Assembly (NCBI GenBank): GCA_030697205.1 | Contig: JAUYQP010000001.1 | Span: 1 to 64,000, forward strand | Direction: 5' to 3' | DNA: 64,000 nucleotides | DNA from: Mycobacteriales bacterium | GTDB lineage: Bacteria > Actinomycetota > Actinomycetes > Mycobacteriales > SCTD01 | Shown: in pieces, positions 1 through 64,000 of the stretch | Layout of the letters: each line of letters begins with the position of its first letter | Position numbering within the stretch: position 1 is the stretch's first letter | Program-made: the position numbers and the translations under genes | The notes under the pieces: model-generated | Told to the model about the DNA's origin: nothing | What the model saw: only the letters and a program-made list of their open reading frames with translations | The model's database searches: none

Positions 1-2411
1 GGCACCGGCGGCGGGATCGGCGGCGCCGGCAGGGCGGCCGCGACCGGTCTCGGCTGAGGTGCGCCAGGCGCCTCCACCCCCGGCGGCACCGGGCCGCCGG
101 GCAGCGGCTCGCAGGTGACGCGGAGCGGCAGGGCCGACCCACGGCGGGCGCCGACGCGGGGCAGCAGCGAGAGGTCGAAGGTGCCGCCGTACGCCGCCGG
201 GGCGCACGTCACCGACACGGAGTAGGCCAGGGCTGCCGACTCCTTGACGTTGACCGTCGTCGCGGCCGACAGGCTCCGCACGGTCGCGCGGAGGTCGGCG
301 GCGGCGGCGGGCGGTGACACCTCGACGCCGACCGGCTGCTCGTCGCGCAGCGTCGCGAGGATCCGCAGCAGCGGGGAGGCCAGCTCGATCGTGCCGTCGC
401 CAGTCTCGGGGACGCCGACGTCGACCGGGCCGACGTCGCCGTTGGGCACGACCTGGCAGACGAGCGGCGCGCCGGCGGCGAGCTCGACCGTGCCGTCGCC
501 GTCGCAGTCGACGCCTCCGGCGGGCGCGAGGGCTCCGGTCGCGCGCGCCACCGCGCCGAGCTCGCGGTTGAGCCGGCCGGGGTCGAGGGTGGGGGTGGGG
601 TCGTCGGCGACCTGGGTGACGCTGCGCTGGCGCACGACCTCGATGCCGACGTGGCGCACACCGTCGTCGCGCATCGCCCGGACCGCCTCGTCGCGGGTCG
701 CGCCGTCAGGGTCGTCGCTCGGCAGCTCGTCGGTCGCGTGGACGACGACCCGCAGCGAGCCCTGCCGCCAGCTGGCCCCCTCACCGCGGGGGACGGGGTC
801 GCCGTTGGCCGGCTTGAGGATGCCGGTGCCGGTCGACATCTGGTGCAGCGCCGTCCACGCCGGCTCGGCGCCACCGGCGGTCGACACGGTGGCGAGCGCC
901 TTGCGCAGCGGCTCGCCGGGCGGGCTGATGTCGAGGCGCCGGTGGTAGCGGGTGCCGGCGGTGTCCTGGTACTCCCCCAGGCCGAACTGCGCGTCGATCC
1001 GCTTCTCCCCCAGCTCGCGGGCGAGCTGGGCGAAGCCGTTGACGAGGCCGTTGACGACGTCGTCCATCGACCCGGAGGTGTCGAGCAGGAAGAAGACGTC
1101 GATCGGGGTCGGCTCGGGCGAGAGGTCGAGGTCGAGGTCGAGGGTGGCGGTCTCGTCGCGGGCGAGCGCCACCTCGGTCGGGCCGCTGAGCACGGTCTCG
1201 GGCGACAGCGGCGGCAGCGGGGTGCCGACGGGGCCGACCGAGAGCCTCCTCGGCAGCGTCGCCAGCCGCGCGCCGGGGATCCAGCGGGCGAGCCGCGTCT
1301 CGCCGCGGAAGACGAACGACGACCCTGACAGGTCGACGTCGAGCAGCGGGCCGAGGTCGAACTCGTCGACCGCGACGAGGCGGTCGCCCAGCACGTCGTA
1401 GCTGTAGACGTCGGTCGCGGTCGTGACGACGAACTGGTCGAGCCGCGCCCCGCCCGCGCCGGACTGCACCGGCCCCTCGACGACTCCCCGGCCCCCGGCA
1501 CCCAGGGGCCGGACGTCGAAGGAGCTGCCATCCTTGGAGTAGCGCAGCTGGTGCGGTGAGGACCGCGCGTCGACCTGCTCGAGCAGCCGCACGTTGATCG
1601 GGTTGTTCTCGTCGACGGTCACCGCGATCGCGGGCACCAGCGCTCCGTCGGCGTCGAGGAGCAGCGTCCAGGTCGCGCCGGAGTCCTGGCTCGCGTGGAC
1701 CGCGTCGCCCTGCACGGCGTAGACGACCTGCGGGGCCTTCGGGTGGACCGCGACGGCGGTGACCGCCGCGCCCGGCTCGGGCAGCGGCGTCGTGAGCGCC
1801 CACGAGACCCCGCTGTCCGACGTGCGGTGGAGCCGGCCGCCGGCCACGGCGTAGACGGTGCCCGACGCCGACGGCGCGACGGCCAGCGGGCCGGGGACGC
1901 CGAGCGGCAGCGTCAGCGGGCTCGTCCGCGCAGGCGCGAGCTCCCCCCACAGCACTGCGGTGGTGGAGACCAGGCCGCGGGTAGGTGAGCCCTCCGGGGC
2001 GAGCGGCCCGAGCGGGTCGGCCTCCGACAGCACCTCCACCGTCGCGGCGACCGCACCGCTCGCGGCGGACAGCCCGCGGACCCGGTCGGTCTGGCGGGAG
2101 TAGGGCAGCTCGGCGGTCGGGGTCTCCGGCAGCACCAGCACGCTGCTCCACGTGCAGCCGGTGTCGGTCGAGGCGACCACCTCGACGCCGTTGGTCACGA
2201 ACCACTTCGCGGCGTCGCCGGCGTGCGCCACGACCGCCGCGGGGCCGACGCTGAAGCGCGGGAGCGCGTAGGTCCACCAGACCCCCGACACACCGCCGCG
2301 CTCCGTCGTACGCCCGACGCAGGTCGCAGCAGAGGACGCCGGCAGGGCAGCCGGGACGGCCACCAGTGCGCAGGCAGCAGCGACCAGGGTCGCCACGAGC
2401 GCGCGCCTCAC
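1..2411 (-). CDS. Secreted protein with Asp-box repeats and a VWA domain (C-terminus beyond window)
   Basis: The reading frame was obtained by translating the reverse complement from a GTG at 2411; it stays open to base 1, giving about 803 residues, so the C-terminus is missing. The N-terminus has a short basic start and a hydrophobic Ala/Val/Leu stretch, a signal peptide. Three Asp-box motifs follow (STDTGCTW, TSDSGVSW, SQDSGATW), typical of sialidase-like beta-propellers. Around residues 435-445 a VWA domain begins with the MIDAS sequence FFLLDTSGSMDD. The visible C-terminal part is proline-rich. GGAGG lies just upstream of the GTG. An extracellular or surface-bound adhesion or binding role is inferred from the domains; no substrate can be named. 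It stands alone, separated from hemB by 94 bp. Confidence 0.72.
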   Translation of the reverse strand, partial: MRRALVATLVAAACALVAVPAALPASSAATCVGRTTERGGVSGVWWTYALPRFSVGPAAVVAHAGDAAKWFVTNGVEVVASTDTGCTWSSVLVLPETPTAELPYSRQTDRVRGLSAASGAVAATVEVLSEADPLGPLAPEGSPTRGLVSTTAVLWGELAPARTSPLTLPLGVPGPLAVAPSASGTVYAVAGGRLHRTSDSGVSWALTTPLPEPGAAVTAVAVHPKAPQVVYAVQGDAVHASQDSGATWTLLLDADGALVPAIAVTVDENNPINVRLLEQVDARSSPHQLRYSKDGSSFDVRPLGAGGRGVVEGPVQSGAGGARLDQFVVTTATDVYSYDVLGDRLVAVDEFDLGPLLDVDLSGSSFVFRGETRLARWIPGARLATLPRRLSVGPVGTPLPPLSPETVLSGPTEVALARDETATLDLDLDLSPEPTPIDVFFLLDTSGSMDDVVNGLVNGFAQLARELGEKRIDAQFGLGEYQDTAGTRYHRRLDISPPGEPLRKALATVSTAGGAEPAWTALHQMSTGTGILKPANGDPVPRGEGASWRQGSLRVVVHATDELPSDDPDGATRDEAVRAMRDDGVRHVGIEVVRQRSVTQVADDPTPTLDPGRLNRELGAVARATGALAPAGGVDCDGDGTVELAAGAPLVCQVVPNGDVGPVDVGVPETGDGTIELASPLLRILATLRDEQPVGVEVSPPAAAADLRATVRSLSAATTVNVKESAALAYSVSVTCAPAAYGGTFDLSLLPRVGARRGSALPLRVTCEPLPGGPVPPGVEAPGAPQPRPVAAALPAPPIPPPV

Positions 2412-2505
2412 CGCTGGGTCCTCCTCCGGCCTGTCCGAACCCGCACAAGCCGGGCACAGCGTGCCAGAGACAGGAGTACGACGCGGACGCCGCGACACCT
2501 GCCGG

Positions 2506-3486
2506 TTAGGCCAACCAGCCCGCTGCTTCGGTCGCCCAGTAGGTGAGGACCATCGACGCGCCCGCGCGGCGGATGCCGGTGAGGGTCTCGAGGACGATGC
2601 GCTGGCGGTCGACCCAGCCCTGCGCGGCGGCGGCCTCGACCATCGCGTACTCCCCGGAGACCTGGTAGGCCGCGACGGGCACGTCGACGGCCTGCGCGAC
2701 CGCGTGGACGACGTCGAGGTAGGCCATCGCCGGCTTGACCATCACGGCGTCGGCGCCCTCGGCGACGTCGAGCAGCGCCTCACGCACGCCCTCCTCCGTC
2801 GAGCGGGCGGCGTCCTGCTGGTAGGCCGCGCGGTCGCCGAACTGCGGCGCGCACTCGGCGGCGTCGCGGAAGGGGCCGTAGAAGGCGCTGGCGTACTTCG
2901 CGGAGTAGGCGAGCACGGGGACCTCAGCGAAGCCGGCCCCGTCGAGCGCGTCCCGGATCGCCGCGACCTGGCCGTCCATCATCCCGCTCGGTGCGACGAC
3001 CTGGGTGCCCGCGCGAGCCTGCGCGACGGCGGCGCTCGCGTAGCGCTCCAGGGTCGCGTCGTTGTCGACCTCGCCCTCGGCGGTGAGCAGCCCGCAGTGG
3101 CCGTGGTCGGTGTACTCGTCGAGGCACAGGTCGCTCATGACGACGGTCGCGTCACCGACCTCCGCCGCGAGGTCGGCGAGCGCGAGCTGCACGACCCCCG
3201 CCGGGTCGTCCGCACCGGAGCCGCGGGCGTCCTTGACCTCGGGGATGCCGAAGAGGATGAGCCCGCCGACACCGGCCGTGACCGCCTCGTGGGCGGCCTT
3301 GCGCAGCGAGTCGCGGCTGTGCTGGACGACCCCGGGCATCGAGGCGATCGGAGCCGGCTCGGTGAGCCCCTCCTTGACGAACAGCGGCAGCACGAGGTCG
3401 GCCGGGTGCAGCCGGACGTCGCTGACCAGCCGGCGCAGGGCAGGGGTACGCCGCAGCCGCCGTGGGCGGGCGCCCGGGAAGGTCAC
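2506..3486 (-). CDS. hemB: Delta-aminolevulinic acid dehydratase (porphobilinogen synthase)
   Basis: Cytoplasmic enzyme that condenses two 5-aminolevulinate molecules to porphobilinogen, the second committed step of tetrapyrrole synthesis. The 326-residue length is normal for the family. The Schiff-base lysine region MVKPAMAYLD and the APSGMMDGQV active-site segment are present. The metal-site loop reads LCLDEYTDHGHCG: it keeps the first and third cysteines of zinc enzymes, but the middle position is Asp. The start is the GTG at 3486, which overlaps the hemD stop codon (GTGA); a longer in-frame extension upstream lies inside hemD and is rejected. It is the last gene of the rex-hemACDB operon. 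Confidence 0.95.
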   Translation of the reverse strand: MTFPGARPRRLRRTPALRRLVSDVRLHPADLVLPLFVKEGLTEPAPIASMPGVVQHSRDSLRKAAHEAVTAGVGGLILFGIPEVKDARGSGADDPAGVVQLALADLAAEVGDATVVMSDLCLDEYTDHGHCGLLTAEGEVDNDATLERYASAAVAQARAGTQVVAPSGMMDGQVAAIRDALDGAGFAEVPVLAYSAKYASAFYGPFRDAAECAPQFGDRAAYQQDAARSTEEGVREALLDVAEGADAVMVKPAMAYLDVVHAVAQAVDVPVAAYQVSGEYAMVEAAAAQGWVDRQRIVLETLTGIRRAGASMVLTYWATEAAGWLA

Positions 3487-5012
3487 TTGCGGGCGGCCTT
3501 GCGCCGGCGCGCCATCGACGGCGCCGGGATCCCCTCCGCCCGGCGCTCCGCGGCGTGGGCAGCGAGCGCCTCGACGAGCGACTCGACGTCGGGCTTGGGC
3601 GCCACGACGTCGACGCGCAGGCCGAGCTCCTGGGCGGTCTTCACCGTCTGCGGGCCGATGCAGGCCAGCACTGTCGTGTCGTGGGGCTTGCCCGCGATGC
3701 CGACGAGGTTGCGGACCGTGCTGGAGCTGGTGAACAGCACCGCGTCGAAGCCGCCGCCCTTGAGGGCCTCGCGGGTCTCGGCGGGCGGGGGCGCCGCCCG
3801 GACGGTGCGGTAGGCGGTGACGTCGTCGACCTGCCAACCGCGCTCGGTGAGGCCGGCAACGAGGGTCTCGGTGGCGATGTCGGCGCGCGGGAGCAGGACG
3901 CGGTCGATCGCGTCGTAGCCCTCGTCGAACTCGTGCCAGCCCGCGAGCAGGCCCTCGCTGGACTGCTCACCGGTCGGGACGAGGTCGGGCTTGATGCCGA
4001 GCTCGACCAGCGCGGCGGCGGTGGCGTCGCCGACCGCGGCGACCTTCACGCCGGCGAAGGCGCGGGCGTCGAGGCCGAACTCCTCGACCTTCTCCCGGAC
4101 GGCCTTCACGGCGTTGGTGCTGGTGAAGGCGACCCAGGAGTAGCGGCCGGTGACGAGGCCCTTGATGGCGCGCTCCATCGGCGCGGGGGTGCGCGGCGGC
4201 TCGACGGCGATGGTCGGGACCTCGACGGGCAGGGCGCCGTGGCCGCGCAGCTGCGCGGACAGCACACCGGCTTGGTCGCGGGTGCGCGGGACGAGGACCT
4301 TCCAGCCGTAGAGGGGGCGGCTCTCGTACCACCCGAGCCGCTCGGACCGCGCCGCTGCGGCGCCGACGACGACGACCGCCTCGCCCTGCAGGCCGGTGGT
4401 GTCGCGGTCGACGGAGTCCAGGGTCGACAGCACGGTGCGCTGCTCGGCGCCGGTGCCGCCGACCGTGACCGTCACGGCCTCGGTGCCCTTGCGGCCGTGC
4501 TCCTGCAGGGCCGCCGCGGCCTTGGCGACGCCGGAGGCGGCCATCAGCACGACCAGGGAGCCCGGGGCGCCGGCGAGGGCGCGCCAGTCGGTGGTCTCGT
4601 CGGCGCGGGCGACGGTCCGCGGCATGCCGAGCGGGGTGCCGGCGAAGGCGGGGACGGCCACGGGGGCGGGTACGCCGGGGGCGACCTCGAGGCGAAGCTT
4701 GGCCTTCGCGACGGCGTCGGCCTCCTTCGGGCCCTCGTCGGTGGTGAACGGGTCGCCGGGCAGCAGGCGCACGACGTCGCGGCCCTCCTTGGCGGCGGCC
4801 GTGATGCGCGGGCCCTGCGCGCCGGTGGTCAGCTCGACCTCGACGCCCTCGGGGACGAGGGCGAGCACGGCCTCGCCGACGCCCGCGTCGACGAGCAGCA
4901 GGTCGGCGCCGGTGATCAGCGCGACGGCCCGCTGGGTCAGCAGCCCCGGGTCACCGGTGCCGGCCCCGACGAGGGCGACCGTTCCGGCGGGCTTCTTGGC
5001 GCGGGTGCTCAT
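3483..5012 (-). CDS. hemD: Fused uroporphyrinogen-III methyltransferase-like / uroporphyrinogen-III synthase
   Basis: Predicted 509 residues in two parts. Residues about 10-240 resemble the SAM-binding uroporphyrinogen-III C-methyltransferase fold (VALVGAGTGDPGLLT, PGVPAPVAVPAFAGTPL). Residues about 255-500 are uroporphyrinogen-III synthase (WVAFTSTNAV, VLFTSSSTVRNLVG). The synthase cyclises hydroxymethylbilane to uroporphyrinogen III. The methyltransferase half lacks the usual GRGGEE-type segment after the GDPF motif, so its activity is uncertain. The ATG at 5012 is chosen because AGGAG lies 9-13 bases upstream; the in-frame extension further upstream is low-complexity and has no ribosome site. 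Its stop overlaps the hemB start, and a 73-bp gap separates it from hemC. Confidence 0.92.
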   Translation of the reverse strand: MSTRAKKPAGTVALVGAGTGDPGLLTQRAVALITGADLLLVDAGVGEAVLALVPEGVEVELTTGAQGPRITAAAKEGRDVVRLLPGDPFTTDEGPKEADAVAKAKLRLEVAPGVPAPVAVPAFAGTPLGMPRTVARADETTDWRALAGAPGSLVVLMAASGVAKAAAALQEHGRKGTEAVTVTVGGTGAEQRTVLSTLDSVDRDTTGLQGEAVVVVGAAAARSERLGWYESRPLYGWKVLVPRTRDQAGVLSAQLRGHGALPVEVPTIAVEPPRTPAPMERAIKGLVTGRYSWVAFTSTNAVKAVREKVEEFGLDARAFAGVKVAAVGDATAAALVELGIKPDLVPTGEQSSEGLLAGWHEFDEGYDAIDRVLLPRADIATETLVAGLTERGWQVDDVTAYRTVRAAPPPAETREALKGGGFDAVLFTSSSTVRNLVGIAGKPHDTTVLACIGPQTVKTAQELGLRVDVVAPKPDVESLVEALAAHAAERRAEGIPAPSMARRRKAARK

Positions 5013-5085
5013 GCGGTGTCTCCTGATCGAAGGCGGGGGTGCTGCGGGGAGTCGAGGGGTGTGAGGGGTCCGGTCACGCGAGAGC

Positions 5086-6009
5086 TCATGCGCGGGCCGT
5101 GCCGAGCAGGGTGTCGGCGCCGAGCTCGAGCAGCTCGTCGGCGAGGCGGGCGCCGAGGGCGGCGGCGGTGTCGGGGGTGCCGGTCGCGGACAGCCGGACG
5201 GCGTCGCTGCCGTCGAGGGCCACGACGACACCGCGCAGGTAGAGCTCGAGGCCGTCGTCGCCCTCGGAGACGTCGGCGAGCGCGCCGACCGGTGCGCTGC
5301 AGCCGCCCTCGAGGCGGGCGAGCAGCGCGCGCTCGGCGTCGACGCAGGCGCGGGTGTCAGGGTCGTCGAGGGCCTTGAGCAGGTCGAGCAGTTCGTGGTC
5401 GTCGGCGCGGCACTCGATCGCGAGCGCGCCCTGCGCGGGGGCGGGCAGGACCTGCAGCGGGTCGAGTACCTCGGTGACCTCGTCGAGCCGGCCGAGCCGG
5501 GCCAGGCCGGCGCGGGCGAGCACGACCGCGTCGAGCTCCCCGCTGGTGACCTTGCCGACGCGGGTGTCGACGTTGCCGCGGATCGCGACGACGTCGAGGC
5601 CGAGCCCGAGGGCGCGCAGCTGGGCGGCGCGGCGCGGCGAGCCGGTGCCGACCCGCGACCCCTCCGGCAGCTCGCCGAGGGTGCGGCCGCCGCTCGCGAC
5701 GAGGACGTCGCGCGGGTCCTGCCGGGGCGGGACGGCGGCGACCACGAGACCGGCGGCGGGCGCGGTCGGGAGGTCCTTGTAGGAGTGGACGGCCAGGTCG
5801 ACCTCGTGGCGCAGCAGCGCGTCGCGCAACGCCGTGACGAAGACCCCGGTGCCGCCCATCTGCGCGATGGCGCCCGGGTCGACGTCGCCCTGGGTCTGGA
5901 CCGTCACGAGCTCGCAGGCCCGACCGAGGTCGCGGACGGCCGCGGCGACGGTGCCGGACTGGGTGAGGGCGAGCGCCGACCCACGGGTGCCGAGACGAAG
6001 GACGCTCAC
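5086..6009 (-). CDS. hemC: Porphobilinogen deaminase (hydroxymethylbilane synthase)
   Basis: Polymerises four porphobilinogen units to hydroxymethylbilane in the cytoplasm. The 307-residue protein begins with the family signature [14 protein letters not shown] and has the HSYKDLPT segment. The cysteine that carries the dipyrromethane cofactor is visible in [10 protein letters not shown] near residue 236. The GTG start at 6009 overlaps the hemA stop (GTGA), so hemA and hemC are translationally coupled. Its product feeds the synthase encoded by the next gene, hemD. Confidence 0.96.
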
Positions 6010-7304
6010 TCGTCGTCCTCGAGCTCGACGGGCGCGGCGGTGACGGCGTGGACGGCGCCGCGGTCGAGGCCGAAGAGCTCGCGCAGCGCCTCGGCGTAGG
6101 AGAGCCCCGCCGGTGCCTCGTCGAGCTCCTTGACCCGCACGGTCGGGCCGTGGAGCAGGGTCTGCACGACCCGGTGGACCGTCTGCTCGACCTCGGAGCG
6201 CACCCGGTCCTCGAGCTCGGGGAGGCGGCTGGACAGCCGGGTCAGCTCGGCCTCCATGACCTCGGCCGCACGGGAGCGCAGCGCGACGACGGTCGGCGCG
6301 ACCTTGGCGGCGCGCTGGGCGGCGAGGAAGCGGCCGACCTCCTCGGTGACGATGCCGCGGGCCGCCTCGACGTCGTCGGCGCCCTCGCCGGCGAGGGCCT
6401 GCTGCAGGGTCGCGAGGTCGACGAGCGTGATGCCGTCGAGCTCGCGGACCGTGGGCTCGACGTCGTGGGGCAGCGCCAGGTCGAGGAAGGCGAGCGGCCG
6501 GCCGTCACGGGCCTTGACGACCCGCTCGACGAGGTCGTGGGGGATGACGAGGCCGGTGGCGCCGGTGGAGGAGACGACGAGGTCGACCTGGCCGAGGGTG
6601 TCCTCGAGGTCGTCGAGGGAGATGCCGCGGCCCTCGAGCGCGGTCGCGAGGTGCTCGGCCTTCTCGAGGGTGCGGTTGGCGACGACGACGTCGTCGACGC
6701 CGGCGCGCCGCAGGGTCGCCCCCGCGAGCGCACCCATGGACCCGGCCCCGACGACGAGGACGCTGCGGCCGGCCAGCGGCCCGATCGCAGCGACGGCGTG
6801 CTCGAGACCGACGGACACCAGCGACTGGCCTGCCTCGTCGATGCCGGTCTCTGCGTGGACCCGCTTGCCGACCCGCAGGGCCTGCTGGAACAGCTCGTGC
6901 AGCACCCGGCCGGCCGACGCACCGTCACGCGCTGCGGCGTAGGCCCGGCGCAGCTGACCGAGGATCTGCGACTCCCCGACCACCATGGAGTCCAGACCGC
7001 TCGCGACCTGGAAGAGGTGCTGGACGGCCTGGCCCTCCCAGTGGACGTAGAGGTGCGGGACCAGCTCGTCGTGGGCGACGCCGGAGAGGCGGGACAGCAG
7101 GTCGGTCACCGCGTCGACGCCCGAGTGGAAGGCCTCGCTGTCGGCGTAGACCTCGACCCGGTTGCAGGTCGCGAGCACGACGGCCTCGCCGATGTCGCGC
7201 ATGCCCTCGAGCACGCTCGTGGTGTCACCGACGCCGAGGGTGACCCGCTCGAGCAGGGCCACGGGCGCGCTGCGGTGGGACACGCCCACGGCGAGGACGC
7301 TCAT
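6006..7304 (-). CDS. hemA: Glutamyl-tRNA reductase
   Basis: Reduces glutamyl-tRNA with NADPH to glutamate-1-semialdehyde, the entry step of C5-pathway haem synthesis. The 432 residues show the N-terminal catalytic domain with the active cysteine in [10 protein letters not shown] (about residue 49), the signature [21 protein letters not shown], cut here into parts, and the NADPH-binding glycine motif [14 protein letters not shown]-terminal dimerisation domain follows. The ATG at 7304 overlaps the rex stop codon (ATGA). Translational coupling to Rex suggests haem synthesis is tuned to the NADH/NAD+ state. Confidence 0.96.
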
Positions 7305-7972
7305 GCACCCACCCCCTGCAGGGCGGCCTTGCGGTGCTCGTGGAAGGACAGGATCTGCAGCTCGGTGGCGAGGTCGACCTTGCGGACGTCGACGCCCTCG
7401 GGCACCGCCAGCACGGTCGGCGCGAAGTTGAGGACGCTCGTGACGCCGGCGGCGACGAGCCGGTCGCAGACGTCCTGGGCCGCGTCGGCGGGGGTGGCGA
7501 TGACACCGATGGAGACCTGGCCGTCGCTCACGACCTCGGCGAGGTCGTCGACGTGCCGCACGGCCAGCCCGCCGACCTGCTCGCCGACGCGCGCCGGGTC
7601 GGCGTCGAGCAGGCCCGCGACCCGGAAGCCGCGGCTGGCGAACCCGCCGTAGCCCGCGAGGGCGTGGCCGAGGTTGCCGACCCCCACGATGACGACGGCC
7701 CAGCCCTGGGCCAGACCGAGGGTGCCGCCGATGTGGTGGACCAGGTCCTCGACCTCGTAGCCGACCCCGCGGGTGCCGTAGCTGCCGAGCTGCGAGAGGT
7801 CCTTGCGGACCTTCGCGCTGGTCACGCCGGTCGCGGTCGCGAGCTCCTCCGACGACACCGTCGTGCTGCCCGCCTCCGCGAGCGCCGACAGCGCCCGCAG
7901 GTAGACCGGCAGCCGCGCGACGGTGGCCTCCGGGAGGTCGCCCCGCCGACGGGCGGGCGCGTGCTCGGTCAC
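7301..7972 (-). CDS. rex: Redox-sensing transcriptional repressor Rex
   Basis: DNA-binding repressor that senses the NADH/NAD+ ratio; in actinobacteria Rex controls respiratory genes and often haem genes. The 223 residues have an N-terminal winged-helix domain (about 20-90) and a C-terminal Rossmann domain with the dinucleotide motif VGVGNLGHALAG. The GTG at 7972 is the first plausible start. It leads hemA-hemC-hemD-hemB with four-base overlaps. A Rex operator lies inside the promoter just upstream (8023-8040), so the operon is probably autoregulated. Confidence 0.95.
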   Translation of the reverse strand: MTEHAPARRRGDLPEATVARLPVYLRALSALAEAGSTTVSSEELATATGVTSAKVRKDLSQLGSYGTRGVGYEVEDLVHHIGGTLGLAQGWAVVIVGVGNLGHALAGYGGFASRGFRVAGLLDADPARVGEQVGGLAVRHVDDLAEVVSDGQVSIGVIATPADAAQDVCDRLVAAGVTSVLNFAPTVLAVPEGVDVRKVDLATELQILSFHEHRKAALQGVGA

Positions 7973-8011
7973 GAGGGTCCTCGACTGTCGGAGGTGACTT
8001 GCTCGACGTCG

Positions 8012-8040
8012 AGGTTACGCGCTTGTGAACGGATGCACAA
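8012..8040 (-). promoter_or_regulatory. Predicted promoter of the rex-hem operon
   Basis: Read on the minus strand: -35-like TTGTGC (8040-8035), a 17-base spacer, and -10 TAACCT (8017-8012), which fits the actinobacterial TANNNT form. The start codon of rex lies about 40 bases downstream. The -35 box and spacer are covered by the Rex operator. Prediction from sequence only. Confidence 0.65.
8023..8040. promoter_or_regulatory. Rex operator (ROP)
   Basis: TTGTGAACGGATGCACAA matches the known Rex site TTGTGAA-N4-TTCACAA at 13 of 14 defined positions. It sits between the glutaredoxin-like gene and rex and spans the -35 region of the predicted rex promoter, so bound Rex would block RNA polymerase when NADH is low. 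Confidence 0.85.
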
Positions 8041-8060
8041 AGTCGGTGACGGCCGTCACG

Positions 8061-8324
8061 TCACACCCCGAGGGCCCGCCGCAGCGCCCTCTCGTCGACC
8101 TGCCAGTAGGCGTGCTCGACTCCATCGAGGAGCACGACGGGCACCTTGTCGGAGTACGCCGCCTTCGCCCCGGAATCGGCGTCGACATCCACGACGAGGT
8201 ACGCCGCACCCGCGTCGCGCGCCGCCCTCTCCACGACGGGAGCCGCCTGCTCGCACAGGTGGCAGCCGACCCGCGTGACCAGCGTGACCGCGCCGACCCG
8301 GGGGCGCTTGCGTAGCAGCCGCAC
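8061..8324 (-). CDS. Glutaredoxin-like thiol-disulfide protein
   Basis: A short protein of about 87 residues with a thioredoxin-fold start (VTLVTRVGCHLCEQA) and a CxxC pair (CHLC) near residue 20, followed by a cis-proline segment KVPVVLLDG. This matches the small glutaredoxin family (DUF836-like) often found beside rex in actinobacteria. It would reduce or exchange disulfides in the cytoplasm; its partner is unknown. GTG at 8324 is chosen because it lies two bases after the stop of the acyl-CoA synthetase gene, implying co-transcription. Confidence 0.85.
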   Translation of the reverse strand: MRLLRKRPRVGAVTLVTRVGCHLCEQAAPVVERAARDAGAAYLVVDVDADSGAKAAYSDKVPVVLLDGVEHAYWQVDERALRRALGV

Positions 8325-8326
8325 GG

Positions 8327-9844
8327 TCAGGCCTGCTCGCGCAGGCGGCCCTTCGAGACCTTGCCGGTCGCGGAGTGCGGCAGCTCGGTGACGAACTCCA
8401 CCGACGTCGGGCACTTGAAGCGGGCGAGCGACCGTGCGGCGTGGGCGATGACGTCGTCGGCGCTGAGCCGGGCACCCTCGCGGAGTACGACGAGGGCCTT
8501 CACCGACTCGCCGGTGTAGGGGTGGGCGATGCCGATGACGGCCGCCTCCTCGACGTCGTCGTGGGTGGCGAGCACCTCCTCGACCTCGCGCGGGTAGACG
8601 TTGAAGCCGCTCACCAGGATCAGCTCGCGGCGCCGGTCGACCAGCCGGAGGTCGCCGTCGTCGTCGATCACCGCGACGTCACCGGTCGCCCACCAGCCGT
8701 CGGTGTCGGGACCACCCTCGCCGTCGGGCCAGTAGCCGGAGAAGAGGTTGGCGCCGCGCACCACGACCTCACCCGGGTCGCCCTCCTCCACCAGCGCGCC
8801 GGACTCGTCGCGCAGCTCGAGCTCCACCCCCGGGATCGGCCGGCCGATCGAGTCGGGCTTGGCGACCTCCGACATCAGCGTCGTGGTGAGCACGGGTGCG
8901 GTCTCGGTCAGGCCGTAGCCCTCGAAGACGTGGTGGCCGGTGACGTCGAGGACACGGTGCAGCACCGTCGCCGGCAGCGGCGCCGAGCCCGACAGGGCCA
9001 GCCGCACCGTCGTGAACGCGTCGCCGACGTCGGGCAGCATCGACCACGCGACGTACATCGGGGGCGCGCCCACCACGTTGGTGACCTGGCACGACCGGAT
9101 CAGCTCGAGCGTCTCGACCGGGTCGAACCGCTCGGCCAGCACGCCGGTCGCGGCGTGGCGGGCCACCATGCCCAGCCCGCCGTTGAGGCCGTAGACGTGG
9201 AACAGCGGCAGCACCAGCAGCACCACGTCGTCGGACTCCACGACCGGCGGGTCGATCTGCGCGCACTGGTCGAGGTTGGCCAGCAGGGCCCGGTGGCTGA
9301 GCATCGCGCCCTTGGGCCGGCCGCTCGTCCCCGAGGTGTAGAGCACGACCGCGAGGTCCTCCCCGCCGGCCGTCGTCGTCGTCCCCGACTGGGTGCCGCG
9401 GTCGAGGAGGGCGTCGAGCGACAGCGCTCCCTCGGGTGCCGTGTCGACGTCGGCGACGACGAGCTGCGGCCCGGCCGACGCGGCCTGCGCCGTCGCGGCC
9501 CCGCTGCGGCTGGTGACGAGCACCTTCGCCCCGCTGTCACCGAGCACGTGCGCGAGCTCGTCGGCGGTGTAGCCGGTGTTGACCGGCACCGCCACGAGCC
9601 CCGCGCGCAGCGCCCCGAAGTAGACCGCCGGGAAGTCGGGGGTGTTGCCCAGCTGCAACGCGACCCGGTCGCCGGTGGCCAGCCCGAGCGACAGCAGCCC
9701 GGCCGCGGCCCGGTCAACCCGGGCGTCGAGCTCGGCCCAGGTCGTCGTCGTGTCGCGGAACACCAGCGCTGCCTTGTCTCCCGCGCGCTCGGCGGCCTGG
9801 CGCACCAGGTCGGCGAGGTTGCCGCCGGTCACACCGCTGGTCAC
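8327..9844 (-). CDS. Acyl-CoA synthetase / AMP-dependent ligase
   Basis: Adenylates a carboxylic acid and transfers it to CoA. About 505 residues of the ANL superfamily: the P-loop-like motif YTSGTSGRPKGAMLSH, the aromatic motif GYGLTET, the hinge region around GDVAVIDDDGDLRLVDR, and the catalytic lysine in SATGKVSKGRL near the C-terminus. The GTG at 9844 has GGAGGT immediately upstream; a second GTG at 9832 is possible. Its acyl substrate cannot be told, though a fatty-acid ligase is most likely. It is followed two bases later by the glutaredoxin-like gene. Confidence 0.9.
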   Translation of the reverse strand: MTSGVTGGNLADLVRQAAERAGDKAALVFRDTTTTWAELDARVDRAAAGLLSLGLATGDRVALQLGNTPDFPAVYFGALRAGLVAVPVNTGYTADELAHVLGDSGAKVLVTSRSGAATAQAASAGPQLVVADVDTAPEGALSLDALLDRGTQSGTTTTAGGEDLAVVLYTSGTSGRPKGAMLSHRALLANLDQCAQIDPPVVESDDVVLLVLPLFHVYGLNGGLGMVARHAATGVLAERFDPVETLELIRSCQVTNVVGAPPMYVAWSMLPDVGDAFTTVRLALSGSAPLPATVLHRVLDVTGHHVFEGYGLTETAPVLTTTLMSEVAKPDSIGRPIPGVELELRDESGALVEEGDPGEVVVRGANLFSGYWPDGEGGPDTDGWWATGDVAVIDDDGDLRLVDRRRELILVSGFNVYPREVEEVLATHDDVEEAAVIGIAHPYTGESVKALVVLREGARLSADDVIAHAARSLARFKCPTSVEFVTELPHSATGKVSKGRLREQA

Positions 9845-9977
9845 GGGACCTCCGGGTCGGGCTGAGGGGCAGGGCCGCTGCGGAGTCAAGCACGCACGGG
9901 CACCCCCGCGCCCGACAGTGACGCGCTCGCGTCGTTCGCACGCGCCCGTGCCGTCGCCCTTGCCCCGCGGTCTGCCC

Positions 9978-11873
9978 TTACGCGGCTGTCTCGTCCTCGT
10001 CGTGCTGGGGCTCGTGGCTGGTGACGGGTGGGAGGTCGAGGTGGGGGTCGTCGAGGTGTTCCCAGGTGTGGTCGCGCCAGGGGTCGTCGAGCAGCTGTTG
10101 GCGGTGGTCGGGGTCGGGGTCGTGGGGGTTGGGGAGGGTGTGGGGGTCGACGAGGTGGAGCTGGCGCTCGAGGTAGGCGTCGGCGTCGGGGGGTTCGGGG
10201 TCCCAGGGTTGGGGGTCCTCGAGCTGGTCGTCCCAGCCGTCGGTGACGGCCTGCAGGGGGCGGAGCTCGGTGGGGACGCTGGGGTAGGTGCTGTGGCGGG
10301 TGATGCTCCGGCCGGTGGGGCTGGTCCAGGTCACGACGGGCTGCCCATCGATCTCGGTGCGGGTCTTGGTCCAGCCGGTCTGCTTGAGGCGGTGGTGGTG
10401 GCGGCACAGGGGGCCGAGGTTGCACTGGCAGGTGGGGCCTTGGGGCCAGGCGAGGTCGTGGTCGAGGTCGCAGCGGGTCGCGGGCACGGTGCAGCCCGGG
10501 AACTCGCAGGTGAGGCTGCGGCGCTGGACGTAGCGGCGTAGGGCTGCGGGGGGCCGGTAGGGCCCGGGGTCGAACGCACCTCGCGACGTTCCCGCGGCGG
10601 CGGGTCCCGTTGCGGTGTCGTGCCCGGTGTGTGGGCAGGCTGCCGCCGGCTCTGCTGTCGGGGCTGGGGCTGGGCGGCTGGTGGGCGGTGCGCTCCCGGG
10701 CGTACCGGGGGTGCCGTGTGGTGTGGGTGGTGCGCCGGTCGGGTCCGGCTGGCCTGGTCGGTGCCTCATCTGCGGCGGTGGGGGTGGGTCGGTCATCGTG
10801 AGCAGGGTGTCGCGGATGTCTTGGGGGTCGCGGTTGAGCTGGATCGGCTTGCCGGGGTCGCCGAGGGGCGCTCCGGTGACCGGGTGGACGCTTTGCCTGC
10901 TGACTAGTGGTGACTGGTGGAGTTGTTGGCGGATCCAGTCGGCGTCGACGGGGCCGGTGAGCTGGCTGGTGCCGGGTCCGTGGCCGAGCAGGAAGCCGGC
11001 GGTGTCGGCTTGGTCGAGCAGCGTCGCCAGGGGCGCGAGCACGATGATCGAGACCTTGCCGGGCTGGCACGCGGGCGTGAGTGGCAGCGCCGGGTCGGCC
11101 GTCGCGCCGGCTCCGTCCGCGCCGCCGGACCCTGCCCCGCCCCTGCCGCCGCCTCCCGCGTTGCCGGTACTGCCGGGGTTGTGGGTGGGGCAGGGGGTGG
11201 CGCGGCCCAGGACGAGGTCGAGCAGGGTGTCGAAGCGGTGGGCGTCGTGGCTGATGTCGGGGTCGCGGAACCGGTCGTCGCCTGCGCGTTGGGCGATGGC
11301 GGCCATGAGGCGGGTGATGTCGTGGGCGGGTCCGTGGATCCACAGGCCGGCTTGGCCGTCGGCGAGGGGGACGTGGCTGATCCCGCGGCCTGTCGCGGCG
11401 GTCTCGCGGCGCTTGTGCTCGGCGGTGAGGTCGAGCGCGGCGCGGGTCTGGCGGGCGACGAGGGTGACGGGTCGGGTCCCGACCTGCGGGCCGTGGGCCA
11501 GGACGGCGTCGACGACCGTGTCGGTGTGTGCGGGGGACAGCCCGTCGGTCTCGGTGAGCAGCGCGGTGACTTGCTCGGGGGTGAGGGTGTCGTAGATCGC
11601 GAACGAGACGGCGAGGGCCGCGACGCGGGTCGCTTCGCGCAGGAGGCGTTCGGCGCGGCGTTCGCTGATGCGCAGGCAGAACGCGAGGCTGATGTCGGTG
11701 AAGGCCGCGGCGGGGCCGGAGGCGGCGTGCAGCTGCAGGGTGAGCTGGAGGAGCCGGGCGTGTTCGGCGGAGTTGGTCTGCGCCCACGCTTCGAGCTCGG
11801 CTTCCAGCGCCTCAGCCCGACCGGGGTCGGGGCAGCCCGGAGCCACCGGCGTGGTCGCTCCGGTGGCTGGCAT
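9978..11873 (-). CDS. DUF222 / HNH endonuclease family protein (13E12 repeat type)
   Basis: Predicted 631 residues. The N-terminal half (about 20-250) is the DUF222 region of the actinobacterial 13E12 repeat family (RISERRAERLLREAT). Low-complexity Gly- and Pro-rich linkers follow. An HNH nuclease domain at about 452-495 shows CEFPGC, RCDLDHDLAWPQG and LCRHHHRLK, with a CxxxxC plus HHH metal arrangement. The C-terminus is Asp/His/Pro-rich. These proteins are numerous and dispersed in actinobacterial genomes and are thought to be mobile; the true substrate is unknown. ATG at 11873 has AAGGGA upstream, and an unusually AT-rich promoter lies before it. Confidence 0.85.
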   Translation of the reverse strand: MPATGATTPVAPGCPDPGRAEALEAELEAWAQTNSAEHARLLQLTLQLHAASGPAAAFTDISLAFCLRISERRAERLLREATRVAALAVSFAIYDTLTPEQVTALLTETDGLSPAHTDTVVDAVLAHGPQVGTRPVTLVARQTRAALDLTAEHKRRETAATGRGISHVPLADGQAGLWIHGPAHDITRLMAAIAQRAGDDRFRDPDISHDAHRFDTLLDLVLGRATPCPTHNPGSTGNAGGGGRGGAGSGGADGAGATADPALPLTPACQPGKVSIIVLAPLATLLDQADTAGFLLGHGPGTSQLTGPVDADWIRQQLHQSPLVSRQSVHPVTGAPLGDPGKPIQLNRDPQDIRDTLLTMTDPPPPPQMRHRPGQPDPTGAPPTPHGTPGTPGSAPPTSRPAPAPTAEPAAACPHTGHDTATGPAAAGTSRGAFDPGPYRPPAALRRYVQRRSLTCEFPGCTVPATRCDLDHDLAWPQGPTCQCNLGPLCRHHHRLKQTGWTKTRTEIDGQPVVTWTSPTGRSITRHSTYPSVPTELRPLQAVTDGWDDQLEDPQPWDPEPPDADAYLERQLHLVDPHTLPNPHDPDPDHRQQLLDDPWRDHTWEHLDDPHLDLPPVTSHEPQHDEDETAA

Positions 11874-11897
11874 GGATTCCCTTTCCCGTCTGACGTC

Positions 11898-11926
11898 AGT
11901 AAAGCATCGGCAACCTGATGTTGCAA
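11898..11926 (-). promoter_or_regulatory. Predicted promoter of the DUF222/HNH gene
   Basis: On the minus strand TTGCAA (11926-11921), a 17-base spacer, then TTTACT (11903-11898), about 25 bases before the start codon. This is closer to the classic sigma-70 form than most promoters in the window and lies in a locally AT-richer patch. Confidence 0.5.
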
Positions 11927-12078
11927 CACTGGGTGCACGATGTGTCCCGCGGACCTGGCACGGGCAAGGCGGCGTGCCCAGCGGGCCAGGTCAGTGGGCA
12001 CGTCATCGTCACCTGGAACCGGCCCTGACAGAGACGCAGACCGCAAAGGTGTGGACAGCCGACCGACCTGTGGACGGG

Positions 12079-12882
12079 CTACAGCGCGAACATCTCCGAG
12101 GCCGTGACGAAGCGGTAGCCCCGGGCCTTCGCCTCGCGCAGCACCTGGGGCATCGCCGCGACCCCCACGTGGTGCGGGCCAGGACCGCCGTCGTGACCGA
12201 GCAGGACCATCCCCGGGTGCAGCACGTCGAGGACCTCACGGGCGACGTCGTCGGAGTCCGCTGGGCCCTCACCGCTCTTCTCGTGCAAACGCACGTCCCA
12301 CATCAGCACGTCGAGGTCGCGCTCGGCCGCAGCCTCGAGGACCGCCCCCGACAGCCGGCCGAAGGGCGGCCGCAGCATTCGGGGCCGTGAGCCGGTGGCC
12401 CGGCGGATGACGTCGTCAGTCCGGTCCAGCTCGTCGGCGACCGCCGAGGCACCGAGAAGGCACAGGTCGGGGTGGTCCCAGGTGTGGTTGACCAGCTCGT
12501 GGCGACCGCTGACCCGTCGCCGCAGGAGCGACTCCTGCCGGGCCGCCCGGCTCCCCACCACGCAGAAGGTCGCCGGCACCTTCGCGTCGTCGAGCAGGTC
12601 GAGCAGGGGGGCGGTCAGCTCCTCGACCGGCCCGTCGTCGAAGGTGAGCGCGAGGACCTTCTCCGTGGTCGTCGCGCGCCACATCACGCGCAGGCTGTCG
12701 GCCCGGCGCGGCTCGACCGAGCTGGCCGCATCGGCGCGCAGCCGCATGTCCGCGCGGTCACGCCACCCCACGATGCTTCCGCCGGCGACGACGCCGGCGC
12801 CCGTCAGCCCGGCCGCGCCGAGGCCCCGCAGCAGCCCGCGCCGATCGATGCCCCCCACGTGATCGAGAGTACGACGCACCAC
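12079..12882 (-). CDS. Polysaccharide deacetylase (NodB-like), probable Tat substrate
   Basis: A NodB-family deacetylase that removes acetyl groups from cell-wall or extracellular polysaccharide. Key motifs are LTFDDGP (catalytic and metal Asp pair), HTWDH (metal histidines), RPPFGR, and LLGHDGGPGPHH near the C-terminus. The N-terminus has a twin-arginine-like signal, DRRGLLRGLGAAGLTGAG, implying export of the folded, metal-loaded enzyme. The start is uncertain: GTG at 12882 is used here (267 residues); GTG at 12858 and ATG at 12972 are alternatives. The last would leave only five bases to the divergent DM13 gene. Confidence 0.82.
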   Translation of the reverse strand: MVRRTLDHVGGIDRRGLLRGLGAAGLTGAGVVAGGSIVGWRDRADMRLRADAASSVEPRRADSLRVMWRATTTEKVLALTFDDGPVEELTAPLLDLLDDAKVPATFCVVGSRAARQESLLRRRVSGRHELVNHTWDHPDLCLLGASAVADELDRTDDVIRRATGSRPRMLRPPFGRLSGAVLEAAAERDLDVLMWDVRLHEKSGEGPADSDDVAREVLDVLHPGMVLLGHDGGPGPHHVGVAAMPQVLREAKARGYRFVTASEMFAL

Positions 12883-12977
12883 CTGCCTGTGGGTCGCTTC
12901 CAGCAGGTCTGGGATCCGTCGGGAAGACGTCGCCTGGGCCACCTCATCCGTTGGCCGCGCCTGCGCGAACATCAGGT

Positions 12978-13652
12978 ATGACGCTTGCCCGAGCCCTTCC
13001 GGTGATCCTGCCCGCTGCCGGTGTGCTGGCCGTCTGGGCGGTCCGCCCCGGAGTCGTCGAGAACGCCGCGCGCAGTCCGCTGGCCTGGGTCGTCGTCGTG
13101 GGTGGGATCGCCGCCGCAGTCGGCGCGCGCGCCGCCGCAACCCGACTCGGTGCCTCGTCACTGCTCGCCCGGGGACTCAGCGCCGCACTGGTCGTCGGGC
13201 TCGTCGCGGTCGTCCTCGCCCCGTCCTTCCGTCAGCGCACCCTCGTGGAGGACGTCCCCGCCGACCTGCTCGCCGGCGCGGCCGGACCGCCCGCCACCGC
13301 GCCCGACCCGAGCACTCCGGTGAAGATCCCGGCAATCCTCGACAGGACCGGTCAACTCGAGGGCATCGGCCACACCGCACATGGCAGGGTGCACCTGCGC
13401 ACGAGCGGCGGTGCGTCGTACCTCGTCTTCGACGACGTCGACATCGAGGGCAGCGTCGGTCCCTCGGTGCACCTCCTGCCGGAGGGTCGGCGCGAGCCGG
13501 GTGGCGGCGGTGTGAGGTTGGGGGCGCTCAAGGCGGAGCGGGGCACCTTCACCTACCGCCTGCCCTCGACGGTCGACCTCACGCGACGCTGGTCGGTGCT
13601 CGTCTGGTGCGACCCCTACGACACTCCGATCGCCGCGGCCGACCCGAGGTGA
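12978..13652 (+). CDS. DM13-domain membrane protein
   Basis: Predicted 224 residues. Two or three hydrophobic segments (about 5-25, 32-50 and 60-78) anchor it in the membrane. Residues about 110-222 match a DM13 domain: GQLEGIGHTAHGRVHL, YLVFDDVDIEGSVGPSVHLLP, LGALKAERGTFTYRLP, and the conserved cysteine in WSVLVWCDPY. DM13 is proposed to be redox-active and extracellular, but its role in bacteria is not settled. The gene is divergent from the exported deacetylase, so both may act at the cell surface. ATG at 12978 is chosen; a TTG at 12951 is possible. Confidence 0.75.
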   Translation: MTLARALPVILPAAGVLAVWAVRPGVVENAARSPLAWVVVVGGIAAAVGARAAATRLGASSLLARGLSAALVVGLVAVVLAPSFRQRTLVEDVPADLLAGAAGPPATAPDPSTPVKIPAILDRTGQLEGIGHTAHGRVHLRTSGGASYLVFDDVDIEGSVGPSVHLLPEGRREPGGGGVRLGALKAERGTFTYRLPSTVDLTRRWSVLVWCDPYDTPIAAADPR

Positions 13653-13663
13653 GGGGGGTGCGG

Positions 13664-14530
13664 CTACGTCGCTGACAAGGCCGCCAGATCCGGCAGCAGG
13701 CGCTCGCAGACCTCGGCCACCCAGCGGGCCGGGTCGGGCCCGCCCGGGCTGACGAAGACCTGGGCGACGCCGAGGGCGGCGTACTCCTGCATGGTGGCGA
13801 GGAAGGCAGTCGGGTCGGCGAGCGGGTCGGTGTCGACGACGATGGTGCGCTCCACCTCGGCAGGGTCGCGGCCGACGTCGGCGCAGTGCCGGTCGAGGAC
13901 CTCGAGCTTGTGGGCGACCTCGGCGATGTCGGTGGCGAACAGGTTGCACGCGTCGGCGTACTGCGCGACGAGCCGCAGCGTCTTGCGCTCACCCGAGCCG
14001 CCGACGAGCACGCGCGGCCGGTGCAGGGGAGCGGGCACGCAGACGGTCTCGGCCAGGTCGTAGTGCGTGCCGGCGTAGGGGCCGTCGTCCGGTCCCCACA
14101 TCTGCGCGCAGACCTGCAGCGCCTCCTCGAGCCGCTCGAAGCGCTCGGCCAGTGGCGGGAAGGGGACGCCGAGGCCGAGGTGCTCGCGGTCGTACCAGGC
14201 CGCGCCGATGCCGAGCAGCGCGCGACCACCGGACAGCACGTCGAGGGTCGCGATGGTCTTGGCGAGCAGCCCGGGGTGGCGGTAGGTGACGCCGGTGACG
14301 AGCAGGCCGAGCTGGACCCGCGAGGTCTGCCCGGCGAGGAAGCCCAGCGCGGTGTAGCCGTCGAGCATCGGCTCGGCCGGGCCGCCGTAGGGCTCCATCT
14401 GGAACCAGTGGTCCATCAGGGTCAGTGTCGTGACGCCGCCCTCGTCGGCGGCCCGCGCCGTCGCGGCCAGGACCGGCGCGATGGTGGCGGGGTCGCGGGG
14501 GAAGCGCGAGACGTGGACGGCGAGCTGCAC
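13664..14530 (-). CDS. LLM-class flavin/F420-dependent oxidoreductase
   Basis: Predicted 288 residues of the luciferase-like TIM-barrel family. Visible features are the N-terminal strand LAVHVSRFP, LTLMDHWFQMEPYG, the SGGRALLGIGAAWYDREH segment typical of F420-dependent members, and the PRVLVGGSGERKTL motif. Most actinobacterial members use reduced F420, but the cofactor cannot be proved here. GTG at 14530 has GGAGGT about five bases upstream. It lies on the same strand as the ArsR gene upstream, 36 bp away, so co-transcription is possible. Substrate unknown. Confidence 0.85.
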   Translation of the reverse strand: MQLAVHVSRFPRDPATIAPVLAATARAADEGGVTTLTLMDHWFQMEPYGGPAEPMLDGYTALGFLAGQTSRVQLGLLVTGVTYRHPGLLAKTIATLDVLSGGRALLGIGAAWYDREHLGLGVPFPPLAERFERLEEALQVCAQMWGPDDGPYAGTHYDLAETVCVPAPLHRPRVLVGGSGERKTLRLVAQYADACNLFATDIAEVAHKLEVLDRHCADVGRDPAEVERTIVVDTDPLADPTAFLATMQEYAALGVAQVFVSPGGPDPARWVAEVCERLLPDLAALSAT

Positions 14531-14566
14531 GGTGACCTCCTGGGCGTGTCCCCGAAGTCGACCACG

Positions 14567-15514
14567 TCAGGCCGTCAGTGGCCCGGCGACGAGCGCATCT
14601 CCCAGGCCCGTCCGCTCCCAGCGGGAGTCGCGACCGGAGCGCCGGACGTCCACCAGCCCGGCCGCGCGCAGCACCCGCAGGTGCTCGCTGACGGTGCCCG
14701 CGCTGCGGCCGAGGCGGACCGCCAGGGCACCCGTGCCGGCAGGCTCGTCCAGCAGCGCCAGCAGGTCGGCGCGACCCCGCCCGACGACCTGCACCAGCGC
14801 GTCCGCGGGCGCGACCGGCGCGGTCCAGGCAGTGGCCACACCACGGGCTGGGTAGACCACCATCGGCTGGTAGGGCGGGTCGAGGACCACCAGCGGCCGG
14901 CCCATCCCGAAGACGCTCGGCATCAGCACGACGCCCTCGCCCTGCAGGTCGCGCCGGTCGTGCACGGGGGCGCGCACCCGCAGGATGCCGTCGACCCACT
15001 CGACTGCCGGGTGCAGGTCGTCGAGCAGCGCGGCGATCCCGCCCTGGACCAGGCGCCGGGACCGGTGGTCGACGTCGGTGGCGAGCACCCGGTGCAGGCG
15101 CGGCCAGTGCGGCCGGAGCAGGGCGTCCCAGGCCGCGCGCAGCTCGCGGACGGCGCGGTCGCGCAGGACCGCCGGGCGAGCGCTGAGCGCGGCGGCGTCA
15201 CCGCCCGCGGCCACGCAGCGCCGCACCTCCTCGCGCACGGTGGCCAAGGGCGTCTCGGCGACGAGGGCGACCTCCTCGTCGATGCTGCGCTCACCCGCCA
15301 CCGGCGGCGGGGTGAGGAAGTCCGGGGTGTAGCGGGCCTGCACCCCCAGGAGCAGCGGTGTGGGCGGCGGGTCGACGAGCCGCCGCCACGCCCGCAGGGG
15401 CGTCGGCAGGGGACCGCGACTGACCGCACGGACGGCCGCGGTCGTCTCCCACAGCGGTGACACGGCGAAGCGCAGGCGGAGCACGTCCTGCGGGCTGGTC
15501 CTGAGCTCGATCAC
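14567..15514 (-). CDS. ArsR-family regulator with long N-terminal domain (DUF5937-like)
   Basis: Predicted 315 residues. The last 90 residues form an ArsR-type winged helix (LGRSAGTVSEHLRVLRAAGL, with the wing VDVRRSGRDSRWE). The long N-terminal part is a helical domain like that of actinobacterial ArsR proteins annotated DUF5937. GTG at 15514 is supported by GGAGG five bases upstream. It is divergent from an MFS transporter only 23 bp away, with a palindrome in between, so it probably represses itself and the transporter. The inducer is unknown. Confidence 0.82.
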   Translation of the reverse strand: MIELRTSPQDVLRLRFAVSPLWETTAAVRAVSRGPLPTPLRAWRRLVDPPPTPLLLGVQARYTPDFLTPPPVAGERSIDEEVALVAETPLATVREEVRRCVAAGGDAAALSARPAVLRDRAVRELRAAWDALLRPHWPRLHRVLATDVDHRSRRLVQGGIAALLDDLHPAVEWVDGILRVRAPVHDRRDLQGEGVVLMPSVFGMGRPLVVLDPPYQPMVVYPARGVATAWTAPVAPADALVQVVGRGRADLLALLDEPAGTGALAVRLGRSAGTVSEHLRVLRAAGLVDVRRSGRDSRWERTGLGDALVAGPLTA

Positions 15515-15530
15515 TTCGGCCTCCGCCGAA
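15515..15530. promoter_or_regulatory. Palindrome between divergent ArsR and MFS genes (putative operator)
   Basis: TTCGGC-CTCC-GCCGAA: six-base perfect arms with a four-base centre. It abuts the ArsR start codon (15514) and ends eight bases before the MFS start (15538). In this position a bound repressor would block both genes. It also contains the ribosome site of the ArsR gene. Confidence 0.6.
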
Positions 15531-15537
15531 ACGATAG

Positions 15538-16767
15538 GTGACGCCGACGAGCACGCAGACCCTGTACGACGTGGCGACCTACCGCGAGGTGCTGCGCCAC
15601 CGGGAGATGCCGGCGGTGATGACGGCCCACGCCATCTCGCTGACCGGGTCCGTCGCCGCCGAGGTCGCGCTGTCGGTGCTGGTCTACAGCCGCACCTCGT
15701 CACCGTTTCTCGCCTCCCTGACCCTCGCCTGCGCGTTCGTGCCCCAGGCCTTCAGCGCCTTCGTCCTGTCGGGCGTCGTCGACCGCGTCCCGCCGAGGCG
15801 GCTGCTCGTCGGGATCGACCTGCTCTGCGCGCTGCTCGTCGCCTGCATGGCCGTGCGCGAGGCACCGATCTGGGTGCTCCTGCTGCTGGCCGCCTGCGTC
15901 GGGGTGGTGACCCCGCTCTTCAGCGGAGCCCGGGCCGCCACCCTGGCCGACGTGCTGGAGGGCGAGACCTGGGTGCGGGCCCGGTCGCTGATGCGGGTGA
16001 TCTCGCAGAGCTCGCTGCTCATGGGCTTCGCGGTCGGCGGCATCGCACTCACCGTCGTCACGCCGCGGACGCTGCTCGTCGTCGACGCCGTCTCCTTCGC
16101 GCTGTCCGCAGCCCTGCTCCGGCTCGGGACCTCCGAGCGGCCCGCCCGGGCCGCGGGTGGACCCCGACCCTCGCGGGCCGCGATCGCTGCCCTGCGCCAC
16201 CCCCGAATCCGCCCGGTGCTGCTGCTCACCTGGCTGCCCGCGGCGTGCGTCTGCTCCATCGACGCGCTCGCCACCCCCTACGCCGCGCCGTCCACCATCG
16301 GCATCGGCGCCCTGCTCGTCGCAGCGGCAGCCGGCTCGGTCCTGGCGGAGGTCCTCGGTCGTCGGGTCACCCGGGTGGCCCCCGTCGCCGCGCTGACCGG
16401 TGTCGGGCTGCTGCTGTTCGCCTTCCACCCGCCGGTCTGGCTGGCCGTCCCTGTCGTCGTCCTCGCGATGCAGGGCGGCGCTATCGGGCAGTGGCTCGAC
16501 GCGCGCCTGCTCGAGGAGCTGCCGCTCGACCTGCGCGGTCAGCTGCTCGCCCTGCAGCAGGGCCTGCTCATGGGGATCCAGGGCGCCGGCGTCGCGCTGT
16601 CCGGCGCGCTGGCGGAGGTCTTCCCGCCGTACGCCGTGCTCGCCGGGGCCGGTGTCGTGGCTTTGGTGACGGTCGCGGTGCTGCTCCCGCAGGTGCAGCA
16701 CCGCGCCCCCACGGCGCTGACGCCGGTGGGGGCGGGGGAGCGGGCGACGGGAATCGAACCCGCGTAG
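15538..16767 (+). CDS. MFS transporter
   Basis: Predicted 409 residues with about ten to twelve hydrophobic segments, including VLLLLAACVGVVTPLFSGAR, TLLVVDAVSFALSAALL and LAVPVVVLAMQGGAIG, typical of the MFS efflux families paired with ArsR-type regulators. GTG at 15538 is the only close start. The 3' end overlaps the opposite-strand tRNA-Gly gene by 29 bases; the last residues (GERATGIEPA) are the antisense of the tRNA. The substrate is unknown; drug or metabolite export is an inference from the neighbouring regulator. Confidence 0.85.
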   Translation: MTPTSTQTLYDVATYREVLRHREMPAVMTAHAISLTGSVAAEVALSVLVYSRTSSPFLASLTLACAFVPQAFSAFVLSGVVDRVPPRRLLVGIDLLCALLVACMAVREAPIWVLLLLAACVGVVTPLFSGARAATLADVLEGETWVRARSLMRVISQSSLLMGFAVGGIALTVVTPRTLLVVDAVSFALSAALLRLGTSERPARAAGGPRPSRAAIAALRHPRIRPVLLLTWLPAACVCSIDALATPYAAPSTIGIGALLVAAAAGSVLAEVLGRRVTRVAPVAALTGVGLLLFAFHPPVWLAVPVVVLAMQGGAIGQWLDARLLEELPLDLRGQLLALQQGLLMGIQGAGVALSGALAEVFPPYAVLAGAGVVALVTVAVLLPQVQHRAPTALTPVGAGERATGIEPA

Positions 16768-16809
16768 CCAGTTTGGAAGACTGGGGCTCTACCATTGAGC
16801 TACGCCCGC
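16739..16809 (-). tRNA. tRNA-Gly (anticodon TCC)
   Basis: A 71-base cloverleaf read from 16809: acceptor GCGGGCG/CGCCCGC, D-stem GCTC/GAGC, anticodon stem CCAGT/ACTGG with loop CTTCCAA, and T-stem GCGGG/CCCGT with loop TTCGATT. The 3' CCA is not encoded. The 3' half overlaps the end of the MFS reading frame. Confidence 0.97.
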
Positions 16810-16844
16810 GCGAGAGCGCGACCACTACTGTGGCCAGGCGCACG

Positions 16845-16917
16845 CGGGGCGTAGCGTAGTGGCTAGCGCGCCTGCTTTGGGAGCAGGAGACCGCGGGTTC
16901 GAGTCCCGCCGCCCCGA
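16845..16917 (+). tRNA. tRNA-Pro (anticodon TGG)
   Basis: A 73-base cloverleaf: acceptor CGGGGCG/CGCCCCG, D-stem GCGT/GCGC, anticodon stem CCTGC/GCAGG with loop TTTGGGA, T-stem GCGGG/CCCGC with loop TTCGAGT, discriminator A. CCA is not encoded. It is divergent from tRNA-Gly with 35 bp between them and lies 81 bp before tig. Confidence 0.97.
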
Positions 16918-16998
16918 CTCCCGTTCCGAACACCCGCCAGACCCATGCACGACCCACGCAGGCCGCCCCATCCCGTCGATCGTCTGAAGGACACCCCT

Positions 16999-18411
16999 GT
17001 GCAGAGCGCTGTCGAGACCCTGAGCCCCACGAGGGTCAAGCTGACCGTCGAGGTCCCCTTCGACGAGCTGAAGGCGGACCTGGACAAGGCCTACAAGAAG
17101 ATCGCCTCCCAGGTGAAGGTCCAGGGCTTCCGCCCCGGCAAGGTGCCGCCGCGCATCCTCGACCAGCGCGTCGGGCGCGGCGTCGTGCTCGAGGAGGCCG
17201 TCAACGAGGCGCTGCCGCGCCTCTACGGCGAGGCCGTCGAGGAGACCGGCGTCAGCCCGGTCGGGCGTCCCGAGGTCGACGTCACAGAGTTCACCGACGG
17301 CGACAAGCTGGCCTTCACCGCCGAGGTCGACGTCCGCCCCGAGTTCGACCTCCCGGCCTTCGACACCGTCACGGTGACCGTCGACGCGGTCGACGTCGCG
17401 GAGGCCGACGTCACCGAGCAGCTCGACGCGCTGCGCGCCCGCTTCGCCAAGCTCACCCCCGTCGAGCGGGCCGCCGGTGACGGCGACTTCGTCACCATCG
17501 ACCTGGCCGCGACCGTCGACGGCGCGGAGGTCCCCGGCGGCACGGCGGCCGGCATGTCCTACGAGGTCGGCAGCGGCACCCTGCTCGACGGTCTCGACGA
17601 CGCCGTGCGCGGCAAGCAGGCCGGCGACGCCGGCACCTTCGACACCCTGCTCGTCGCCGGTGACCTCGAGGGCCAGACCGCCCAGGTCGCCGTCACGGTC
17701 CGCTCGGTCAACGAGCGCGAGCTCCCCGAGGCCACCGACCAGTGGGCCTCCGACACGACCGGCTTCGACGACCTCGCGGCCCTCACCGGCGACATCCGCG
17801 GCCGCATCGAGCGGATGAAGAAGCTCGAGCAGGGCACCGAGGCGCGCGACAAGGTCCTCGAGGCGCTGCTCGAGAAGATCGAGGTCCCGCTGCCCGAGTC
17901 GGTCCTCGAGACCGAGCTCGGCTGGCGCACCCAGACCACGACCGACCAGCTCTCCCGCAACGGCCTGACCCTCGAGGGCTGGCTCGAGAGCGAGGGCAAG
18001 ACCCAGGAGCAGTGGGACGCCGAGGTCGCCGAGGGCGCCCGCACCGCGGTCAAGGCCCAGCTCGTCCTCGACGCCGTCGCCGACGCCGAGGAGCTGCAGG
18101 TCACCGACGCCGAGCTCACCGACCAGGTCGTGCGCCGCGCCGCGCGCTCCGGCATGTCGCCCGACGCCTACGCCCAGGCCATCGTCCAGTCCGGCCAGCT
18201 CACCGGCCTCGTCTCCGAGGTGCGCCGCGGCAAGGCGCTCGCGACCGTCATGGAGGCCGCGACCATCACCGACACCACCGGTGCCGCGGTCGACCTCGAG
18301 TCGCTGCGCGACGACCTCACCCCGAGCCGTGACGACGTCGAGGTCGACGAGGACGGCCGCCCCTTCCACGTCCACGACGACGGGGCCGTGCACTACCTCG
18401 ACGAGAGCTGA
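16999..18411 (+). CDS. tig: Trigger factor, ribosome-associated chaperone and peptidyl-prolyl isomerase
   Basis: Binds near the ribosome exit tunnel and shields nascent chains. The 470 residues contain the ribosome-docking signature [12 protein letters not shown] (about 43-54), a central FKBP-like domain (about 155-240) and a long helical C-terminal chaperone domain, ending in an acidic tail with a histidine-containing patch. GTG at 16999 is chosen because GAAGGA lies seven bases upstream; the longer in-frame start at 16945 has no ribosome site. It precedes clpP1-clpP2-clpX, a common actinobacterial arrangement, with a strong hairpin between. Confidence 0.97.
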
Positions 18412-18447
18412 CACGCACGACCACAGGCACGACCACAGCCACTGCAG

Positions 18448-18479
18448 GTACGACGGGGAGCCCGCGCTCCCCGTCGTAC
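18448..18479 (+). terminator. Hairpin downstream of tig
   Basis: Perfect 14-bp inverted repeat GTACGACGGGGAGC with a four-base loop, 37 bases after the tig stop. There is no U-tract, as is common for actinobacterial terminators. Confidence 0.75.
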
Positions 18480-18516
18480 TGCTGTGTGGGGGTGGGCTCG
18501 CCCCGGCTTGGTCGTA

Positions 18517-18527
18517 CGCCGACAGCG
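18517..18527. promoter_or_regulatory. Candidate ClgR-binding site upstream of clpP1
   Basis: CGCCGACAGCG fits the core CGCYNANRGCG reported for ClgR, the activator of clp genes in actinobacteria; the flanking bases match only partly. It lies about 100 bp upstream of clpP1. No clgR gene is in the window. Confidence 0.45.
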
Positions 18528-18617
18528 GAAAGCGCTCGTCCGGGGAGTGCGGGCCCCGACGGGAGGGTTAGTGTCGCCGCCAGAAGAGATCCGCACAGCG
18601 ACAAGCGAGGCAGGCCC

Positions 18618-19274
18618 GTGACGATGCAGTCGACCGTGCACGACACCCCCGGACTGGTGGTCCCCAGCGCGCCCGCGCTGCGCTCCGCCGGCGGCAGCAA
18701 CGGCTTGGACGACCAGGTCTTCAACCGCCTGCTCAAGGAGCGCATCATCTTCATGGGCTCGGCCGTCGAGGACTCGATGGCCAACGCGATCTGCGCGCAG
18801 CTGCTGCTGCTCGCCGCGGAGGACTCCGACCGCGACATCTTCCTTTACATCAACAGCCCCGGCGGCTCGGTGAGCGCCGGCATGGCGATCTACGACACGA
18901 TGCAGTTCGTCAGCAACGACGTCGCGACCGTCGGCTTGGGCCTCGCCGCCTCGATGGGGCAGTTCCTGCTCTGCGCCGGTGCGAAGGGCAAGCGCTACGC
19001 CACCCCGCACGCGCGGATCATGATGCACCAGCCCTCGGGCGGCATCGGCGGCACCGCGGCCGACATCGCGATCCAGGCCGAGCAGATGCTCTACGTCAAG
19101 AGGACGATGGCCGAGCGGATCGCCTTCCACACCGGGCAGACCGTCGAGCAGATCGGCATCGACTCCGACCGCGACCGCTGGTTCTCCGCGGCCGAGGCCA
19201 AGGAGTACGGCTTCATCGACCACGTCGTCGGAGCAGCCTCCGACGTCCCGTCCGGCGCCGGTACCCGGGCCTAG
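18618..19274 (+). CDS. clpP1: ATP-dependent Clp protease proteolytic subunit 1
   Basis: Serine peptidase subunit that assembles with ClpP2 and a Clp ATPase. The 218 residues carry the catalytic serine in LAASMGQ (about 112), histidine in MMHQPSGG (about 137), and the aspartate in the [12 protein letters not shown] segment. Actinobacteria need two ClpP types that form a mixed tetradecamer. The GTG at 18618 has GAGG seven bases upstream; ATG at 18624 is an alternative. It is followed by clpP2 after 12 bp. A ClgR-like site and a tig terminator lie upstream. Confidence 0.95.
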
Positions 19275-19286
19275 GAGGAGCACCCC

Positions 19287-19931
19287 ATGTCGTTCTCAGA
19301 CGTCACCAACTACACGATCCCGATCGTCATCGAGCAGACCTCCCGCGGGGAGCGCTCGTTCGACATCTACAGCCGGCTGCTCAAGGAGCGCATCATCTTC
19401 CTGGGCACGCCGATCGACGACGGCGTCGCCAACGTCGTGATGGCGCAGCTGCTCCACCTCGAGTCCGAGGACCCGGACCGCGACATCTCCATCTACATCA
19501 ACTCACCCGGTGGCTCGTTCACCGCGCTGCCGGCGCTCTACGACACGCTGCAGTTCGTCCGCCCCGAGATCCAGACGATCTGCATGGGCCAGGCGGCCTC
19601 CGCCGCCGCGGTCCTGCTCGCGGCCGGCACCAAGGGCAAGCGGCTCGCGCTGCAGCACGCCCGGGTGCTCATCCACCAGCCCTCCGGCGGTGGCGAGGGC
19701 CAGTCCTCCGACATCGAGATCCAGGCCCGCGAGATCCTCCGGATGCGCGAGCTGCTCGAGAAGATGATCTCCGACCACAGCGGCCGCGACCGCGAGCTGG
19801 TCCGCAAGGACATCGAGCGCGACAAGATCCTCACCGCCGCCGAGGCGGTGGAGTACGGCCTCATCGACGAGGTCGTCACCTCGCGCAAGGCCGCGGTCGC
19901 GGCGTCCTCCGGTGGCTCCAGCAACATCTGA
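19287..19931 (+). CDS. clpP2: ATP-dependent Clp protease proteolytic subunit 2
   Basis: Second ClpP subunit of 214 residues. The catalytic serine is in [13 protein letters not shown], the histidine in VLIHQPSGG, and the aspartate in [20 protein letters not shown] precedes the ATG at 19287. The 12-bp spacing to clpP1 implies one transcript and equal amounts, fitting a mixed ClpP1P2 ring. clpX follows after 112 bp. Confidence 0.96.
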
Positions 19932-20043
19932 GCCTGCCGACAGGAACCCGGTGGACACGGCACGGATCGGCCCCTCAGGCGGTACCGTTCGAGGGGAAGG
20001 TCGGGCGCGGACGCGCGCTCGGACGAGAGGGACGAGGTCCTAG

Positions 20044-21330
<1,287 letters not shown>

Positions 21331-21394
21331 ACCTCTCGCCCGCCGGACTGCCCGCCCTGGCGGCCTCGCCACGTCTCTTGAGGTAGCGCCGAAA

Positions 21395-21524
21395 GTGGCG
21401 ATCACGCCTGCTCGGCCACGCTCGCATGATCGCCACATCTCGGGTGGGCGCGTCCTGCCTGGCCGCCCTCTCGCGCAGATGTGGCGATCACGCCTGCTTG
21501 GTCACGCTCGCATGATCGCCACAT
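21395..21524. repeat. Two copies of dispersed palindrome family 1 (copies A and B)
   Basis: Copy A is at 21395-21438 and copy B at 21479-21524, between the convergent clpX and thioesterase genes. Copy B has perfect 12-bp arms ATGTGGCGATCA / TGATCGCCACAT around a 22-base centre; copy A has the same structure but its left arm has diverged at the outermost bases. The centres read CGCCTGCTyGGyCACGCTCGCA. The three copies at 60242-60457 are the same element in opposite orientation. It is not a known insertion sequence; it could act as a bidirectional terminator here. Confidence 0.85.
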
Positions 21525-21543
21525 TCCGCGGGCGGCGCGCGGC

Positions 21544-22290
21544 TTACGCCCGGTAGCCCGCGAGCTGGCGGGCCTGGCAGACGAGGCGGCCCTGGCTGTC
21601 CCAGATCTCGCACTCCTCGTCGAGCCAGCCGTCCTGCACGAGCCGGGCGCGCTGGACCGCGCGCAGCCAGCCCGGGGCGGGCAGGCCGCGCACGAGGACG
21701 GTGAGCTCGACGGTCGGCACCCAGCCGGGGATCGCGAGGTCGAAGGTCACCGGCGGCAGCGCGTCGGCGAGCACGAGCAGGTCGAGGGCGCTCGCGTCGC
21801 CGGCGGCCATCCGCACCCAGCCCTGCACGAAGCCCGTGCGGCCGGGCTCGCCGCGGGTGTAGCCGGTGGTGGCCGGGTCCAGGCGCATGTCGACGTGGTC
21901 GAGGTGGCCGACCCGGAAGCCCGGGACGGGCTCGGCGGGGGAGCGGGGGCAGTCCTCGATGGGTGGAAGTGCGGGCGGTGCGGTGTCGGACCACAGCGGC
22001 TCGGCGCTCTCGTCGTACCTCCCCGTGGTGACCAGGGCCTCGACCTTGAGGGCGCCCTGCACCAGGCGGGTGCGGGTGGTCGCGACGCGGCGGCCGGTGC
22101 GCAGCCGCTCGACCTCGATGTCGGCGACCCCGGGGTCGGGCGAGGCGACGTAGTGCGCGCTCACCGCCATCGGGTGCGGGTGGTTGTCGTCGACGGCCCG
22201 CTCGGCGAGGGCGCGCAGGAGGTAGCCGCCGTGCGGCTTGCCGCCGATCGACCAGGAGACGTCGATCTCGAAGGAGGGGTGCGCGGTCAC
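21544..22290 (-). CDS. Thioesterase family protein (TesB-like double hotdog)
   Basis: Predicted 248 residues with two hotdog-like halves. The N-terminal half shows GGKPHGGYLLRALAERA and HYVASPDPG; the C-terminal half ends CQARQLAGYRA, the typical ending of actinobacterial acyl-CoA thioesterase-like proteins. It probably hydrolyses an acyl-CoA; the chain length cannot be told. GTG at 22290 begins VTAHPSFEIDVSW; the ribosome site is weak. It is divergent from the small membrane protein at 22379. Confidence 0.82.
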   Translation of the reverse strand: MTAHPSFEIDVSWSIGGKPHGGYLLRALAERAVDDNHPHPMAVSAHYVASPDPGVADIEVERLRTGRRVATTRTRLVQGALKVEALVTTGRYDESAEPLWSDTAPPALPPIEDCPRSPAEPVPGFRVGHLDHVDMRLDPATTGYTRGEPGRTGFVQGWVRMAAGDASALDLLVLADALPPVTFDLAIPGWVPTVELTVLVRGLPAPGWLRAVQRARLVQDGWLDEECEIWDSQGRLVCQARQLAGYRA

Positions 22291-22378
22291 GCTGGCCGAC
22301 GATAGGCGGCGCACAGGGCACTGCTCCGTTCGGGTGCCGTCGTTCAAGCAACCCGGCCCTGACCCCGACATAGCGGAC

Positions 22379-22966
22379 ATGGCTGCCCGCCGTGAACCCG
22401 AGGGCCACCGACCCGGCGCACTCGTCGTCGTCGCGCTCATCGCGCTCGCCGACTCCCTGCTCGTCCTGCTGCTCGCCGGTGCCCTTCTGACCGGGAGACC
22501 CCTCGTGAGCGCCGTGCTGCTGGCCGTGCTGCTGGCCGTCGCGCTGGCGGGCGCGCTGCGCGCTGTCGCAGTGGCGGTCGGCGCGCTGCTGGCGGTCCGC
22601 GCTGGGCGTCATCCCCGCCCCGCGCGCCCGGTGGTCGTGGTCGCGGAGCAGTCCACGCCGGAGTCCGACCCCGCCTTCGGACCCGCCGCGCGGCGCCGCG
22701 AGGTGGGCGTGGATCTCGCCGAAGCCCGCCTGGAGGCTGCCCGCCGTCGCGGCGCGCCGCTGGGCGAGGTGCTCACCCTCTCCGTCGCCCTGCGGCGCGC
22801 CCGCCTCGACCACGCCGAGGCCCTGCTGGCCGCAGGCGCCGACCTGCCCGGCGACCTGCTCGTGGACCTCGCCGAGCGGGGTGCGGGACCGCTGCCGCCC
22901 TACCCGCGCGAGGAGCCGCAGATCCAGCGGCGCCGGGTCGACCAGCGCGCTTCCGAGGCTCCCTAG
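22379..22966 (+). CDS. Small membrane protein of unknown function
   Basis: Not recognised. 195 residues: a basic N-terminus, two hydrophobic segments (about 14-38 and 42-72, Ala/Leu/Val-rich), then a charged cytoplasmic tail with Arg/Ala/Glu-rich helices (AEARLEAARRRGAPLGEV, LRRARLDHAEALLA) that may form a coiled coil. ATG at 22379 is used; longer in-frame starts upstream lie over the thioesterase start. It ends nine bases before valS, so it may share its transcript. Confidence 0.65.
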   Translation: MAARREPEGHRPGALVVVALIALADSLLVLLLAGALLTGRPLVSAVLLAVLLAVALAGALRAVAVAVGALLAVRAGRHPRPARPVVVVAEQSTPESDPAFGPAARRREVGVDLAEARLEAARRRGAPLGEVLTLSVALRRARLDHAEALLAAGADLPGDLLVDLAERGAGPLPPYPREEPQIQRRRVDQRASEAP

Positions 22967-22975
22967 ACTCGCGGT

Positions 22976-25507
22976 GTGACCGCGTCCCGCATGCCCGACA
23001 AGCCCACCCTCGACGGCCTCGAGGCGGCCTGGGACGCGGTCTGGGCCGAGCAGGGCACCTACGCCTTCGACCGCACGGCCACCCGCGAGCAGGTCTACTC
23101 GATCGACACGCCGCCGCCGACGGTGAGCGGCTCGCTGCACATGGGCTCGGTGTTCGGCTACGCCCAGACCGACAGCGTCGCGCGCTTCCAGCGGATGCGC
23201 GGCAAGGTTCTCTTCTACCCGATGGGCTGGGACGACAACGGACTGCCGACCGAGCGGCGCGTGCAGAACTACTTCGGCGTCCGGTGCGACCCGAGCCTGC
23301 CCTACGACCCGGCCTACGCGCCGCCGGCCGAGGTGCCGAAGGAGCCGGTCAGCATCAGCCGGCGCAACTTCGTCGAGCTGTGCCTGCAGCTGACCGCCGA
23401 GGACGAGAAGGCCTTCGAGCACCTGTGGCGCACCCTTGGGCTGTCGGTGGACTGGGCGCAGACCTACACGACGATCGGGCCGGAGGCGCAGCGCGCGTCG
23501 CAGCGCGCCTTCCTGCGCAACCTCGCCCGCGGCGAGGCCTACGCCGCCGAGGCCCCGACCCTGTGGGACGTCGACTTCCGGACCGCGGTCGCGCAGGCCG
23601 AGCTCGAGGACCGCGAGCAGCCCGGCGCCTACCACCGGATCGCCTTCACCCGTGTCGACAGCCTGCGCCCCGACGGCGAGCGGGTCTTCATCGAGACCAC
23701 CCGTCCGGAGCTGCTGCCGGCCTGCGTCGCGCTCGTCGCGCACCCCGACGACGCCCGCTACCAGCCGCTGTTCGGCACCACGGTGACGACGCCGCTGTTC
23801 GGGGTCGAGGTGCCGGTGCGCGCCCACGAGCTCGCCGACCCGGAGAAGGGCTCCGGCATCGCGATGATCTGCACCTTCGGTGACACCACCGACGTCACCT
23901 GGTGGCGCGAGCTCGATCTGCCGGTCCGCTCGGTCATCGGCCGTGACGGCCGGCTGCTGCCCACCCCGCCCGACGGTGTGGCCCCCGAGCCCTACGCCGA
24001 GCTCGCCGGCAAGGGCGTGAAGCAGGCGCAGAAGCGCATCGTTGAGATGCTCGCCGAGTCGGGCGACCTCGTCGGGGAGCCCAAGGCGATCACCCACCCG
24101 GTGAAGTTCTTCGAGAAGGGCGACCGGCCGCTCGAGGTCGTCACGTCGCGCCAGTGGTACATCCGCAACGGCGGCCGCGACGCCGGCACCCGCGAGGAGC
24201 TGCTGCAGCGCGGCAAAGAGCTGCAGTGGTCGCCCGGCCACATGCAGGCCCGCTACGACAACTGGGTCAGCGGCCTCAACGGCGACTGGCTCGTCAGCCG
24301 ACAGCGCTTCTTCGGCGTACCCATCCCGCTCTGGTACCGCCTCGACGCCACCGGCGAGCCGATGTACGACGAGCCGCTGGTCCCCGCCGAGTCCCTGCTG
24401 CCGGTCGACCCGTCCTCCGACGTCCCGGCGGGCTTCACCGAGGACCAGCGCGGCGTGCCCGGCGGCTTCGTCGGTGACGCCGACGTCATGGACACCTGGG
24501 CGACCTCGTCGCTGACCCCGCAGATCGCCGGCCGCTGGGAGGACGACCCCGACCTGTTCGGTCGTGTCTACCCGATGGACCTGCGCCCCCAGGGCCCGGA
24601 GATCATCCGGACCTGGCTGTTCTCGACGGTCGTGCGCGCCCACCTCGAGGACGGCGTCCTGCCCTGGCGCGACACCGCCATCAACGGCTGGGTGCTCGAC
24701 CCCGACCGCAAGAAGATGAGCAAGTCCAAGGGCAACGTCGTCACGCCGCTGCCGCTGCTCGAGGAGTACGGCTCCGACGCGATCCGCTACTGGGCCTGCT
24801 CGGGCCGCCCCGGCACCGACACGGCCGTCGACTTCGCGCAGATGAAGGTCGGCCGCAAGCTCGCGACCAAGCTGCTCAACGCGTCGAAGTTCGCCCTCGG
24901 CTTCCCGGCGGTGGCCGAGGGCGAGGTCACCGAGCCGCTCGACCTCGCGATGCTGGCGCAGCTCGCCGACGTCGCCGGTGCCGCGACCGAGGCCTTCGAG
25001 GCCTACGACTACGCCCGCGCGCTGGAGCGGACCGAGGCGTTCTTCTGGACCTTCTGCGACGACTACATCGAGCTGGTCAAGGGTCGCGCCTACAGCGAGG
25101 GCCCGGCCGCCGACTCGGCGTCGCGCGCGCTGCGGCTCGCACTCGACGTGCAGCTGCGGCTGCTCGCGCCGTTCCTCGCTTTCGCCGCGGAGGAGGTCTG
25201 GTCGTGGTGGCGCGAGGGGTCGGTGCACCGTGCGGCCTGGCCGTCGCTGACCGCAGCCGGCGACCCGGCGGTGCTCGACGTCGCGGGGGAGGTCCTCGGT
25301 CACGTGCGCCGGGCGAAGTCCGCCGCCAAGGTTGGCATGAAGACCCCGGTGACCTCGCTGGTGGTGACCGACACCGCCGAGCGGCTCGCGCTGGTCGAGC
25401 TCGCCCGCACCGACCTCGTCAACGCCGGTCTCGTCCAGGCGCTCGAGCTCGTCGTCGGCGAGCCCGCCGTCACCGTCGAGCTCGGCGAGCCGCCGGTCAA
25501 GGCGTGA
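22976..25507 (+). CDS. valS: Valyl-tRNA synthetase (archaeal-like subtype)
   Basis: Class I synthetase charging tRNA-Val. The 843 residues have the HIGH-type motif SGSLHMGS (about 50-57), an editing domain in the middle (FIETTRPELLPACVALVAHP), and the KMSKS motif KKMSKSKGN (about 579-587). The sequence around HMGS (PPPTVSGSLHMGSVFGY) and the lack of a long C-terminal coiled coil resemble the archaeal/rickettsial ValRS subtype rather than the usual bacterial PNVTGSLHLGH form. GTG at 22976 or ATG at 22991 may be the start. Its stop overlaps folC by four bases. Confidence 0.93.
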   Translation: MTASRMPDKPTLDGLEAAWDAVWAEQGTYAFDRTATREQVYSIDTPPPTVSGSLHMGSVFGYAQTDSVARFQRMRGKVLFYPMGWDDNGLPTERRVQNYFGVRCDPSLPYDPAYAPPAEVPKEPVSISRRNFVELCLQLTAEDEKAFEHLWRTLGLSVDWAQTYTTIGPEAQRASQRAFLRNLARGEAYAAEAPTLWDVDFRTAVAQAELEDREQPGAYHRIAFTRVDSLRPDGERVFIETTRPELLPACVALVAHPDDARYQPLFGTTVTTPLFGVEVPVRAHELADPEKGSGIAMICTFGDTTDVTWWRELDLPVRSVIGRDGRLLPTPPDGVAPEPYAELAGKGVKQAQKRIVEMLAESGDLVGEPKAITHPVKFFEKGDRPLEVVTSRQWYIRNGGRDAGTREELLQRGKELQWSPGHMQARYDNWVSGLNGDWLVSRQRFFGVPIPLWYRLDATGEPMYDEPLVPAESLLPVDPSSDVPAGFTEDQRGVPGGFVGDADVMDTWATSSLTPQIAGRWEDDPDLFGRVYPMDLRPQGPEIIRTWLFSTVVRAHLEDGVLPWRDTAINGWVLDPDRKKMSKSKGNVVTPLPLLEEYGSDAIRYWACSGRPGTDTAVDFAQMKVGRKLATKLLNASKFALGFPAVAEGEVTEPLDLAMLAQLADVAGAATEAFEAYDYARALERTEAFFWTFCDDYIELVKGRAYSEGPAADSASRALRLALDVQLRLLAPFLAFAAEEVWSWWREGSVHRAAWPSLTAAGDPAVLDVAGEVLGHVRRAKSAAKVGMKTPVTSLVVTDTAERLALVELARTDLVNAGLVQALELVVGEPAVTVELGEPPVKA

Positions 25508-26823
25508 CCCTCGACCCGGTGCTCGCGGCGCTGGCCGGCCGCTTCCCGTCCGAGGACCGGATGCAGCCCGACCTCGACCGGATCCGCTTGCTGTGCGACC
25601 TGCTCGGCTCGCCGCAGCTGGCCTACCCGTCGATCCACCTGACGGGCACCAACGGCAAGACGTCGACGGCGCGGATGGTCGACAGCCTGCTGCGCGCCTT
25701 CGGGCTGCGGCCGGGCCGCTACACCAGCCCGCACCTCGACAGCCCCACCGAGCGGATCGTCGTCGACGGCACGCCGCTGACCGACGAGCGCTTCGCCGAG
25801 GTCTTCGCCGAGCTGCTGCCCTACGTCGAGCTCGTAGACAGCCGCTCCGAGGTCCCGATGACGTTCTTCGAGGTGCTGACCGGGATGGCCTTCGCGGCCT
25901 TCGCCGACGCGCCCGTCGACGTCGCGGTCCTCGAGGTCGGGCTGGGTGGTGCGTGGGACGCGACCAACGTCGTGCAGGCCCAGACCTGCGTCGTCCTGCC
26001 GGTCGGCCTCGACCACGTGCCGCTGCTCGGCACGACGCTCGCCGAGATCGCGGGGGAGAAGGCCGGCATCATCCACGAGGGCGCCACCGTGGTCCTCGCC
26101 CAGCAGCCGGTCGAGGCGGCCGAGGTGCTGCTGCGCCGCTGCGTCGAGGTCGGCGCGACCGTGGCACGCGAGGGCCTGGAGTTCGGGGTGCTGGAGCGCC
26201 GCACCGCCGTCGGCGGGCAGCTGCTCACCCTGCAGGGGCTGGCCGGCACCTACGACGACGTCCTGCTCCCGCTGCACGGCAGCTACCAGGCGGCCAACGC
26301 CGCGGCGGCCCTCGCTGCCGTCGAGGCCTTCCTCGGCGGCGCCGGCTCGCTCGACCCCGACGCCGTGCGTGAGGGCTTCGCGTCGGTGACGACTCCGGGT
26401 CGGCTCGAGGTGGTGCGCACCTCGCCGACCGTGCTCGTCGACGCCTCCCACAACGCCCCGGGGATGGTCGCGACCGTGGCCGCCCTCGCCGAGTCCTTCG
26501 CCTTCACCGACCTCGTCGCCGTGGTCGCGGTGCTCGGTGACAAGGACGCCCGCGGCATCCTCGAGGCGCTCGAGCCCGCGGTGTCGCGGATCGTCGTCAC
26601 CGAGAGCGGGTCGCCCCGGCGGATGCCCGTGGAGATGCTCGAGGCACTGGCCTGCGAGGTCTTCGGCGAGGACCGGGTCCGCGCCGAGGACCGCCTCGAC
26701 GACGCCCTCGACACCGCGGTCCGCCTCGTCGAGGAGGACGCCGAGCTCGGTGGCGGAGGGGTCCTCGTCACCGGCTCCGTCGTCACCGCCGGAGAGGCCC
26801 GCAGGCTGCTCGCCCGCCGCTAG
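25504..26823 (+). CDS. folC: Folylpolyglutamate synthase / dihydrofolate synthase
   Basis: Adds glutamate to dihydropteroate and to folates. 439 residues with the Mur-ligase-type P-loop HLTGTNGKTSTARM (about 45-58), GRYTSPHL, the LEVGLGGAWDATN motif, and the C-terminal VLVDASHNAPGM segment. GTG at 25504 overlaps the valS stop (GTGA), so the two are translationally coupled; a longer in-frame extension into valS is rejected. A valS-folC pair is common in bacteria. Confidence 0.95.
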   Translation: MTLDPVLAALAGRFPSEDRMQPDLDRIRLLCDLLGSPQLAYPSIHLTGTNGKTSTARMVDSLLRAFGLRPGRYTSPHLDSPTERIVVDGTPLTDERFAEVFAELLPYVELVDSRSEVPMTFFEVLTGMAFAAFADAPVDVAVLEVGLGGAWDATNVVQAQTCVVLPVGLDHVPLLGTTLAEIAGEKAGIIHEGATVVLAQQPVEAAEVLLRRCVEVGATVAREGLEFGVLERRTAVGGQLLTLQGLAGTYDDVLLPLHGSYQAANAAAALAAVEAFLGGAGSLDPDAVREGFASVTTPGRLEVVRTSPTVLVDASHNAPGMVATVAALAESFAFTDLVAVVAVLGDKDARGILEALEPAVSRIVVTESGSPRRMPVEMLEALACEVFGEDRVRAEDRLDDALDTAVRLVEEDAELGGGGVLVTGSVVTAGEARRLLARR

Positions 26824-26861
26824 CCGCTTCAGGTCCCGTCCGCTCGTGCCGACACGGGGGC

Positions 26862-29411
26862 ATGGGGGGTGGACCGCTCGTGCGCACCGGCGCGCCCGCG
26901 CGCGTCCTGCTCGTGACCGGCACCCTGCTCGCGGTCGTCGGGCTCGGCACGGGGCTGCTGCCCCACGAGCCGCTGCTCACCGACGGTCCCGACCTGCACT
27001 GGGCGCTGCTCGCCGGGCTGTTCCTGCTCGGCGACCAGGTCGGCCTGCACGTCGAGCTGCGCCGACGGACGCTCATCTTCCAGCTCACCGAGGTACAGAT
27101 GCTCGTCGGTCTCGCGCTCGTGCCGCTCCCCGAGCTGCTGCTGGCTCGTGTCCTCGCGGGCCTCGTCCACAACCTGATCAAGCGCCGCAGCGCGGTCAAG
27201 GTGGTCGGCAACGTCGCGCTGCACAGCGCCGAGGTCGTCACCGCCGCGACGCTGCTCCACCTCGTCGACCCGGCGGTAGCCCTCACGGGGGCCTGGGCCT
27301 GGCTGGTCGCCCCCGCCGTGCTGGTCGTCACGATCGTCGTGGGTCACGTGGCGCTGACCTCGCTTGCGTCTGCGCACGTCGGTGCCCGTCAGCTCGACAG
27401 GGAGTCCTTCGTCGCGCTCGCGCCGTTCCTCGCGTGCGTGGTCGCGGAGGCGCTCGTGGCGCTGCTCGTCCTCGAGCTGCTCGACACCCCGGCGGCGTGC
27501 GCGGCGCTCGTCGTGCTGGGCGCCGCCTTCGGGACCTACCACCGGGCGGTGACCCGTCAGCGCGGCCGCTTCGCGCAGCTGCAGCTGCTGTCGCACTTCA
27601 CCGAGGCGCTGGTGGGTCAGGTGGAGACCGACGAGGTCGTCGCCACGGTGCTCGAGCAGACCGCGGAGGTGCTGCGGAGCGACCGGTCCGAGCTGCTGCT
27701 CGTGGGCGATGCCGAGGGTCCGGCGCGCTGGGTCCGCCACACGCCTCTCGGTGGCCCCGTCGTCCAGGAGGGACCGCCGCCGCAGGACCACCCGGCGCTG
27801 GTCCTGGTCCGGCGGCACGAGGCCGCCGTGCTCGTGACCCGTCGCTCCGACGTCGCCGGCCGTGCGCTGCTCGCCGAGCTCGGTGCCCGCAACGCCGTCG
27901 TGGCGCCGCTGCGCCGCGGCTCGACCGTCGCCGGCGCGCTCGTCGTCGCCGACCGCAGCGACCGGATGCTCGACTTCACGTCGCACGACCGCGAGCTGGC
28001 CGAGTCGCTCGCCGCTGCCGCCACAGTGGCGCTCGACAAGGGGCGGCTCTTCGACCGGGTGCGACAGGAGGCAGCGGTGCGCGAGCACCAGGTCCTCCAC
28101 GACGCCCTCACCGGCCTGCCCAACCGCGCCCTGCTCACCCGCCACCTGCAGTCCGCCCTGCGCGAGGGCGAGGTCGGCGTGCTGCTGCTCGACCTCGACC
28201 GCTTCCAGGACGTCAACGACTCGCTCGGCCACGACGTCGGCGACCGGCTGCTGCTCAAGGTCGCGGCCCGCCTGCGTGACCGCCTCGCCCCCCGTTTCGC
28301 GGGGGGTGGCGGCTGGCTCTCGCGGCTCGGCGGCGACGAGTTCGCCGTGGTCCTGCCCGGTCTCGCCGAGGCCGACCTGCTCACCGAGGCGCAGGCGGTG
28401 CTCGGGGTCTTCGACGAGGCGTTCCCGTTGGGGGACACGGCTCTCGTCGTACGCGCCTCGATCGGTGCGGCCTGCCGCGCCCACAGCAGCCAGCCCGGCC
28501 GGCTGCTGCAGTTCGCCGAGATCGCGATGTACGACGCCAAGCGGCGTGGCGGCGGGTGCAGCGCCTACCTCGCCGGCGACGAGGACGTGGCCCGGCGGCG
28601 CCTCGAGCTGGTCGGCGCGCTGCGCCGGGCGGTCGAGGCGAGCCAGCTCACCGTCGCCTACCAGCCCAAGGTCGACCTCGCCACGGGTCGCCCGGTCGGG
28701 GTCGAGGCGCTGGTGCGCTGGACGTCGCCCGACCACGGCATCGTCGGGCCGGACGAGTTCGTGCCGCTCGCCGAGCAGTCCGGGCTCGTCGGTGCGCTGA
28801 CCACGCTCGTCCTCGACACCGCGCTGGAGCGGGCCGCGTCGTGGGCCCGCGCCGGCCGCGACCTGACCGTGGCCGTCAACATCAGCCCGCGCGGGCTCGC
28901 CGACGGCTCGCTGCTCAGCGCCGTCCCGCTGCTGCTCGAGCGGCACGGCGTCGCCCCCGACCGGCTGGTGCTCGAGCTCACCGAGGGCACCGTCATGAGC
29001 GACCCGGCCGTCAGCGTCGAGGTGCTCGAGCGGCTCGCTGCGCTGGGTGTCGGCCTGTCGATCGACGACTTCGGGACCGGCTACAGCTCGCTGGCCTACC
29101 TCAAGCGGCTGCCCGTCCACGAGGTGAAGATCGACCGGGCCTTCGTCATGGGCATGGCCGGTGACGGCGACGACGCCGCGATCGTCCGCTCGACCGTGCA
29201 CCTCGCCCACGACCTCGGCCTCACGGTGGTGGCCGAGGGCGTCGAGGACGCGGTCGCCTATGCCGGCCTGCAGGCGCTGGGCTGCGACGTCGCGCAGGGC
29301 TACCTGCTGTCGCGCCCGCTCACCGCCGACGACCTGGAGACCTGGCTCGACAGCTGGCCCGGTCACGGCCACGCCCTGCTCGGCGCGCCGCCCCAGCGTC
29401 AGCCGGTCTGA
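26862..29411 (+). CDS. Membrane GGDEF-EAL protein (cyclic di-GMP turnover)
   Basis: 849 residues. The N-terminal third (about 1-220) holds seven or so hydrophobic segments, a membrane sensor. Residues about 235-400 form a GAF-like domain (ILEQTAEVL-like LEQTAEVLRSDRSELLL). The GGDEF domain has an intact RLGGDEFAVVL (about 490). The EAL domain keeps VGVEALVRW, DDFGTGYSS and AEGVED. Both synthase and phosphodiesterase activities could be present; the balance cannot be predicted. ATG at 26862; GTG at 26880 is possible. It ends convergently over the methyltransferase gene by 13 bases. Confidence 0.93.
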   Translation: MGGGPLVRTGAPARVLLVTGTLLAVVGLGTGLLPHEPLLTDGPDLHWALLAGLFLLGDQVGLHVELRRRTLIFQLTEVQMLVGLALVPLPELLLARVLAGLVHNLIKRRSAVKVVGNVALHSAEVVTAATLLHLVDPAVALTGAWAWLVAPAVLVVTIVVGHVALTSLASAHVGARQLDRESFVALAPFLACVVAEALVALLVLELLDTPAACAALVVLGAAFGTYHRAVTRQRGRFAQLQLLSHFTEALVGQVETDEVVATVLEQTAEVLRSDRSELLLVGDAEGPARWVRHTPLGGPVVQEGPPPQDHPALVLVRRHEAAVLVTRRSDVAGRALLAELGARNAVVAPLRRGSTVAGALVVADRSDRMLDFTSHDRELAESLAAAATVALDKGRLFDRVRQEAAVREHQVLHDALTGLPNRALLTRHLQSALREGEVGVLLLDLDRFQDVNDSLGHDVGDRLLLKVAARLRDRLAPRFAGGGGWLSRLGGDEFAVVLPGLAEADLLTEAQAVLGVFDEAFPLGDTALVVRASIGAACRAHSSQPGRLLQFAEIAMYDAKRRGGGCSAYLAGDEDVARRRLELVGALRRAVEASQLTVAYQPKVDLATGRPVGVEALVRWTSPDHGIVGPDEFVPLAEQSGLVGALTTLVLDTALERAASWARAGRDLTVAVNISPRGLADGSLLSAVPLLLERHGVAPDRLVLELTEGTVMSDPAVSVEVLERLAALGVGLSIDDFGTGYSSLAYLKRLPVHEVKIDRAFVMGMAGDGDDAAIVRSTVHLAHDLGLTVVAEGVEDAVAYAGLQALGCDVAQGYLLSRPLTADDLETWLDSWPGHGHALLGAPPQRQPV

Positions 29412-29956
29412 GCCCGCTCGGCCGCAAGCAGCGCCTGCTTGTAGGCGCTGCCGAAGACGTAGTCGCCGACGCCGCCGTCGGAGCGGACCACGCGGTGGCA
29501 GGGCACCAGCACCGGCACCGGGTTGCGGCCGAGCGCCGAGCCGACGGCCCGCACCGCCGCCGGTCGCCCGATCGCCGCGGCCACCCAGGCGTAGGACCGC
29601 ACCTCGCCGACCGGGATCTCCCGGGCCGCGCCGAGCACGTCGACCTCGAACGCCGACCGTCCGCGCAGGTCGACATCGATCCCGCGTGACGAGCCGCTGG
29701 CGAGCGCGGGCAGCAGGTCGGCTGGGGGCATGGAGGGGCGGCGCAGCCCGCGGTCGAGCCGTCCCCTGACGGCCGCGCGCAGCGCCGCGTCGTCCTCGCC
29801 CGGGAGGACGAGCGACACGCCGTACGCCGACCAGGCGACCGTGAGCGGGCCGGCCGGGCCGGCGACGACCGCCCAGTCGTCGGCCGGACCGGTCCGGTCG
29901 AGGACCCGGTCGGCGAGGCCGGGCGGGGCGGGGGAGCGCAGCGAGGTCAGGTCCAT
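29399..29956 (-). CDS. ogt: Methylated-DNA--[protein]-cysteine S-methyltransferase
   Basis: Suicide repair protein that takes alkyl groups from O6-alkylguanine onto its own cysteine. 185 residues; the acceptor motif VLVPCHRVVRSDG (cysteine near 153) and the helix-turn-helix-like VRAVGSALGRNPVPV are present. ATG at 29956 lies inside the end of the ECF sigma gene, so the two are coupled by a ten-base overlap. The N-terminal domain is divergent. Co-expression with a sigma factor suggests stress-induced repair (inference). Confidence 0.92.
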   Translation of the reverse strand: MDLTSLRSPAPPGLADRVLDRTGPADDWAVVAGPAGPLTVAWSAYGVSLVLPGEDDAALRAAVRGRLDRGLRRPSMPPADLLPALASGSSRGIDVDLRGRSAFEVDVLGAAREIPVGEVRSYAWVAAAIGRPAAVRAVGSALGRNPVPVLVPCHRVVRSDGGVGDYVFGSAYKQALLAAERAQTG

Positions 29957-30456
29957 GTGACCGGGTCCTTCCGGAGCAGGGCGAGGCCGCGCGACACCTG
30001 GGCCTTGACGGTGCCGACGGGCAGGTCGAGGGCGGTGGCGACCTCGGTGTAGGGCAGGCCGACCACGTGGCGCAGCACGACGGGCGCGCGGTAGGCCTCG
30101 GGCAGGGCCGCGACGAGGTCCGCGAGGGCCCGGTCCCCGACGACCGCCTCCTCGTGACCCGCGACGCCGGTCTCGACCGGCGCGTGCACCGTCACCGGCC
30201 GACGCGAGGCGGTGCGCAGGGAGTTGCGCCAGGTGTTGAGGCAGATCGTCACGAGCCAGGGCCGCGGCTGCAGCGCCGCCCACCGCTCGGCGTCCCAGCC
30301 CGACATCGCCTTCCAGGCCGCCGCGAAGACCTCCTGGACGAGGTCCTGGGCGTCGACGCGCGAGCCGGTCAGCCGCAGCGCGGTCGTCCACACCGCGTCG
30401 GTGTGCGCGCGCACGAGTCGCGGGAACTCGAGGTCGGGGTCCGGGGTCGGGTGCAC
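29947..30456 (-). CDS. ECF-type RNA polymerase sigma factor
   Basis: 169 residues with sigma region 2 (DAQDLVQEVFAAAWKAM, about 35-52) and region 4 (LPEAYRAPVVLRHVVGLPYTEVATALDLPVG, split here by helix turn, about 118-150). GTG at 30456 is chosen. There is no anti-sigma gene beside it; the downstream partner is the DNA repair gene ogt. It is divergent from ndk with 78 bp between. The target promoters are unknown. Confidence 0.9.
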   Translation of the reverse strand: MHPTPDPDLEFPRLVRAHTDAVWTTALRLTGSRVDAQDLVQEVFAAAWKAMSGWDAERWAALQPRPWLVTICLNTWRNSLRTASRRPVTVHAPVETGVAGHEEAVVGDRALADLVAALPEAYRAPVVLRHVVGLPYTEVATALDLPVGTVKAQVSRGLALLRKDPVTWT

Positions 30457-30534
30457 GGCGACAAGAACACCACCGATGCCCGGTAGGTTGCGTGCCGCAC
30501 CCGCACCCCCGACACGTCTACGAAGGAATCACCT

Positions 30535-30945
30535 GTGGCCACCGAGCGCACCCTCGTCCTCGTCAAGCCCGACGGCGTCCGCCGCGGCCTCGCCGGCGAG
30601 ATCATCAGCCGCCTCGAGCGCAAGGGCCTCACGCTCGTCGCGATGGAGCTGCGCACGCTGCCCCGCGAGGTCGCCGAGGAGCACTACGGCGAGCACAGCG
30701 AGCGCCCGTTCTTCGGCGAGCTCGTCGACTTCATCACCGGCGGCCCGCTCGTCGCGCTCGTCGTCGAGGGCCCGCACGCCGTCGCCGGCACCCGTCGCCT
30801 GATGGGCGTCACCAACCCGGTCGAGGCGACCCCCGGCTCGATCCGCGGCGACTTCGCCCTCGAGATCGGGCAGAACCTCGTCCACGGCTCGGACTCGCCC
30901 GAGTCGGCCGCCCGCGAGATCGGGATCTTCTTCCCGTCCCTGTGA
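30535..30945 (+). CDS. ndk: Nucleoside diphosphate kinase
   Basis: Exchanges terminal phosphate between nucleoside tri- and diphosphates. 136 residues, normal length, with the start [16 protein letters not shown] and the active-site histidine in [12 protein letters not shown] (about 117). GAAGGA lies seven bases before the GTG. A terminator-like hairpin follows. Confidence 0.97.
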
Positions 30946-30962
30946 CGTGACGCGCGCCACCT

Positions 30963-30987
30963 CCCGGCCCTTCCCACGCGGGCCGGG
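30963..30987 (+). terminator. Hairpin downstream of ndk
   Basis: Eight-base perfect stem CCCGGCCC/GGGCCGGG with a nine-base loop, 18 bases after the ndk stop. No U-tract. Confidence 0.55.
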
Positions 30988-31044
30988 GGTGCGCGTCGTA
31001 CGCGTGGCCGTGGGTCTGGACCTCCGGTGGAGGTCGACGGGCGC

Positions 31045-31073
31045 TTCGTCGTGGGCGGTTTCGCGGCTAGGAT
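31045..31073 (+). promoter_or_regulatory. Predicted promoter of the mre operon
   Basis: TTCGTC (31045-31050), 17-base spacer, TAGGAT (31068-31073). It lies about 75 bases before mreB and would give a leader of about 70 bases. Confidence 0.6.
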
Positions 31074-31147
31074 GGGGCAACTACGCGCCGGTCTGACCGC
31101 TCCCGGACGCGCTCCCAAGCTCCCTGATGGAAGGCCCCGCCAGCCTC

Positions 31148-32194
<1,047 letters not shown>

Positions 32195-32197
32195 CTC

Positions 32198-33124
32198 TTG
32201 CGGGGGTCCCGGCAGCTGCGGCTGCTGCTCGTCCTCTTGGTCCTCACCGCCTTCACGCTGACCGCGCTCGACTACCGGGCCGGTGGCGGCTCGGCCTTCG
32301 GGCCGGTCCGCCGCGGCGTCGACGCGGTCTTCGGGCCGGCGCAGCGCGCCGTGGGGGGAGCAGCGCGGTCGGTAGGCGACGCCCTGGGTGGGCTGCCCAA
32401 CATCGGGACCTACCGCGGCGACAACGAGGCCCTCAAGGCGGAGAACGAGCGGCTCACGGCCCTGCTCGCCGAGACCGACGACCTGCGCCGTCTCGAGAAG
32501 CAGTGGAACGACCTGCTGAAGCTCAAGGACTACGGCACCTACACCGTGGTGCCGGCCCGCATCTCGGGCTTCGGCAGCGCCTTCGGCTTCGAGCGCACCG
32601 TGACGCTCGACGCGGGCTCCAAGGACGGCGTCAAGGTCGACCAGCCGGTGGTCAACGGCCAGGGGCTGGTCGGGCGGGTCAAGCGGGTCGGGCCCTTCAC
32701 CAGCACGATCGTGCTGGTCACCGACGAGCTGTTCACCGTGGGCGTCGTGCTCGACAAGCGCAGCACCTTCGGCTTCGTCGACGGTGACGGCGGCGAGGCG
32801 ATGACGCTGAAGATCCCGCAGCGCGACGGCAAGGTCGAGGTGGGCGACCTGCTGCTCACCACCGGCTCCAGCGTGGCCGTCCCCGGCATCCCGGTCGGCC
32901 GGGTCACCAAGGTGGCCGGCGGCGGGGGAGGGCTGGCCCGCAGCGCCGACGTCGACCCGATCGTCGACCTCGGCGCGCTCGACGTCGTCGGCATCGTCAC
33001 CGACGGGCCGCGCTCGACGCCGCGGCTGCCGATCCCGCCGTCGCCGGTGCCGACGCCCGCTCCGCCCCGACCCTCGGTGACCGCCACCCCGAGCGCCACG
33101 CCGAGCGCCACCCCCTCGCGGTGA
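32198..33124 (+). CDS. mreC: Cell-shape protein MreC
   Basis: Bitopic membrane protein linking MreB to periplasmic-side wall enzymes. 308 residues: an N-terminal membrane segment (about 6-24), a coiled coil (about 70-105, NEALKAENERLTALLAETDD), a beta-rich MreC domain, and a Pro/Thr/Ser-rich tail. TTG at 32198 is three bases after mreB. Its stop overlaps mreD (GTGA). Confidence 0.92.
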   Translation: MRGSRQLRLLLVLLVLTAFTLTALDYRAGGGSAFGPVRRGVDAVFGPAQRAVGGAARSVGDALGGLPNIGTYRGDNEALKAENERLTALLAETDDLRRLEKQWNDLLKLKDYGTYTVVPARISGFGSAFGFERTVTLDAGSKDGVKVDQPVVNGQGLVGRVKRVGPFTSTIVLVTDELFTVGVVLDKRSTFGFVDGDGGEAMTLKIPQRDGKVEVGDLLLTTGSSVAVPGIPVGRVTKVAGGGGGLARSADVDPIVDLGALDVVGIVTDGPRSTPRLPIPPSPVPTPAPPRPSVTATPSATPSATPSR

Positions 33125-33627
33125 CGCCCACCCGGTTCCTGCTCGGCGCCGCCACCGTCCTCACCGCCCTGCTCCTGCAGACCACCGTCGTCACGCGGCT
33201 GCCGCTGCCGGGCGTCGAGCCCGACCTGCTGCTCGTGCTCGTCGTCGCCTTCGCGCTCGCCGAGGGGCCGCTGTCGGGCATGACGACAGGCTTCGTCGCC
33301 GGGCTGCTCAGCGATCTGCTGTCGACCCACGAGGTCGGCCGGCTGGCACTTGCCTACGCCCTCGCCGGCTACGTCGCCGGGATGCTGCGCGACGACGCCG
33401 ACCGCTCCGCGCTGCTGCCCTTCGGGGCGGTCGCGCTCGGCGGCATGACGGCCCTGCTCGCCTTCGCCGCGGAGGGCGTCCTGCTCGGCGACACCCGCAT
33501 CACCTGGGGCGCGACAGCACTCGGCCTGGCGAGCTCGGTCCCGTACGATGTGGTCCTGACGCCGTTCGTGGTCCCCGTCGTCGGGGCCCTCGTCCGCAGG
33601 CTCGACGTGGACCCGCTCCGGCGTTGA
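33121..33627 (+). CDS. mreD: Rod shape-determining protein MreD
   Basis: Integral membrane protein of the elongasome. 168 residues with about five hydrophobic segments and the family-like EPDLLLVLVVAFAL and GFVAGLLSDLL. GTG at 33121 overlaps the mreC stop. It is followed by mrdA after 36 bp. Confidence 0.9.
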   Translation: MTPTRFLLGAATVLTALLLQTTVVTRLPLPGVEPDLLLVLVVAFALAEGPLSGMTTGFVAGLLSDLLSTHEVGRLALAYALAGYVAGMLRDDADRSALLPFGAVALGGMTALLAFAAEGVLLGDTRITWGATALGLASSVPYDVVLTPFVVPVVGALVRRLDVDPLRR

Positions 33628-33663
33628 TCCCGACCGACCCCTGCCCCTGAGGAGCACCCCGGC

Positions 33664-35949
33664 GTGAGCGATCGCTCCCGGCTCCGGCTCTTCGTCCTGC
33701 AGGTCCTCGTCGTCTCGATCCTCGCCACGCTGCTCGGCCGCCTCTGGTACATCCAGGTCTACCGCGGCGAGTCCTTCGCACAGGCCGCCAACTCCAACCG
33801 CGTCCGCGAGGTCATCACCCCCGCGCCCCGCGGCGTCGTCGTCGACGCCCGCGGCCGCACCCTCGTCGACAACCGCACCGCCCTCGTCGTGTCGGTCAAC
33901 CGCTCGCTGATGCGCCTCGAGAAGGACGACGGCGAGGCGGTGCTGGCCCGGCTCGCGACCGTCGTCGGCATCCCCGCGGCCGAGCTCACCAAGAAGATCG
34001 CGCCGTGCGGCAAGGGCGACCGCCCGCCGACCTGCTGGAACGGCTCTCCCTACCAGCCGGTCCCGGTCAAGGCTTACGGCACCGACAAGCGCGCCGAGCT
34101 CGAGCGGGTCCTCATGGTGCTCGAGCACCGCGAGGACTTCCGGGGGGTGACCGCGGAGTTCCAGGCGGTCCGGGAGTACCCCGGCGGCACATCAGGCGCC
34201 CACCTGCTCGGCTACCTCGGCCCGATCTCCGACGACGAGCGCACGCAGCCCGGCTACGCCAAGGCGGTCTCCACCGCCGAGGTCGGCCGCACCGGCGTGG
34301 AGCAGGTCTACGACGCAGCGCTGCGCGGGGTCGACGGTGTGCAGCAGCTGCTCGTCGACAAGGACGGCAACGTCACGGGCGAGCAGACGGAGGGCTCGAC
34401 CGAGCCCACTGCCGGTGACCAGCTCGTGCTGTCGATCGACCGCGACGTGCAGAAGGTCTCCGAGGACGCGCTGCGGAAGTGGGTCGAGTTCGCGCGCACG
34501 CAGGACGCCCGCTGCCAGCCCGGCACCGCGCCGATCAAGTGCGGCAAGCTGCGCGCCGACTCCGGTGCCGTCGTCGTGATGGAGGCCAAGACCGGCCGGC
34601 TCGTCGCCATGGCCAGCTACCCGTCGTTCGACCCGACGCAGTTCGTCGGGGGGATCTCGACGAGCGAGTACGCCGCGCTGACCGACGAGAAGAACGGCAT
34701 CCCGCTGATCAACCGTCCGGTCCAGGGCCTGTTCGCGCCCGCCTCCACCTTCAAGGTCATCTCGACGGCGGCGGCGGTGGAGAGCGGCTTCTACTCGCTG
34801 GGCGGTACCTACGACTGCCCAGGCTCCTACGCCCCGCTCAACAACAAGCGCAACTTCGAGGGGCGCGGGCTGGGCCGGATCGATCTGCGCACCGCGCTGG
34901 TGAAGTCCTGCGACACCATCTTCTACAACTTCGCCTTCCGGCAGTGGCAGCGCGACGGCGGGCTGAAGCCGGTCGCCAACCCCGGCGACCACATGTACAA
35001 GATGGCCAAGGCCTTCGGGTTGGGCGAGCGCACCGGTGTCGACCTGCCCAGCGAGCGTCGCGGTCGGGTCCCGGACCGGGCCTACAAGCGGGCCTTCTGG
35101 GAGGACACGAAGGACGACTACTGCGCGGGGATGAAGCGGCGCAAGGACGGCGACCCGCTCAAGCAGCTCGTCACCGAGCAGTGCCTCGAGGGCTTCGTCC
35201 TGCGCGGTGGCGACACCGCCAACTTCTCCATCGGTCAGGGCGACGCGCTGGTCTCCCCTCTGCAGCTCGCCACGGTCTACGCGGCGGTCGCGAACGGCGG
35301 CACCCTGGTGACCCCGAGCGTCGCCCGCGCGCTGCTGTCCGCCGACGGCACCCGCGTCACCCCGGTCGTCACGACGCCGCGCGGCAAGGTCCCCGTCTCG
35401 GCGCAGGTCCTCGACTTCATGCGCGAGTCGCTCGGTGGCGTCACCCAGCCGGGCGGCACCGCGTCGTCGGCCTTCGCCGGCTTCCCGGTCCGCGTCGGTG
35501 GCAAGACCGGCACCGCCGAGGTCGCCAACAAGCAGGACACCTCGTGGTTCGCCTCCTTCGCACCGGTGTCGGACCCGGAGCTCGTCGTCGTCGGCATGGT
35601 GAGCCAGGGCGGCACCGGTGGCTCGATCTCCGGGCGCATGGTCGCCGACGTCTACAAGGGCATCTACGGCGCCGACGGCCGCAAGGCGGCGCTGCCGGGC
35701 GGCAAGCTCCCCGCCGCGCTGCCGCGGGTCCGGCCCGACGGGCAGATCGCCGGCCCCGGCGTGAAGGTCCCCGGCCCGGCCCCCACCGTGACCGCCCCCT
35801 ACGTCAAGCCGCAGCCCGTCCCCAAGGAGCAGTCCGCGCCCGAACCGTCGGCCGAGCCGGTGCAGGCACTCGGTGGCCCGCCCACGGCGACGCCCGCGTC
35901 GACGGCTCCCCGTCGTACGCCCCGGGTCTCCGGTCGGAGGCTCGAGTGA
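33664..35949 (+). CDS. mrdA: Penicillin-binding protein 2 (peptidoglycan transpeptidase)
   Basis: Class B PBP that crosslinks lateral-wall peptidoglycan with RodA. 761 residues: one N-terminal membrane helix (about 8-30), a dimerisation/pedestal domain (RGVVVDARGRTLVDN), and a transpeptidase domain with SxxK in FAPASTFKVIS, the second motif KSCDTIFYNF, and GGKTGTAEVANK. The C-terminal 70 residues are Pro/Ala-rich. GTG at 33664 has GAGGAG upstream. Its stop overlaps rodA (GTGA). Confidence 0.95.
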   Translation: MSDRSRLRLFVLQVLVVSILATLLGRLWYIQVYRGESFAQAANSNRVREVITPAPRGVVVDARGRTLVDNRTALVVSVNRSLMRLEKDDGEAVLARLATVVGIPAAELTKKIAPCGKGDRPPTCWNGSPYQPVPVKAYGTDKRAELERVLMVLEHREDFRGVTAEFQAVREYPGGTSGAHLLGYLGPISDDERTQPGYAKAVSTAEVGRTGVEQVYDAALRGVDGVQQLLVDKDGNVTGEQTEGSTEPTAGDQLVLSIDRDVQKVSEDALRKWVEFARTQDARCQPGTAPIKCGKLRADSGAVVVMEAKTGRLVAMASYPSFDPTQFVGGISTSEYAALTDEKNGIPLINRPVQGLFAPASTFKVISTAAAVESGFYSLGGTYDCPGSYAPLNNKRNFEGRGLGRIDLRTALVKSCDTIFYNFAFRQWQRDGGLKPVANPGDHMYKMAKAFGLGERTGVDLPSERRGRVPDRAYKRAFWEDTKDDYCAGMKRRKDGDPLKQLVTEQCLEGFVLRGGDTANFSIGQGDALVSPLQLATVYAAVANGGTLVTPSVARALLSADGTRVTPVVTTPRGKVPVSAQVLDFMRESLGGVTQPGGTASSAFAGFPVRVGGKTGTAEVANKQDTSWFASFAPVSDPELVVVGMVSQGGTGGSISGRMVADVYKGIYGADGRKAALPGGKLPAALPRVRPDGQIAGPGVKVPGPAPTVTAPYVKPQPVPKEQSAPEPSAEPVQALGGPPTATPASTAPRRTPRVSGRRLE

Positions 35950-37145
35950 CCGACTGGACCACGCCACGGGTCTCGCCGATGGCGCTGCGGCCGCGGTCGG
36001 CGTCGCTGCGCGAGCGCGCGATGGACCGCGAGTCGCCGCTGCGCAACCTCGACTGGTGGCTGATGATCTCGGTCGCCTCGCTGATCGGTGTGGGCGCGCT
36101 GCTGGTGTGGTCCGCGACCGAGCAGCGGATGGTCAACGCCGGGCTCGACCCGCAGACCTTCCTCAAGAAGCACGTCATCAACGCCGTGATCGGGCTGATG
36201 CTCGGGTCAGCCGCGGCGCTGGTCGACTACCGCGCGCTGCGCGCCTACGCGCCGATCGTCTACGGCGCGTCGTGCCTCGGGCTCGTCGCCGTGCTGTCGC
36301 CGCTCGGCTCCACGATCAATGGCGCGCACTCGTGGATCGTGCTGCCGGCCGGCTTCCAGGTGCAGCCGTCGGAGTTCGCCAAGGTCGCGCTCGTGGTCGG
36401 GATGGCGACGCTGCTCGGGGAGAAGCGCGACGGCGAGGACGCCCCGCGCGACCTCGACGTCGTGCTGCTGCTCGCGCTCGCGGCGATCCCGATGGGGCTG
36501 ATCATGCTGCAGCCCGATCTGGGTACGACGCTGGTGCTCGTCTTCGTCATCCTCGGCGTGCTGGCAGTGGCCAACGCGCCCGCCCGCTGGATCGTCGGTC
36601 TGCTGCTGGCCGGCGTGTTCGTCTGCTTCGCCGCGGTGCAGCTCGGGGTCCTCGAGGACTACCAGCTCGACCGGTTCCGGGCCTTCGCCGACCCGTCGGC
36701 CGACCCGCGCGGCGCCGGCTACAACGTCAACCAGGCGGTCACCGCGATCGGCGCGGGCGGGCTGTTCGGAACGGGGCTGTTCAAGGGCACCCAGACCAAC
36801 GGGCGCTTCATCCCCGAGCAGCAGACCGACTTCGTCTTCACCGTCGCCGGCGAGGAGCTCGGGCTGGTCGGCGCCGGCGCGATCGTGCTGGTGCTCGGCA
36901 TCGTGCTGTGGCGGGGCCTGCGGATCGCGCGGCTCACCACCGACCCGTTCGGCCGGCTGGTGGCGGCCGGGGTGGTGTCGTGGTTCGCCTTCCAGAGCTT
37001 CGTCAACATCGGGATGACGCTCGGGATCATGCCGGTGACGGGGCTCCCGCTGCCGTTCGTGTCCTACGGCGGGTCGGCGATGTTCGCCAACCTCATGGCC
37101 GTCGGGCTCCTGCAGAACGTCCACATGCGCTCCCGCGACCTCTGA
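35946..37145 (+). CDS. rodA: Rod shape-determining SEDS glycosyltransferase RodA
   Basis: Polymerises lipid II into glycan strands as the partner of PBP2. 399 residues with about ten membrane segments and SEDS signatures: GAHSWIVLPAGFQVQPSEFAKV, given here in two halves GAHSWIVLPAG and FQVQPSEFAK, and the conserved GLPLPFVSYGGSAM near the C-terminus. GTG at 35946 overlaps the mrdA stop. A C-rich run and a 60-bp palindrome follow. Confidence 0.94.
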   Translation: MTDWTTPRVSPMALRPRSASLRERAMDRESPLRNLDWWLMISVASLIGVGALLVWSATEQRMVNAGLDPQTFLKKHVINAVIGLMLGSAAALVDYRALRAYAPIVYGASCLGLVAVLSPLGSTINGAHSWIVLPAGFQVQPSEFAKVALVVGMATLLGEKRDGEDAPRDLDVVLLLALAAIPMGLIMLQPDLGTTLVLVFVILGVLAVANAPARWIVGLLLAGVFVCFAAVQLGVLEDYQLDRFRAFADPSADPRGAGYNVNQAVTAIGAGGLFGTGLFKGTQTNGRFIPEQQTDFVFTVAGEELGLVGAGAIVLVLGIVLWRGLRIARLTTDPFGRLVAAGVVSWFAFQSFVNIGMTLGIMPVTGLPLPFVSYGGSAMFANLMAVGLLQNVHMRSRDL

Positions 37146-37181
37146 CCCGCCCCCCGCCCCCCGCCCCCCGCCCGCCCCGGT

Positions 37182-37241
37182 GATCAACAGGGGATCTGCA
37201 CGGGACACGCCGGTGATTCGCGTGCAGAGCGCCTGTCGATC
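37182..37241. repeat. Palindrome family 2, left copy
   Basis: 60 bp beginning GATCAACAGG and ending CCTGTCGATC, with inner arms CTGCACG/CGTGCAG. It covers the stop codon of the DUF559 gene and lies between convergent genes. It shares 48 of 60 bases with the right copy at 38397-38456 in the same orientation. It is preceded by a run of C-rich heptamers (37150-37180). Confidence 0.8.
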
Positions 37242-38328
37242 ATGGACGGGCGGTGCGGGCCATGAGGCGACGGTGCTCGCCGACGACCCGCTGTCGCAGC
37301 GCAGCCTGACCGCGCCGGCAGTCCCACCACGTCGCGCGCTCGGTCCACCAGCCCTGGCCACGGGTCCCGCAGTCGCGGCGGTTGTCCTTGGCGACCATGC
37401 GCTCCCCGGCATGCGCCCGCTTGCCGTCGGTCTCCACGGCGAGCTTCGCTGCCCGGTCGCCGAGGTCGACACGGGCCAGGATGTCGCCGCGGTCGTCGTA
37501 GATCTTCACCTGCGGCTCCAGCCCGGGCAGCGCGGGCTGCAGGACGAGCCTCGCCAGCGTCTCGGCCACTGACTCGGCGCGACCGTCCGCCACGTCAAGC
37601 GCTGCGCGGAACGCCGGCGCCCCCTGCTCCCCGTGGTGTCGCTCCGCCATGGCCACGAGCGCCGACGACGTGACGAGATGCCTGTGGAGCGCCGCATCGA
37701 TCGCGCAGACGAGGGCCTCGTGGGTGAGGACGCCCGCGCAGTCGTAGAGGGTCCGCGCCCTCGTCGTGACCCACAGACCCCAGGCCGTCCGCTCGACCTC
37801 ATCCGCATACAGCGCGAGCTGGTGCCGATGCAGCTCGCGAGGGGGAGCGGGGACGAAGCGGTTGCCGACCAGGCGTCCGGTGTCAGGTGGAGCCGCGACG
37901 ACCAGGTCGCGCAGGTGCGACGGGACGTGCACGTGGTCCAGGCGGTGCTCGTCGGCGCCCGTCGCCGGGTCGTCGTCGTCGATGAGCGGCAGGCGGTGCA
38001 CACGGGCGGCTGTCCGCAGGCAGACCACCACGCGGACCGGACGGGGCGCACCGGCAGCGCCAGTCTCCGGAAGGCTTGCGTCGTCGTACTCCTGGTCGTC
38101 CTGCTCCTGGTCGACGTCGACCGTGCCACCGCTGGCGAGGACGGCGGCTAGGGCGCGTTGGTCCGGGTCGAGGTCCGTTCCGCCGTCCGCGAGGACACCC
38201 GGCCACGGGCTCTGCCACGTGCCCTGCGCGACGAGGCGGTCCACCCGACCCCGGCTGAGGAGCGGGATCGCGTGGGATCGGGTCCACACACCCAGCGAGG
38301 TGTGGCCCAGTTCGGACAGTGACGTCAT
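37240..38328 (-). CDS. DUF559-type endonuclease-like protein with AbiEi-like N-terminus
   Basis: 362 residues. Residues about 1-50 (GVWTRSHAIPLLSRGRVDRL) resemble the winged-helix of AbiEi-type antitoxin proteins. The C-terminal 100 residues match DUF559/Vsr-like nucleases: RVDLGDRAAKLAVETDGKRAH, seen as RVDLG...AVETDGKRAH, then KDNRRDCGTRGQGWWTERATWWD. Conserved Asp/Glu positions for metal binding appear in RVDL and VETDGK. ATG at 38328. Function is unproved; such proteins are common in actinobacteria and their role is not established. It is flanked by two related 60-bp palindromes. Confidence 0.75.
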   Translation of the reverse strand: MTSLSELGHTSLGVWTRSHAIPLLSRGRVDRLVAQGTWQSPWPGVLADGGTDLDPDQRALAAVLASGGTVDVDQEQDDQEYDDASLPETGAAGAPRPVRVVVCLRTAARVHRLPLIDDDDPATGADEHRLDHVHVPSHLRDLVVAAPPDTGRLVGNRFVPAPPRELHRHQLALYADEVERTAWGLWVTTRARTLYDCAGVLTHEALVCAIDAALHRHLVTSSALVAMAERHHGEQGAPAFRAALDVADGRAESVAETLARLVLQPALPGLEPQVKIYDDRGDILARVDLGDRAAKLAVETDGKRAHAGERMVAKDNRRDCGTRGQGWWTERATWWDCRRGQAALRQRVVGEHRRLMARTARP

Positions 38329-38396
38329 GCGACCACCGTCTGGAGGGCCGGCGCGCGCGACAAGGCCCACCGACTGATCTGTGGACAGGGTCCGAA

Positions 38397-38456
38397 GATC
38401 CACAGGTGGTCTGCACGAGACTCGCCGGCGTGTTCCGTGCAGACCACCTGTCGATC
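38397..38456. repeat. Palindrome family 2, right copy
   Basis: 60 bp beginning GATCCACAGG and ending CCTGTCGATC. The 14-bp arms AGGTGGTCTGCACG/CGTGCAGACCACCT are perfect. It lies 69 bp upstream of the DUF559 start codon, between that gene and the radical SAM gene. Confidence 0.8.
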
Positions 38457-38529
38457 TTGCGGGGGTAGGCGGGCTCCCGGGGAGAGGGTGCTGATGATCT
38501 TCCGGGCGGCGGGCGGGGGGTGTACGCCG

Positions 38530-38535
38530 TACCCT
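38530..38535 (+). promoter_or_regulatory. Predicted -10 element of a leaderless transcript
   Basis: TACCCT (38530-38535) lies seven bases before the ATG at 38543 and no ribosome site is present, so transcription would begin at the start codon. No good -35 element is seen. Confidence 0.5.
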
Positions 38536-38542
38536 GGTCCGC

Positions 38543-40459
<1,917 letters not shown>

Positions 40460-40463
40460 CGGC

Positions 40464-41255
40464 GTGGCGAAGAAGCCCCCCGGCCTGCCGCAGCCCGCGC
40501 CGGTCCAGCGCCTGCGCCTGCGCTACGCCAAGCGCGGCCGCCTCCGCTTCACGAGCCACCGCGACATTGCGCGCGCCTTCGAGCGCGCCCTGCGCCGCGC
40601 CGACGTCCCCATGGCCTACAGCTCCGGCTTCAGCCCCCACCCCAAGGTCAGCTGGGTCGGTGCAGCCCCGACCGGGGTGGCCTCGGAAGCGGAGTACGTC
40701 GAGATCGGTCTGGCCCGCATCGTCGACCCCGAGGCGCTGCGGCGTGCCCTCGACGAGAGCCTGCCCGTCGGCCTCGACGTGCTCGAGGCGGTCGAGGCTC
40801 CCGTCGGCACCAGCCTCCCGGACCGCGTCGAGGCCTCCCGCTGGGCGATCCGCCTGCCCGGCCTCGCGCTCGCCGACGTGGAGTCCGCGGTCGCGGCCTT
40901 CGTCGCCGCGGCGGAGGTCCCCGTCGAGCGGCTGACCAAGGACGGCGTACGCCGCTTCGACGCGCGCGGGCCCGTCGTACGGCTCGTCGCGACCGATCCG
41001 GGGGACGGGTGTGCGACACTTCTCCTGGTTGTACGGCACGTGACGCCTGCTGTTCGACCCGACGACGTCCTCTCCGCACTGCGTGCGGTGGCAGACCTCG
41101 TGCCGCCGGTGCCTCCCGAGGCCACCCGGCAGGCACAGGGCCCACTGAGCGCGGACGGCGAGGTCGGCGACCCGCTCGCACCCGATCGCGGACATGATCC
41201 CGCCGGGGCAACGCGACAGGACGCCGACCGGGAACAGACCGTCGGCGGCCCCTGA
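40464..41255 (+). CDS. DUF2344 protein (TIGR03936 family), radical SAM partner
   Basis: 263 residues. The core (about 12-200) shows LRLRYAKRGRLRFTSHRD, the family hallmark, and YSSGFSPHPKVSW. The C-terminal 60 residues are charged and look disordered. GTG at 40464 is four bases after the radical SAM stop; in some bacteria the two are fused. Function unknown, but it is probably a subunit or accessory of the radical SAM enzyme. The gene lies upstream of rne. Confidence 0.87.
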   Translation: MAKKPPGLPQPAPVQRLRLRYAKRGRLRFTSHRDIARAFERALRRADVPMAYSSGFSPHPKVSWVGAAPTGVASEAEYVEIGLARIVDPEALRRALDESLPVGLDVLEAVEAPVGTSLPDRVEASRWAIRLPGLALADVESAVAAFVAAAEVPVERLTKDGVRRFDARGPVVRLVATDPGDGCATLLLVVRHVTPAVRPDDVLSALRAVADLVPPVPPEATRQAQGPLSADGEVGDPLAPDRGHDPAGATRQDADREQTVGGP

Positions 41256-41342
41256 GCCCTTCGGAGCCCGGGAGCACCCCACCAGACTTCTCCCGCCCCG
41301 GCCGACCCGGCCGAGACGGGTCGAACCCCCCGGGTCACCGCG

Positions 41343-44300
41343 ATGCGTCAGCGCGGGGACCGGACCGGAGCACCAGCCTTGCTCGACAACGACACCCCCA
41401 CCACCGACGGCTCGGACAGCACGGACGGTGCGGCGACTGCGCCCGCCGCTCCGGTGAAGGCCCCGCGGCGACGCGCCACGAAGGCGACCGCAGCCCCCAC
41501 GGCCGACCCGACCGCCGGGCCCGCCTCCGCCGCCGACGCGACCACCGACCCGCCCGGCGCGGGTGACCCCGCCGACGGCGCGGCCGAGGCGGCACCTGCG
41601 AAGAAGGCCCCCGCGAAGCGGACCGCCAAGAAGGCGCCCGCCAAGAAGGTCGCGGCCAAGAGCGCCGAGTCGACCGAGTCGACCGACAACACTGCGACCG
41701 CCGCAACGAGCGACTCCGCCGACGCCGCCGACGCGAGCGACGTCGTCGAGGTGACCGATGGGGCGCTCAAGCCGCGCACCCGCCGCCGCGCTTCGGTGGC
41801 CGTCCCCTTCCAGCCGCCGGTTGTCGAGGAGACCCCGACCGAGCTGGCCGAGGACGACGCCGAGACCGACGACGAGACGGCTGCCGAGACCGCCTCCGAG
41901 AACGCTGCTGAGTCCGCCGCCGCAGCTGAGCCCGCTGCCGACGGGGACGGCACTGCCGCGCCGCGCCGCCGTCGTCGCGCCGGCACCACCGGCGCGATCG
42001 CCCCGGCGACGTTCCTCGCAGCGGTTCCTTCCCCTGTCGACTCCGACTCCGCCACGGATGAGACCGACGAGGCCGGTGACGACGACGAGGCCGGCGAGGA
42101 CGGTGACCGTCCGCGGTCGCGCCGTCGTCGCGGCCGTCGCGGCCGTGGCCGCCGCCCCGAGGGCGAGGGCACCGAGGGTGAGGACGCTGACGGCGAGGAC
42201 ACCGACGGCGAGGACGCCGACGCGGCGCCCGCCACCGCCAGGACCCGCCGCCCCGCCACCCGTCCCGCGTCCGGCACCAGCGGCACTGGCAGCACCGACG
42301 AGTCCGACGACAGCGAGGGTGCCGACGGCACCGACGACGAGTCCGAGGACGACGGAGGTGAGGGCGGCGCGGCCGGCACGGCGCGCCGTCGTCGGCGTCG
42401 TCGCCGCAGCGGATCCGGGGGAGGAGCCGACCTCGGCACCGACGACCCGCCCGGCACCGTCGTGCACGTGCGTGAGCCGCAGGCCCGCCAGCAGCGCGTC
42501 CGTGGCGCCAGCGCCGCCGACGAGGACGGCGTGCGCGGCATCAGCGGCTCGACCCGCATGGCCGCCAAGCGCGCCCGTCGGCAGGAGGGACGCGACTCCG
42601 GTCGCCGCCGCCCGCCGATCCTCACCGAGGCCGAGTTCCTGGCCCGCCGCGAGGCCGTCGACCGCCAGATGCTGGTGCGCCAGAAGGGCGACCGCACCCA
42701 GATCGCGGTGCTCGAGGACGGGATCCTCGTCGAGCACTACGTCACGAAGGCCTCCGCGCAGTCCTTCGCCGGCAACGTCTACCTCGGCCGGGTGCAGAAC
42801 GTCCTGCCCTCCATGGAGGCCGCGTTCATCGACATCGGCAAGGGCCGCAACGCGGTGCTCTACGCCGGCGAGGTCAACTACGACCTGCTCGGGGCCGGTG
42901 GCGGCAACCAGGCGCGCAAGATCGAGTCGGTCCTGAGCTCCGGCCAGGAGGTCCTGGTCCAGGTCACCAAGGACCCGCTCGGCCACAAGGGCGCCCGGCT
43001 CACCAGCCAGATCTCGCTGCCCGGCCGCTACCTCGTCTACGTGCCCGAGGGCTCCATGACGGGCATCAGCCGCAAGCTGCCGGAGAACGAGCGCACCCGC
43101 CTCAAGTCGATCTTGAAGAAGATCGTCCCGGACGACGCCGGCGTCATCATCCGCACCGCCGCCGAGGGCGTCGGCGAGGAGGAGATCGAGCGCGACGTCC
43201 GCCGCCTGCAGGCGCAGTGGGAGGTCATCAAGACCAAGTCCACGCAGGGCGGCGCCCCGACGCTGCTCCACGCCGAGCCCGACCTCGTCATCAAGGTCGT
43301 CCGCGACGTCTTCAACGAGGACTTCACCTCGCTCGTCGTCCAGGGCGAGAGCGAGTGGGAGACCATCCGCGACTACGTCGAGTTCGTCGCACCCGACCTC
43401 ACGCCGCGGCTGTCGCGCTGGGAGGACACCCGCGATGTCTTCGCCGCGCACCGCGTCGACGAGCAGATCGCCAAGGGCCTCGAGCGCAAGGTGTGGCTGC
43501 CCTCCGGCGGCTCGCTGGTCATCGACCGCACCGAGGCGATGGTCGTCATCGACGTCAACACCGGCAAGTACGTCGGGAAGGGCGGCAACCTCGAGGAGAC
43601 CGTCACCCGCAACAACCTCGAGGCCGCGGAGGAGGTCGCCCGTCAGCTCCGCCTGCGCGACCTCGGCGGCATCATCGTCATCGACTTCATCGACATGGTC
43701 CTCGAGAGCAACCGCGACCTCGTCGTGCGCCGCCTCGTCGAGTGCCTCGGTCGTGACCGCACCAAGCACCAGGTCGCCGAGGTCACCTCGCTCGGCCTGG
43801 TCCAGATGACCCGCAAGCGGGTCGGGCAGGGTCTGCTCGAGTCGTTCTCGGAGACCTGCGAGCACTGCAACGGGCGCGGCTACCTCACCCACGCCGAGCC
43901 GATCGACCGCAAGGAGAGCACCGAGCGGTTCGACGACCGGCCCAGCGCCGAGCAGCGCCGCCGTGACCAGCGTGACAGCCAGAAGGACCGCGAGCGGGGC
44001 CCCAAGCCCGGGGCACCCGTCCGCAGCGCCACGCCCGCGTCGACCGGTGACGCGCCGGCCGACGACGCGACCGGTGAGACCGGCGAGGAGAGCACCGGGC
44101 CCAAGCGGCGCCGCCGTGGCGGTCGCGGAGCCGGGTCCTCGACCCCGCCCGCACCCGCCGTCGACCCCGCCGACGAGCTCAAGGAGATCGAGGCCGGCAC
44201 CCCGGACCCGACGCCCGAGTCCTCGTCCGAGTCCTCGCCCGAGCTCACGCCCGACCCCGCGGATGTCACCCCGGTGGAGGAGCTGGCCGACGCCGAGCTC

Positions 44301-44477
44301 GCCGTCGGCGACGCTGTCCAGAACGAGCCCGAGGTCGAGCCCGCCCCCGAGCCCGAGCCCGAGCCCGACCCCGACCCCGAGCCCGACCCCGAGCCGGCTG
44401 CCGACCCGGCCCCCGAGGCGCGACCGCGTCGCCGACGGGCCACCAGCCGGCCGGCCGGACCGCCCACCCAGGAATGA
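41343..44477 (+). CDS. rne: Ribonuclease E/G family protein
   Basis: 1044 residues. The catalytic core (about 440-845) has the S1-like RNA-binding region GNVYLGRVQNVLPSMEAAFIDIG (seen as VYLGRVQNVLPSMEAAFI), catalytic aspartates in VVIDVNTG (about 737) and IVIDFIDM (about 780), and the zinc-link cysteines in CEHCNGRG (about 839-842). The first 440 residues are Lys/Ala- and Asp/Glu/Arg-rich and disordered (AKKAPAKRTAKKAPAKK); the last 180 are acidic and Pro-rich with an EPEP/DPDP run. This layout is usual for actinobacterial RNase E, which processes mRNA and rRNA. ATG at 41343. Confidence 0.93.
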   Translation: MRQRGDRTGAPALLDNDTPTTDGSDSTDGAATAPAAPVKAPRRRATKATAAPTADPTAGPASAADATTDPPGAGDPADGAAEAAPAKKAPAKRTAKKAPAKKVAAKSAESTESTDNTATAATSDSADAADASDVVEVTDGALKPRTRRRASVAVPFQPPVVEETPTELAEDDAETDDETAAETASENAAESAAAAEPAADGDGTAAPRRRRRAGTTGAIAPATFLAAVPSPVDSDSATDETDEAGDDDEAGEDGDRPRSRRRRGRRGRGRRPEGEGTEGEDADGEDTDGEDADAAPATARTRRPATRPASGTSGTGSTDESDDSEGADGTDDESEDDGGEGGAAGTARRRRRRRRSGSGGGADLGTDDPPGTVVHVREPQARQQRVRGASAADEDGVRGISGSTRMAAKRARRQEGRDSGRRRPPILTEAEFLARREAVDRQMLVRQKGDRTQIAVLEDGILVEHYVTKASAQSFAGNVYLGRVQNVLPSMEAAFIDIGKGRNAVLYAGEVNYDLLGAGGGNQARKIESVLSSGQEVLVQVTKDPLGHKGARLTSQISLPGRYLVYVPEGSMTGISRKLPENERTRLKSILKKIVPDDAGVIIRTAAEGVGEEEIERDVRRLQAQWEVIKTKSTQGGAPTLLHAEPDLVIKVVRDVFNEDFTSLVVQGESEWETIRDYVEFVAPDLTPRLSRWEDTRDVFAAHRVDEQIAKGLERKVWLPSGGSLVIDRTEAMVVIDVNTGKYVGKGGNLEETVTRNNLEAAEEVARQLRLRDLGGIIVIDFIDMVLESNRDLVVRRLVECLGRDRTKHQVAEVTSLGLVQMTRKRVGQGLLESFSETCEHCNGRGYLTHAEPIDRKESTERFDDRPSAEQRRRDQRDSQKDRERGPKPGAPVRSATPASTGDAPADDATGETGEESTGPKRRRRGGRGAGSSTPPAPAVDPADELKEIEAGTPDPTPESSSESSPELTPDPADVTPVEELADAELAVGDAVQNEPEVEPAPEPEPEPDPDPEPDPEPAADPAPEARPRRRRATSRPAGPPTQE

Positions 44478-44507
44478 CGCAGGACTGACCCCAGGGTCGG
44501 CCCTGCG
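44478..44507 (+). terminator. Hairpin downstream of rne
   Basis: Outer stem CGCAGG/CCTGCG with an inner GACCC/GGGTC stem, starting at the rne stop codon. No U-tract; weak evidence. Confidence 0.4.
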
Positions 44508-44559
44508 GCCGTCGGACGCGTCGCGTCGTACTCCTCACATCCCTCACGGGGTCGGGGCG

Positions 44560-44589
44560 TTCGACGGCGGCGGCTGCGTCCGGTAGCCT
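44560..44589 (+). promoter_or_regulatory. Predicted promoter of rplU-rpmA
   Basis: TTCGAC (44560-44565), 18-base spacer, TAGCCT (44584-44589). The transcript would have a leader of about 90 bases containing a small hairpin (GGCTCTTGAGCC) before the rplU ribosome site. Confidence 0.62.
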
Positions 44590-44685
44590 CTCCGGGTCGG
44601 CTCTTGAGCCGCCACTCCCGCGCGCCCGCTGAAGCGAGCTGCGCGGCATGAACCACACCAGTGCTTGAAGTCGAGGAGTCCCACC

Positions 44686-45000
44686 GTGTACGCCATCGTC
44701 AAGACCGGCGGCAAGCAGTACAAGGTCGCTGTCGGCGACGTCGTCGAGGTCGAGAAGGTCGTCGGCGACGCCGGCACCACGCTCACCCTGCCGGCGCTGC
44801 TCGTCGTCGACGAGGGCACGGTGACCAGCGACGCCAGTGCGCTCGCCGGCGTGACCGTCAGCGCCGAGGTCGTCGCCCAGACCAAGGGTCCGAAGATCCG
44901 CATCATGAAGTACAAGAACAAGACCGGTTACAAGAAGCGCATGGGTCACCGCCAGCAGCTCACCCAGGTGCGCGTGACCGCCATCGACACGAAGGGCTGA
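44686..45000 (+). CDS. rplU: 50S ribosomal protein L21
   Basis: 104 residues, normal length, starting with [17 protein letters not shown] and ending with the basic segment [19 protein letters not shown]. It binds 23S rRNA near L20. GTG at 44686 has GAGGAG upstream; a longer in-frame start has no support. It is followed by rpmA after four bases. Confidence 0.97.
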
Positions 45001-45004
45001 CGAC

Positions 45005-45259
45005 ATGGCTCACAAGAAGGGCGCATCCAGCTCCCGCAACGGTCGCGACTCCAACGCGCAGTACCTCGGCGTGAAGCGCTTCGGCGGCCAGGTCGTCAAG
45101 GCCGGCGAGATCCTCGTCCGCCAGCGCGGCACCCACTTCCACCCCGGTGACGGTGTGGGCCGTGGCGGCGACGACACGCTGTTCGCCCTCGAGGCGGGTG
45201 CGGTGAAGTTCGGCCGCAAGCGCGACCGCAAGACCGTCAACATCGTCCCGGTCGGCTAG
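45005..45259 (+). CDS. rpmA: 50S ribosomal protein L27
   Basis: 84 residues starting [15 protein letters not shown] and containing [22 protein letters not shown] in parts ([20 protein letters not shown]). L27 reaches the peptidyl-transferase centre. No cleavable firmicute-type N-terminal extension is present. A strong hairpin follows. Confidence 0.98.
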
Positions 45260-45276
45260 CCGACCGCACAGCGTCA

Positions 45277-45317
45277 CGAAGGGCGGGCCGGGACTTCCTG
45301 GCCCGCCTTTCGTCTTT
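45277..45317 (+). terminator. Strong terminator between rpmA and obgE
   Basis: A 13-bp stem CGAAGGGCGGGCC (one G-T pair) with a ten-base loop, followed by TCTTT. It is the closest to a classic intrinsic terminator in the window. obgE starts 12 bases later, so it may attenuate rather than end transcription. Confidence 0.82.
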
Positions 45318-45328
45318 GAAAGGACACC

Positions 45329-46774
45329 ATGACCAGCTTCGTCGACCGCGTCGTGCTGCACGTCGCCGCCGGCGACGGTGGCCACGGCTGCGCGTCCATC
45401 CACCGCGAGAAGTTCAAGCCCCTCGGCGGCCCCGACGGCGGCAACGGCGGTGACGGCGGCGACGTGATCCTCGTCGTCGAGCACAACACGACCACGCTGC
45501 TGGACTACCACTTCCACCCGCACCAGAAGGCCACGAGCGGCAAGCCCGGCCAGGGCGGCAACCGCGACGGCGCCTACGGCACGACGCTGGAGCTGCCCGT
45601 CCCCAACGGCACCGTCGTCTTCGACGCCGACGGCAACCAGCTCGCCGACCTGGTCGGGGAGGGCACGAGGTACGTCGTCGCGGCGGGCGGGCGCGGCGGC
45701 CTCGGCAACGCCCAGCTCGCCAACCCCAAGCGCAAGGCTCCCGGCTTCGCACTGCTCGGCGAGCCCGGCAAGGTCCTCGACGTCGTGCTCGAGCTCAAGA
45801 GCGTCGCCGACGTCGCGCTGGTCGGCTTCCCGAGCGCGGGCAAGTCCTCGCTCATCGCCGCGATCAGCGCGGCCCGCCCGAAGATCGCCGACTACCCCTT
45901 CACAACGCTGGTGCCCAACCTCGGCGTCGTCGAGGCCGGTGGCGTGACCTTCACCGTCGCCGACGTCCCGGGCCTCATCCCGGGGGCGTCGCAGGGCAAG
46001 GGCCTGGGCCTTGAGTTCCTGCGCCACGTCGAGCGCTGCTCGGTGCTGGTGCACGTGCTGGACTGCGCGACCTTCGAGCCGGGTCGCGACCCGCTCACCG
46101 ACCTCGATGTCATCGAGAGCGAGCTCGAGCAGTACAAGACCCAGCTGTCCGACCGGCCGCGCCTGGTGGTCCTCAACAAGGTCGACGTGCCAGAGGCCCG
46201 CGACCTGGCCGACATCGTCACCGCCGACCTCGAGGCCCGCGGACTGCAGGTCTTCCCCATCAGCGCGGTCTCGCGCGAGGGCGTGCGCGAGCTGCTCTTC
46301 GCGCTGGCCGCGATGGTCGACGCCGACCGCAAGGCCACCCCGGTCGAGGAGTCGACCCGCATCGTGCTGCGCCCGACCGCGGTCGACGACCTCGGCTTCA
46401 CCGTCGAGCCCGACGTCGAGGGCGGCTTCCTGGTGCGCGGCGACAAGCCGGAGCGCTGGGTCCAGCAGACCGACTTCAACAACGACGAGGCCGTCGGCTA
46501 CCTCGCCGACCGGCTCAACCGCCTCGGGGTGGAGAAGGCGCTGGCCGACCTCGGTGCGGAGCCCGGGGTCGAGGTGACGATCGGCGAGGTGTCCTTCGGC
46601 TGGCACCCCACGCTCGCCGAGGACTTCGTGTCGACGACCCAGGGCGCCGACATCCGCCTCGACGACAACAGCCGGGTCCGCGCCTCCGACCGCCGCTACG
46701 CCAAGGACCTGCGCCGCGCCGAGCGACTGGGGCTCGACGTCACCCCTGACCTCGCCGCGGAGGACACGGAGTGA
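45329..46774 (+). CDS. obgE: GTPase Obg (ribosome assembly, stress)
   Basis: 481 residues: Gly-rich Obg fold (about 1-158; [13 protein letters not shown]), a GTPase domain with P-loop [10 protein letters not shown] (about 167), switch [14 protein letters not shown] ([10 protein letters not shown]), and a C-terminal OCT domain typical of actinobacteria and Gram-positives. AAAGGA precedes the ATG. Its stop overlaps proB (GTGA). Confidence 0.96.
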
Positions 46775-47844
46775 CCCGGGAGGCGGTGGCGCGCGCCCAG
46801 CGCATCGTCGTCAAGGTCGGCTCGTCGTCGCTGACCACCGCCGCGGGCGGGCTCGACACCACCCGCCTCGACGCCCTCGTCGACGCCGTCGCCGGCCGGC
46901 CGGGCCTCGTGCTCGTCTCCTCCGGCGCCATCGCGGCCGGGCTCGCCCCGCTGGGGCTGGCCCGCCGGCCACGCGACCTCGCGACCCAGCAGGCGGCTGC
47001 CTCGGTCGGCCAGGCCGAGCTGGTCCACGCCTACTCGCTGGCCTTCGCCCGCCACGGCCGCACCGTCGGTCAGGTGCTGCTCACTGCCGACGACGTCGTG
47101 CGGCGCTCCCACTACCGCAACGCCCAGACGACGCTGGACCGGCTGCTGGCACTCGGCGTGGTGCCGGTCGTCAACGAGAACGACGCGGTCGCGACCGACG
47201 AGATCCGCTTCGGTGACAACGACCGCCTCGCCGCCCTTGTCGCCCACCTCGTGCGCGCCGACGCGCTGGTGCTGCTCTCCGACGTCGACGGCCTCTACGA
47301 CGGCGACCCCCGCCGTGCGGGCGCGCGGCTCGTCGAGGAGGTCCGGGGTCCTGCCGACCTCGAGGGCCTCGACATCGGCGGCTCGGGCTCGGGCCTCGGC
47401 ACCGGCGGGATGGCCAGCAAGGTCGATGCGGCCCGCGTCGCGACCGGAGCCGGCGTTCCCGTCCTGCTCTCCTCGGCCGACCGGGTCGCCGACGCGCTCG
47501 AGGGGGTCGGGGGCACCTTCTTCGCGCCCACCGGCGCGCGCACGACCGCACGGCTGCTGTGGCTCGCGCACGCCTCGACGCCGCGCGGCCGGCTGGTGCT
47601 CGACGCCGGGGCGGTCGCGGCCGTCGTCGACCGCCGCCTGTCACTGCTGCCCGCCGGCATCACCGCGGTCGACGGTGACTTCGCCGCCGGCGACCCCGTC
47701 GACCTGGTGGACCCCTCGGGCGCAGCCGTCGCCCGCGGCCTGGTCGGCTACGACGCCGCCGAGCTCCCCCCGCTGCTCGGCCGCTCGACCCGCGAGCTCG
47801 GCCTGCGCGAGGTGGTCCACCGCGACGACCTCGTGGTGCTCTGA
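46771..47844 (+). CDS. proB: Glutamate 5-kinase
   Basis: First step of proline synthesis: phosphorylates glutamate. 357 residues: an amino-acid kinase domain ([41 protein letters not shown]) and a C-terminal PUA domain (about 270-350). GTG at 46771 overlaps the obgE stop. proA follows after a repeat-bearing 108-bp gap. Confidence 0.96.
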
Positions 47845-47884
47845 CTTTCGTCCTTTCGTCCTTTCGTCCTTTCGTCCTTGCGTC
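47845..47884 (+). repeat. Tandem repeat of an 8-bp unit after proB
   Basis: CTTTCGTC four times (47845-47876) and then a variant CTTGCGTC (47877-47884). The array begins immediately after the proB stop codon. It is pyrimidine-rich in the coding direction and would give a run of unstructured RNA. Confidence 0.9.
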
Positions 47885-47939
47885 CTGCGGTCGGCGTTGC
47901 GCCTGCGCGCTGGCGCCGTAGGACGTAGAGGGGGAGTCG

Positions 47940-47945
47940 TAGGCT
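47940..47945 (+). promoter_or_regulatory. Predicted -10 element for proA (leaderless)
   Basis: TAGGCT (47940-47945) is seven bases before the proA ATG and no ribosome site is seen. The transcript would begin at or next to the start codon. Confidence 0.5.
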
Positions 47946-47952
47946 CCCTGGC

Positions 47953-49197
47953 ATGAGCCAGGTCCTCGACGCGTGCCGACGGGCGCGGACGGCTGCGGCC
48001 GGTCTCGCGCCGCTCACCCGCCAGGCGAAGGACGCGGCGCTGCTCGCGATGGCCGACGCGCTGCTCGCGGAGTCCGACCGCATCCTGGCCGCCAACGCCG
48101 AGGACGTCGCAGCAGGGCGAGAGGCGGGTACGACGGAGTCGCTCCTGGACCGCCTCGCCCTCACCCCCGCGCGCGTGGCCGCCATGGCCGACGGGCTGCG
48201 GCACGTCGCGACGCTGCCCGACCCGGTGGGGGAGGTCGTGCGCGGGTCGTCGCTGCCCAACGGCCTCGAGCTGCGGCAGGTGCGGGTGCCGCTCGGGGTC
48301 GTCGGCATCGTCTACGAGGCGCGACCCAACGTCACCGCCGACGCCGCGGGTCTGTGCGTGAAGAGCGGCAACGCGGTCCTCCTGAGGGGCTCCGCGTCGG
48401 CTTACCGCAGCAACACCGTGCTCGTCGACGTGCTCGCCGCGGCGGCGACCGCGGCAGGGTTGCCGGAGCACAGCGTGCAGCTGGTGCCGGGCGTCGACCG
48501 CGACTCGGTCAAGGAGCTCATGCAGGCCCGGGGGCTCGTCGACGTCCTCATCCCGCGCGGAGGGGCCGGCCTCATCGAGGCGGTCGTCAGCGAGTCGCAG
48601 GTGCCCGTGATCGAGACCGGCGTCGGCAACTGCACCGTCTACGTCGACGCGACCGCCGACCTCGACAAGGCCGTCGCCATCATCGTCAACGCCAAGGCCT
48701 CGCGGCCCTCGGTCTGCAACGCCGCGGAGACCCTGCTCGTGCACTCCTCCGTCGCCGACGCCTTCCTGCCGCGGGCCGTCACCGCGCTCAAGGCTGAGGG
48801 CGTCGTGCTCCACTGCGACGCGCGCGCTGCGACGTTCGACGCCGACGCGGTGCCGGCCACCGACGAGGACTGGGCCGCGGAGTACCTCTCCCTCGACCTC
48901 GCTGTCGGTGTCGTCGACTCCCTCGACGATGCGGTCGCCCACATCCGCCGCTGGGGGAGCGGCCACACCGAGGCGATCGTCACCCGTGACGTCGACGAGG
49001 CTCGCCGCTTCGTGCGCTCGCTCGACAGTGCCGCCGTGATGGTCAACGCCTCGACCCGCTTCACCGACGGCGGGGAGTTCGGCTTCGGCGCCGAGATCGG
49101 CATCTCCACCCAGAAGCTCCACGCCCGTGGCCCGATGGGCCTGCCCGAGCTGACCAGCACGACCTACGTCGTCACCGGCGACGGTCACATCCGCTGA
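47953..49197 (+). CDS. proA: Gamma-glutamyl phosphate reductase
   Basis: Second step of proline synthesis: reduces glutamyl phosphate to the semialdehyde with NADPH. 414 residues of the aldehyde-dehydrogenase fold; the catalytic cysteine is in [10 protein letters not shown] (about 255). Other signatures are [27 protein letters not shown] and [19 protein letters not shown] (in parts). ATG at 47953. It overlaps the convergent gene at 49185 by 13 bases. Confidence 0.96.
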
Positions 49198-49556
49198 CGA
49201 AGTCCCGGAGCCGCACCCGCGAGGCTGGTCAGGCCTGCGCACGGCGCCGCGAGGAGCACCACCGCACCCAACATGGCGAACAGGAGCGCTAGGGGCGTGA
49301 GTGCCATCCACAGGGCTCCGACCCACGCAGCGCGGCGGCGTGTGATCGGCCAGTGCTTGCGTGCAACGGGGACGAGGAGCAGCACGGCGAACAGAGGTGG
49401 AACTGCGAGCAGGTAGGCGAAGGCGATCCACCCGTCGGTGGAGGTCCAGCCGTCGAGCTGAGCCGCGGCGAGTAGGAACTGGCCGACGAGAGCGACTACC
49501 CACAGCCACAGACCGATCGTCACGCCGCGCGAGGCTGAGCGTGACCGTGTCGTCAT
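49185..49556 (-). CDS. Small membrane protein, last gene of TetR operon
   Basis: Not recognised. 123 residues with about three hydrophobic segments (about 15-33, 42-62, 80-108). ATG at 49556 overlaps the stop of the upstream gene (ATGA). The end overlaps the proA end on the opposite strand. It probably works with the other two membrane proteins of the operon. Confidence 0.6.
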
Positions 49557-50044
49557 AGTCGGCCGACTGCTGGTAGCACTGTGGTTCCCCCCGCGGGTGT
49601 CGAGTACCGCGCCGCGGGCACAGGGGTGCGGACTGCCCGCACGACGACCGCGGCCACCCCCCACGGAACTGTGATGCAGAAGCCGAGGGTCGCTGCGACC
49701 ACGAACAGCCCGAGGAAGTCGCCGTCCTTGGTGTCGACGGCGATGCCGACGATGACCGCGGTGCCGAGGCACGTCGACGCTGCCGCGAGGGCGTGCCGGA
49801 GCTGTCGCTCGAGTCCGTCGCCCTCGTGCGGGCGCAGCACCCGCGCCAGGCACCAGAACGCGACTGGGCCAACGGTCACGCCGGTCACCGCCGTGACGAC
49901 GTCGCCTCGTCCAGGTGCTGCCGCGAGCAGGACGGCCCACAGCAGCACGAGCGGGAGCGCGGACACGGCGAGGGCCCTGCGCGCGGTGCTGGCACGACGC
50001 CAGCCCTCGACGGGCCGAAAAGGGAGGATGACGTGCTCGCTCAC
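49553..50044 (-). CDS. Small membrane protein of TetR operon
   Basis: Not recognised. 163 residues with about four hydrophobic segments (about 25-45, 50-70, 88-106, 115-138) and a polar N-terminus SEHVILPFRPVEGWRR. GTG at 50044 overlaps the stop of the YndJ-like gene. Coupling on both sides shows it belongs to the same operon. Confidence 0.62.
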   Translation of the reverse strand: MSEHVILPFRPVEGWRRASTARRALAVSALPLVLLWAVLLAAAPGRGDVVTAVTGVTVGPVAFWCLARVLRPHEGDGLERQLRHALAAASTCLGTAVIVGIAVDTKDGDFLGLFVVAATLGFCITVPWGVAAVVVRAVRTPVPAARYSTPAGGTTVLPAVGRL

Positions 50045-50844
50045 AGCTGCTCCTTGGTGACGGTGGTCCAGCCGAGGACGCCGGCGAGGCCGACGCCGAG
50101 GGCGTTGCCGACACCGTGCGTGGCGGCGGTCTGGGTGAGGGTCAGGTGCGGCAGGTCGGTCGCGTCGCCGAGCGCCCACGACACCGCGAGCAGCATGGTC
50201 AGCGGGGTGACGGCCGCGGCGACGGCGAGCAGCTGACCGCCGCTGTCGTCGAAGCGGACCAGGTGGAGCACCGCCCACGAGCAGGCGAGCAGCCCGGCCG
50301 TCAGCGACAGCGCGCCGGTCAGCTCGAGCCACGGTCCGAGGAAGTGACCGGCGGCCACCAGGGCTGTGCCGGTGGGGGCCGCCAAGCAGGCGAAGGACGT
50401 CTTGCGTCCCGGAGCGGCGACGTGGGTCAGACCGACGAGCAGCGAGGCCGCGAAACCGGCGACGCAGAAGTGCAGGACGGTGAGCCGCCAGACGGTCGCG
50501 TCGAAGCCGAGGAACGGCGCGATGCTGCTGCGGTCGACGACCAGGGCGAGGGCGACGACCCCGAGCGAGCTCGAGGCGCTCACCGCGGCGGCCACCCGCG
50601 CGTCGACCCTCTCGGTCACCCGCCGCAGTCCGACCGCAGCCGTCCCCGCGCACAGGACCGCCATCGGCAGCCCAAGCAGCACAGCGGGCAGACCCGCGTC
50701 GAGCAGCATTGACACCGACGCGAGGGTGCCGGCGGTGAGCCAGGCCGCGACGGGAGCGGTGAGGGGGAGGGCCAGCAGTCGCACGCCGAGCGGCACGACG
50801 AGCCCGAGGCTGACCACGAGCAGCGCGACGAGCAGGCCGTTCAT
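50041..50844 (-). CDS. YndJ-like membrane protein
   Basis: 267 residues with about eight hydrophobic segments. The segments VLHFCVAGFAASLLVGLTH and THGVGNALGVGLAGVLGW resemble the YndJ family, whose function is unknown. ATG at 50844 has GAGGAG upstream and overlaps the TetR stop (ATGA). It is the first membrane gene of the operon. Confidence 0.68.
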   Translation of the reverse strand: MNGLLVALLVVSLGLVVPLGVRLLALPLTAPVAAWLTAGTLASVSMLLDAGLPAVLLGLPMAVLCAGTAAVGLRRVTERVDARVAAAVSASSSLGVVALALVVDRSSIAPFLGFDATVWRLTVLHFCVAGFAASLLVGLTHVAAPGRKTSFACLAAPTGTALVAAGHFLGPWLELTGALSLTAGLLACSWAVLHLVRFDDSGGQLLAVAAAVTPLTMLLAVSWALGDATDLPHLTLTQTAATHGVGNALGVGLAGVLGWTTVTKEQL

Positions 50845-51506
50845 CGGGAGCTCCTCAGGTCGCGGACCAGTGACAGCACGTCGTCGAGCAGGGACCGCAG
50901 CACGCGGTAGCGCGCGAGCCCGACGAGCCGCACGACCATCGGGACGGTGCGGTCGACGAGCAGGTAGGTCGAGCGGCTGCCGGGGGAGCGGTCGTGCACC
51001 CAGTAGAGGACGACGCCCATCTGGTAGAGCCACAGCAGCCCGGGCAGCTCGTCACGGAGCGCCTCCGGGAGCTTGGCGCTCGACCCGCTGACGGCCTCGG
51101 CGTAGAGCGCCTGGCTCATCGCGCGGGCCGGCGCGCTCTGGTCGCTGAAGGGCGACAGCGGACTGGCCGGGTCGGCGGCGGTGCGGAAGAACGACGCGGC
51201 GAAGGCGCGGTAGGGCTGCATGGTGTCGATGCGCGCGGTGAGCACGCCGTGCACCCGCTCGGTGAGGTCGCGCGAGCCGACCAGCGCTGCCTCGGCGGCG
51301 TCGCCGTGCTCGAGCTGCGACCGCTCGTAGAACGCCTGGACGAGGTGGTCCTTGCCCGCGAAGTACTGGTAAGCGTTACCGGTCGAGACGCCGGCGCGCT
51401 GGGCGATCGCCCGCATCGTCGTCGCGTCGTAGCCCTGCTCGGCGAACAGGTCGAGCGCGACGTCGACGATGCGCTGGCGGGTGAGCTCGCCCTTGGTAGG
51501 AGCCAT
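50841..51506 (-). CDS. TetR-family transcriptional regulator
   Basis: 221 residues. The N-terminal helix-turn-helix is clear: RQRIVDVALDLFAEQGYDA, TTMRAIAQRAGVSTGNAYQYF (in parts), and GKDHLVQAFYE. The rest is a helical ligand domain. ATG at 51506. A perfect palindrome lies 12 bases upstream. It leads three membrane-protein genes joined by four-base overlaps, which it probably represses. The ligand is unknown. Confidence 0.9.
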   Translation of the reverse strand: MAPTKGELTRQRIVDVALDLFAEQGYDATTMRAIAQRAGVSTGNAYQYFAGKDHLVQAFYERSQLEHGDAAEAALVGSRDLTERVHGVLTARIDTMQPYRAFAASFFRTAADPASPLSPFSDQSAPARAMSQALYAEAVSGSSAKLPEALRDELPGLLWLYQMGVVLYWVHDRSPGSRSTYLLVDRTVPMVVRLVGLARYRVLRSLLDDVLSLVRDLRSSR

Positions 51507-51518
51507 GGATCCTCGTTT

Positions 51519-51532
51519 CTGAACGTGTTCAG
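51519..51532. promoter_or_regulatory. TetR operator palindrome
   Basis: CTGAACGTGTTCAG, a perfect 14-bp inverted repeat of the TGAAC-N2-GTTCA kind used by many TetR proteins. A -10-like TACTCT (51543-51538, minus strand) lies just upstream, so the palindrome covers the predicted transcription start. Confidence 0.75.
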
Positions 51533-51572
51533 TTATGAGAGTACGCCGAAACCCTGGTGTGTCCAGCAGCGG

Positions 51573-51995
51573 TCAGCGGCGGGCGACCGCGGACTGGCCG
51601 AGCCAGAGGGTGAGACCGGCCGGGCCGGCCATCCAGGTGAGCAGCAGGGCGACCCGCGTGGACCGGCCCTTCTCGAGCCCCTGCTCCCAGACCCACCGGC
51701 CCACGAAGAGGTCGAACGCGATGTAGTGCGCCCAGCCGGCCAGGAACCCGCGCGGGTTGCCGAGCCCGACGCGCACGGACTCCGGGTCGCGGAAGTCCAC
51801 CCGCTCGCCGCCCCAGCCGCTGGCGAGCAGGCCGATGTACGAAGCACCCAGCGCGGCGTAGAGGGGTGTCGCCAGCCGGACCACGGTGGCGGTCAGAGCC
51901 GAGCGGGGCAGCAGGATCATGGCGAGCCAGATCGGCGCGGTGCAGGTGTTGATCACGGCGTACATGCGCTTGTCGCGCGCGGTCATCGGTGTCAT
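51573..51995 (-). CDS. ABA4-like (DUF4281) membrane protein
   Basis: 140 residues, four hydrophobic segments. FLAGWAHYIAFDLFVGRWV and the closing MAGPAGLTLWLG match DUF4281 (abscisic-acid-deficient-4 family), linked in plants to neoxanthin synthesis; the bacterial role is unknown. ATG at 51995 overlaps the stop of the dehydrogenase gene (TGATG). ATG at 51986 is possible. Confidence 0.78.
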   Translation of the reverse strand: MTPMTARDKRMYAVINTCTAPIWLAMILLPRSALTATVVRLATPLYAALGASYIGLLASGWGGERVDFRDPESVRVGLGNPRGFLAGWAHYIAFDLFVGRWVWEQGLEKGRSTRVALLLTWMAGPAGLTLWLGQSAVARR

Positions 51996-52867
51996 CAGTG
52001 CGAGTCTGCCTGTCCCTCGTCGGCCACGTGCCCGGTGACCGCGGCGTAGTCCTCGCCGGAGTGGCCGGCGGCCAGTGCGCGGCGGGCCTGGTCGAGGCAC
52101 GCGCGGGTGACCTCGAGGTCGCTGTCGGCGGCGGTGACGACGAGGTCGAGGTCCTTGGCCAGGAGGTCGAGGGAGAACGTCGTCGCGGCGTAGTCGCCGG
52201 CCTCGACCATGGCGCGCTTCTGGCCGAGGTACCAGCCGTAGGCGGTGCCGCCGAGGACGTCGAGCAGGACGGTGCGGTCGAGGCCCAGGTCGCGGCCGAG
52301 CCGCAGCGACTCACCCAGGCCGGCGGCCATGACGCCGAGGCCCTGGTTGACGCAGAGCTTGAGCGCCGACCCGGCACCGACCTCACCGACCCGACGGACG
52401 CGGGCGGGGTCGCCCCAGAGGTGCAGCAGTGGCAGCGCGTCGTCGTAGTCCTGCTGTGCGCCACCGACGAGCACGCCCAGCGTGCCGTCGGTCGCCGGAC
52501 CGGTCGAGCCGGCGACGGGGGCGTCGACGTAGCGCAACCCGGCCTTCGCGCAGGTCGCGCCGAACCCGTGCGCGGCCTCGGGCCCGATGGTCGAGGCGTC
52601 GACCACGAGGGTGCCGGGGGCGGCCGCGGCACACACGTCGGTGAGGACATCGCGTACCGAGTCGGGCCCGAAGAGCATGAGCACGACAACCTCGGCGCCG
52701 TCGACCGCGGTCTCGACGGACCCCGCCTCGGTCGCACCGAGCTCGAGCAGCGGCCCGGCCTTGCCGGGGGTGCGGTTCCACACGGTCAGCGGATGGCCGG
52801 CGCGCGCGACGTGGGCGGCCATCGGCACGCCCATCCGCCCGAGCCCGAGGAAGGCGACAGCAGTCAT
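51995..52867 (-). CDS. NAD(P)-dependent beta-hydroxyacid dehydrogenase-like protein
   Basis: 290 residues of the 3-hydroxyisobutyrate dehydrogenase family: N-terminal dinucleotide motif FLGLGRMGVPMA, substrate loop DAPVAGSTG, and catalytic lysine in LKLCVNQGLG (about 170). The substrate is unknown. ATG at 52867 is divergent from the ECF sigma gene. It is coupled to the DUF4281 gene. Confidence 0.88.
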   Translation of the reverse strand: MTAVAFLGLGRMGVPMAAHVARAGHPLTVWNRTPGKAGPLLELGATEAGSVETAVDGAEVVVLMLFGPDSVRDVLTDVCAAAAPGTLVVDASTIGPEAAHGFGATCAKAGLRYVDAPVAGSTGPATDGTLGVLVGGAQQDYDDALPLLHLWGDPARVRRVGEVGAGSALKLCVNQGLGVMAAGLGESLRLGRDLGLDRTVLLDVLGGTAYGWYLGQKRAMVEAGDYAATTFSLDLLAKDLDLVVTAADSDLEVTRACLDQARRALAAGHSGEDYAAVTGHVADEGQADSH

Positions 52868-52970
52868 GCCGCCGACCCTAGGCTGGCTCGGCAGCGACCG
52901 CTTGGTGATGGCGCCAGGGCGGCCTCCAGCGTGCTGTGAACCTGGCAGGCTCCAGCGGACTGGTGTCGTC

Positions 52971-53471
52971 ATGAGGGCGGCGACAGCACCAGCGGTGGGG
53001 GTGGTGGAGCAGGTGGCGCAGGCCGACGGCTTCGACGCCTTCTTCGAGCAGACCTGGCCCGAGCTCGTGGCCTTCTGCATCACCCTCACGGGGCAGCGGC
53101 ACCTCGGGGAGGAGGTCGCTCAGGAGGCCTTCACCCGCGTCTACGTCCGCTACCCGGCCCTTCGCGAGCCGCGCCCGTACCTCTTCCGTGTCGCCGCCAA
53201 CCTCGTCAAGGCATCGTGGCGGAAGGCGCAGCGCGACGCCGCCTTCGTCGAGGACGCTCACGACGCCGCGGTCCCGGCACCCGACACCGCGACGATCGAC
53301 GCGGTCCGGCGGCTCGACCCGCGACTGCGCGACGTCGTGCTCCTGCACTACTACGCCGACCTTTCCGTCGAGGACGTCGCCCGCGCCCTCAAGCGCCCCA
53401 CCGGCACCGTCAAGCGCCGCCTGTTCGAGGCCCGCGCCCGCCTCGCCGAGACCCTCGGAGACCTCGCATGA
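52971..53471 (+). CDS. ECF-type sigma factor
   Basis: 166 residues with sigma region 2 (LGEEVAQEAFTRVYVRY, about 43-60) and region 4 (LDPRLRDVVLLHYYADLSVEDVA, in parts, with KRPTGTVKRRL as recognition helix). ATG at 52971. It ends with an ATGA overlap on a one-TM membrane protein that is probably its anti-sigma factor. Confidence 0.9.
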   Translation: MRAATAPAVGVVEQVAQADGFDAFFEQTWPELVAFCITLTGQRHLGEEVAQEAFTRVYVRYPALREPRPYLFRVAANLVKASWRKAQRDAAFVEDAHDAAVPAPDTATIDAVRRLDPRLRDVVLLHYYADLSVEDVARALKRPTGTVKRRLFEARARLAETLGDLA

Positions 53472-54481
53472 GCCTGCAGCCAGACCGGTCGCACCGCTTC
53501 CCGGCCGCGCCAGGCGTCCTTGAGGCCGTGCGGTCCGAGGGCGGTCGTCGTCGTCGTACCCGCCTCGCGATCGGTGGCAGCGCGATCTCGGTGGCCGCCG
53601 TCGTGCTGGCCGTGTCGTTGCTGCTCCCCAGCTCCACCGACGGGACCGCTCCACTGCCCGTGGCCACGGCCCCGACCAGCTGCCCGGCCGAGCTGCCGAC
53701 CGATGTCCCCGAAGGCCCGGTCGGGTACGACGACGGGGGTGAGCGCCTCGTCCCCGACGCGACGCCGCAGACGATGACGCTGTGCCGCTACCGCACCGAC
53801 GAGGACGCCCCCGTCGAGGGGCCGCGGCAGGTGGGCAGCGGCCTGGACCGCATCGCTGCCGACCTCGCGCTGCCGCAGGAGCTCGAGGGCAGCCAGCGGA
53901 TCTGCCCGGCTGTCCTCGAGATCCCGTCCTTCTCCTACCTCGTCCGGCTCACCTACGCCGACGGCAAGGCGGTCTGGGTCCAGTCGGAGACCGGTGGCTG
54001 CGCCACGACGCGCAACGGCGACTTCACGAGCAGCGTCGGGATCGGCGGCGACCTGAACCTCACGTGGTCCGCGGAGAGCTGGTCGCGCCAGCCGCAGCCG
54101 CGGACCTCGGATGAACGCAACTGCTACGCCTACGACAGCGGGCGGGCGGGGCAGGAGCGGCAGCTCCTCCCGGAGGGCTACGTCGACGTCGGGGCATGCG
54201 TCGACAACGCGTTCCGGGCCCTGTCAGCGGAGGAGACCCGGCGCCTTGTCGACGCCCTGGACCTGCTGGGGAGAGACCCCTACACGAACGGCTGCTCGGA
54301 CCCGCCGCCGTCGGACGAGTTCACACCCGTGACGTTCGTGGCGCGCTACCCCGAGGGGCGCGACGTCCACCTGGAGCTGGCGCCGTTCTGCGACAACCAG
54401 CTCGCCAACGGCTCGCTGGAGGCGCATCCCCACGGCGACGTCTTGCAGGAGCTGCTGGACATCGCCGAGGGGACGACGTGA
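53468..54481 (+). CDS. Single-pass membrane protein, putative sigma-factor partner
   Basis: 337 residues. A short basic cytoplasmic N-terminus (about 1-35), one membrane segment (about 35-57, IGGSAISVAAVVLAVSLLL) and a 280-residue outer domain with eight cysteines, which may form four disulfides. Not assigned to a family. ATG at 53468 overlaps the sigma stop. No zinc-type HxxxCxxC anti-sigma motif is seen, so the anti-sigma role is an inference from position. Confidence 0.62.
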   Translation: MSLQPDRSHRFPAAPGVLEAVRSEGGRRRRTRLAIGGSAISVAAVVLAVSLLLPSSTDGTAPLPVATAPTSCPAELPTDVPEGPVGYDDGGERLVPDATPQTMTLCRYRTDEDAPVEGPRQVGSGLDRIAADLALPQELEGSQRICPAVLEIPSFSYLVRLTYADGKAVWVQSETGGCATTRNGDFTSSVGIGGDLNLTWSAESWSRQPQPRTSDERNCYAYDSGRAGQERQLLPEGYVDVGACVDNAFRALSAEETRRLVDALDLLGRDPYTNGCSDPPPSDEFTPVTFVARYPEGRDVHLELAPFCDNQLANGSLEAHPHGDVLQELLDIAEGTT

Positions 54482-54482
54482 C

Positions 54483-55241
54483 TCAGCCGGTCATGGCGAG
54501 CAGGCCGAAGGTCGCGCCGTGGGGGTCCTGCACGACCGCGAAGGTCCCGCCGGGGAACTCCATGAACGGCACGACGAGGGTCGCGCCGAGCGCGACGGCC
54601 TGAGCCGCCTTCGCAGCGGGGTCGCCGGCGACGAAGTAGGGCAGCCAGTGGGACGGCACCTCGGCGGGCACGCCCTCGGGGGTGTCCATGCAGCCGGCGA
54701 CGGACTGGCCGGCGAGCTGCAGCTCGGTGTAGCCCTCGGGCGCGACGGAGGTCCAGCCGAAGACGCGGCCGTAGAACGGGAGAGCGGTCGCCTGGTCACG
54801 GGTCGACAGCTCGATCCAGGCGAGCGTGCCCTCTTCTCCGACCGCCTCCGCGCCGATGTGCTGGCCGGGCTGCCAGACGCCGAAGAACGCGCCGACGGCG
54901 TCGGTGTAGACGGCCATGGTCCCGAGCGGGCCGACCTCCATCGGGGGAGCGACGACGTTGCCGCCCGCCTCAGTGACGAGCTCGGTGGTCTTCGCGGCGT
55001 CGTCGGTCGAGACGTAGACCGACCAGCCGACCGGCTGCTGCGGGTCTATCAGCGGCATGACGCCGACGACCTTGCGACCGCCGAGCTCGAAGTTGGTGTA
55101 GCCCCCGAAGGTCTCGGGGTCGCTGTCGGGCGCGGTCCAGCCGAACAGCCCGCCGTAGAAGGCGCGCGACCCCTCGAAGTCCGGTGTGCCGAGGTCGGCC
55201 CAGGCGGGCTCGCCGGGGGCGTAGGAGGTCTTGTCGGGCAT
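54483..55241 (-). CDS. VOC family protein with two glyoxalase-like domains
   Basis: 252 residues made of two repeated VOC units (about 8-120 and 135-250). Repeats are visible as EPAWADLGTPDFEGSRAFYG and LAWIELSTRDQATALPFYG, both followed by FGWT. Such proteins bind metals or small hydrophobic molecules; function unknown. ATG at 55241 has GAAGGAG upstream. It is convergent with the sigma partner gene, one base apart. Confidence 0.85.
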   Translation of the reverse strand: MPDKTSYAPGEPAWADLGTPDFEGSRAFYGGLFGWTAPDSDPETFGGYTNFELGGRKVVGVMPLIDPQQPVGWSVYVSTDDAAKTTELVTEAGGNVVAPPMEVGPLGTMAVYTDAVGAFFGVWQPGQHIGAEAVGEEGTLAWIELSTRDQATALPFYGRVFGWTSVAPEGYTELQLAGQSVAGCMDTPEGVPAEVPSHWLPYFVAGDPAAKAAQAVALGATLVVPFMEFPGGTFAVVQDPHGATFGLLAMTG

Positions 55242-55358
55242 GGCGTTCGCTCCTTCGAGAGTGGTGGTCGTCGCCAGTGCAGACGCCGACCGGGTGCCGC
55301 GCTCGTCGCCGCGCCACCGGCCAGGTCCGACTGTCGCACGGGCGGGTGACACTCTGGC

Positions 55359-56318
55359 GTGGTGCGGGCAACGGCAGGGTCAGCGCTCGGCGTGCTGGCC
55401 CGGCTCTGGCTCGGCGCGCTCGTCCTGCTCGCCGCCGTCCGGGTCACCGGCCTCGAGCGCGGAGCCCTGCTCGCCCTGCTGGTCGGGGCACTGCCGGTGA
55501 CGCTGCTCCCGGCGTACGCCCTGCTCGTCGGCTTCGCCCTGCGCCGTCGGTGGCGCGCGACGCTGATCGCCGCCGCCGTGGTCGCGGTGCACGTCGTCGT
55601 GGTCGTCCCGACGCAGCGCATGGTCGCCGCGGGGGAGGGTCAGCCGTTGCGGGTCGTCACCGCCAACCTCTACGTCCTCAACGAGCAGCCGGAGGCGGCC
55701 GGGCGGGTGCTGCGTGCCCTGCGTCCTGACGTCCTCGTCGTGCCCGAGCTCGATGCCAACGGGCTGGCCGGGCTCACCGCCGCCGGGCTGATCGACGACC
55801 TGCCCTTCGTGATGACGCCCTTCGACGGCCGGTCGGAGACCGTCGGGCTGCTCAGCCGCTTCCCGCTGCGAGACCAGGAGGTACGCCGGACCGGCGGGCG
55901 GGCGCTCCCACGCGCCACCGTCTCGGTGGGTGGGCGCGCCGTCAGGCTCGTGGCGCACCACCCCTTCCCGCCGGTGACCGGGCTGGAGCGGCTCTGGCGG
56001 GAGTCGCTCGCCGACCTGCGCCGCGAGGTCGACGAGACCGACCTGCCCGTCGTCGTCGCCGGCGACCTCAACGCCGACCGCGACCACGCGGTGTTCCGCC
56101 GGCTGTTCGACGTGGGCCTGCGCGACGCGCACGACGAACGCGGGCGCGGGCTGGTCCGCACCTGGCCGGCCGCCTTCCCGCTGCTGCACCTCGACCACGT
56201 CCTCGTCCGGGACGGTGCGGGTGCGGCGATCGGGGTCTCGGACGTGCGCGAGCAGCGGCTGCCCGGCAGCGACCACCTCGCGGTGGTCGCCGACCTGCGG
56301 GTTCAGCCGAGCTGGTAG
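55359..56318 (+). CDS. Membrane-anchored endonuclease/exonuclease/phosphatase family protein
   Basis: 319 residues. Three hydrophobic segments in the first 85 residues are followed by the EEP domain (about 95-315): TANLYVLNE, VVVPELDANG, AGDLNADRDH, HLDHVLV and SDHLAVVADL. Targets range from nucleic acids to phospholipids; not told here. GTG at 55359 or 55362. It overlaps the convergent lipoprotein gene by 16 bases. Confidence 0.87.
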   Translation: MVRATAGSALGVLARLWLGALVLLAAVRVTGLERGALLALLVGALPVTLLPAYALLVGFALRRRWRATLIAAAVVAVHVVVVVPTQRMVAAGEGQPLRVVTANLYVLNEQPEAAGRVLRALRPDVLVVPELDANGLAGLTAAGLIDDLPFVMTPFDGRSETVGLLSRFPLRDQEVRRTGGRALPRATVSVGGRAVRLVAHHPFPPVTGLERLWRESLADLRREVDETDLPVVVAGDLNADRDHAVFRRLFDVGLRDAHDERGRGLVRTWPAAFPLLHLDHVLVRDGAGAAIGVSDVREQRLPGSDHLAVVADLRVQPSW

Positions 56319-57073
56319 CCCACCGTGCCGGCCAGGGGTGCGCGGTCGTTGGCGGTGGCGTTGCCGCCGACCGTGCCGCCGCCGTCGCGCGCCCAGTCCG
56401 CAAAGGCCTTCGTCCAGCCGTCGCGCCGGCCCCCGACCGCGCTCCAGGGCACCGTGAAGACCAGCTGGTCGCCGATGATCTGGAAGCGGCCGGGGTAGCG
56501 CACGAAGCCCTCGGGAGTGGACAGGTAGGCGAACCAGCCGTCGTCGCCGCCGTCGGCGAACAGCTGGTAGTCGGACTCGAACTCGCCCGAGCGGTCGTAG
56601 AGGTCGACCCCGACGCCGAGCACCTCGGCCGTCGCGGTGCGCAGCGGCACGGCGCCACCCATGCGGACCGTGGCCCGCAGCCGGGTGCCGTCGTCCTCGA
56701 GCAGGACACCCACGACATCGGCGTACGCCGGGCCTTGCGTGCCGTGGTCGCGACCGGGGTCGGTCACGGTCCCCACGGCCCGGTAGGGACCCTCGCCGGC
56801 TGGCGCCGCTACCGGCTCGGGGCGCGAGACGGGGGGTGCCGCCGTCGCGGTCGCACCCTGCGGACGAGGGCCGGTGCCCGCGCTTGCCGACGGTCCCGGG
56901 GCGGTCGGTGCGGCGGGTGCCGACGAGGCCGGCGGCGCTGCCGCGGCCGTGGTCACGACGGGCTCGGGGCGCACCGCCAGCTCGCGCCGGGGGGTGGGGC
57001 TGACGTCCGGCTCGCCGACGGTGCAGCCGCTGAGCAGCAGCGCGAGCAGCATGGCAGGGACCGCCGCCGGCAT
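56303..57073 (-). CDS. Secreted lipoprotein of unknown function
   Basis: 256 residues. A lipoprotein signal with lipobox LLSGC (cysteine about 17), a Pro/Ala/Thr-rich linker (about 25-90), and a C-terminal beta-rich domain (about 100-256; GRFQIIGDQLVFTVPWSAVGG). The domain resembles extracellular ligand domains but is unassigned. ATG at 57073 follows a terminator hairpin. Confidence 0.72.
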   Translation of the reverse strand: MPAAVPAMLLALLLSGCTVGEPDVSPTPRRELAVRPEPVVTTAAAAPPASSAPAAPTAPGPSASAGTGPRPQGATATAAPPVSRPEPVAAPAGEGPYRAVGTVTDPGRDHGTQGPAYADVVGVLLEDDGTRLRATVRMGGAVPLRTATAEVLGVGVDLYDRSGEFESDYQLFADGGDDGWFAYLSTPEGFVRYPGRFQIIGDQLVFTVPWSAVGGRRDGWTKAFADWARDGGGTVGGNATANDRAPLAGTVGYQLG

Positions 57074-57081
57074 CAGGACAG

Positions 57082-57118
57082 CCGAAGGGCCGGCGGGGGA
57101 TACCCACCGGCCCTTCGG
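57082..57118 (-). terminator. Terminator between the secreted WPPNH protein gene and the lipoprotein gene
   Basis: Perfect 12-bp stem CCGAAGGGCCGG/CCGGCCCTTCGG with a 13-base loop, 22 bases after the stop of the upstream gene and nine bases before the lipoprotein start. Confidence 0.78.
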
Positions 57119-57140
57119 GTCGCGTCGCACGAGGCGGACG

Positions 57141-57671
57141 CTACTTCCAGTCAGCGCCGCCACGCATGTCGTGCGGGACCTCGATGACGAACGGGGTCTG
57201 GCCCTCGTCCCCCGACGAGCAGGTCTTGTCGTCGAACATCGCGGTCCAGTTGATGACGTAGGTGCGGCCGTCGCCCTTGCCGGAGCGCTCGGCGCGCAGC
57301 TGGAGGCCGGCCGTGGCCGAACCGTCACCGGTGGCGACGAGGGTCTCGCCGTCCTCGGAGGTGGCGTTGAAGTCGGGGTCGTGGTTGGAGCCGCCGTCGC
57401 CGCCCGAAGCGTCCTGGACGTCAGGCATGAGGGTGAGCTCGACCGGCCCGGCGCCGTCCGCGTCGGTGGCCGTGACCGGCTCGTCGACGAACTTGTGGTT
57501 CGGCGGCCAGAGCTTGAGCGGGCCGTTGAGGACGACCGTGTCGCCGTCACCGCAGTCGCGGGAGTCGCTGACGGCGGTGTACTTGTTGCCACCGGCGATG
57601 CTCGGGGCGGCGATGCCCACGGCCGCGAGGGCCGCAGCGAGGCCGACGAGGCCTGCCTTCTGAAGCTTCAC
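57141..57671 (-). CDS. Small secreted protein with WPPNH motif
   Basis: 176 residues with a classic signal peptide (KLQKAGLVGLAAALAAVGIA) and the mature motif LWPPNHKF, seen in repeated extracellular domains of bacteria and often linked with PKD- or HYR-like folds. Function unknown. GTG at 57671 has AGGAG six bases upstream. It ends with a strong terminator. Confidence 0.72.
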   Translation of the reverse strand: MKLQKAGLVGLAAALAAVGIAAPSIAGGNKYTAVSDSRDCGDGDTVVLNGPLKLWPPNHKFVDEPVTATDADGAGPVELTLMPDVQDASGGDGGSNHDPDFNATSEDGETLVATGDGSATAGLQLRAERSGKGDGRTYVINWTAMFDDKTCSSGDEGQTPFVIEVPHDMRGGADWK

Positions 57672-57907
57672 GTGCTCTCCTGTCGAGTCGAGGCCGCGCG
57701 AGGGGGTGGTGCGGCCAGGCCGACGCCTGTCCGACCACGGGTGGGCCGGGCAGCTGAGTTGCGTCGCGGTGTCAGTTCGGCACCGCCGGACGGACTCCTG
57801 CACGGCGGCGAATGAATGTCAGAAGTTCCACCGAACGGACCAGTGGGTGCCTGCGCCGGACCCGTAGGACAGAATGGCGTTCGGTTCACCGCCCTCGAGG
57901 AGCGCCC

Positions 57908-58774
57908 GTGCTGCAGCCCCAGTTCGCGTCCGTCGCCGACGTCAAGGAGCGTCTCGGCGCGGCCGGCTACCTGTCTGACGACGCGATCGCCACCACCGTC
58001 TTCCTCGCCGACCGGCTCGGCAAGCCGCTGCTCGTCGAGGGCCCGGCAGGTGTCGGCAAGACCGAGCTCGCCAAGGCCGTCGCGACCGCGACGGGGTCGG
58101 AGCTGATCCGGCTGCAGTGCTACGAAGGCCTCGACGAGGCGCGCGCGCTCTACGAGTGGAACTATAAGAAGCAGTTGCTGCGCATTCAGGCCGCCAAGGA
58201 CGACAGCGCCTGGGACGAGATCCACGACGACGTCTTCGCCGAGGAGTTCCTGCTCAGCCGCCCGCTGCTCACCGCGATCCGCCGCAGCGACCCGACCGTG
58301 CTGCTCATCGACGAGACCGACAAGGCCGACGTCGAGGTCGAGGGCCTGCTGCTCGAGGTGCTGTCGGACTTCCAGATCACCATCCCCGAGCTCGGCACCA
58401 TCAAGGCCACCCGCCGCCCGCTCGTCTTCCTCACCTCCAACGCCACGCGTGAGCTGTCGGAGGCGCTCAAGCGCCGCTGCCTCTACCTGCACCTCGACTA
58501 CCCGAGCGCCGAGCGCGAGAAGGCCATCGTGCTGAGCCGCGTGCCGGAGGTCGCCGAGAAGCTCGCCGAGCAGCTGGTCCGCACCGTGCGTGCGCTGCGG
58601 GCGCTCGAGCTGAAGAAGTCCCCGTCGATCGCGGAGACCATCGACTGGGCGCAGACCCTCGTCGCGCTCGGCCTCGACACCCTCGACGAGGCAGCGGTCC
58701 GCGACACCCTCGGGGTGGTGCTCAAGCACGTCAGCGACCACGCCCGCGCGACCGACCAGCTGAAGCTGAACTGA
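57908..58774 (+). CDS. MoxR-family AAA+ ATPase
   Basis: 288 residues: Walker A GPAGVGKTELAKAV (about 43), Walker B VLLIDETDKAD, sensor VFLTSNATRELSE. MoxR ATPases act with VWA proteins as chaperones that mature or insert metal cofactors in enzyme complexes. GTG at 57908 has GAGGAG upstream. The VWA partner gene follows after one base. Confidence 0.9.
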   Translation: MLQPQFASVADVKERLGAAGYLSDDAIATTVFLADRLGKPLLVEGPAGVGKTELAKAVATATGSELIRLQCYEGLDEARALYEWNYKKQLLRIQAAKDDSAWDEIHDDVFAEEFLLSRPLLTAIRRSDPTVLLIDETDKADVEVEGLLLEVLSDFQITIPELGTIKATRRPLVFLTSNATRELSEALKRRCLYLHLDYPSAEREKAIVLSRVPEVAEKLAEQLVRTVRALRALELKKSPSIAETIDWAQTLVALGLDTLDEAAVRDTLGVVLKHVSDHARATDQLKLN

Positions 58775-58775
58775 C

Positions 58776-60176
58776 GTGAGCGGCGGCCTGCTCGACCGCG
58801 AGATCCGCTTCCACGACGCCCTGCGCGAGGCGGGCATCCAGGTCTCGCTCGCCGAGGTCCTCGACTCCACCCGCGCGATGGGCGCGATCGACCTGCTCGA
58901 CCGCGAGGCGCTGCGCCACGCCTTCGCTGCCTGCGTCCTCAAGCGACCCTCCCAGCGCACGACCTTCGACACCCTCTTCGACCTGTGGTGGCCACCGGTC
59001 ATCGGGGACCCCACCACCCAGGCGTACGACGGGGACGCGGCCGACGGCGAGGGTGACGGCGAGGAGGGCGGGCCCGCCGACGCGTCGCTGCTGCGCGAGA
59101 TGCTCGAGCGGCTGCTGCTCGACGGTGACGAGGAGGCGCTGCGGCGCTTCGCGCGCGAGACCGTGCAGCAGCTCGGCAAGGCCGACACCGCCCCGGGCCG
59201 GCAGTCGTGGTTCTCCTACCGGGTGCTGCGCTCGCTGTCGCCGGAGACGCTCGTGTCGTCGCTGCTCGAGGCGCTGCTGCAGGGCCAGGAGCGCGGCGGC
59301 CTCGCCGAGAAGGTCGCGCGCCAGACCATCACCGAGCGGATCCGGCAGTTCCAGGAGATGGTCGAGGCCGAGGTGCGCCGGCGGCTCGCCGAGACCCGCG
59401 GGGTCGAGCAGATCTCCAAGACCGCCGTGCAGCCGCTGGCCGAGCAGGTCGACTTCCTGCGCGCCTCGCGCAACGACATGGCCGAGCTGCGCCGCCAGGT
59501 CTTCCCGCTGGCCCGCCGGCTCGCGACCCGCCTCACCGCGCGCCGACGGCTGGGCGACTCGGGGCGCCTGGACTTCCGTCGTACGGTCCGTGCCTCTCTC
59601 GCCACCGGCGGCGTGCCGCTCGTGACCTACCACCGGCCCCACAAGCCCCACAAGCCCGAGCTCACCGTGCTCTGCGACGTCAGCGGCTCGGTCGCGGGCT
59701 TCGCGCACTTCACGCTGATGCTGGCCTACGCGCTGTCGGAGCAGTTCACCAAGGTGCGGGCCTTCGCCTTCATCGACACCTGCGACGAGGTCTCGCGCTT
59801 CTTCACCCCGGGCGGTGACGTCGCCGACGCGCTGTCGCGGATGTCGGCCGAGGCGGAGCTGGTGTGGTTCGACGGGCACAGCGACTACGGCCACTCGATC
59901 GAGCGCTTCCACGAGGCCTACCCGGACGCGGTCGGCCCGCGGACCTCGCTGCTCATCCTCGGCGACGCCCGCAACAACTACCGGGCCACCGGCGCGCAGA
60001 CGCTGAAGCACCTGGTCGCGAAGTCGCGGCACGCCTACTGGCTCAACCCGGAGCCGCGGGCCTACTGGGGCAGCGGTGACAGTGCGACGCAGCAGTACTC
60101 CGAGGTCATCGAGATGGTCGAGTGCCGCAACGCCGTCCAGCTCGAGGCCTTCGTCCAGAAGCTCCTCCCGACCTGA
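58776..60176 (+). CDS. CoxE-like VWA-domain protein
   Basis: 466 residues. The C-terminal VWA domain (about 285-460) has the MIDAS motif LCDVSGSVAGF; the N-terminal part is helical and charged with an acidic patch (GDGEEGG). Similar to CoxE, which works with the MoxR-type CoxD to assemble the copper-molybdenum site of CO dehydrogenase; no such enzyme is in the window, so the client is unknown. GTG at 58776. Confidence 0.9.
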   Translation: MSGGLLDREIRFHDALREAGIQVSLAEVLDSTRAMGAIDLLDREALRHAFAACVLKRPSQRTTFDTLFDLWWPPVIGDPTTQAYDGDAADGEGDGEEGGPADASLLREMLERLLLDGDEEALRRFARETVQQLGKADTAPGRQSWFSYRVLRSLSPETLVSSLLEALLQGQERGGLAEKVARQTITERIRQFQEMVEAEVRRRLAETRGVEQISKTAVQPLAEQVDFLRASRNDMAELRRQVFPLARRLATRLTARRRLGDSGRLDFRRTVRASLATGGVPLVTYHRPHKPHKPELTVLCDVSGSVAGFAHFTLMLAYALSEQFTKVRAFAFIDTCDEVSRFFTPGGDVADALSRMSAEAELVWFDGHSDYGHSIERFHEAYPDAVGPRTSLLILGDARNNYRATGAQTLKHLVAKSRHAYWLNPEPRAYWGSGDSATQQYSEVIEMVECRNAVQLEAFVQKLLPT

Positions 60177-60480
60177 CCCGACGGCCGGGCCCGCTGACCG
60201 CCCGCCCGCCCGCGCCTCCGCGCCTCCGCGCCTCCGCGGAGATGTGGCGATCATGCGCGCTGGCCCACGCTGGCGTGATCGCCACATCTCGGGCGGTCAG
60301 GGGCGCGGCGCCGGTCCTCACCTGCGGATGTGGCGATCATGCGCGCTGGCCCACGCTGGCGTGATCGCCACATTTCGGGCGGTCAGGGGCGCGGCGCCGG
60401 TCCGCACCTGTGGATGTGGCGATCATGCGGCTGCTCACGCTGGCGTGATCGCCACATCCGGCCGGGCAGCGGCGCGGGGC
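60177..60480. repeat. Repeat-rich intergenic region: tandem palindrome family 1 (copies C, D, E)
   Basis: The gap between the VWA and sigma genes has no ORF with coding support. CGCCTCCG is tandem three times (60213-60236). Palindrome copies follow at 60242-60287 (C), 60328-60373 (D) and 60414-60457 (E), each with ATGTGGCGATCA arms. Their starts are exactly 86 bp apart, and the 40-bp stretches between are nearly identical (GCGGTCAGGGGCGCGGCGCC in both), so this is an 86-bp tandem duplication that carries the palindrome. Orientation is opposite to copies A and B at 21395-21524. Confidence 0.92.
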
Positions 60481-60507
60481 GAACCGATCGGCGACCGGCT
60501 GCGTCCT
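60481..60507 (+). promoter_or_regulatory. Predicted ECF-type promoter of the sigma/DUF4349 pair
   Basis: GAACC (60481-60485), 16-base spacer, CGTCCT (60502-60507), the classic spacing of ECF sigma promoters (GAAC-N16-CGTC). About 20 bases before the GTG at 60529. This suggests the sigma factor activates its own gene. Confidence 0.6.
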
Positions 60508-60528
60508 ACTCGCGACGAAGGGGGTCGC

Positions 60529-61113
60529 GTGGACGAGCCGGACGAGTCAGCGGGTGCACCAGCGCCCGAGCTGACGGCCTGGATGGCGCAGGACTACGCG
60601 CGGGCCTACCGCACCGCGTGCCTCGTGCTGCGCAACGCCGACGAGGCCGAGGACGCCGTGCAGGACGCGTTCCTGCGGGTGTGGCGGTTCCGCGACGCCG
60701 TGCCCGACGGGGACGGCCGGCGGGCCTGGCTCTACCGCGTCGTCGTCAACGCCTGCATGTCGCAGGTCCGCGCCCGCCAGTCGCGGACCCGGCTCGACGA
60801 CGGCGACCTCGGCCTCGAGGTGCTGCCCGACCGCGAGCCGACACCGGCCGACGCGGCCGAGCGGTCCGTGCTCGCCGGCACCGTGCTCGACGCCCTCGCC
60901 GACCTGCCCGAGCACCTGCGGGTGCCGGTGGTCCTGCGCTACTACTCCGGGCTGTCGGAGAAGGAGATCGCCGTCGCGATCGACCGCCGCCCCGGCACCG
61001 TCAAGAGCCGGCTGCACGACGCGCGGCAGCGCCTCGCCCTCGACCCACGGCTGTCCGCCTGGGCGCGCGACGACCACTCCGAGACCGCACCCGCCCTGGA
61101 GGCGACCCGATGA
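60529..61113 (+). CDS. ECF-type sigma factor coupled to DUF4349 protein
   Basis: 194 residues with region 2 (DEAEDAVQDAFLRVWRF, about 38-54) and region 4 (LPEHLRVPVVLRYYSGLSE, EIAVAIDRRPGTVKSRLH, about 125-160). GAAGGGGG precedes the GTG at 60529; a longer in-frame extension runs through the repeat array and is rejected. The stop overlaps the next gene (ATGA). Likely autoregulated through the upstream ECF promoter. Confidence 0.92.
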   Translation: MDEPDESAGAPAPELTAWMAQDYARAYRTACLVLRNADEAEDAVQDAFLRVWRFRDAVPDGDGRRAWLYRVVVNACMSQVRARQSRTRLDDGDLGLEVLPDREPTPADAAERSVLAGTVLDALADLPEHLRVPVVLRYYSGLSEKEIAVAIDRRPGTVKSRLHDARQRLALDPRLSAWARDDHSETAPALEATR

Positions 61114-62282
61114 GGACCATCGACGACGACGACCTGGTGCGGCTGCTCGAGGAGGCCGGCTCGTCCTTCACCGTGCCCGCGCACGGACCGGCTGAGGTGC
61201 TGGAAGCGCTCGCCCCGGTGGCCGCCGGCGGCACGGTGGTCCCGCTGTACCGCCGCCGCTGGGCCCGCGTCATCACGGCTGCTGCCGTCGTCGCCGGCGC
61301 GATGGCGGGAGGTGCCCTGCTGACGGGCGGCGGTGACGGCTCGACGCGGTCGCAGCTCGTCGCGGCGCCGACCCCCCAGGCGTCCGCCGCCCCGGAGTCA
61401 CCCCGAGACGGCTCCCTGGCGGCCTATGCCGACAGCTTGGCGCCGGGCGAGGCGAGCCTCGACTACGGGTCGGCCGCGACCCCCCAAGGGCTGAGCTTCG
61501 CTCCGAACCCCGTGCAGGTCGCAGTGGGGCAAGGGCGGTCTGCTGCCCAGGTCGCCGGGCAGGCGCCGCCGGTCGCGGCGCCGGCGCCGGACGGGCTGGC
61601 CGAGCGGGTGCTCAAGACCGGCAGCCTCGCGCTCATCGTCGCCGACGGGAAGGTGACGCCGACCCTCACCCGGGTGCAGGAGGCGGGCAAGGCGGTCGGC
61701 GGCTACGTCCAGGACGGCTCGACGCAGGAGTCCGGGGAGACCCCCAGTGGCACGGTGGTCCTGCGGGTGCCGGTCGCGCAGTTCGAGGGCGTCGTCGCGA
61801 AGGTCCGAGGCCTCGACGCCGAGGTCCGCAGCGCCTCGACCACCGGCAAGGACGTCACCGCGCAGTACGCCGACCTCGAGGCGCAGCTCAAGACGCTCAA
61901 GGCGACCCGCGAGCGCTTCCTCGAGATCCTCGCCCGCACCCGCACCATCGGCGAGATCCTCAGCGTCCAGCAGAAGGTCGATGCGGTCACCGCGCAGGTC
62001 GACAAGATCGAGGGTCAGCGGCGCGTGCTCGAGCGGCAGGCGGAGTACTCCACCCTCAGCGTCACCGTCACCGAGGCCGACGACCCCGACCTCACCGCGA
62101 AGGAGAAGCCCGCGGAGAACGGCCTGGTCACCGCTCTGGGCGATGCCAAGGACAGCTTCGTCGACGGCGTCGAGGGCCTGGTCCGCCGCAGCGGCACCGC
62201 GCTGCTCGTGGTGCTCTGCCTGGTCGTGGCGCTGGGCGTCGGCCGGGCGGCGTGGCGAATCTCGCGGAGGCGCCTCGTCTGA
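61110..62282 (+). CDS. DUF4349 two-TM protein, putative sensor/anti-sigma
   Basis: 390 residues: a cytoplasmic N-terminus (about 1-50), a membrane segment (about 52-75), a DUF4349 domain (about 165-355; LKTGSLALIV, TSGKDVTAQY-like STTGKDVTAQYADLEAQL, a coiled coil, and YSTLSVTVTEAD), and a C-terminal membrane segment (about 362-385). ATG at 61110 overlaps the sigma stop. The anti-sigma or sensing role is inferred from position and topology. Confidence 0.78.
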   Translation: MRTIDDDDLVRLLEEAGSSFTVPAHGPAEVLEALAPVAAGGTVVPLYRRRWARVITAAAVVAGAMAGGALLTGGGDGSTRSQLVAAPTPQASAAPESPRDGSLAAYADSLAPGEASLDYGSAATPQGLSFAPNPVQVAVGQGRSAAQVAGQAPPVAAPAPDGLAERVLKTGSLALIVADGKVTPTLTRVQEAGKAVGGYVQDGSTQESGETPSGTVVLRVPVAQFEGVVAKVRGLDAEVRSASTTGKDVTAQYADLEAQLKTLKATRERFLEILARTRTIGEILSVQQKVDAVTAQVDKIEGQRRVLERQAEYSTLSVTVTEADDPDLTAKEKPAENGLVTALGDAKDSFVDGVEGLVRRSGTALLVVLCLVVALGVGRAAWRISRRRLV

Positions 62283-62307
62283 GGCCTCGGTCTGCCACGC
62301 TCACCCG

Positions 62308-63090
62308 GTGGATGCCCTGGCCCTCGTCGACGCCTTCGGCGACGCCGCCCCGCGCCGGGACGCCCGCGTCGAGGAGCACGGTTCGCTGCGGGTCTTCGTG
62401 CCGCAGCGGGTGGGGCGTCCCTGGAGCGCCCGACCCGTCGACGCCGGCGTGACCGTGACCGATGACGACGTACGACGGGTCGGCGCCCGGCAGCGGGCGC
62501 TCGGGCTGCCCGAATCGATCGAGTGGGTCGGCGGTCGCCCGGCGGGCCTCGAGGACGCCGCCCGCGCGGCCGGCCTCGTCGTGCACCAGCACCCGCTGCT
62601 CGCGGTCGATCCCGAGGGGCTGCGCCCTGCCGAGGACGTCGACGCCGAGGTGCGGCTGCTCGGCCCCGGCGACGACGTCGCCCGTGCCGACGCGGTCGCG
62701 CGCATCGCCTTCACCGACCGGAGCTCGACGGGCGGGGTCGAGGGGCTCGACGCCGCGCAGGACCGCGACCCCGCATCGGTCGCCGTCCGCACCGCCCGCG
62801 TGCTGGAGGGCCGACCGGCAGTCGTGGCGGCGTACCTCGGTGGTGAGCCCGTGGCGTGCGGGACCGTCACCGTCGTCGGTGACGTCGCCCAGGTGACCGG
62901 GGTCGCGACGCTGCCGGCACTGCGCCGTCGTGGTCTCGGGGGAGCGGTCACGCGTCGGCTGGCGGAGCACGCCTTCGGTGCGGGCGCGCGACTGGTCTTC
63001 CTCGCGGCCGACCCCGCGGCCGCCCGGGTCTACGAGCGGCTCGGCTTCGATCGCGTCGGGAGCGGCTGGCTGGCAGGTCCTCCCCACTAG
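62308..63090 (+). CDS. GNAT-family acetyltransferase
   Basis: 260 residues. The C-terminal GNAT domain (about 175-255) has [19 protein letters not shown], the acetyl-CoA loop, and [13 protein letters not shown]. The N-terminal 150 residues are a second, divergent domain. Substrate unknown. GTG at 62308 lacks a ribosome site and may be leaderless. The stop codon overlaps the -10 element of nadD. Confidence 0.85.
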
Positions 63091-63093
63091 CAT
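63088..63093 (+). promoter_or_regulatory. Predicted -10 element for nadD (leaderless)
   Basis: TAGCAT (63088-63093) overlaps the stop of the acetyltransferase gene and lies eight bases before the GTG at 63102. There is no ribosome site in between. Confidence 0.45.
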
Positions 63094-63101
63094 CGGTGCG
63101 C

Positions 63102-63698
63102 GTGACCAGGCGGATCGGTGTGATGGGCGGGACCTTCGACCCGATCCACCACGGCCACCTGTCCGCGGCCAACGAGGTGGCGGCGGAGTTCGGCCTCGAC
63201 GAGGTCGTCTTCGTGCCGACCGGCCAGCCCTGGCAGAAGGCCGACCGGGTGGTGAGCCCGGCCGAGGACCGCTACCAGATGACGGTCATCGCGACGGCGT
63301 CGAACCCGCGCTTCTCGGTGAGCCGGGTCGACATCGACCGGGCGGGTCCGACGTACACCCTCGACACCCTGCTGGACCTGCGCGCCGAGCGCGGCGACGA
63401 CGTCGAGCTGTTCTTCATCACCGGCTCCGACGCGATGGCCCACATCCTCGGCTGGCACCGGTCGGCCGAGCTCTTCGCGCTCGCGCACTTCGTCGGGGTC
63501 GACCGGCCCGGCTATGCCGCGGCCGACCTGACCGGCTTCCCGCCCGGGTCGGTGACGCTCGTGACGGTGCCGGCGCTCGCGATCTCGTCGTCGGACTGCA
63601 GGACACGCGTGGCGCGCGGGCGCCCGGTGGACTACCTCGTGCCCGACGGTGTGGTGCAGTACATCGACAAGACGGATCTTTACCGGGGCGGGACGTGA
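63102..63698 (+). CDS. nadD: Nicotinate-nucleotide adenylyltransferase
   Basis: Transfers AMP to nicotinate mononucleotide in NAD synthesis. 198 residues with the nucleotidyltransferase motif [15 protein letters not shown] (HxGH) and the C-terminal [16 protein letters not shown] at 63102 is chosen from the position of the -10 element; GTG at 63096 is an alternative. Its stop overlaps the next gene (GTGA). Confidence 0.95.
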
Positions 63699-64000
63699 GC
63701 GGCAGCTACGAGTTCGAGAGCACGGCGACCGGTCGACGGGCACAGGCCCGTCGGCTTCGGCGCCAGCGCCGTCGCCGGCTGCTGGTCACCGCCGGCGTCG
63801 CCGCCGTGGTGCTGCTGCTCGCCACCACCGTCTACCTCGTGCAGAGCGGTGACGAGAAGACCGTGACCCCGCCCGCGCAGGTCCGCACCCAGCGCACCCT
63901 GCTCTTCCAGCTGCAGGCACCGTCGGGTTCGGCGGTGTCGTCGTCGCTGCTCGCGCACGACCCGGACGGCGGTGACGACGAGGACGCCGGCAGCGGTGCG
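63695..64000 (+). CDS. Membrane protein, truncated by window edge
   Basis: 102 residues are visible. A basic N-terminus ([17 protein letters not shown]) is followed by one membrane segment (about 32-50) and a short outer region starting [19 protein letters not shown]. This start resembles actinobacterial LytR/CpsA-related proteins that follow nadD, but the diagnostic part is not in the window. GTG at 63695 overlaps the nadD stop. Confidence 0.55.

Follow-up and report, generated by a model that had tools for sequence, protein, structure and literature searches.

A dispersed family of GGAT-tagged palindromes in a Mycobacteriales genome, probably mobile and located mainly on the 3' side of genes

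Introduction

REPINs and GTAG REPs are short imperfect palindromes, mostly extragenic, as presented in the available sections of PMC3116915, PMC3733652 and PMC8266576. In the same sections, REPINs are inverted pairs that can be folded as one hairpin, occur in local clusters and are distributed patchily between species. The element described here resembles the REPINs and GTAG REPs accompanied by RAYT in Pseudomonas and E. coli, as those sections portray them, in being a short, extragenic, inverted palindrome with a clustered and patchy occurrence. It is an imperfect palindrome within the 20-60 bp size range of REP sequences, mainly extragenic and arranged in inverted pairs. It differs from them in its tag, which is GGAT with no GTAG before the palindrome, in its number (59 copies only), in its actinobacterial host and in the lack of any Y1 transposase found in 24 genomes of the family.

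Neisseria dRS3 and the intergenic mosaic elements possess conserved inverted arms and a variable centre and form intergenic clusters. The present element is similar in its conserved inverted arms and variable centre, but its arms, size, host and repeat numbers differ. The dRS3 repeats have been classed with the CGTC-1 repeats in the accessible part of PMC3733652. According to the consulted portions of PMC2229807, PMC3733652 and PMC10969869, the Rickettsia palindromic elements (RPE) and CGTC palindromes are both intergenic and inserted in frame in genes of conserved proteins, and no dedicated transposase is known for the CGTC repeats. As far as these portions go, the likeness to the Rickettsia elements lies in palindromes both between genes and in frame within conserved genes, here cobB and nicO. 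The present element is, however, 46-50 bp long as against 105-146 bp, has another sequence and tag, and is found mainly at gene 3' ends, often in regular tandem arrays. The CGTC tag at one end is not present in its half-site consensus. As to the host lineage, subclass 1.1, of the IS200 type, is the only one present in the Actinobacteridae sampled for PMC6006769, according to the available part of that paper, and the accessible text of the REP survey PMC3733652 does not contain the word "actinobacteri-".

Results

Copies in the window

The window is the whole 64-kb stretch of DNA that was analysed. A preliminary description of this DNA reported two palindromes between the convergent genes clpX and a thioesterase gene and three more copies about 39 kb away in reverse orientation; both observations were reproduced (Table 1). 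The window contains five copies in total, a doublet (21393-21524) and a triplet (60242-60457). The left arm of copy A is AAGTGGCGATCA, with a single mismatch, and its oriented loop is read on the - strand; judging by loop asymmetry, the 60-kb copies are oriented opposite to those at 21.4 kb. The clpX site is convergent; the genes on either side of the 60-kb site run in the same direction. The length of the A-B spacer recurs in many other arrays with little or no sequence in common, and the 86-bp unit comprising copy C and its spacer recurs at copy D with 97% identity. Allowing up to two mismatches, 11 arm matches were found in the window against 2.0 expected (maximum of 6 in 100 shuffles), and ten of them are arms of the five palindromes.

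Table 1. Features of the window associated with the palindromic element
Feature	Position	Strand	Remarks
clpX	20044..21330	+	convergent neighbour; stop codon 62 bases 5' of copy A
Palindromic element, copy A	21393..21438	.	12-bp arms, 22-nt loop
Spacer A-B	21439..21478	.	40 bp
Palindromic element, copy B	21479..21524	.	perfect 12-bp arms, 22-nt loop
Acyl-CoA thioesterase (4HBT_3)	21544..22290	-	convergent neighbour, 19 bases past copy B
VWA/CoxE-like gene	58776..60176	+	upstream of copies C-E
Palindromic element, copy C	60242..60287	.	
Palindromic element, copy D	60328..60373	.	
Palindromic element, copy E	60414..60457	.	20-nt loop

The window also carries two closely placed tRNA genes on opposite strands (16739-16809, minus; 16845-16917, plus). 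A second palindromic family is represented at 38402-38451 and 37194-37228, with arms around TCTGCACG / CGTGCAGA; its pattern ATCTGCACG-N-CGTGCAGA occurs in 16 distinct places of the genome, some of them in longer palindromes starting with TGATCA.

Insertion and distribution

On alignment with related genomes, the copies are shown to be insertions that the relatives lack, a property absent from the preliminary description and added by the present analysis. One array is a single element inside cobB (L089), between the CbiA and GATase_3 domains, where the protein has 16 extra in-frame residues made of the element in the interdomain linker. These residues are absent from all 13 full-length relatives aligned (one has four other residues) and from two partial relatives covering the site, 15/15 in total; two more partial sequences stop short of the site and were left out of the count. 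The corresponding DNA interval is exactly 48 bp shorter in eight of the 13 relatives and 36-49 bp shorter in the other five. The ends of the insertion are uncertain by a few bases, because the CobB relatives are 63-77% identical to the CobB studied.

Among the clpX loci of 16 relatives, one ended at the stop codon and 15 were usable downstream. The thioesterase gene adjoins clpX in 12 of these 15, and the element is missing from the 250 bp downstream of clpX in all 15. Genome G021 lacks it at clpX, though it carries elements elsewhere. In nicO, encoding a nickel transporter, three elements lie in frame in a histidine-rich loop, a region variable in the aligned relatives. Since these elements (L104, 3364-5082) translate as a histidine-rich repeat (e.g., GDHARSAPHGDHHIPH), the insertion may have been recruited as a metal-binding sequence.

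The genome itself (G000) is a draft of 4,017,916 bases (4.02 Mb) in 59 contigs and the sole member of its genus in the comparison set. Some covariance match (E up to 0.05) was found in 15 of the 24 family genomes, and strong matches (E < 1e-5) in five of them (G000, G015, G017, G021 and G022), the best match outside these carriers having an E-value of 2e-4 (G004). In the sister genus, the 99% complete G012 has no match and the 100% complete G009 a single one (E 0.007). The sampled stretches contain at least eight elements in G017, at least four in G021, at least five in G022 and at least one in G015; they show more arm changes than those of G000, and their arm position 12 is occupied by A or T.

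Palindromes with exact arms were detected in 12 of 200 relatives, four within the family and the other eight with one each. Among named genomes, 56 stretches contain 20 fixed bases of the element. Seven were assigned to the family by eye from loop sequence and length: four in CAN_BIN20 (Frankiaceae), the others in 0711_bin10 (Actinomycetota), 0711_bin6 and AVDCRST_MAG07 (Frankineae). We read most of the remaining 49 as coding matches. The viral contigs searched contain no exact match to the element, and the plasmid records include none with 80% coverage of the 60-kb array. A literature search found no description of the element sequence; the titles of the 15 papers listed, out of 348 containing a 9-mer from it, all seemed unrelated.

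The half-site and its conservation

The pattern TGGCGATCA-N14..30-TGATCGCCA, with exact 9-bp arms, occurs in 53 places of the genome, and the reversed-pattern control in none. A covariance model trained on 55 copies, the E-values of which are rough, gave 118 two-strand matches at E < 2e-6, corresponding to 59 elements in 33 arrays (11 singles, 18 doublets and four triplets). The weakest of the 59 scores 35.3 bits and the next match 23.9 bits (E 0.005). Scoring covered the best 150 of the 13,917 candidates that passed a first look, so that weak copies could escape. Across the 264 kb given a full search, namely the window and 26 stretches picked around elements, no decayed copy falls in the gap from 35.3 down to 15.4 bits.

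The unit of about 46-50 bp consists of two inverted half-sites flanking a variable centre, with the consensus GGATGTGGCGATCAYGCNNGCK derived from 110 half-sites. Positions -2 to 2 of these form the tag GGAT (G 82, G 105, A 102, T 90). Of the 59 loops, 46 are 22 nt long and 11 are 21 nt long; the two others measure 20 and 18 nt. The loop is asymmetric, YGCRCGCTC being stronger in one half (log-likelihood -1069 against -1118, sd 10.5, best -1100, for 30 sets of re-paired halves). Three further palindromes, L258 1494-1555, L263 1494-1565 and L158 4202-4257, have quite different arms, but their loops hold GAGCGTG or CTGAGCG, which is also the inner motif of the element described here; this could be chance or a shared core.

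Arm positions 3-12 deviate from the consensus in 8 of 1180 cells (118 halves). Changes at positions 1-2 mostly have no match on the other arm, and the column pair 4/47 is unpaired in 14 elements and changed but paired in four. Since arm changes are mostly uncompensated, selection appears to act on sequence recognition and not on the hairpin alone; the preliminary description had attributed the conservation to selection on the hairpin, which is not sufficient in itself. Covariation was rejected as evidence for a hairpin: over the whole 23-pair structure, the observed pairing is below that in all 500 shuffles, which we take to reflect a better inner motif in one half than in the other.

The consensus half folds into GGAT followed by a stem of six base pairs, interrupted by a single bulge, and the loop ATCA, which has a REP-like look. 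At least five of the six pairs fit in 55/59 strong halves and 30/59 weak halves, a fit that follows from motif conservation. The folding energy is no better than with the inner part shuffled, and the half-site hairpin is a hint.

Arrays and spacers

The spacers of the 26 neighbour pairs measure 29 (three), 30, 39 (five), 40 (eleven), 48, 50, 51, 56, 78 and 80 bp; 16 of them are thus 39-40 bp long, with little or no sequence in common. Neighbours have equal orientation in 25 of 26 pairs. They differ in 5 of 520 arm-core cells, in 83 of 458 loop cells (18%, equal-length pairs) and in 262 of 520 flank cells (50%). Loop identity is 0.82 between array neighbours and 0.61 between arrays. The varying loops of the preliminary description are therefore a feature of comparisons between arrays, loops within an array being alike, whereas its conserved arms stand throughout.

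Flank identity is barely raised between neighbours (0.63 and 0.65 against 0.60 between arrays), though the close flank is partly alike (right 3-10 bp, 0.56 against 0.38). As the close flanks are partly alike and the 60-kb spacer is repeated at 97%, it is likely that the arrays arose by tandem duplication followed by drift. The doublet was rejected as the mobile unit, the spacers not being carried along recognisably. In 15 oriented spacers of 39-40 bp, likeness is 0.380 at one end against 0.336 shuffled (maximum of 300 shuffles 0.370) and 0.338 against 0.335 at the other; the slight likeness at one end would be compatible with a trace of common spacer origin. The non-modal spacers of 29-30 and 50-51 bp are offset from the mode by close to whole helical turns (p about 0.006-0.01, for a period chosen post hoc), and helical phasing is suggestive only.

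These features bear on an explanation that we regard as unlikely, though worth serious attention: that the half-sites form an array binding a host nucleoid or topology protein at gene ends with helical spacing, maintained by host selection whatever its origin. The near-invariant arms beside drifting loops and spacers, the mostly uncompensated arm changes, the prevalence of 39-40 bp spacers of unrelated sequence with others about one helical turn away, and the absence of decayed copies (best 150 of 13,917 candidates; 264 kb in full) fit such an array. It accords poorly with the 19 of 24 family genomes without a strong match, sister-genus G012 and G009 included, with the copies inside cobB and nicO and with the poor phase of the 48, 56, 78 and 80 bp spacers, and no protein was identified for it. 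As read from the alignments, the constancy of the arms calls for recognition by a protein, be it a mover, a host DNA-binding protein or both.

Position relative to genes

With gene calls made by a home-made codon-usage gene finder, 13 of the 33 arrays are convergent, 15 codirectional and none divergent; two are inside an ORF and three at contig ends. Divergent gaps make up 29 of 101 gaps of at least 80 bp in the window and the 26 stretches. For the 28 arrays with two intergenic neighbours, the lack of divergent cases has a chance of about 8e-5, the control stretches having been picked around elements and being not fully independent. Three of the 33 arrays overlap genes: those in frame in cobB and nicO, and L101 at the end of an HTTM-domain gene, counted as convergent because the second gene call dropped that gene. 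The dispersed, mostly extragenic REP-like family on the 3' side of genes that the preliminary description had envisaged, with a genome search for further copies as its check, is thus borne out by the 59 copies.

Abutting genes include clpX, RNase J, purA, crgA, polyprenyl synthase and SpoU methylase. The scan took in all 42 genes whose called 3' end is no more than 400 bp from an array; 34 have a Pfam match and eight have none. A regulon was rejected, since the Pfam matches share no common function. Insertion into pre-existing terminator hairpins was also rejected: left and right flanks of the same element are no more complementary than permuted ones (best z -1.6; in a second test, best z 1.1 at elements and 2.2 in one shifted control). 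When joined, the two flanks do fold well at certain loci. The flanks are C-rich on the left and G-rich on the right, with a peak 7-12 bp out, alike in convergent and codirectional settings.

A transcription terminator or a stabiliser of mRNA 3' ends, with the RNA hairpin under selection, is improbable. Its attraction is that the nearest called stop codon is 11-101 bp away in 28 of the 30 arrays outside ORF calls, that divergent settings are missing and that RNA of the doublet has a folding energy of -89.5 kcal/mol (z -6.95). The terminator of the preliminary description nevertheless found no support: at the clpX locus, the region 20900-22000 has no site with a GC-rich stem, a short loop and a T-tract, and the orientation relative to the upstream gene is mixed in the 15 codirectional arrays (six same, nine opposite, one mixed array being assigned by majority). 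RNA structure alone would not call for identical arm sequence in 33 places, the changes at arm positions 1-2 described above are mostly uncompensated, and some copies are in coding sequence.

Search for a mobilising enzyme

The RAYT-type partner suggested in the preliminary description was not found: the Y1 transposase domain PF01797 is absent from all 24 family genomes, the one studied included, and the control was positive in five of 14 named genomes. A classical REP moved by a RAYT that was missed or lost is accordingly very doubtful. Size, extragenic position, inverted pairing and the 6-bp half-site stem with one bulge and the loop ATCA behind GGAT speak for it; besides the missing domain, the tag GGAT, neither GTAG nor CGTC, speaks against it. 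A MITE belonging to a DDE transposon that shares these terminal repeats, which terminal inverted repeats and insertion would suit, is highly improbable, given that 46 bp is very short for a MITE, that no target-site duplication was detected (59 elements, offsets 0-6, k 2-10; no excess of flanking direct repeats) and that no exact half-sites beyond the palindromes bound a full-length element.

In the genome, 84 of the 85 exact half-sites are inside the 59 palindromes, and the remaining one is beside an element. For this reason, the draft shows no longer element bounded by such ends; ends that have diverged, or an element absent from the assembly, would escape. The lone exact half-site (L095, 3938-3949), 26 bp before an intact element, is probably half of a broken copy.

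One candidate partner gene, encoding 314 residues (L113, 4242-5183, minus strand) and nuclease-like by eye, has no Pfam or NCBIfam match and no solved relative. It is flanked by three elements on one side and two on the other, and its ortholog in G017 also adjoins an element. At 57% identity or more, matches beyond its own copy occur in G017, which has elements, and in G012, which has no model match; of the other carriers, G021 has a best match of 30% and G022 none. Its role as a mover is not supported, as it does not co-occur with the element. In a comparison of L113 3080-6350 (G000) with L143 1-2200 (G017), the nuclease-like gene appears inverted relative to a neighbour that was named murI-like by eye, and the segment in G000 has elements at both ends. 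This single case may represent an element-mediated inversion.

Discussion

It seems fairly probable that the family is a non-autonomous mobile palindrome that resembles REPINs or Rickettsia palindromic elements, bears a new end tag and expanded in this actinobacterial lineage. The match to REP, REPIN and RPE follows from the insertion, patchiness, small palindrome, inverted half-sites, extragenic bias, rare in-frame hits and lack of any detected target duplication. From the sequence comparisons, the element appears to work like a REP or RPE, but it is not filed as a member, since the defining REP tag and enzyme are both missing.

In this mobile family, a trans-acting DNA-binding enzyme would recognise the half-site and copy the unit to new places. 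Copying probably proceeds from a single-stranded or cruciform hairpin, which is favoured over a cut-and-paste DDE transposase because the 46-bp unit has no target duplication. A unit once placed would then be duplicated beside itself at about 86 bp. The 3' position might come from target choice or from tolerance, if insertions that land upstream of genes are purged. Against mobility stand the failure to find a mobilising enzyme, the partly alike flanks of neighbours, which allow plain tandem duplication, and the absence, among the candidates scored and the 264 kb examined in full, of the decayed copies expected of a selfish family, which suits a host function equally.

A bolder reading, which we put forward tentatively, is that the family represents a third REP-like class, GGAT-tagged and belonging to Actinomycetota, with a non-Y1 mover, and that the mover or a partner also sets copies in helical phase, giving regular doublets with unrelated spacers. 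If this were true, the enzyme or its partner would place or keep new copies at helical distances from an existing copy.

RAYT transposases account for the proteobacterial REP-like repeats, and to our knowledge the RAYT-less repeats have no known mover. In the present family, comparison with relatives shows the insertion directly, the arms evolve at a rate very different from that of the loops, and the mover can be sought within one 4-Mb genome and a few carrier and non-carrier relatives. The movement of RAYT-less palindromes would therefore be testable here.
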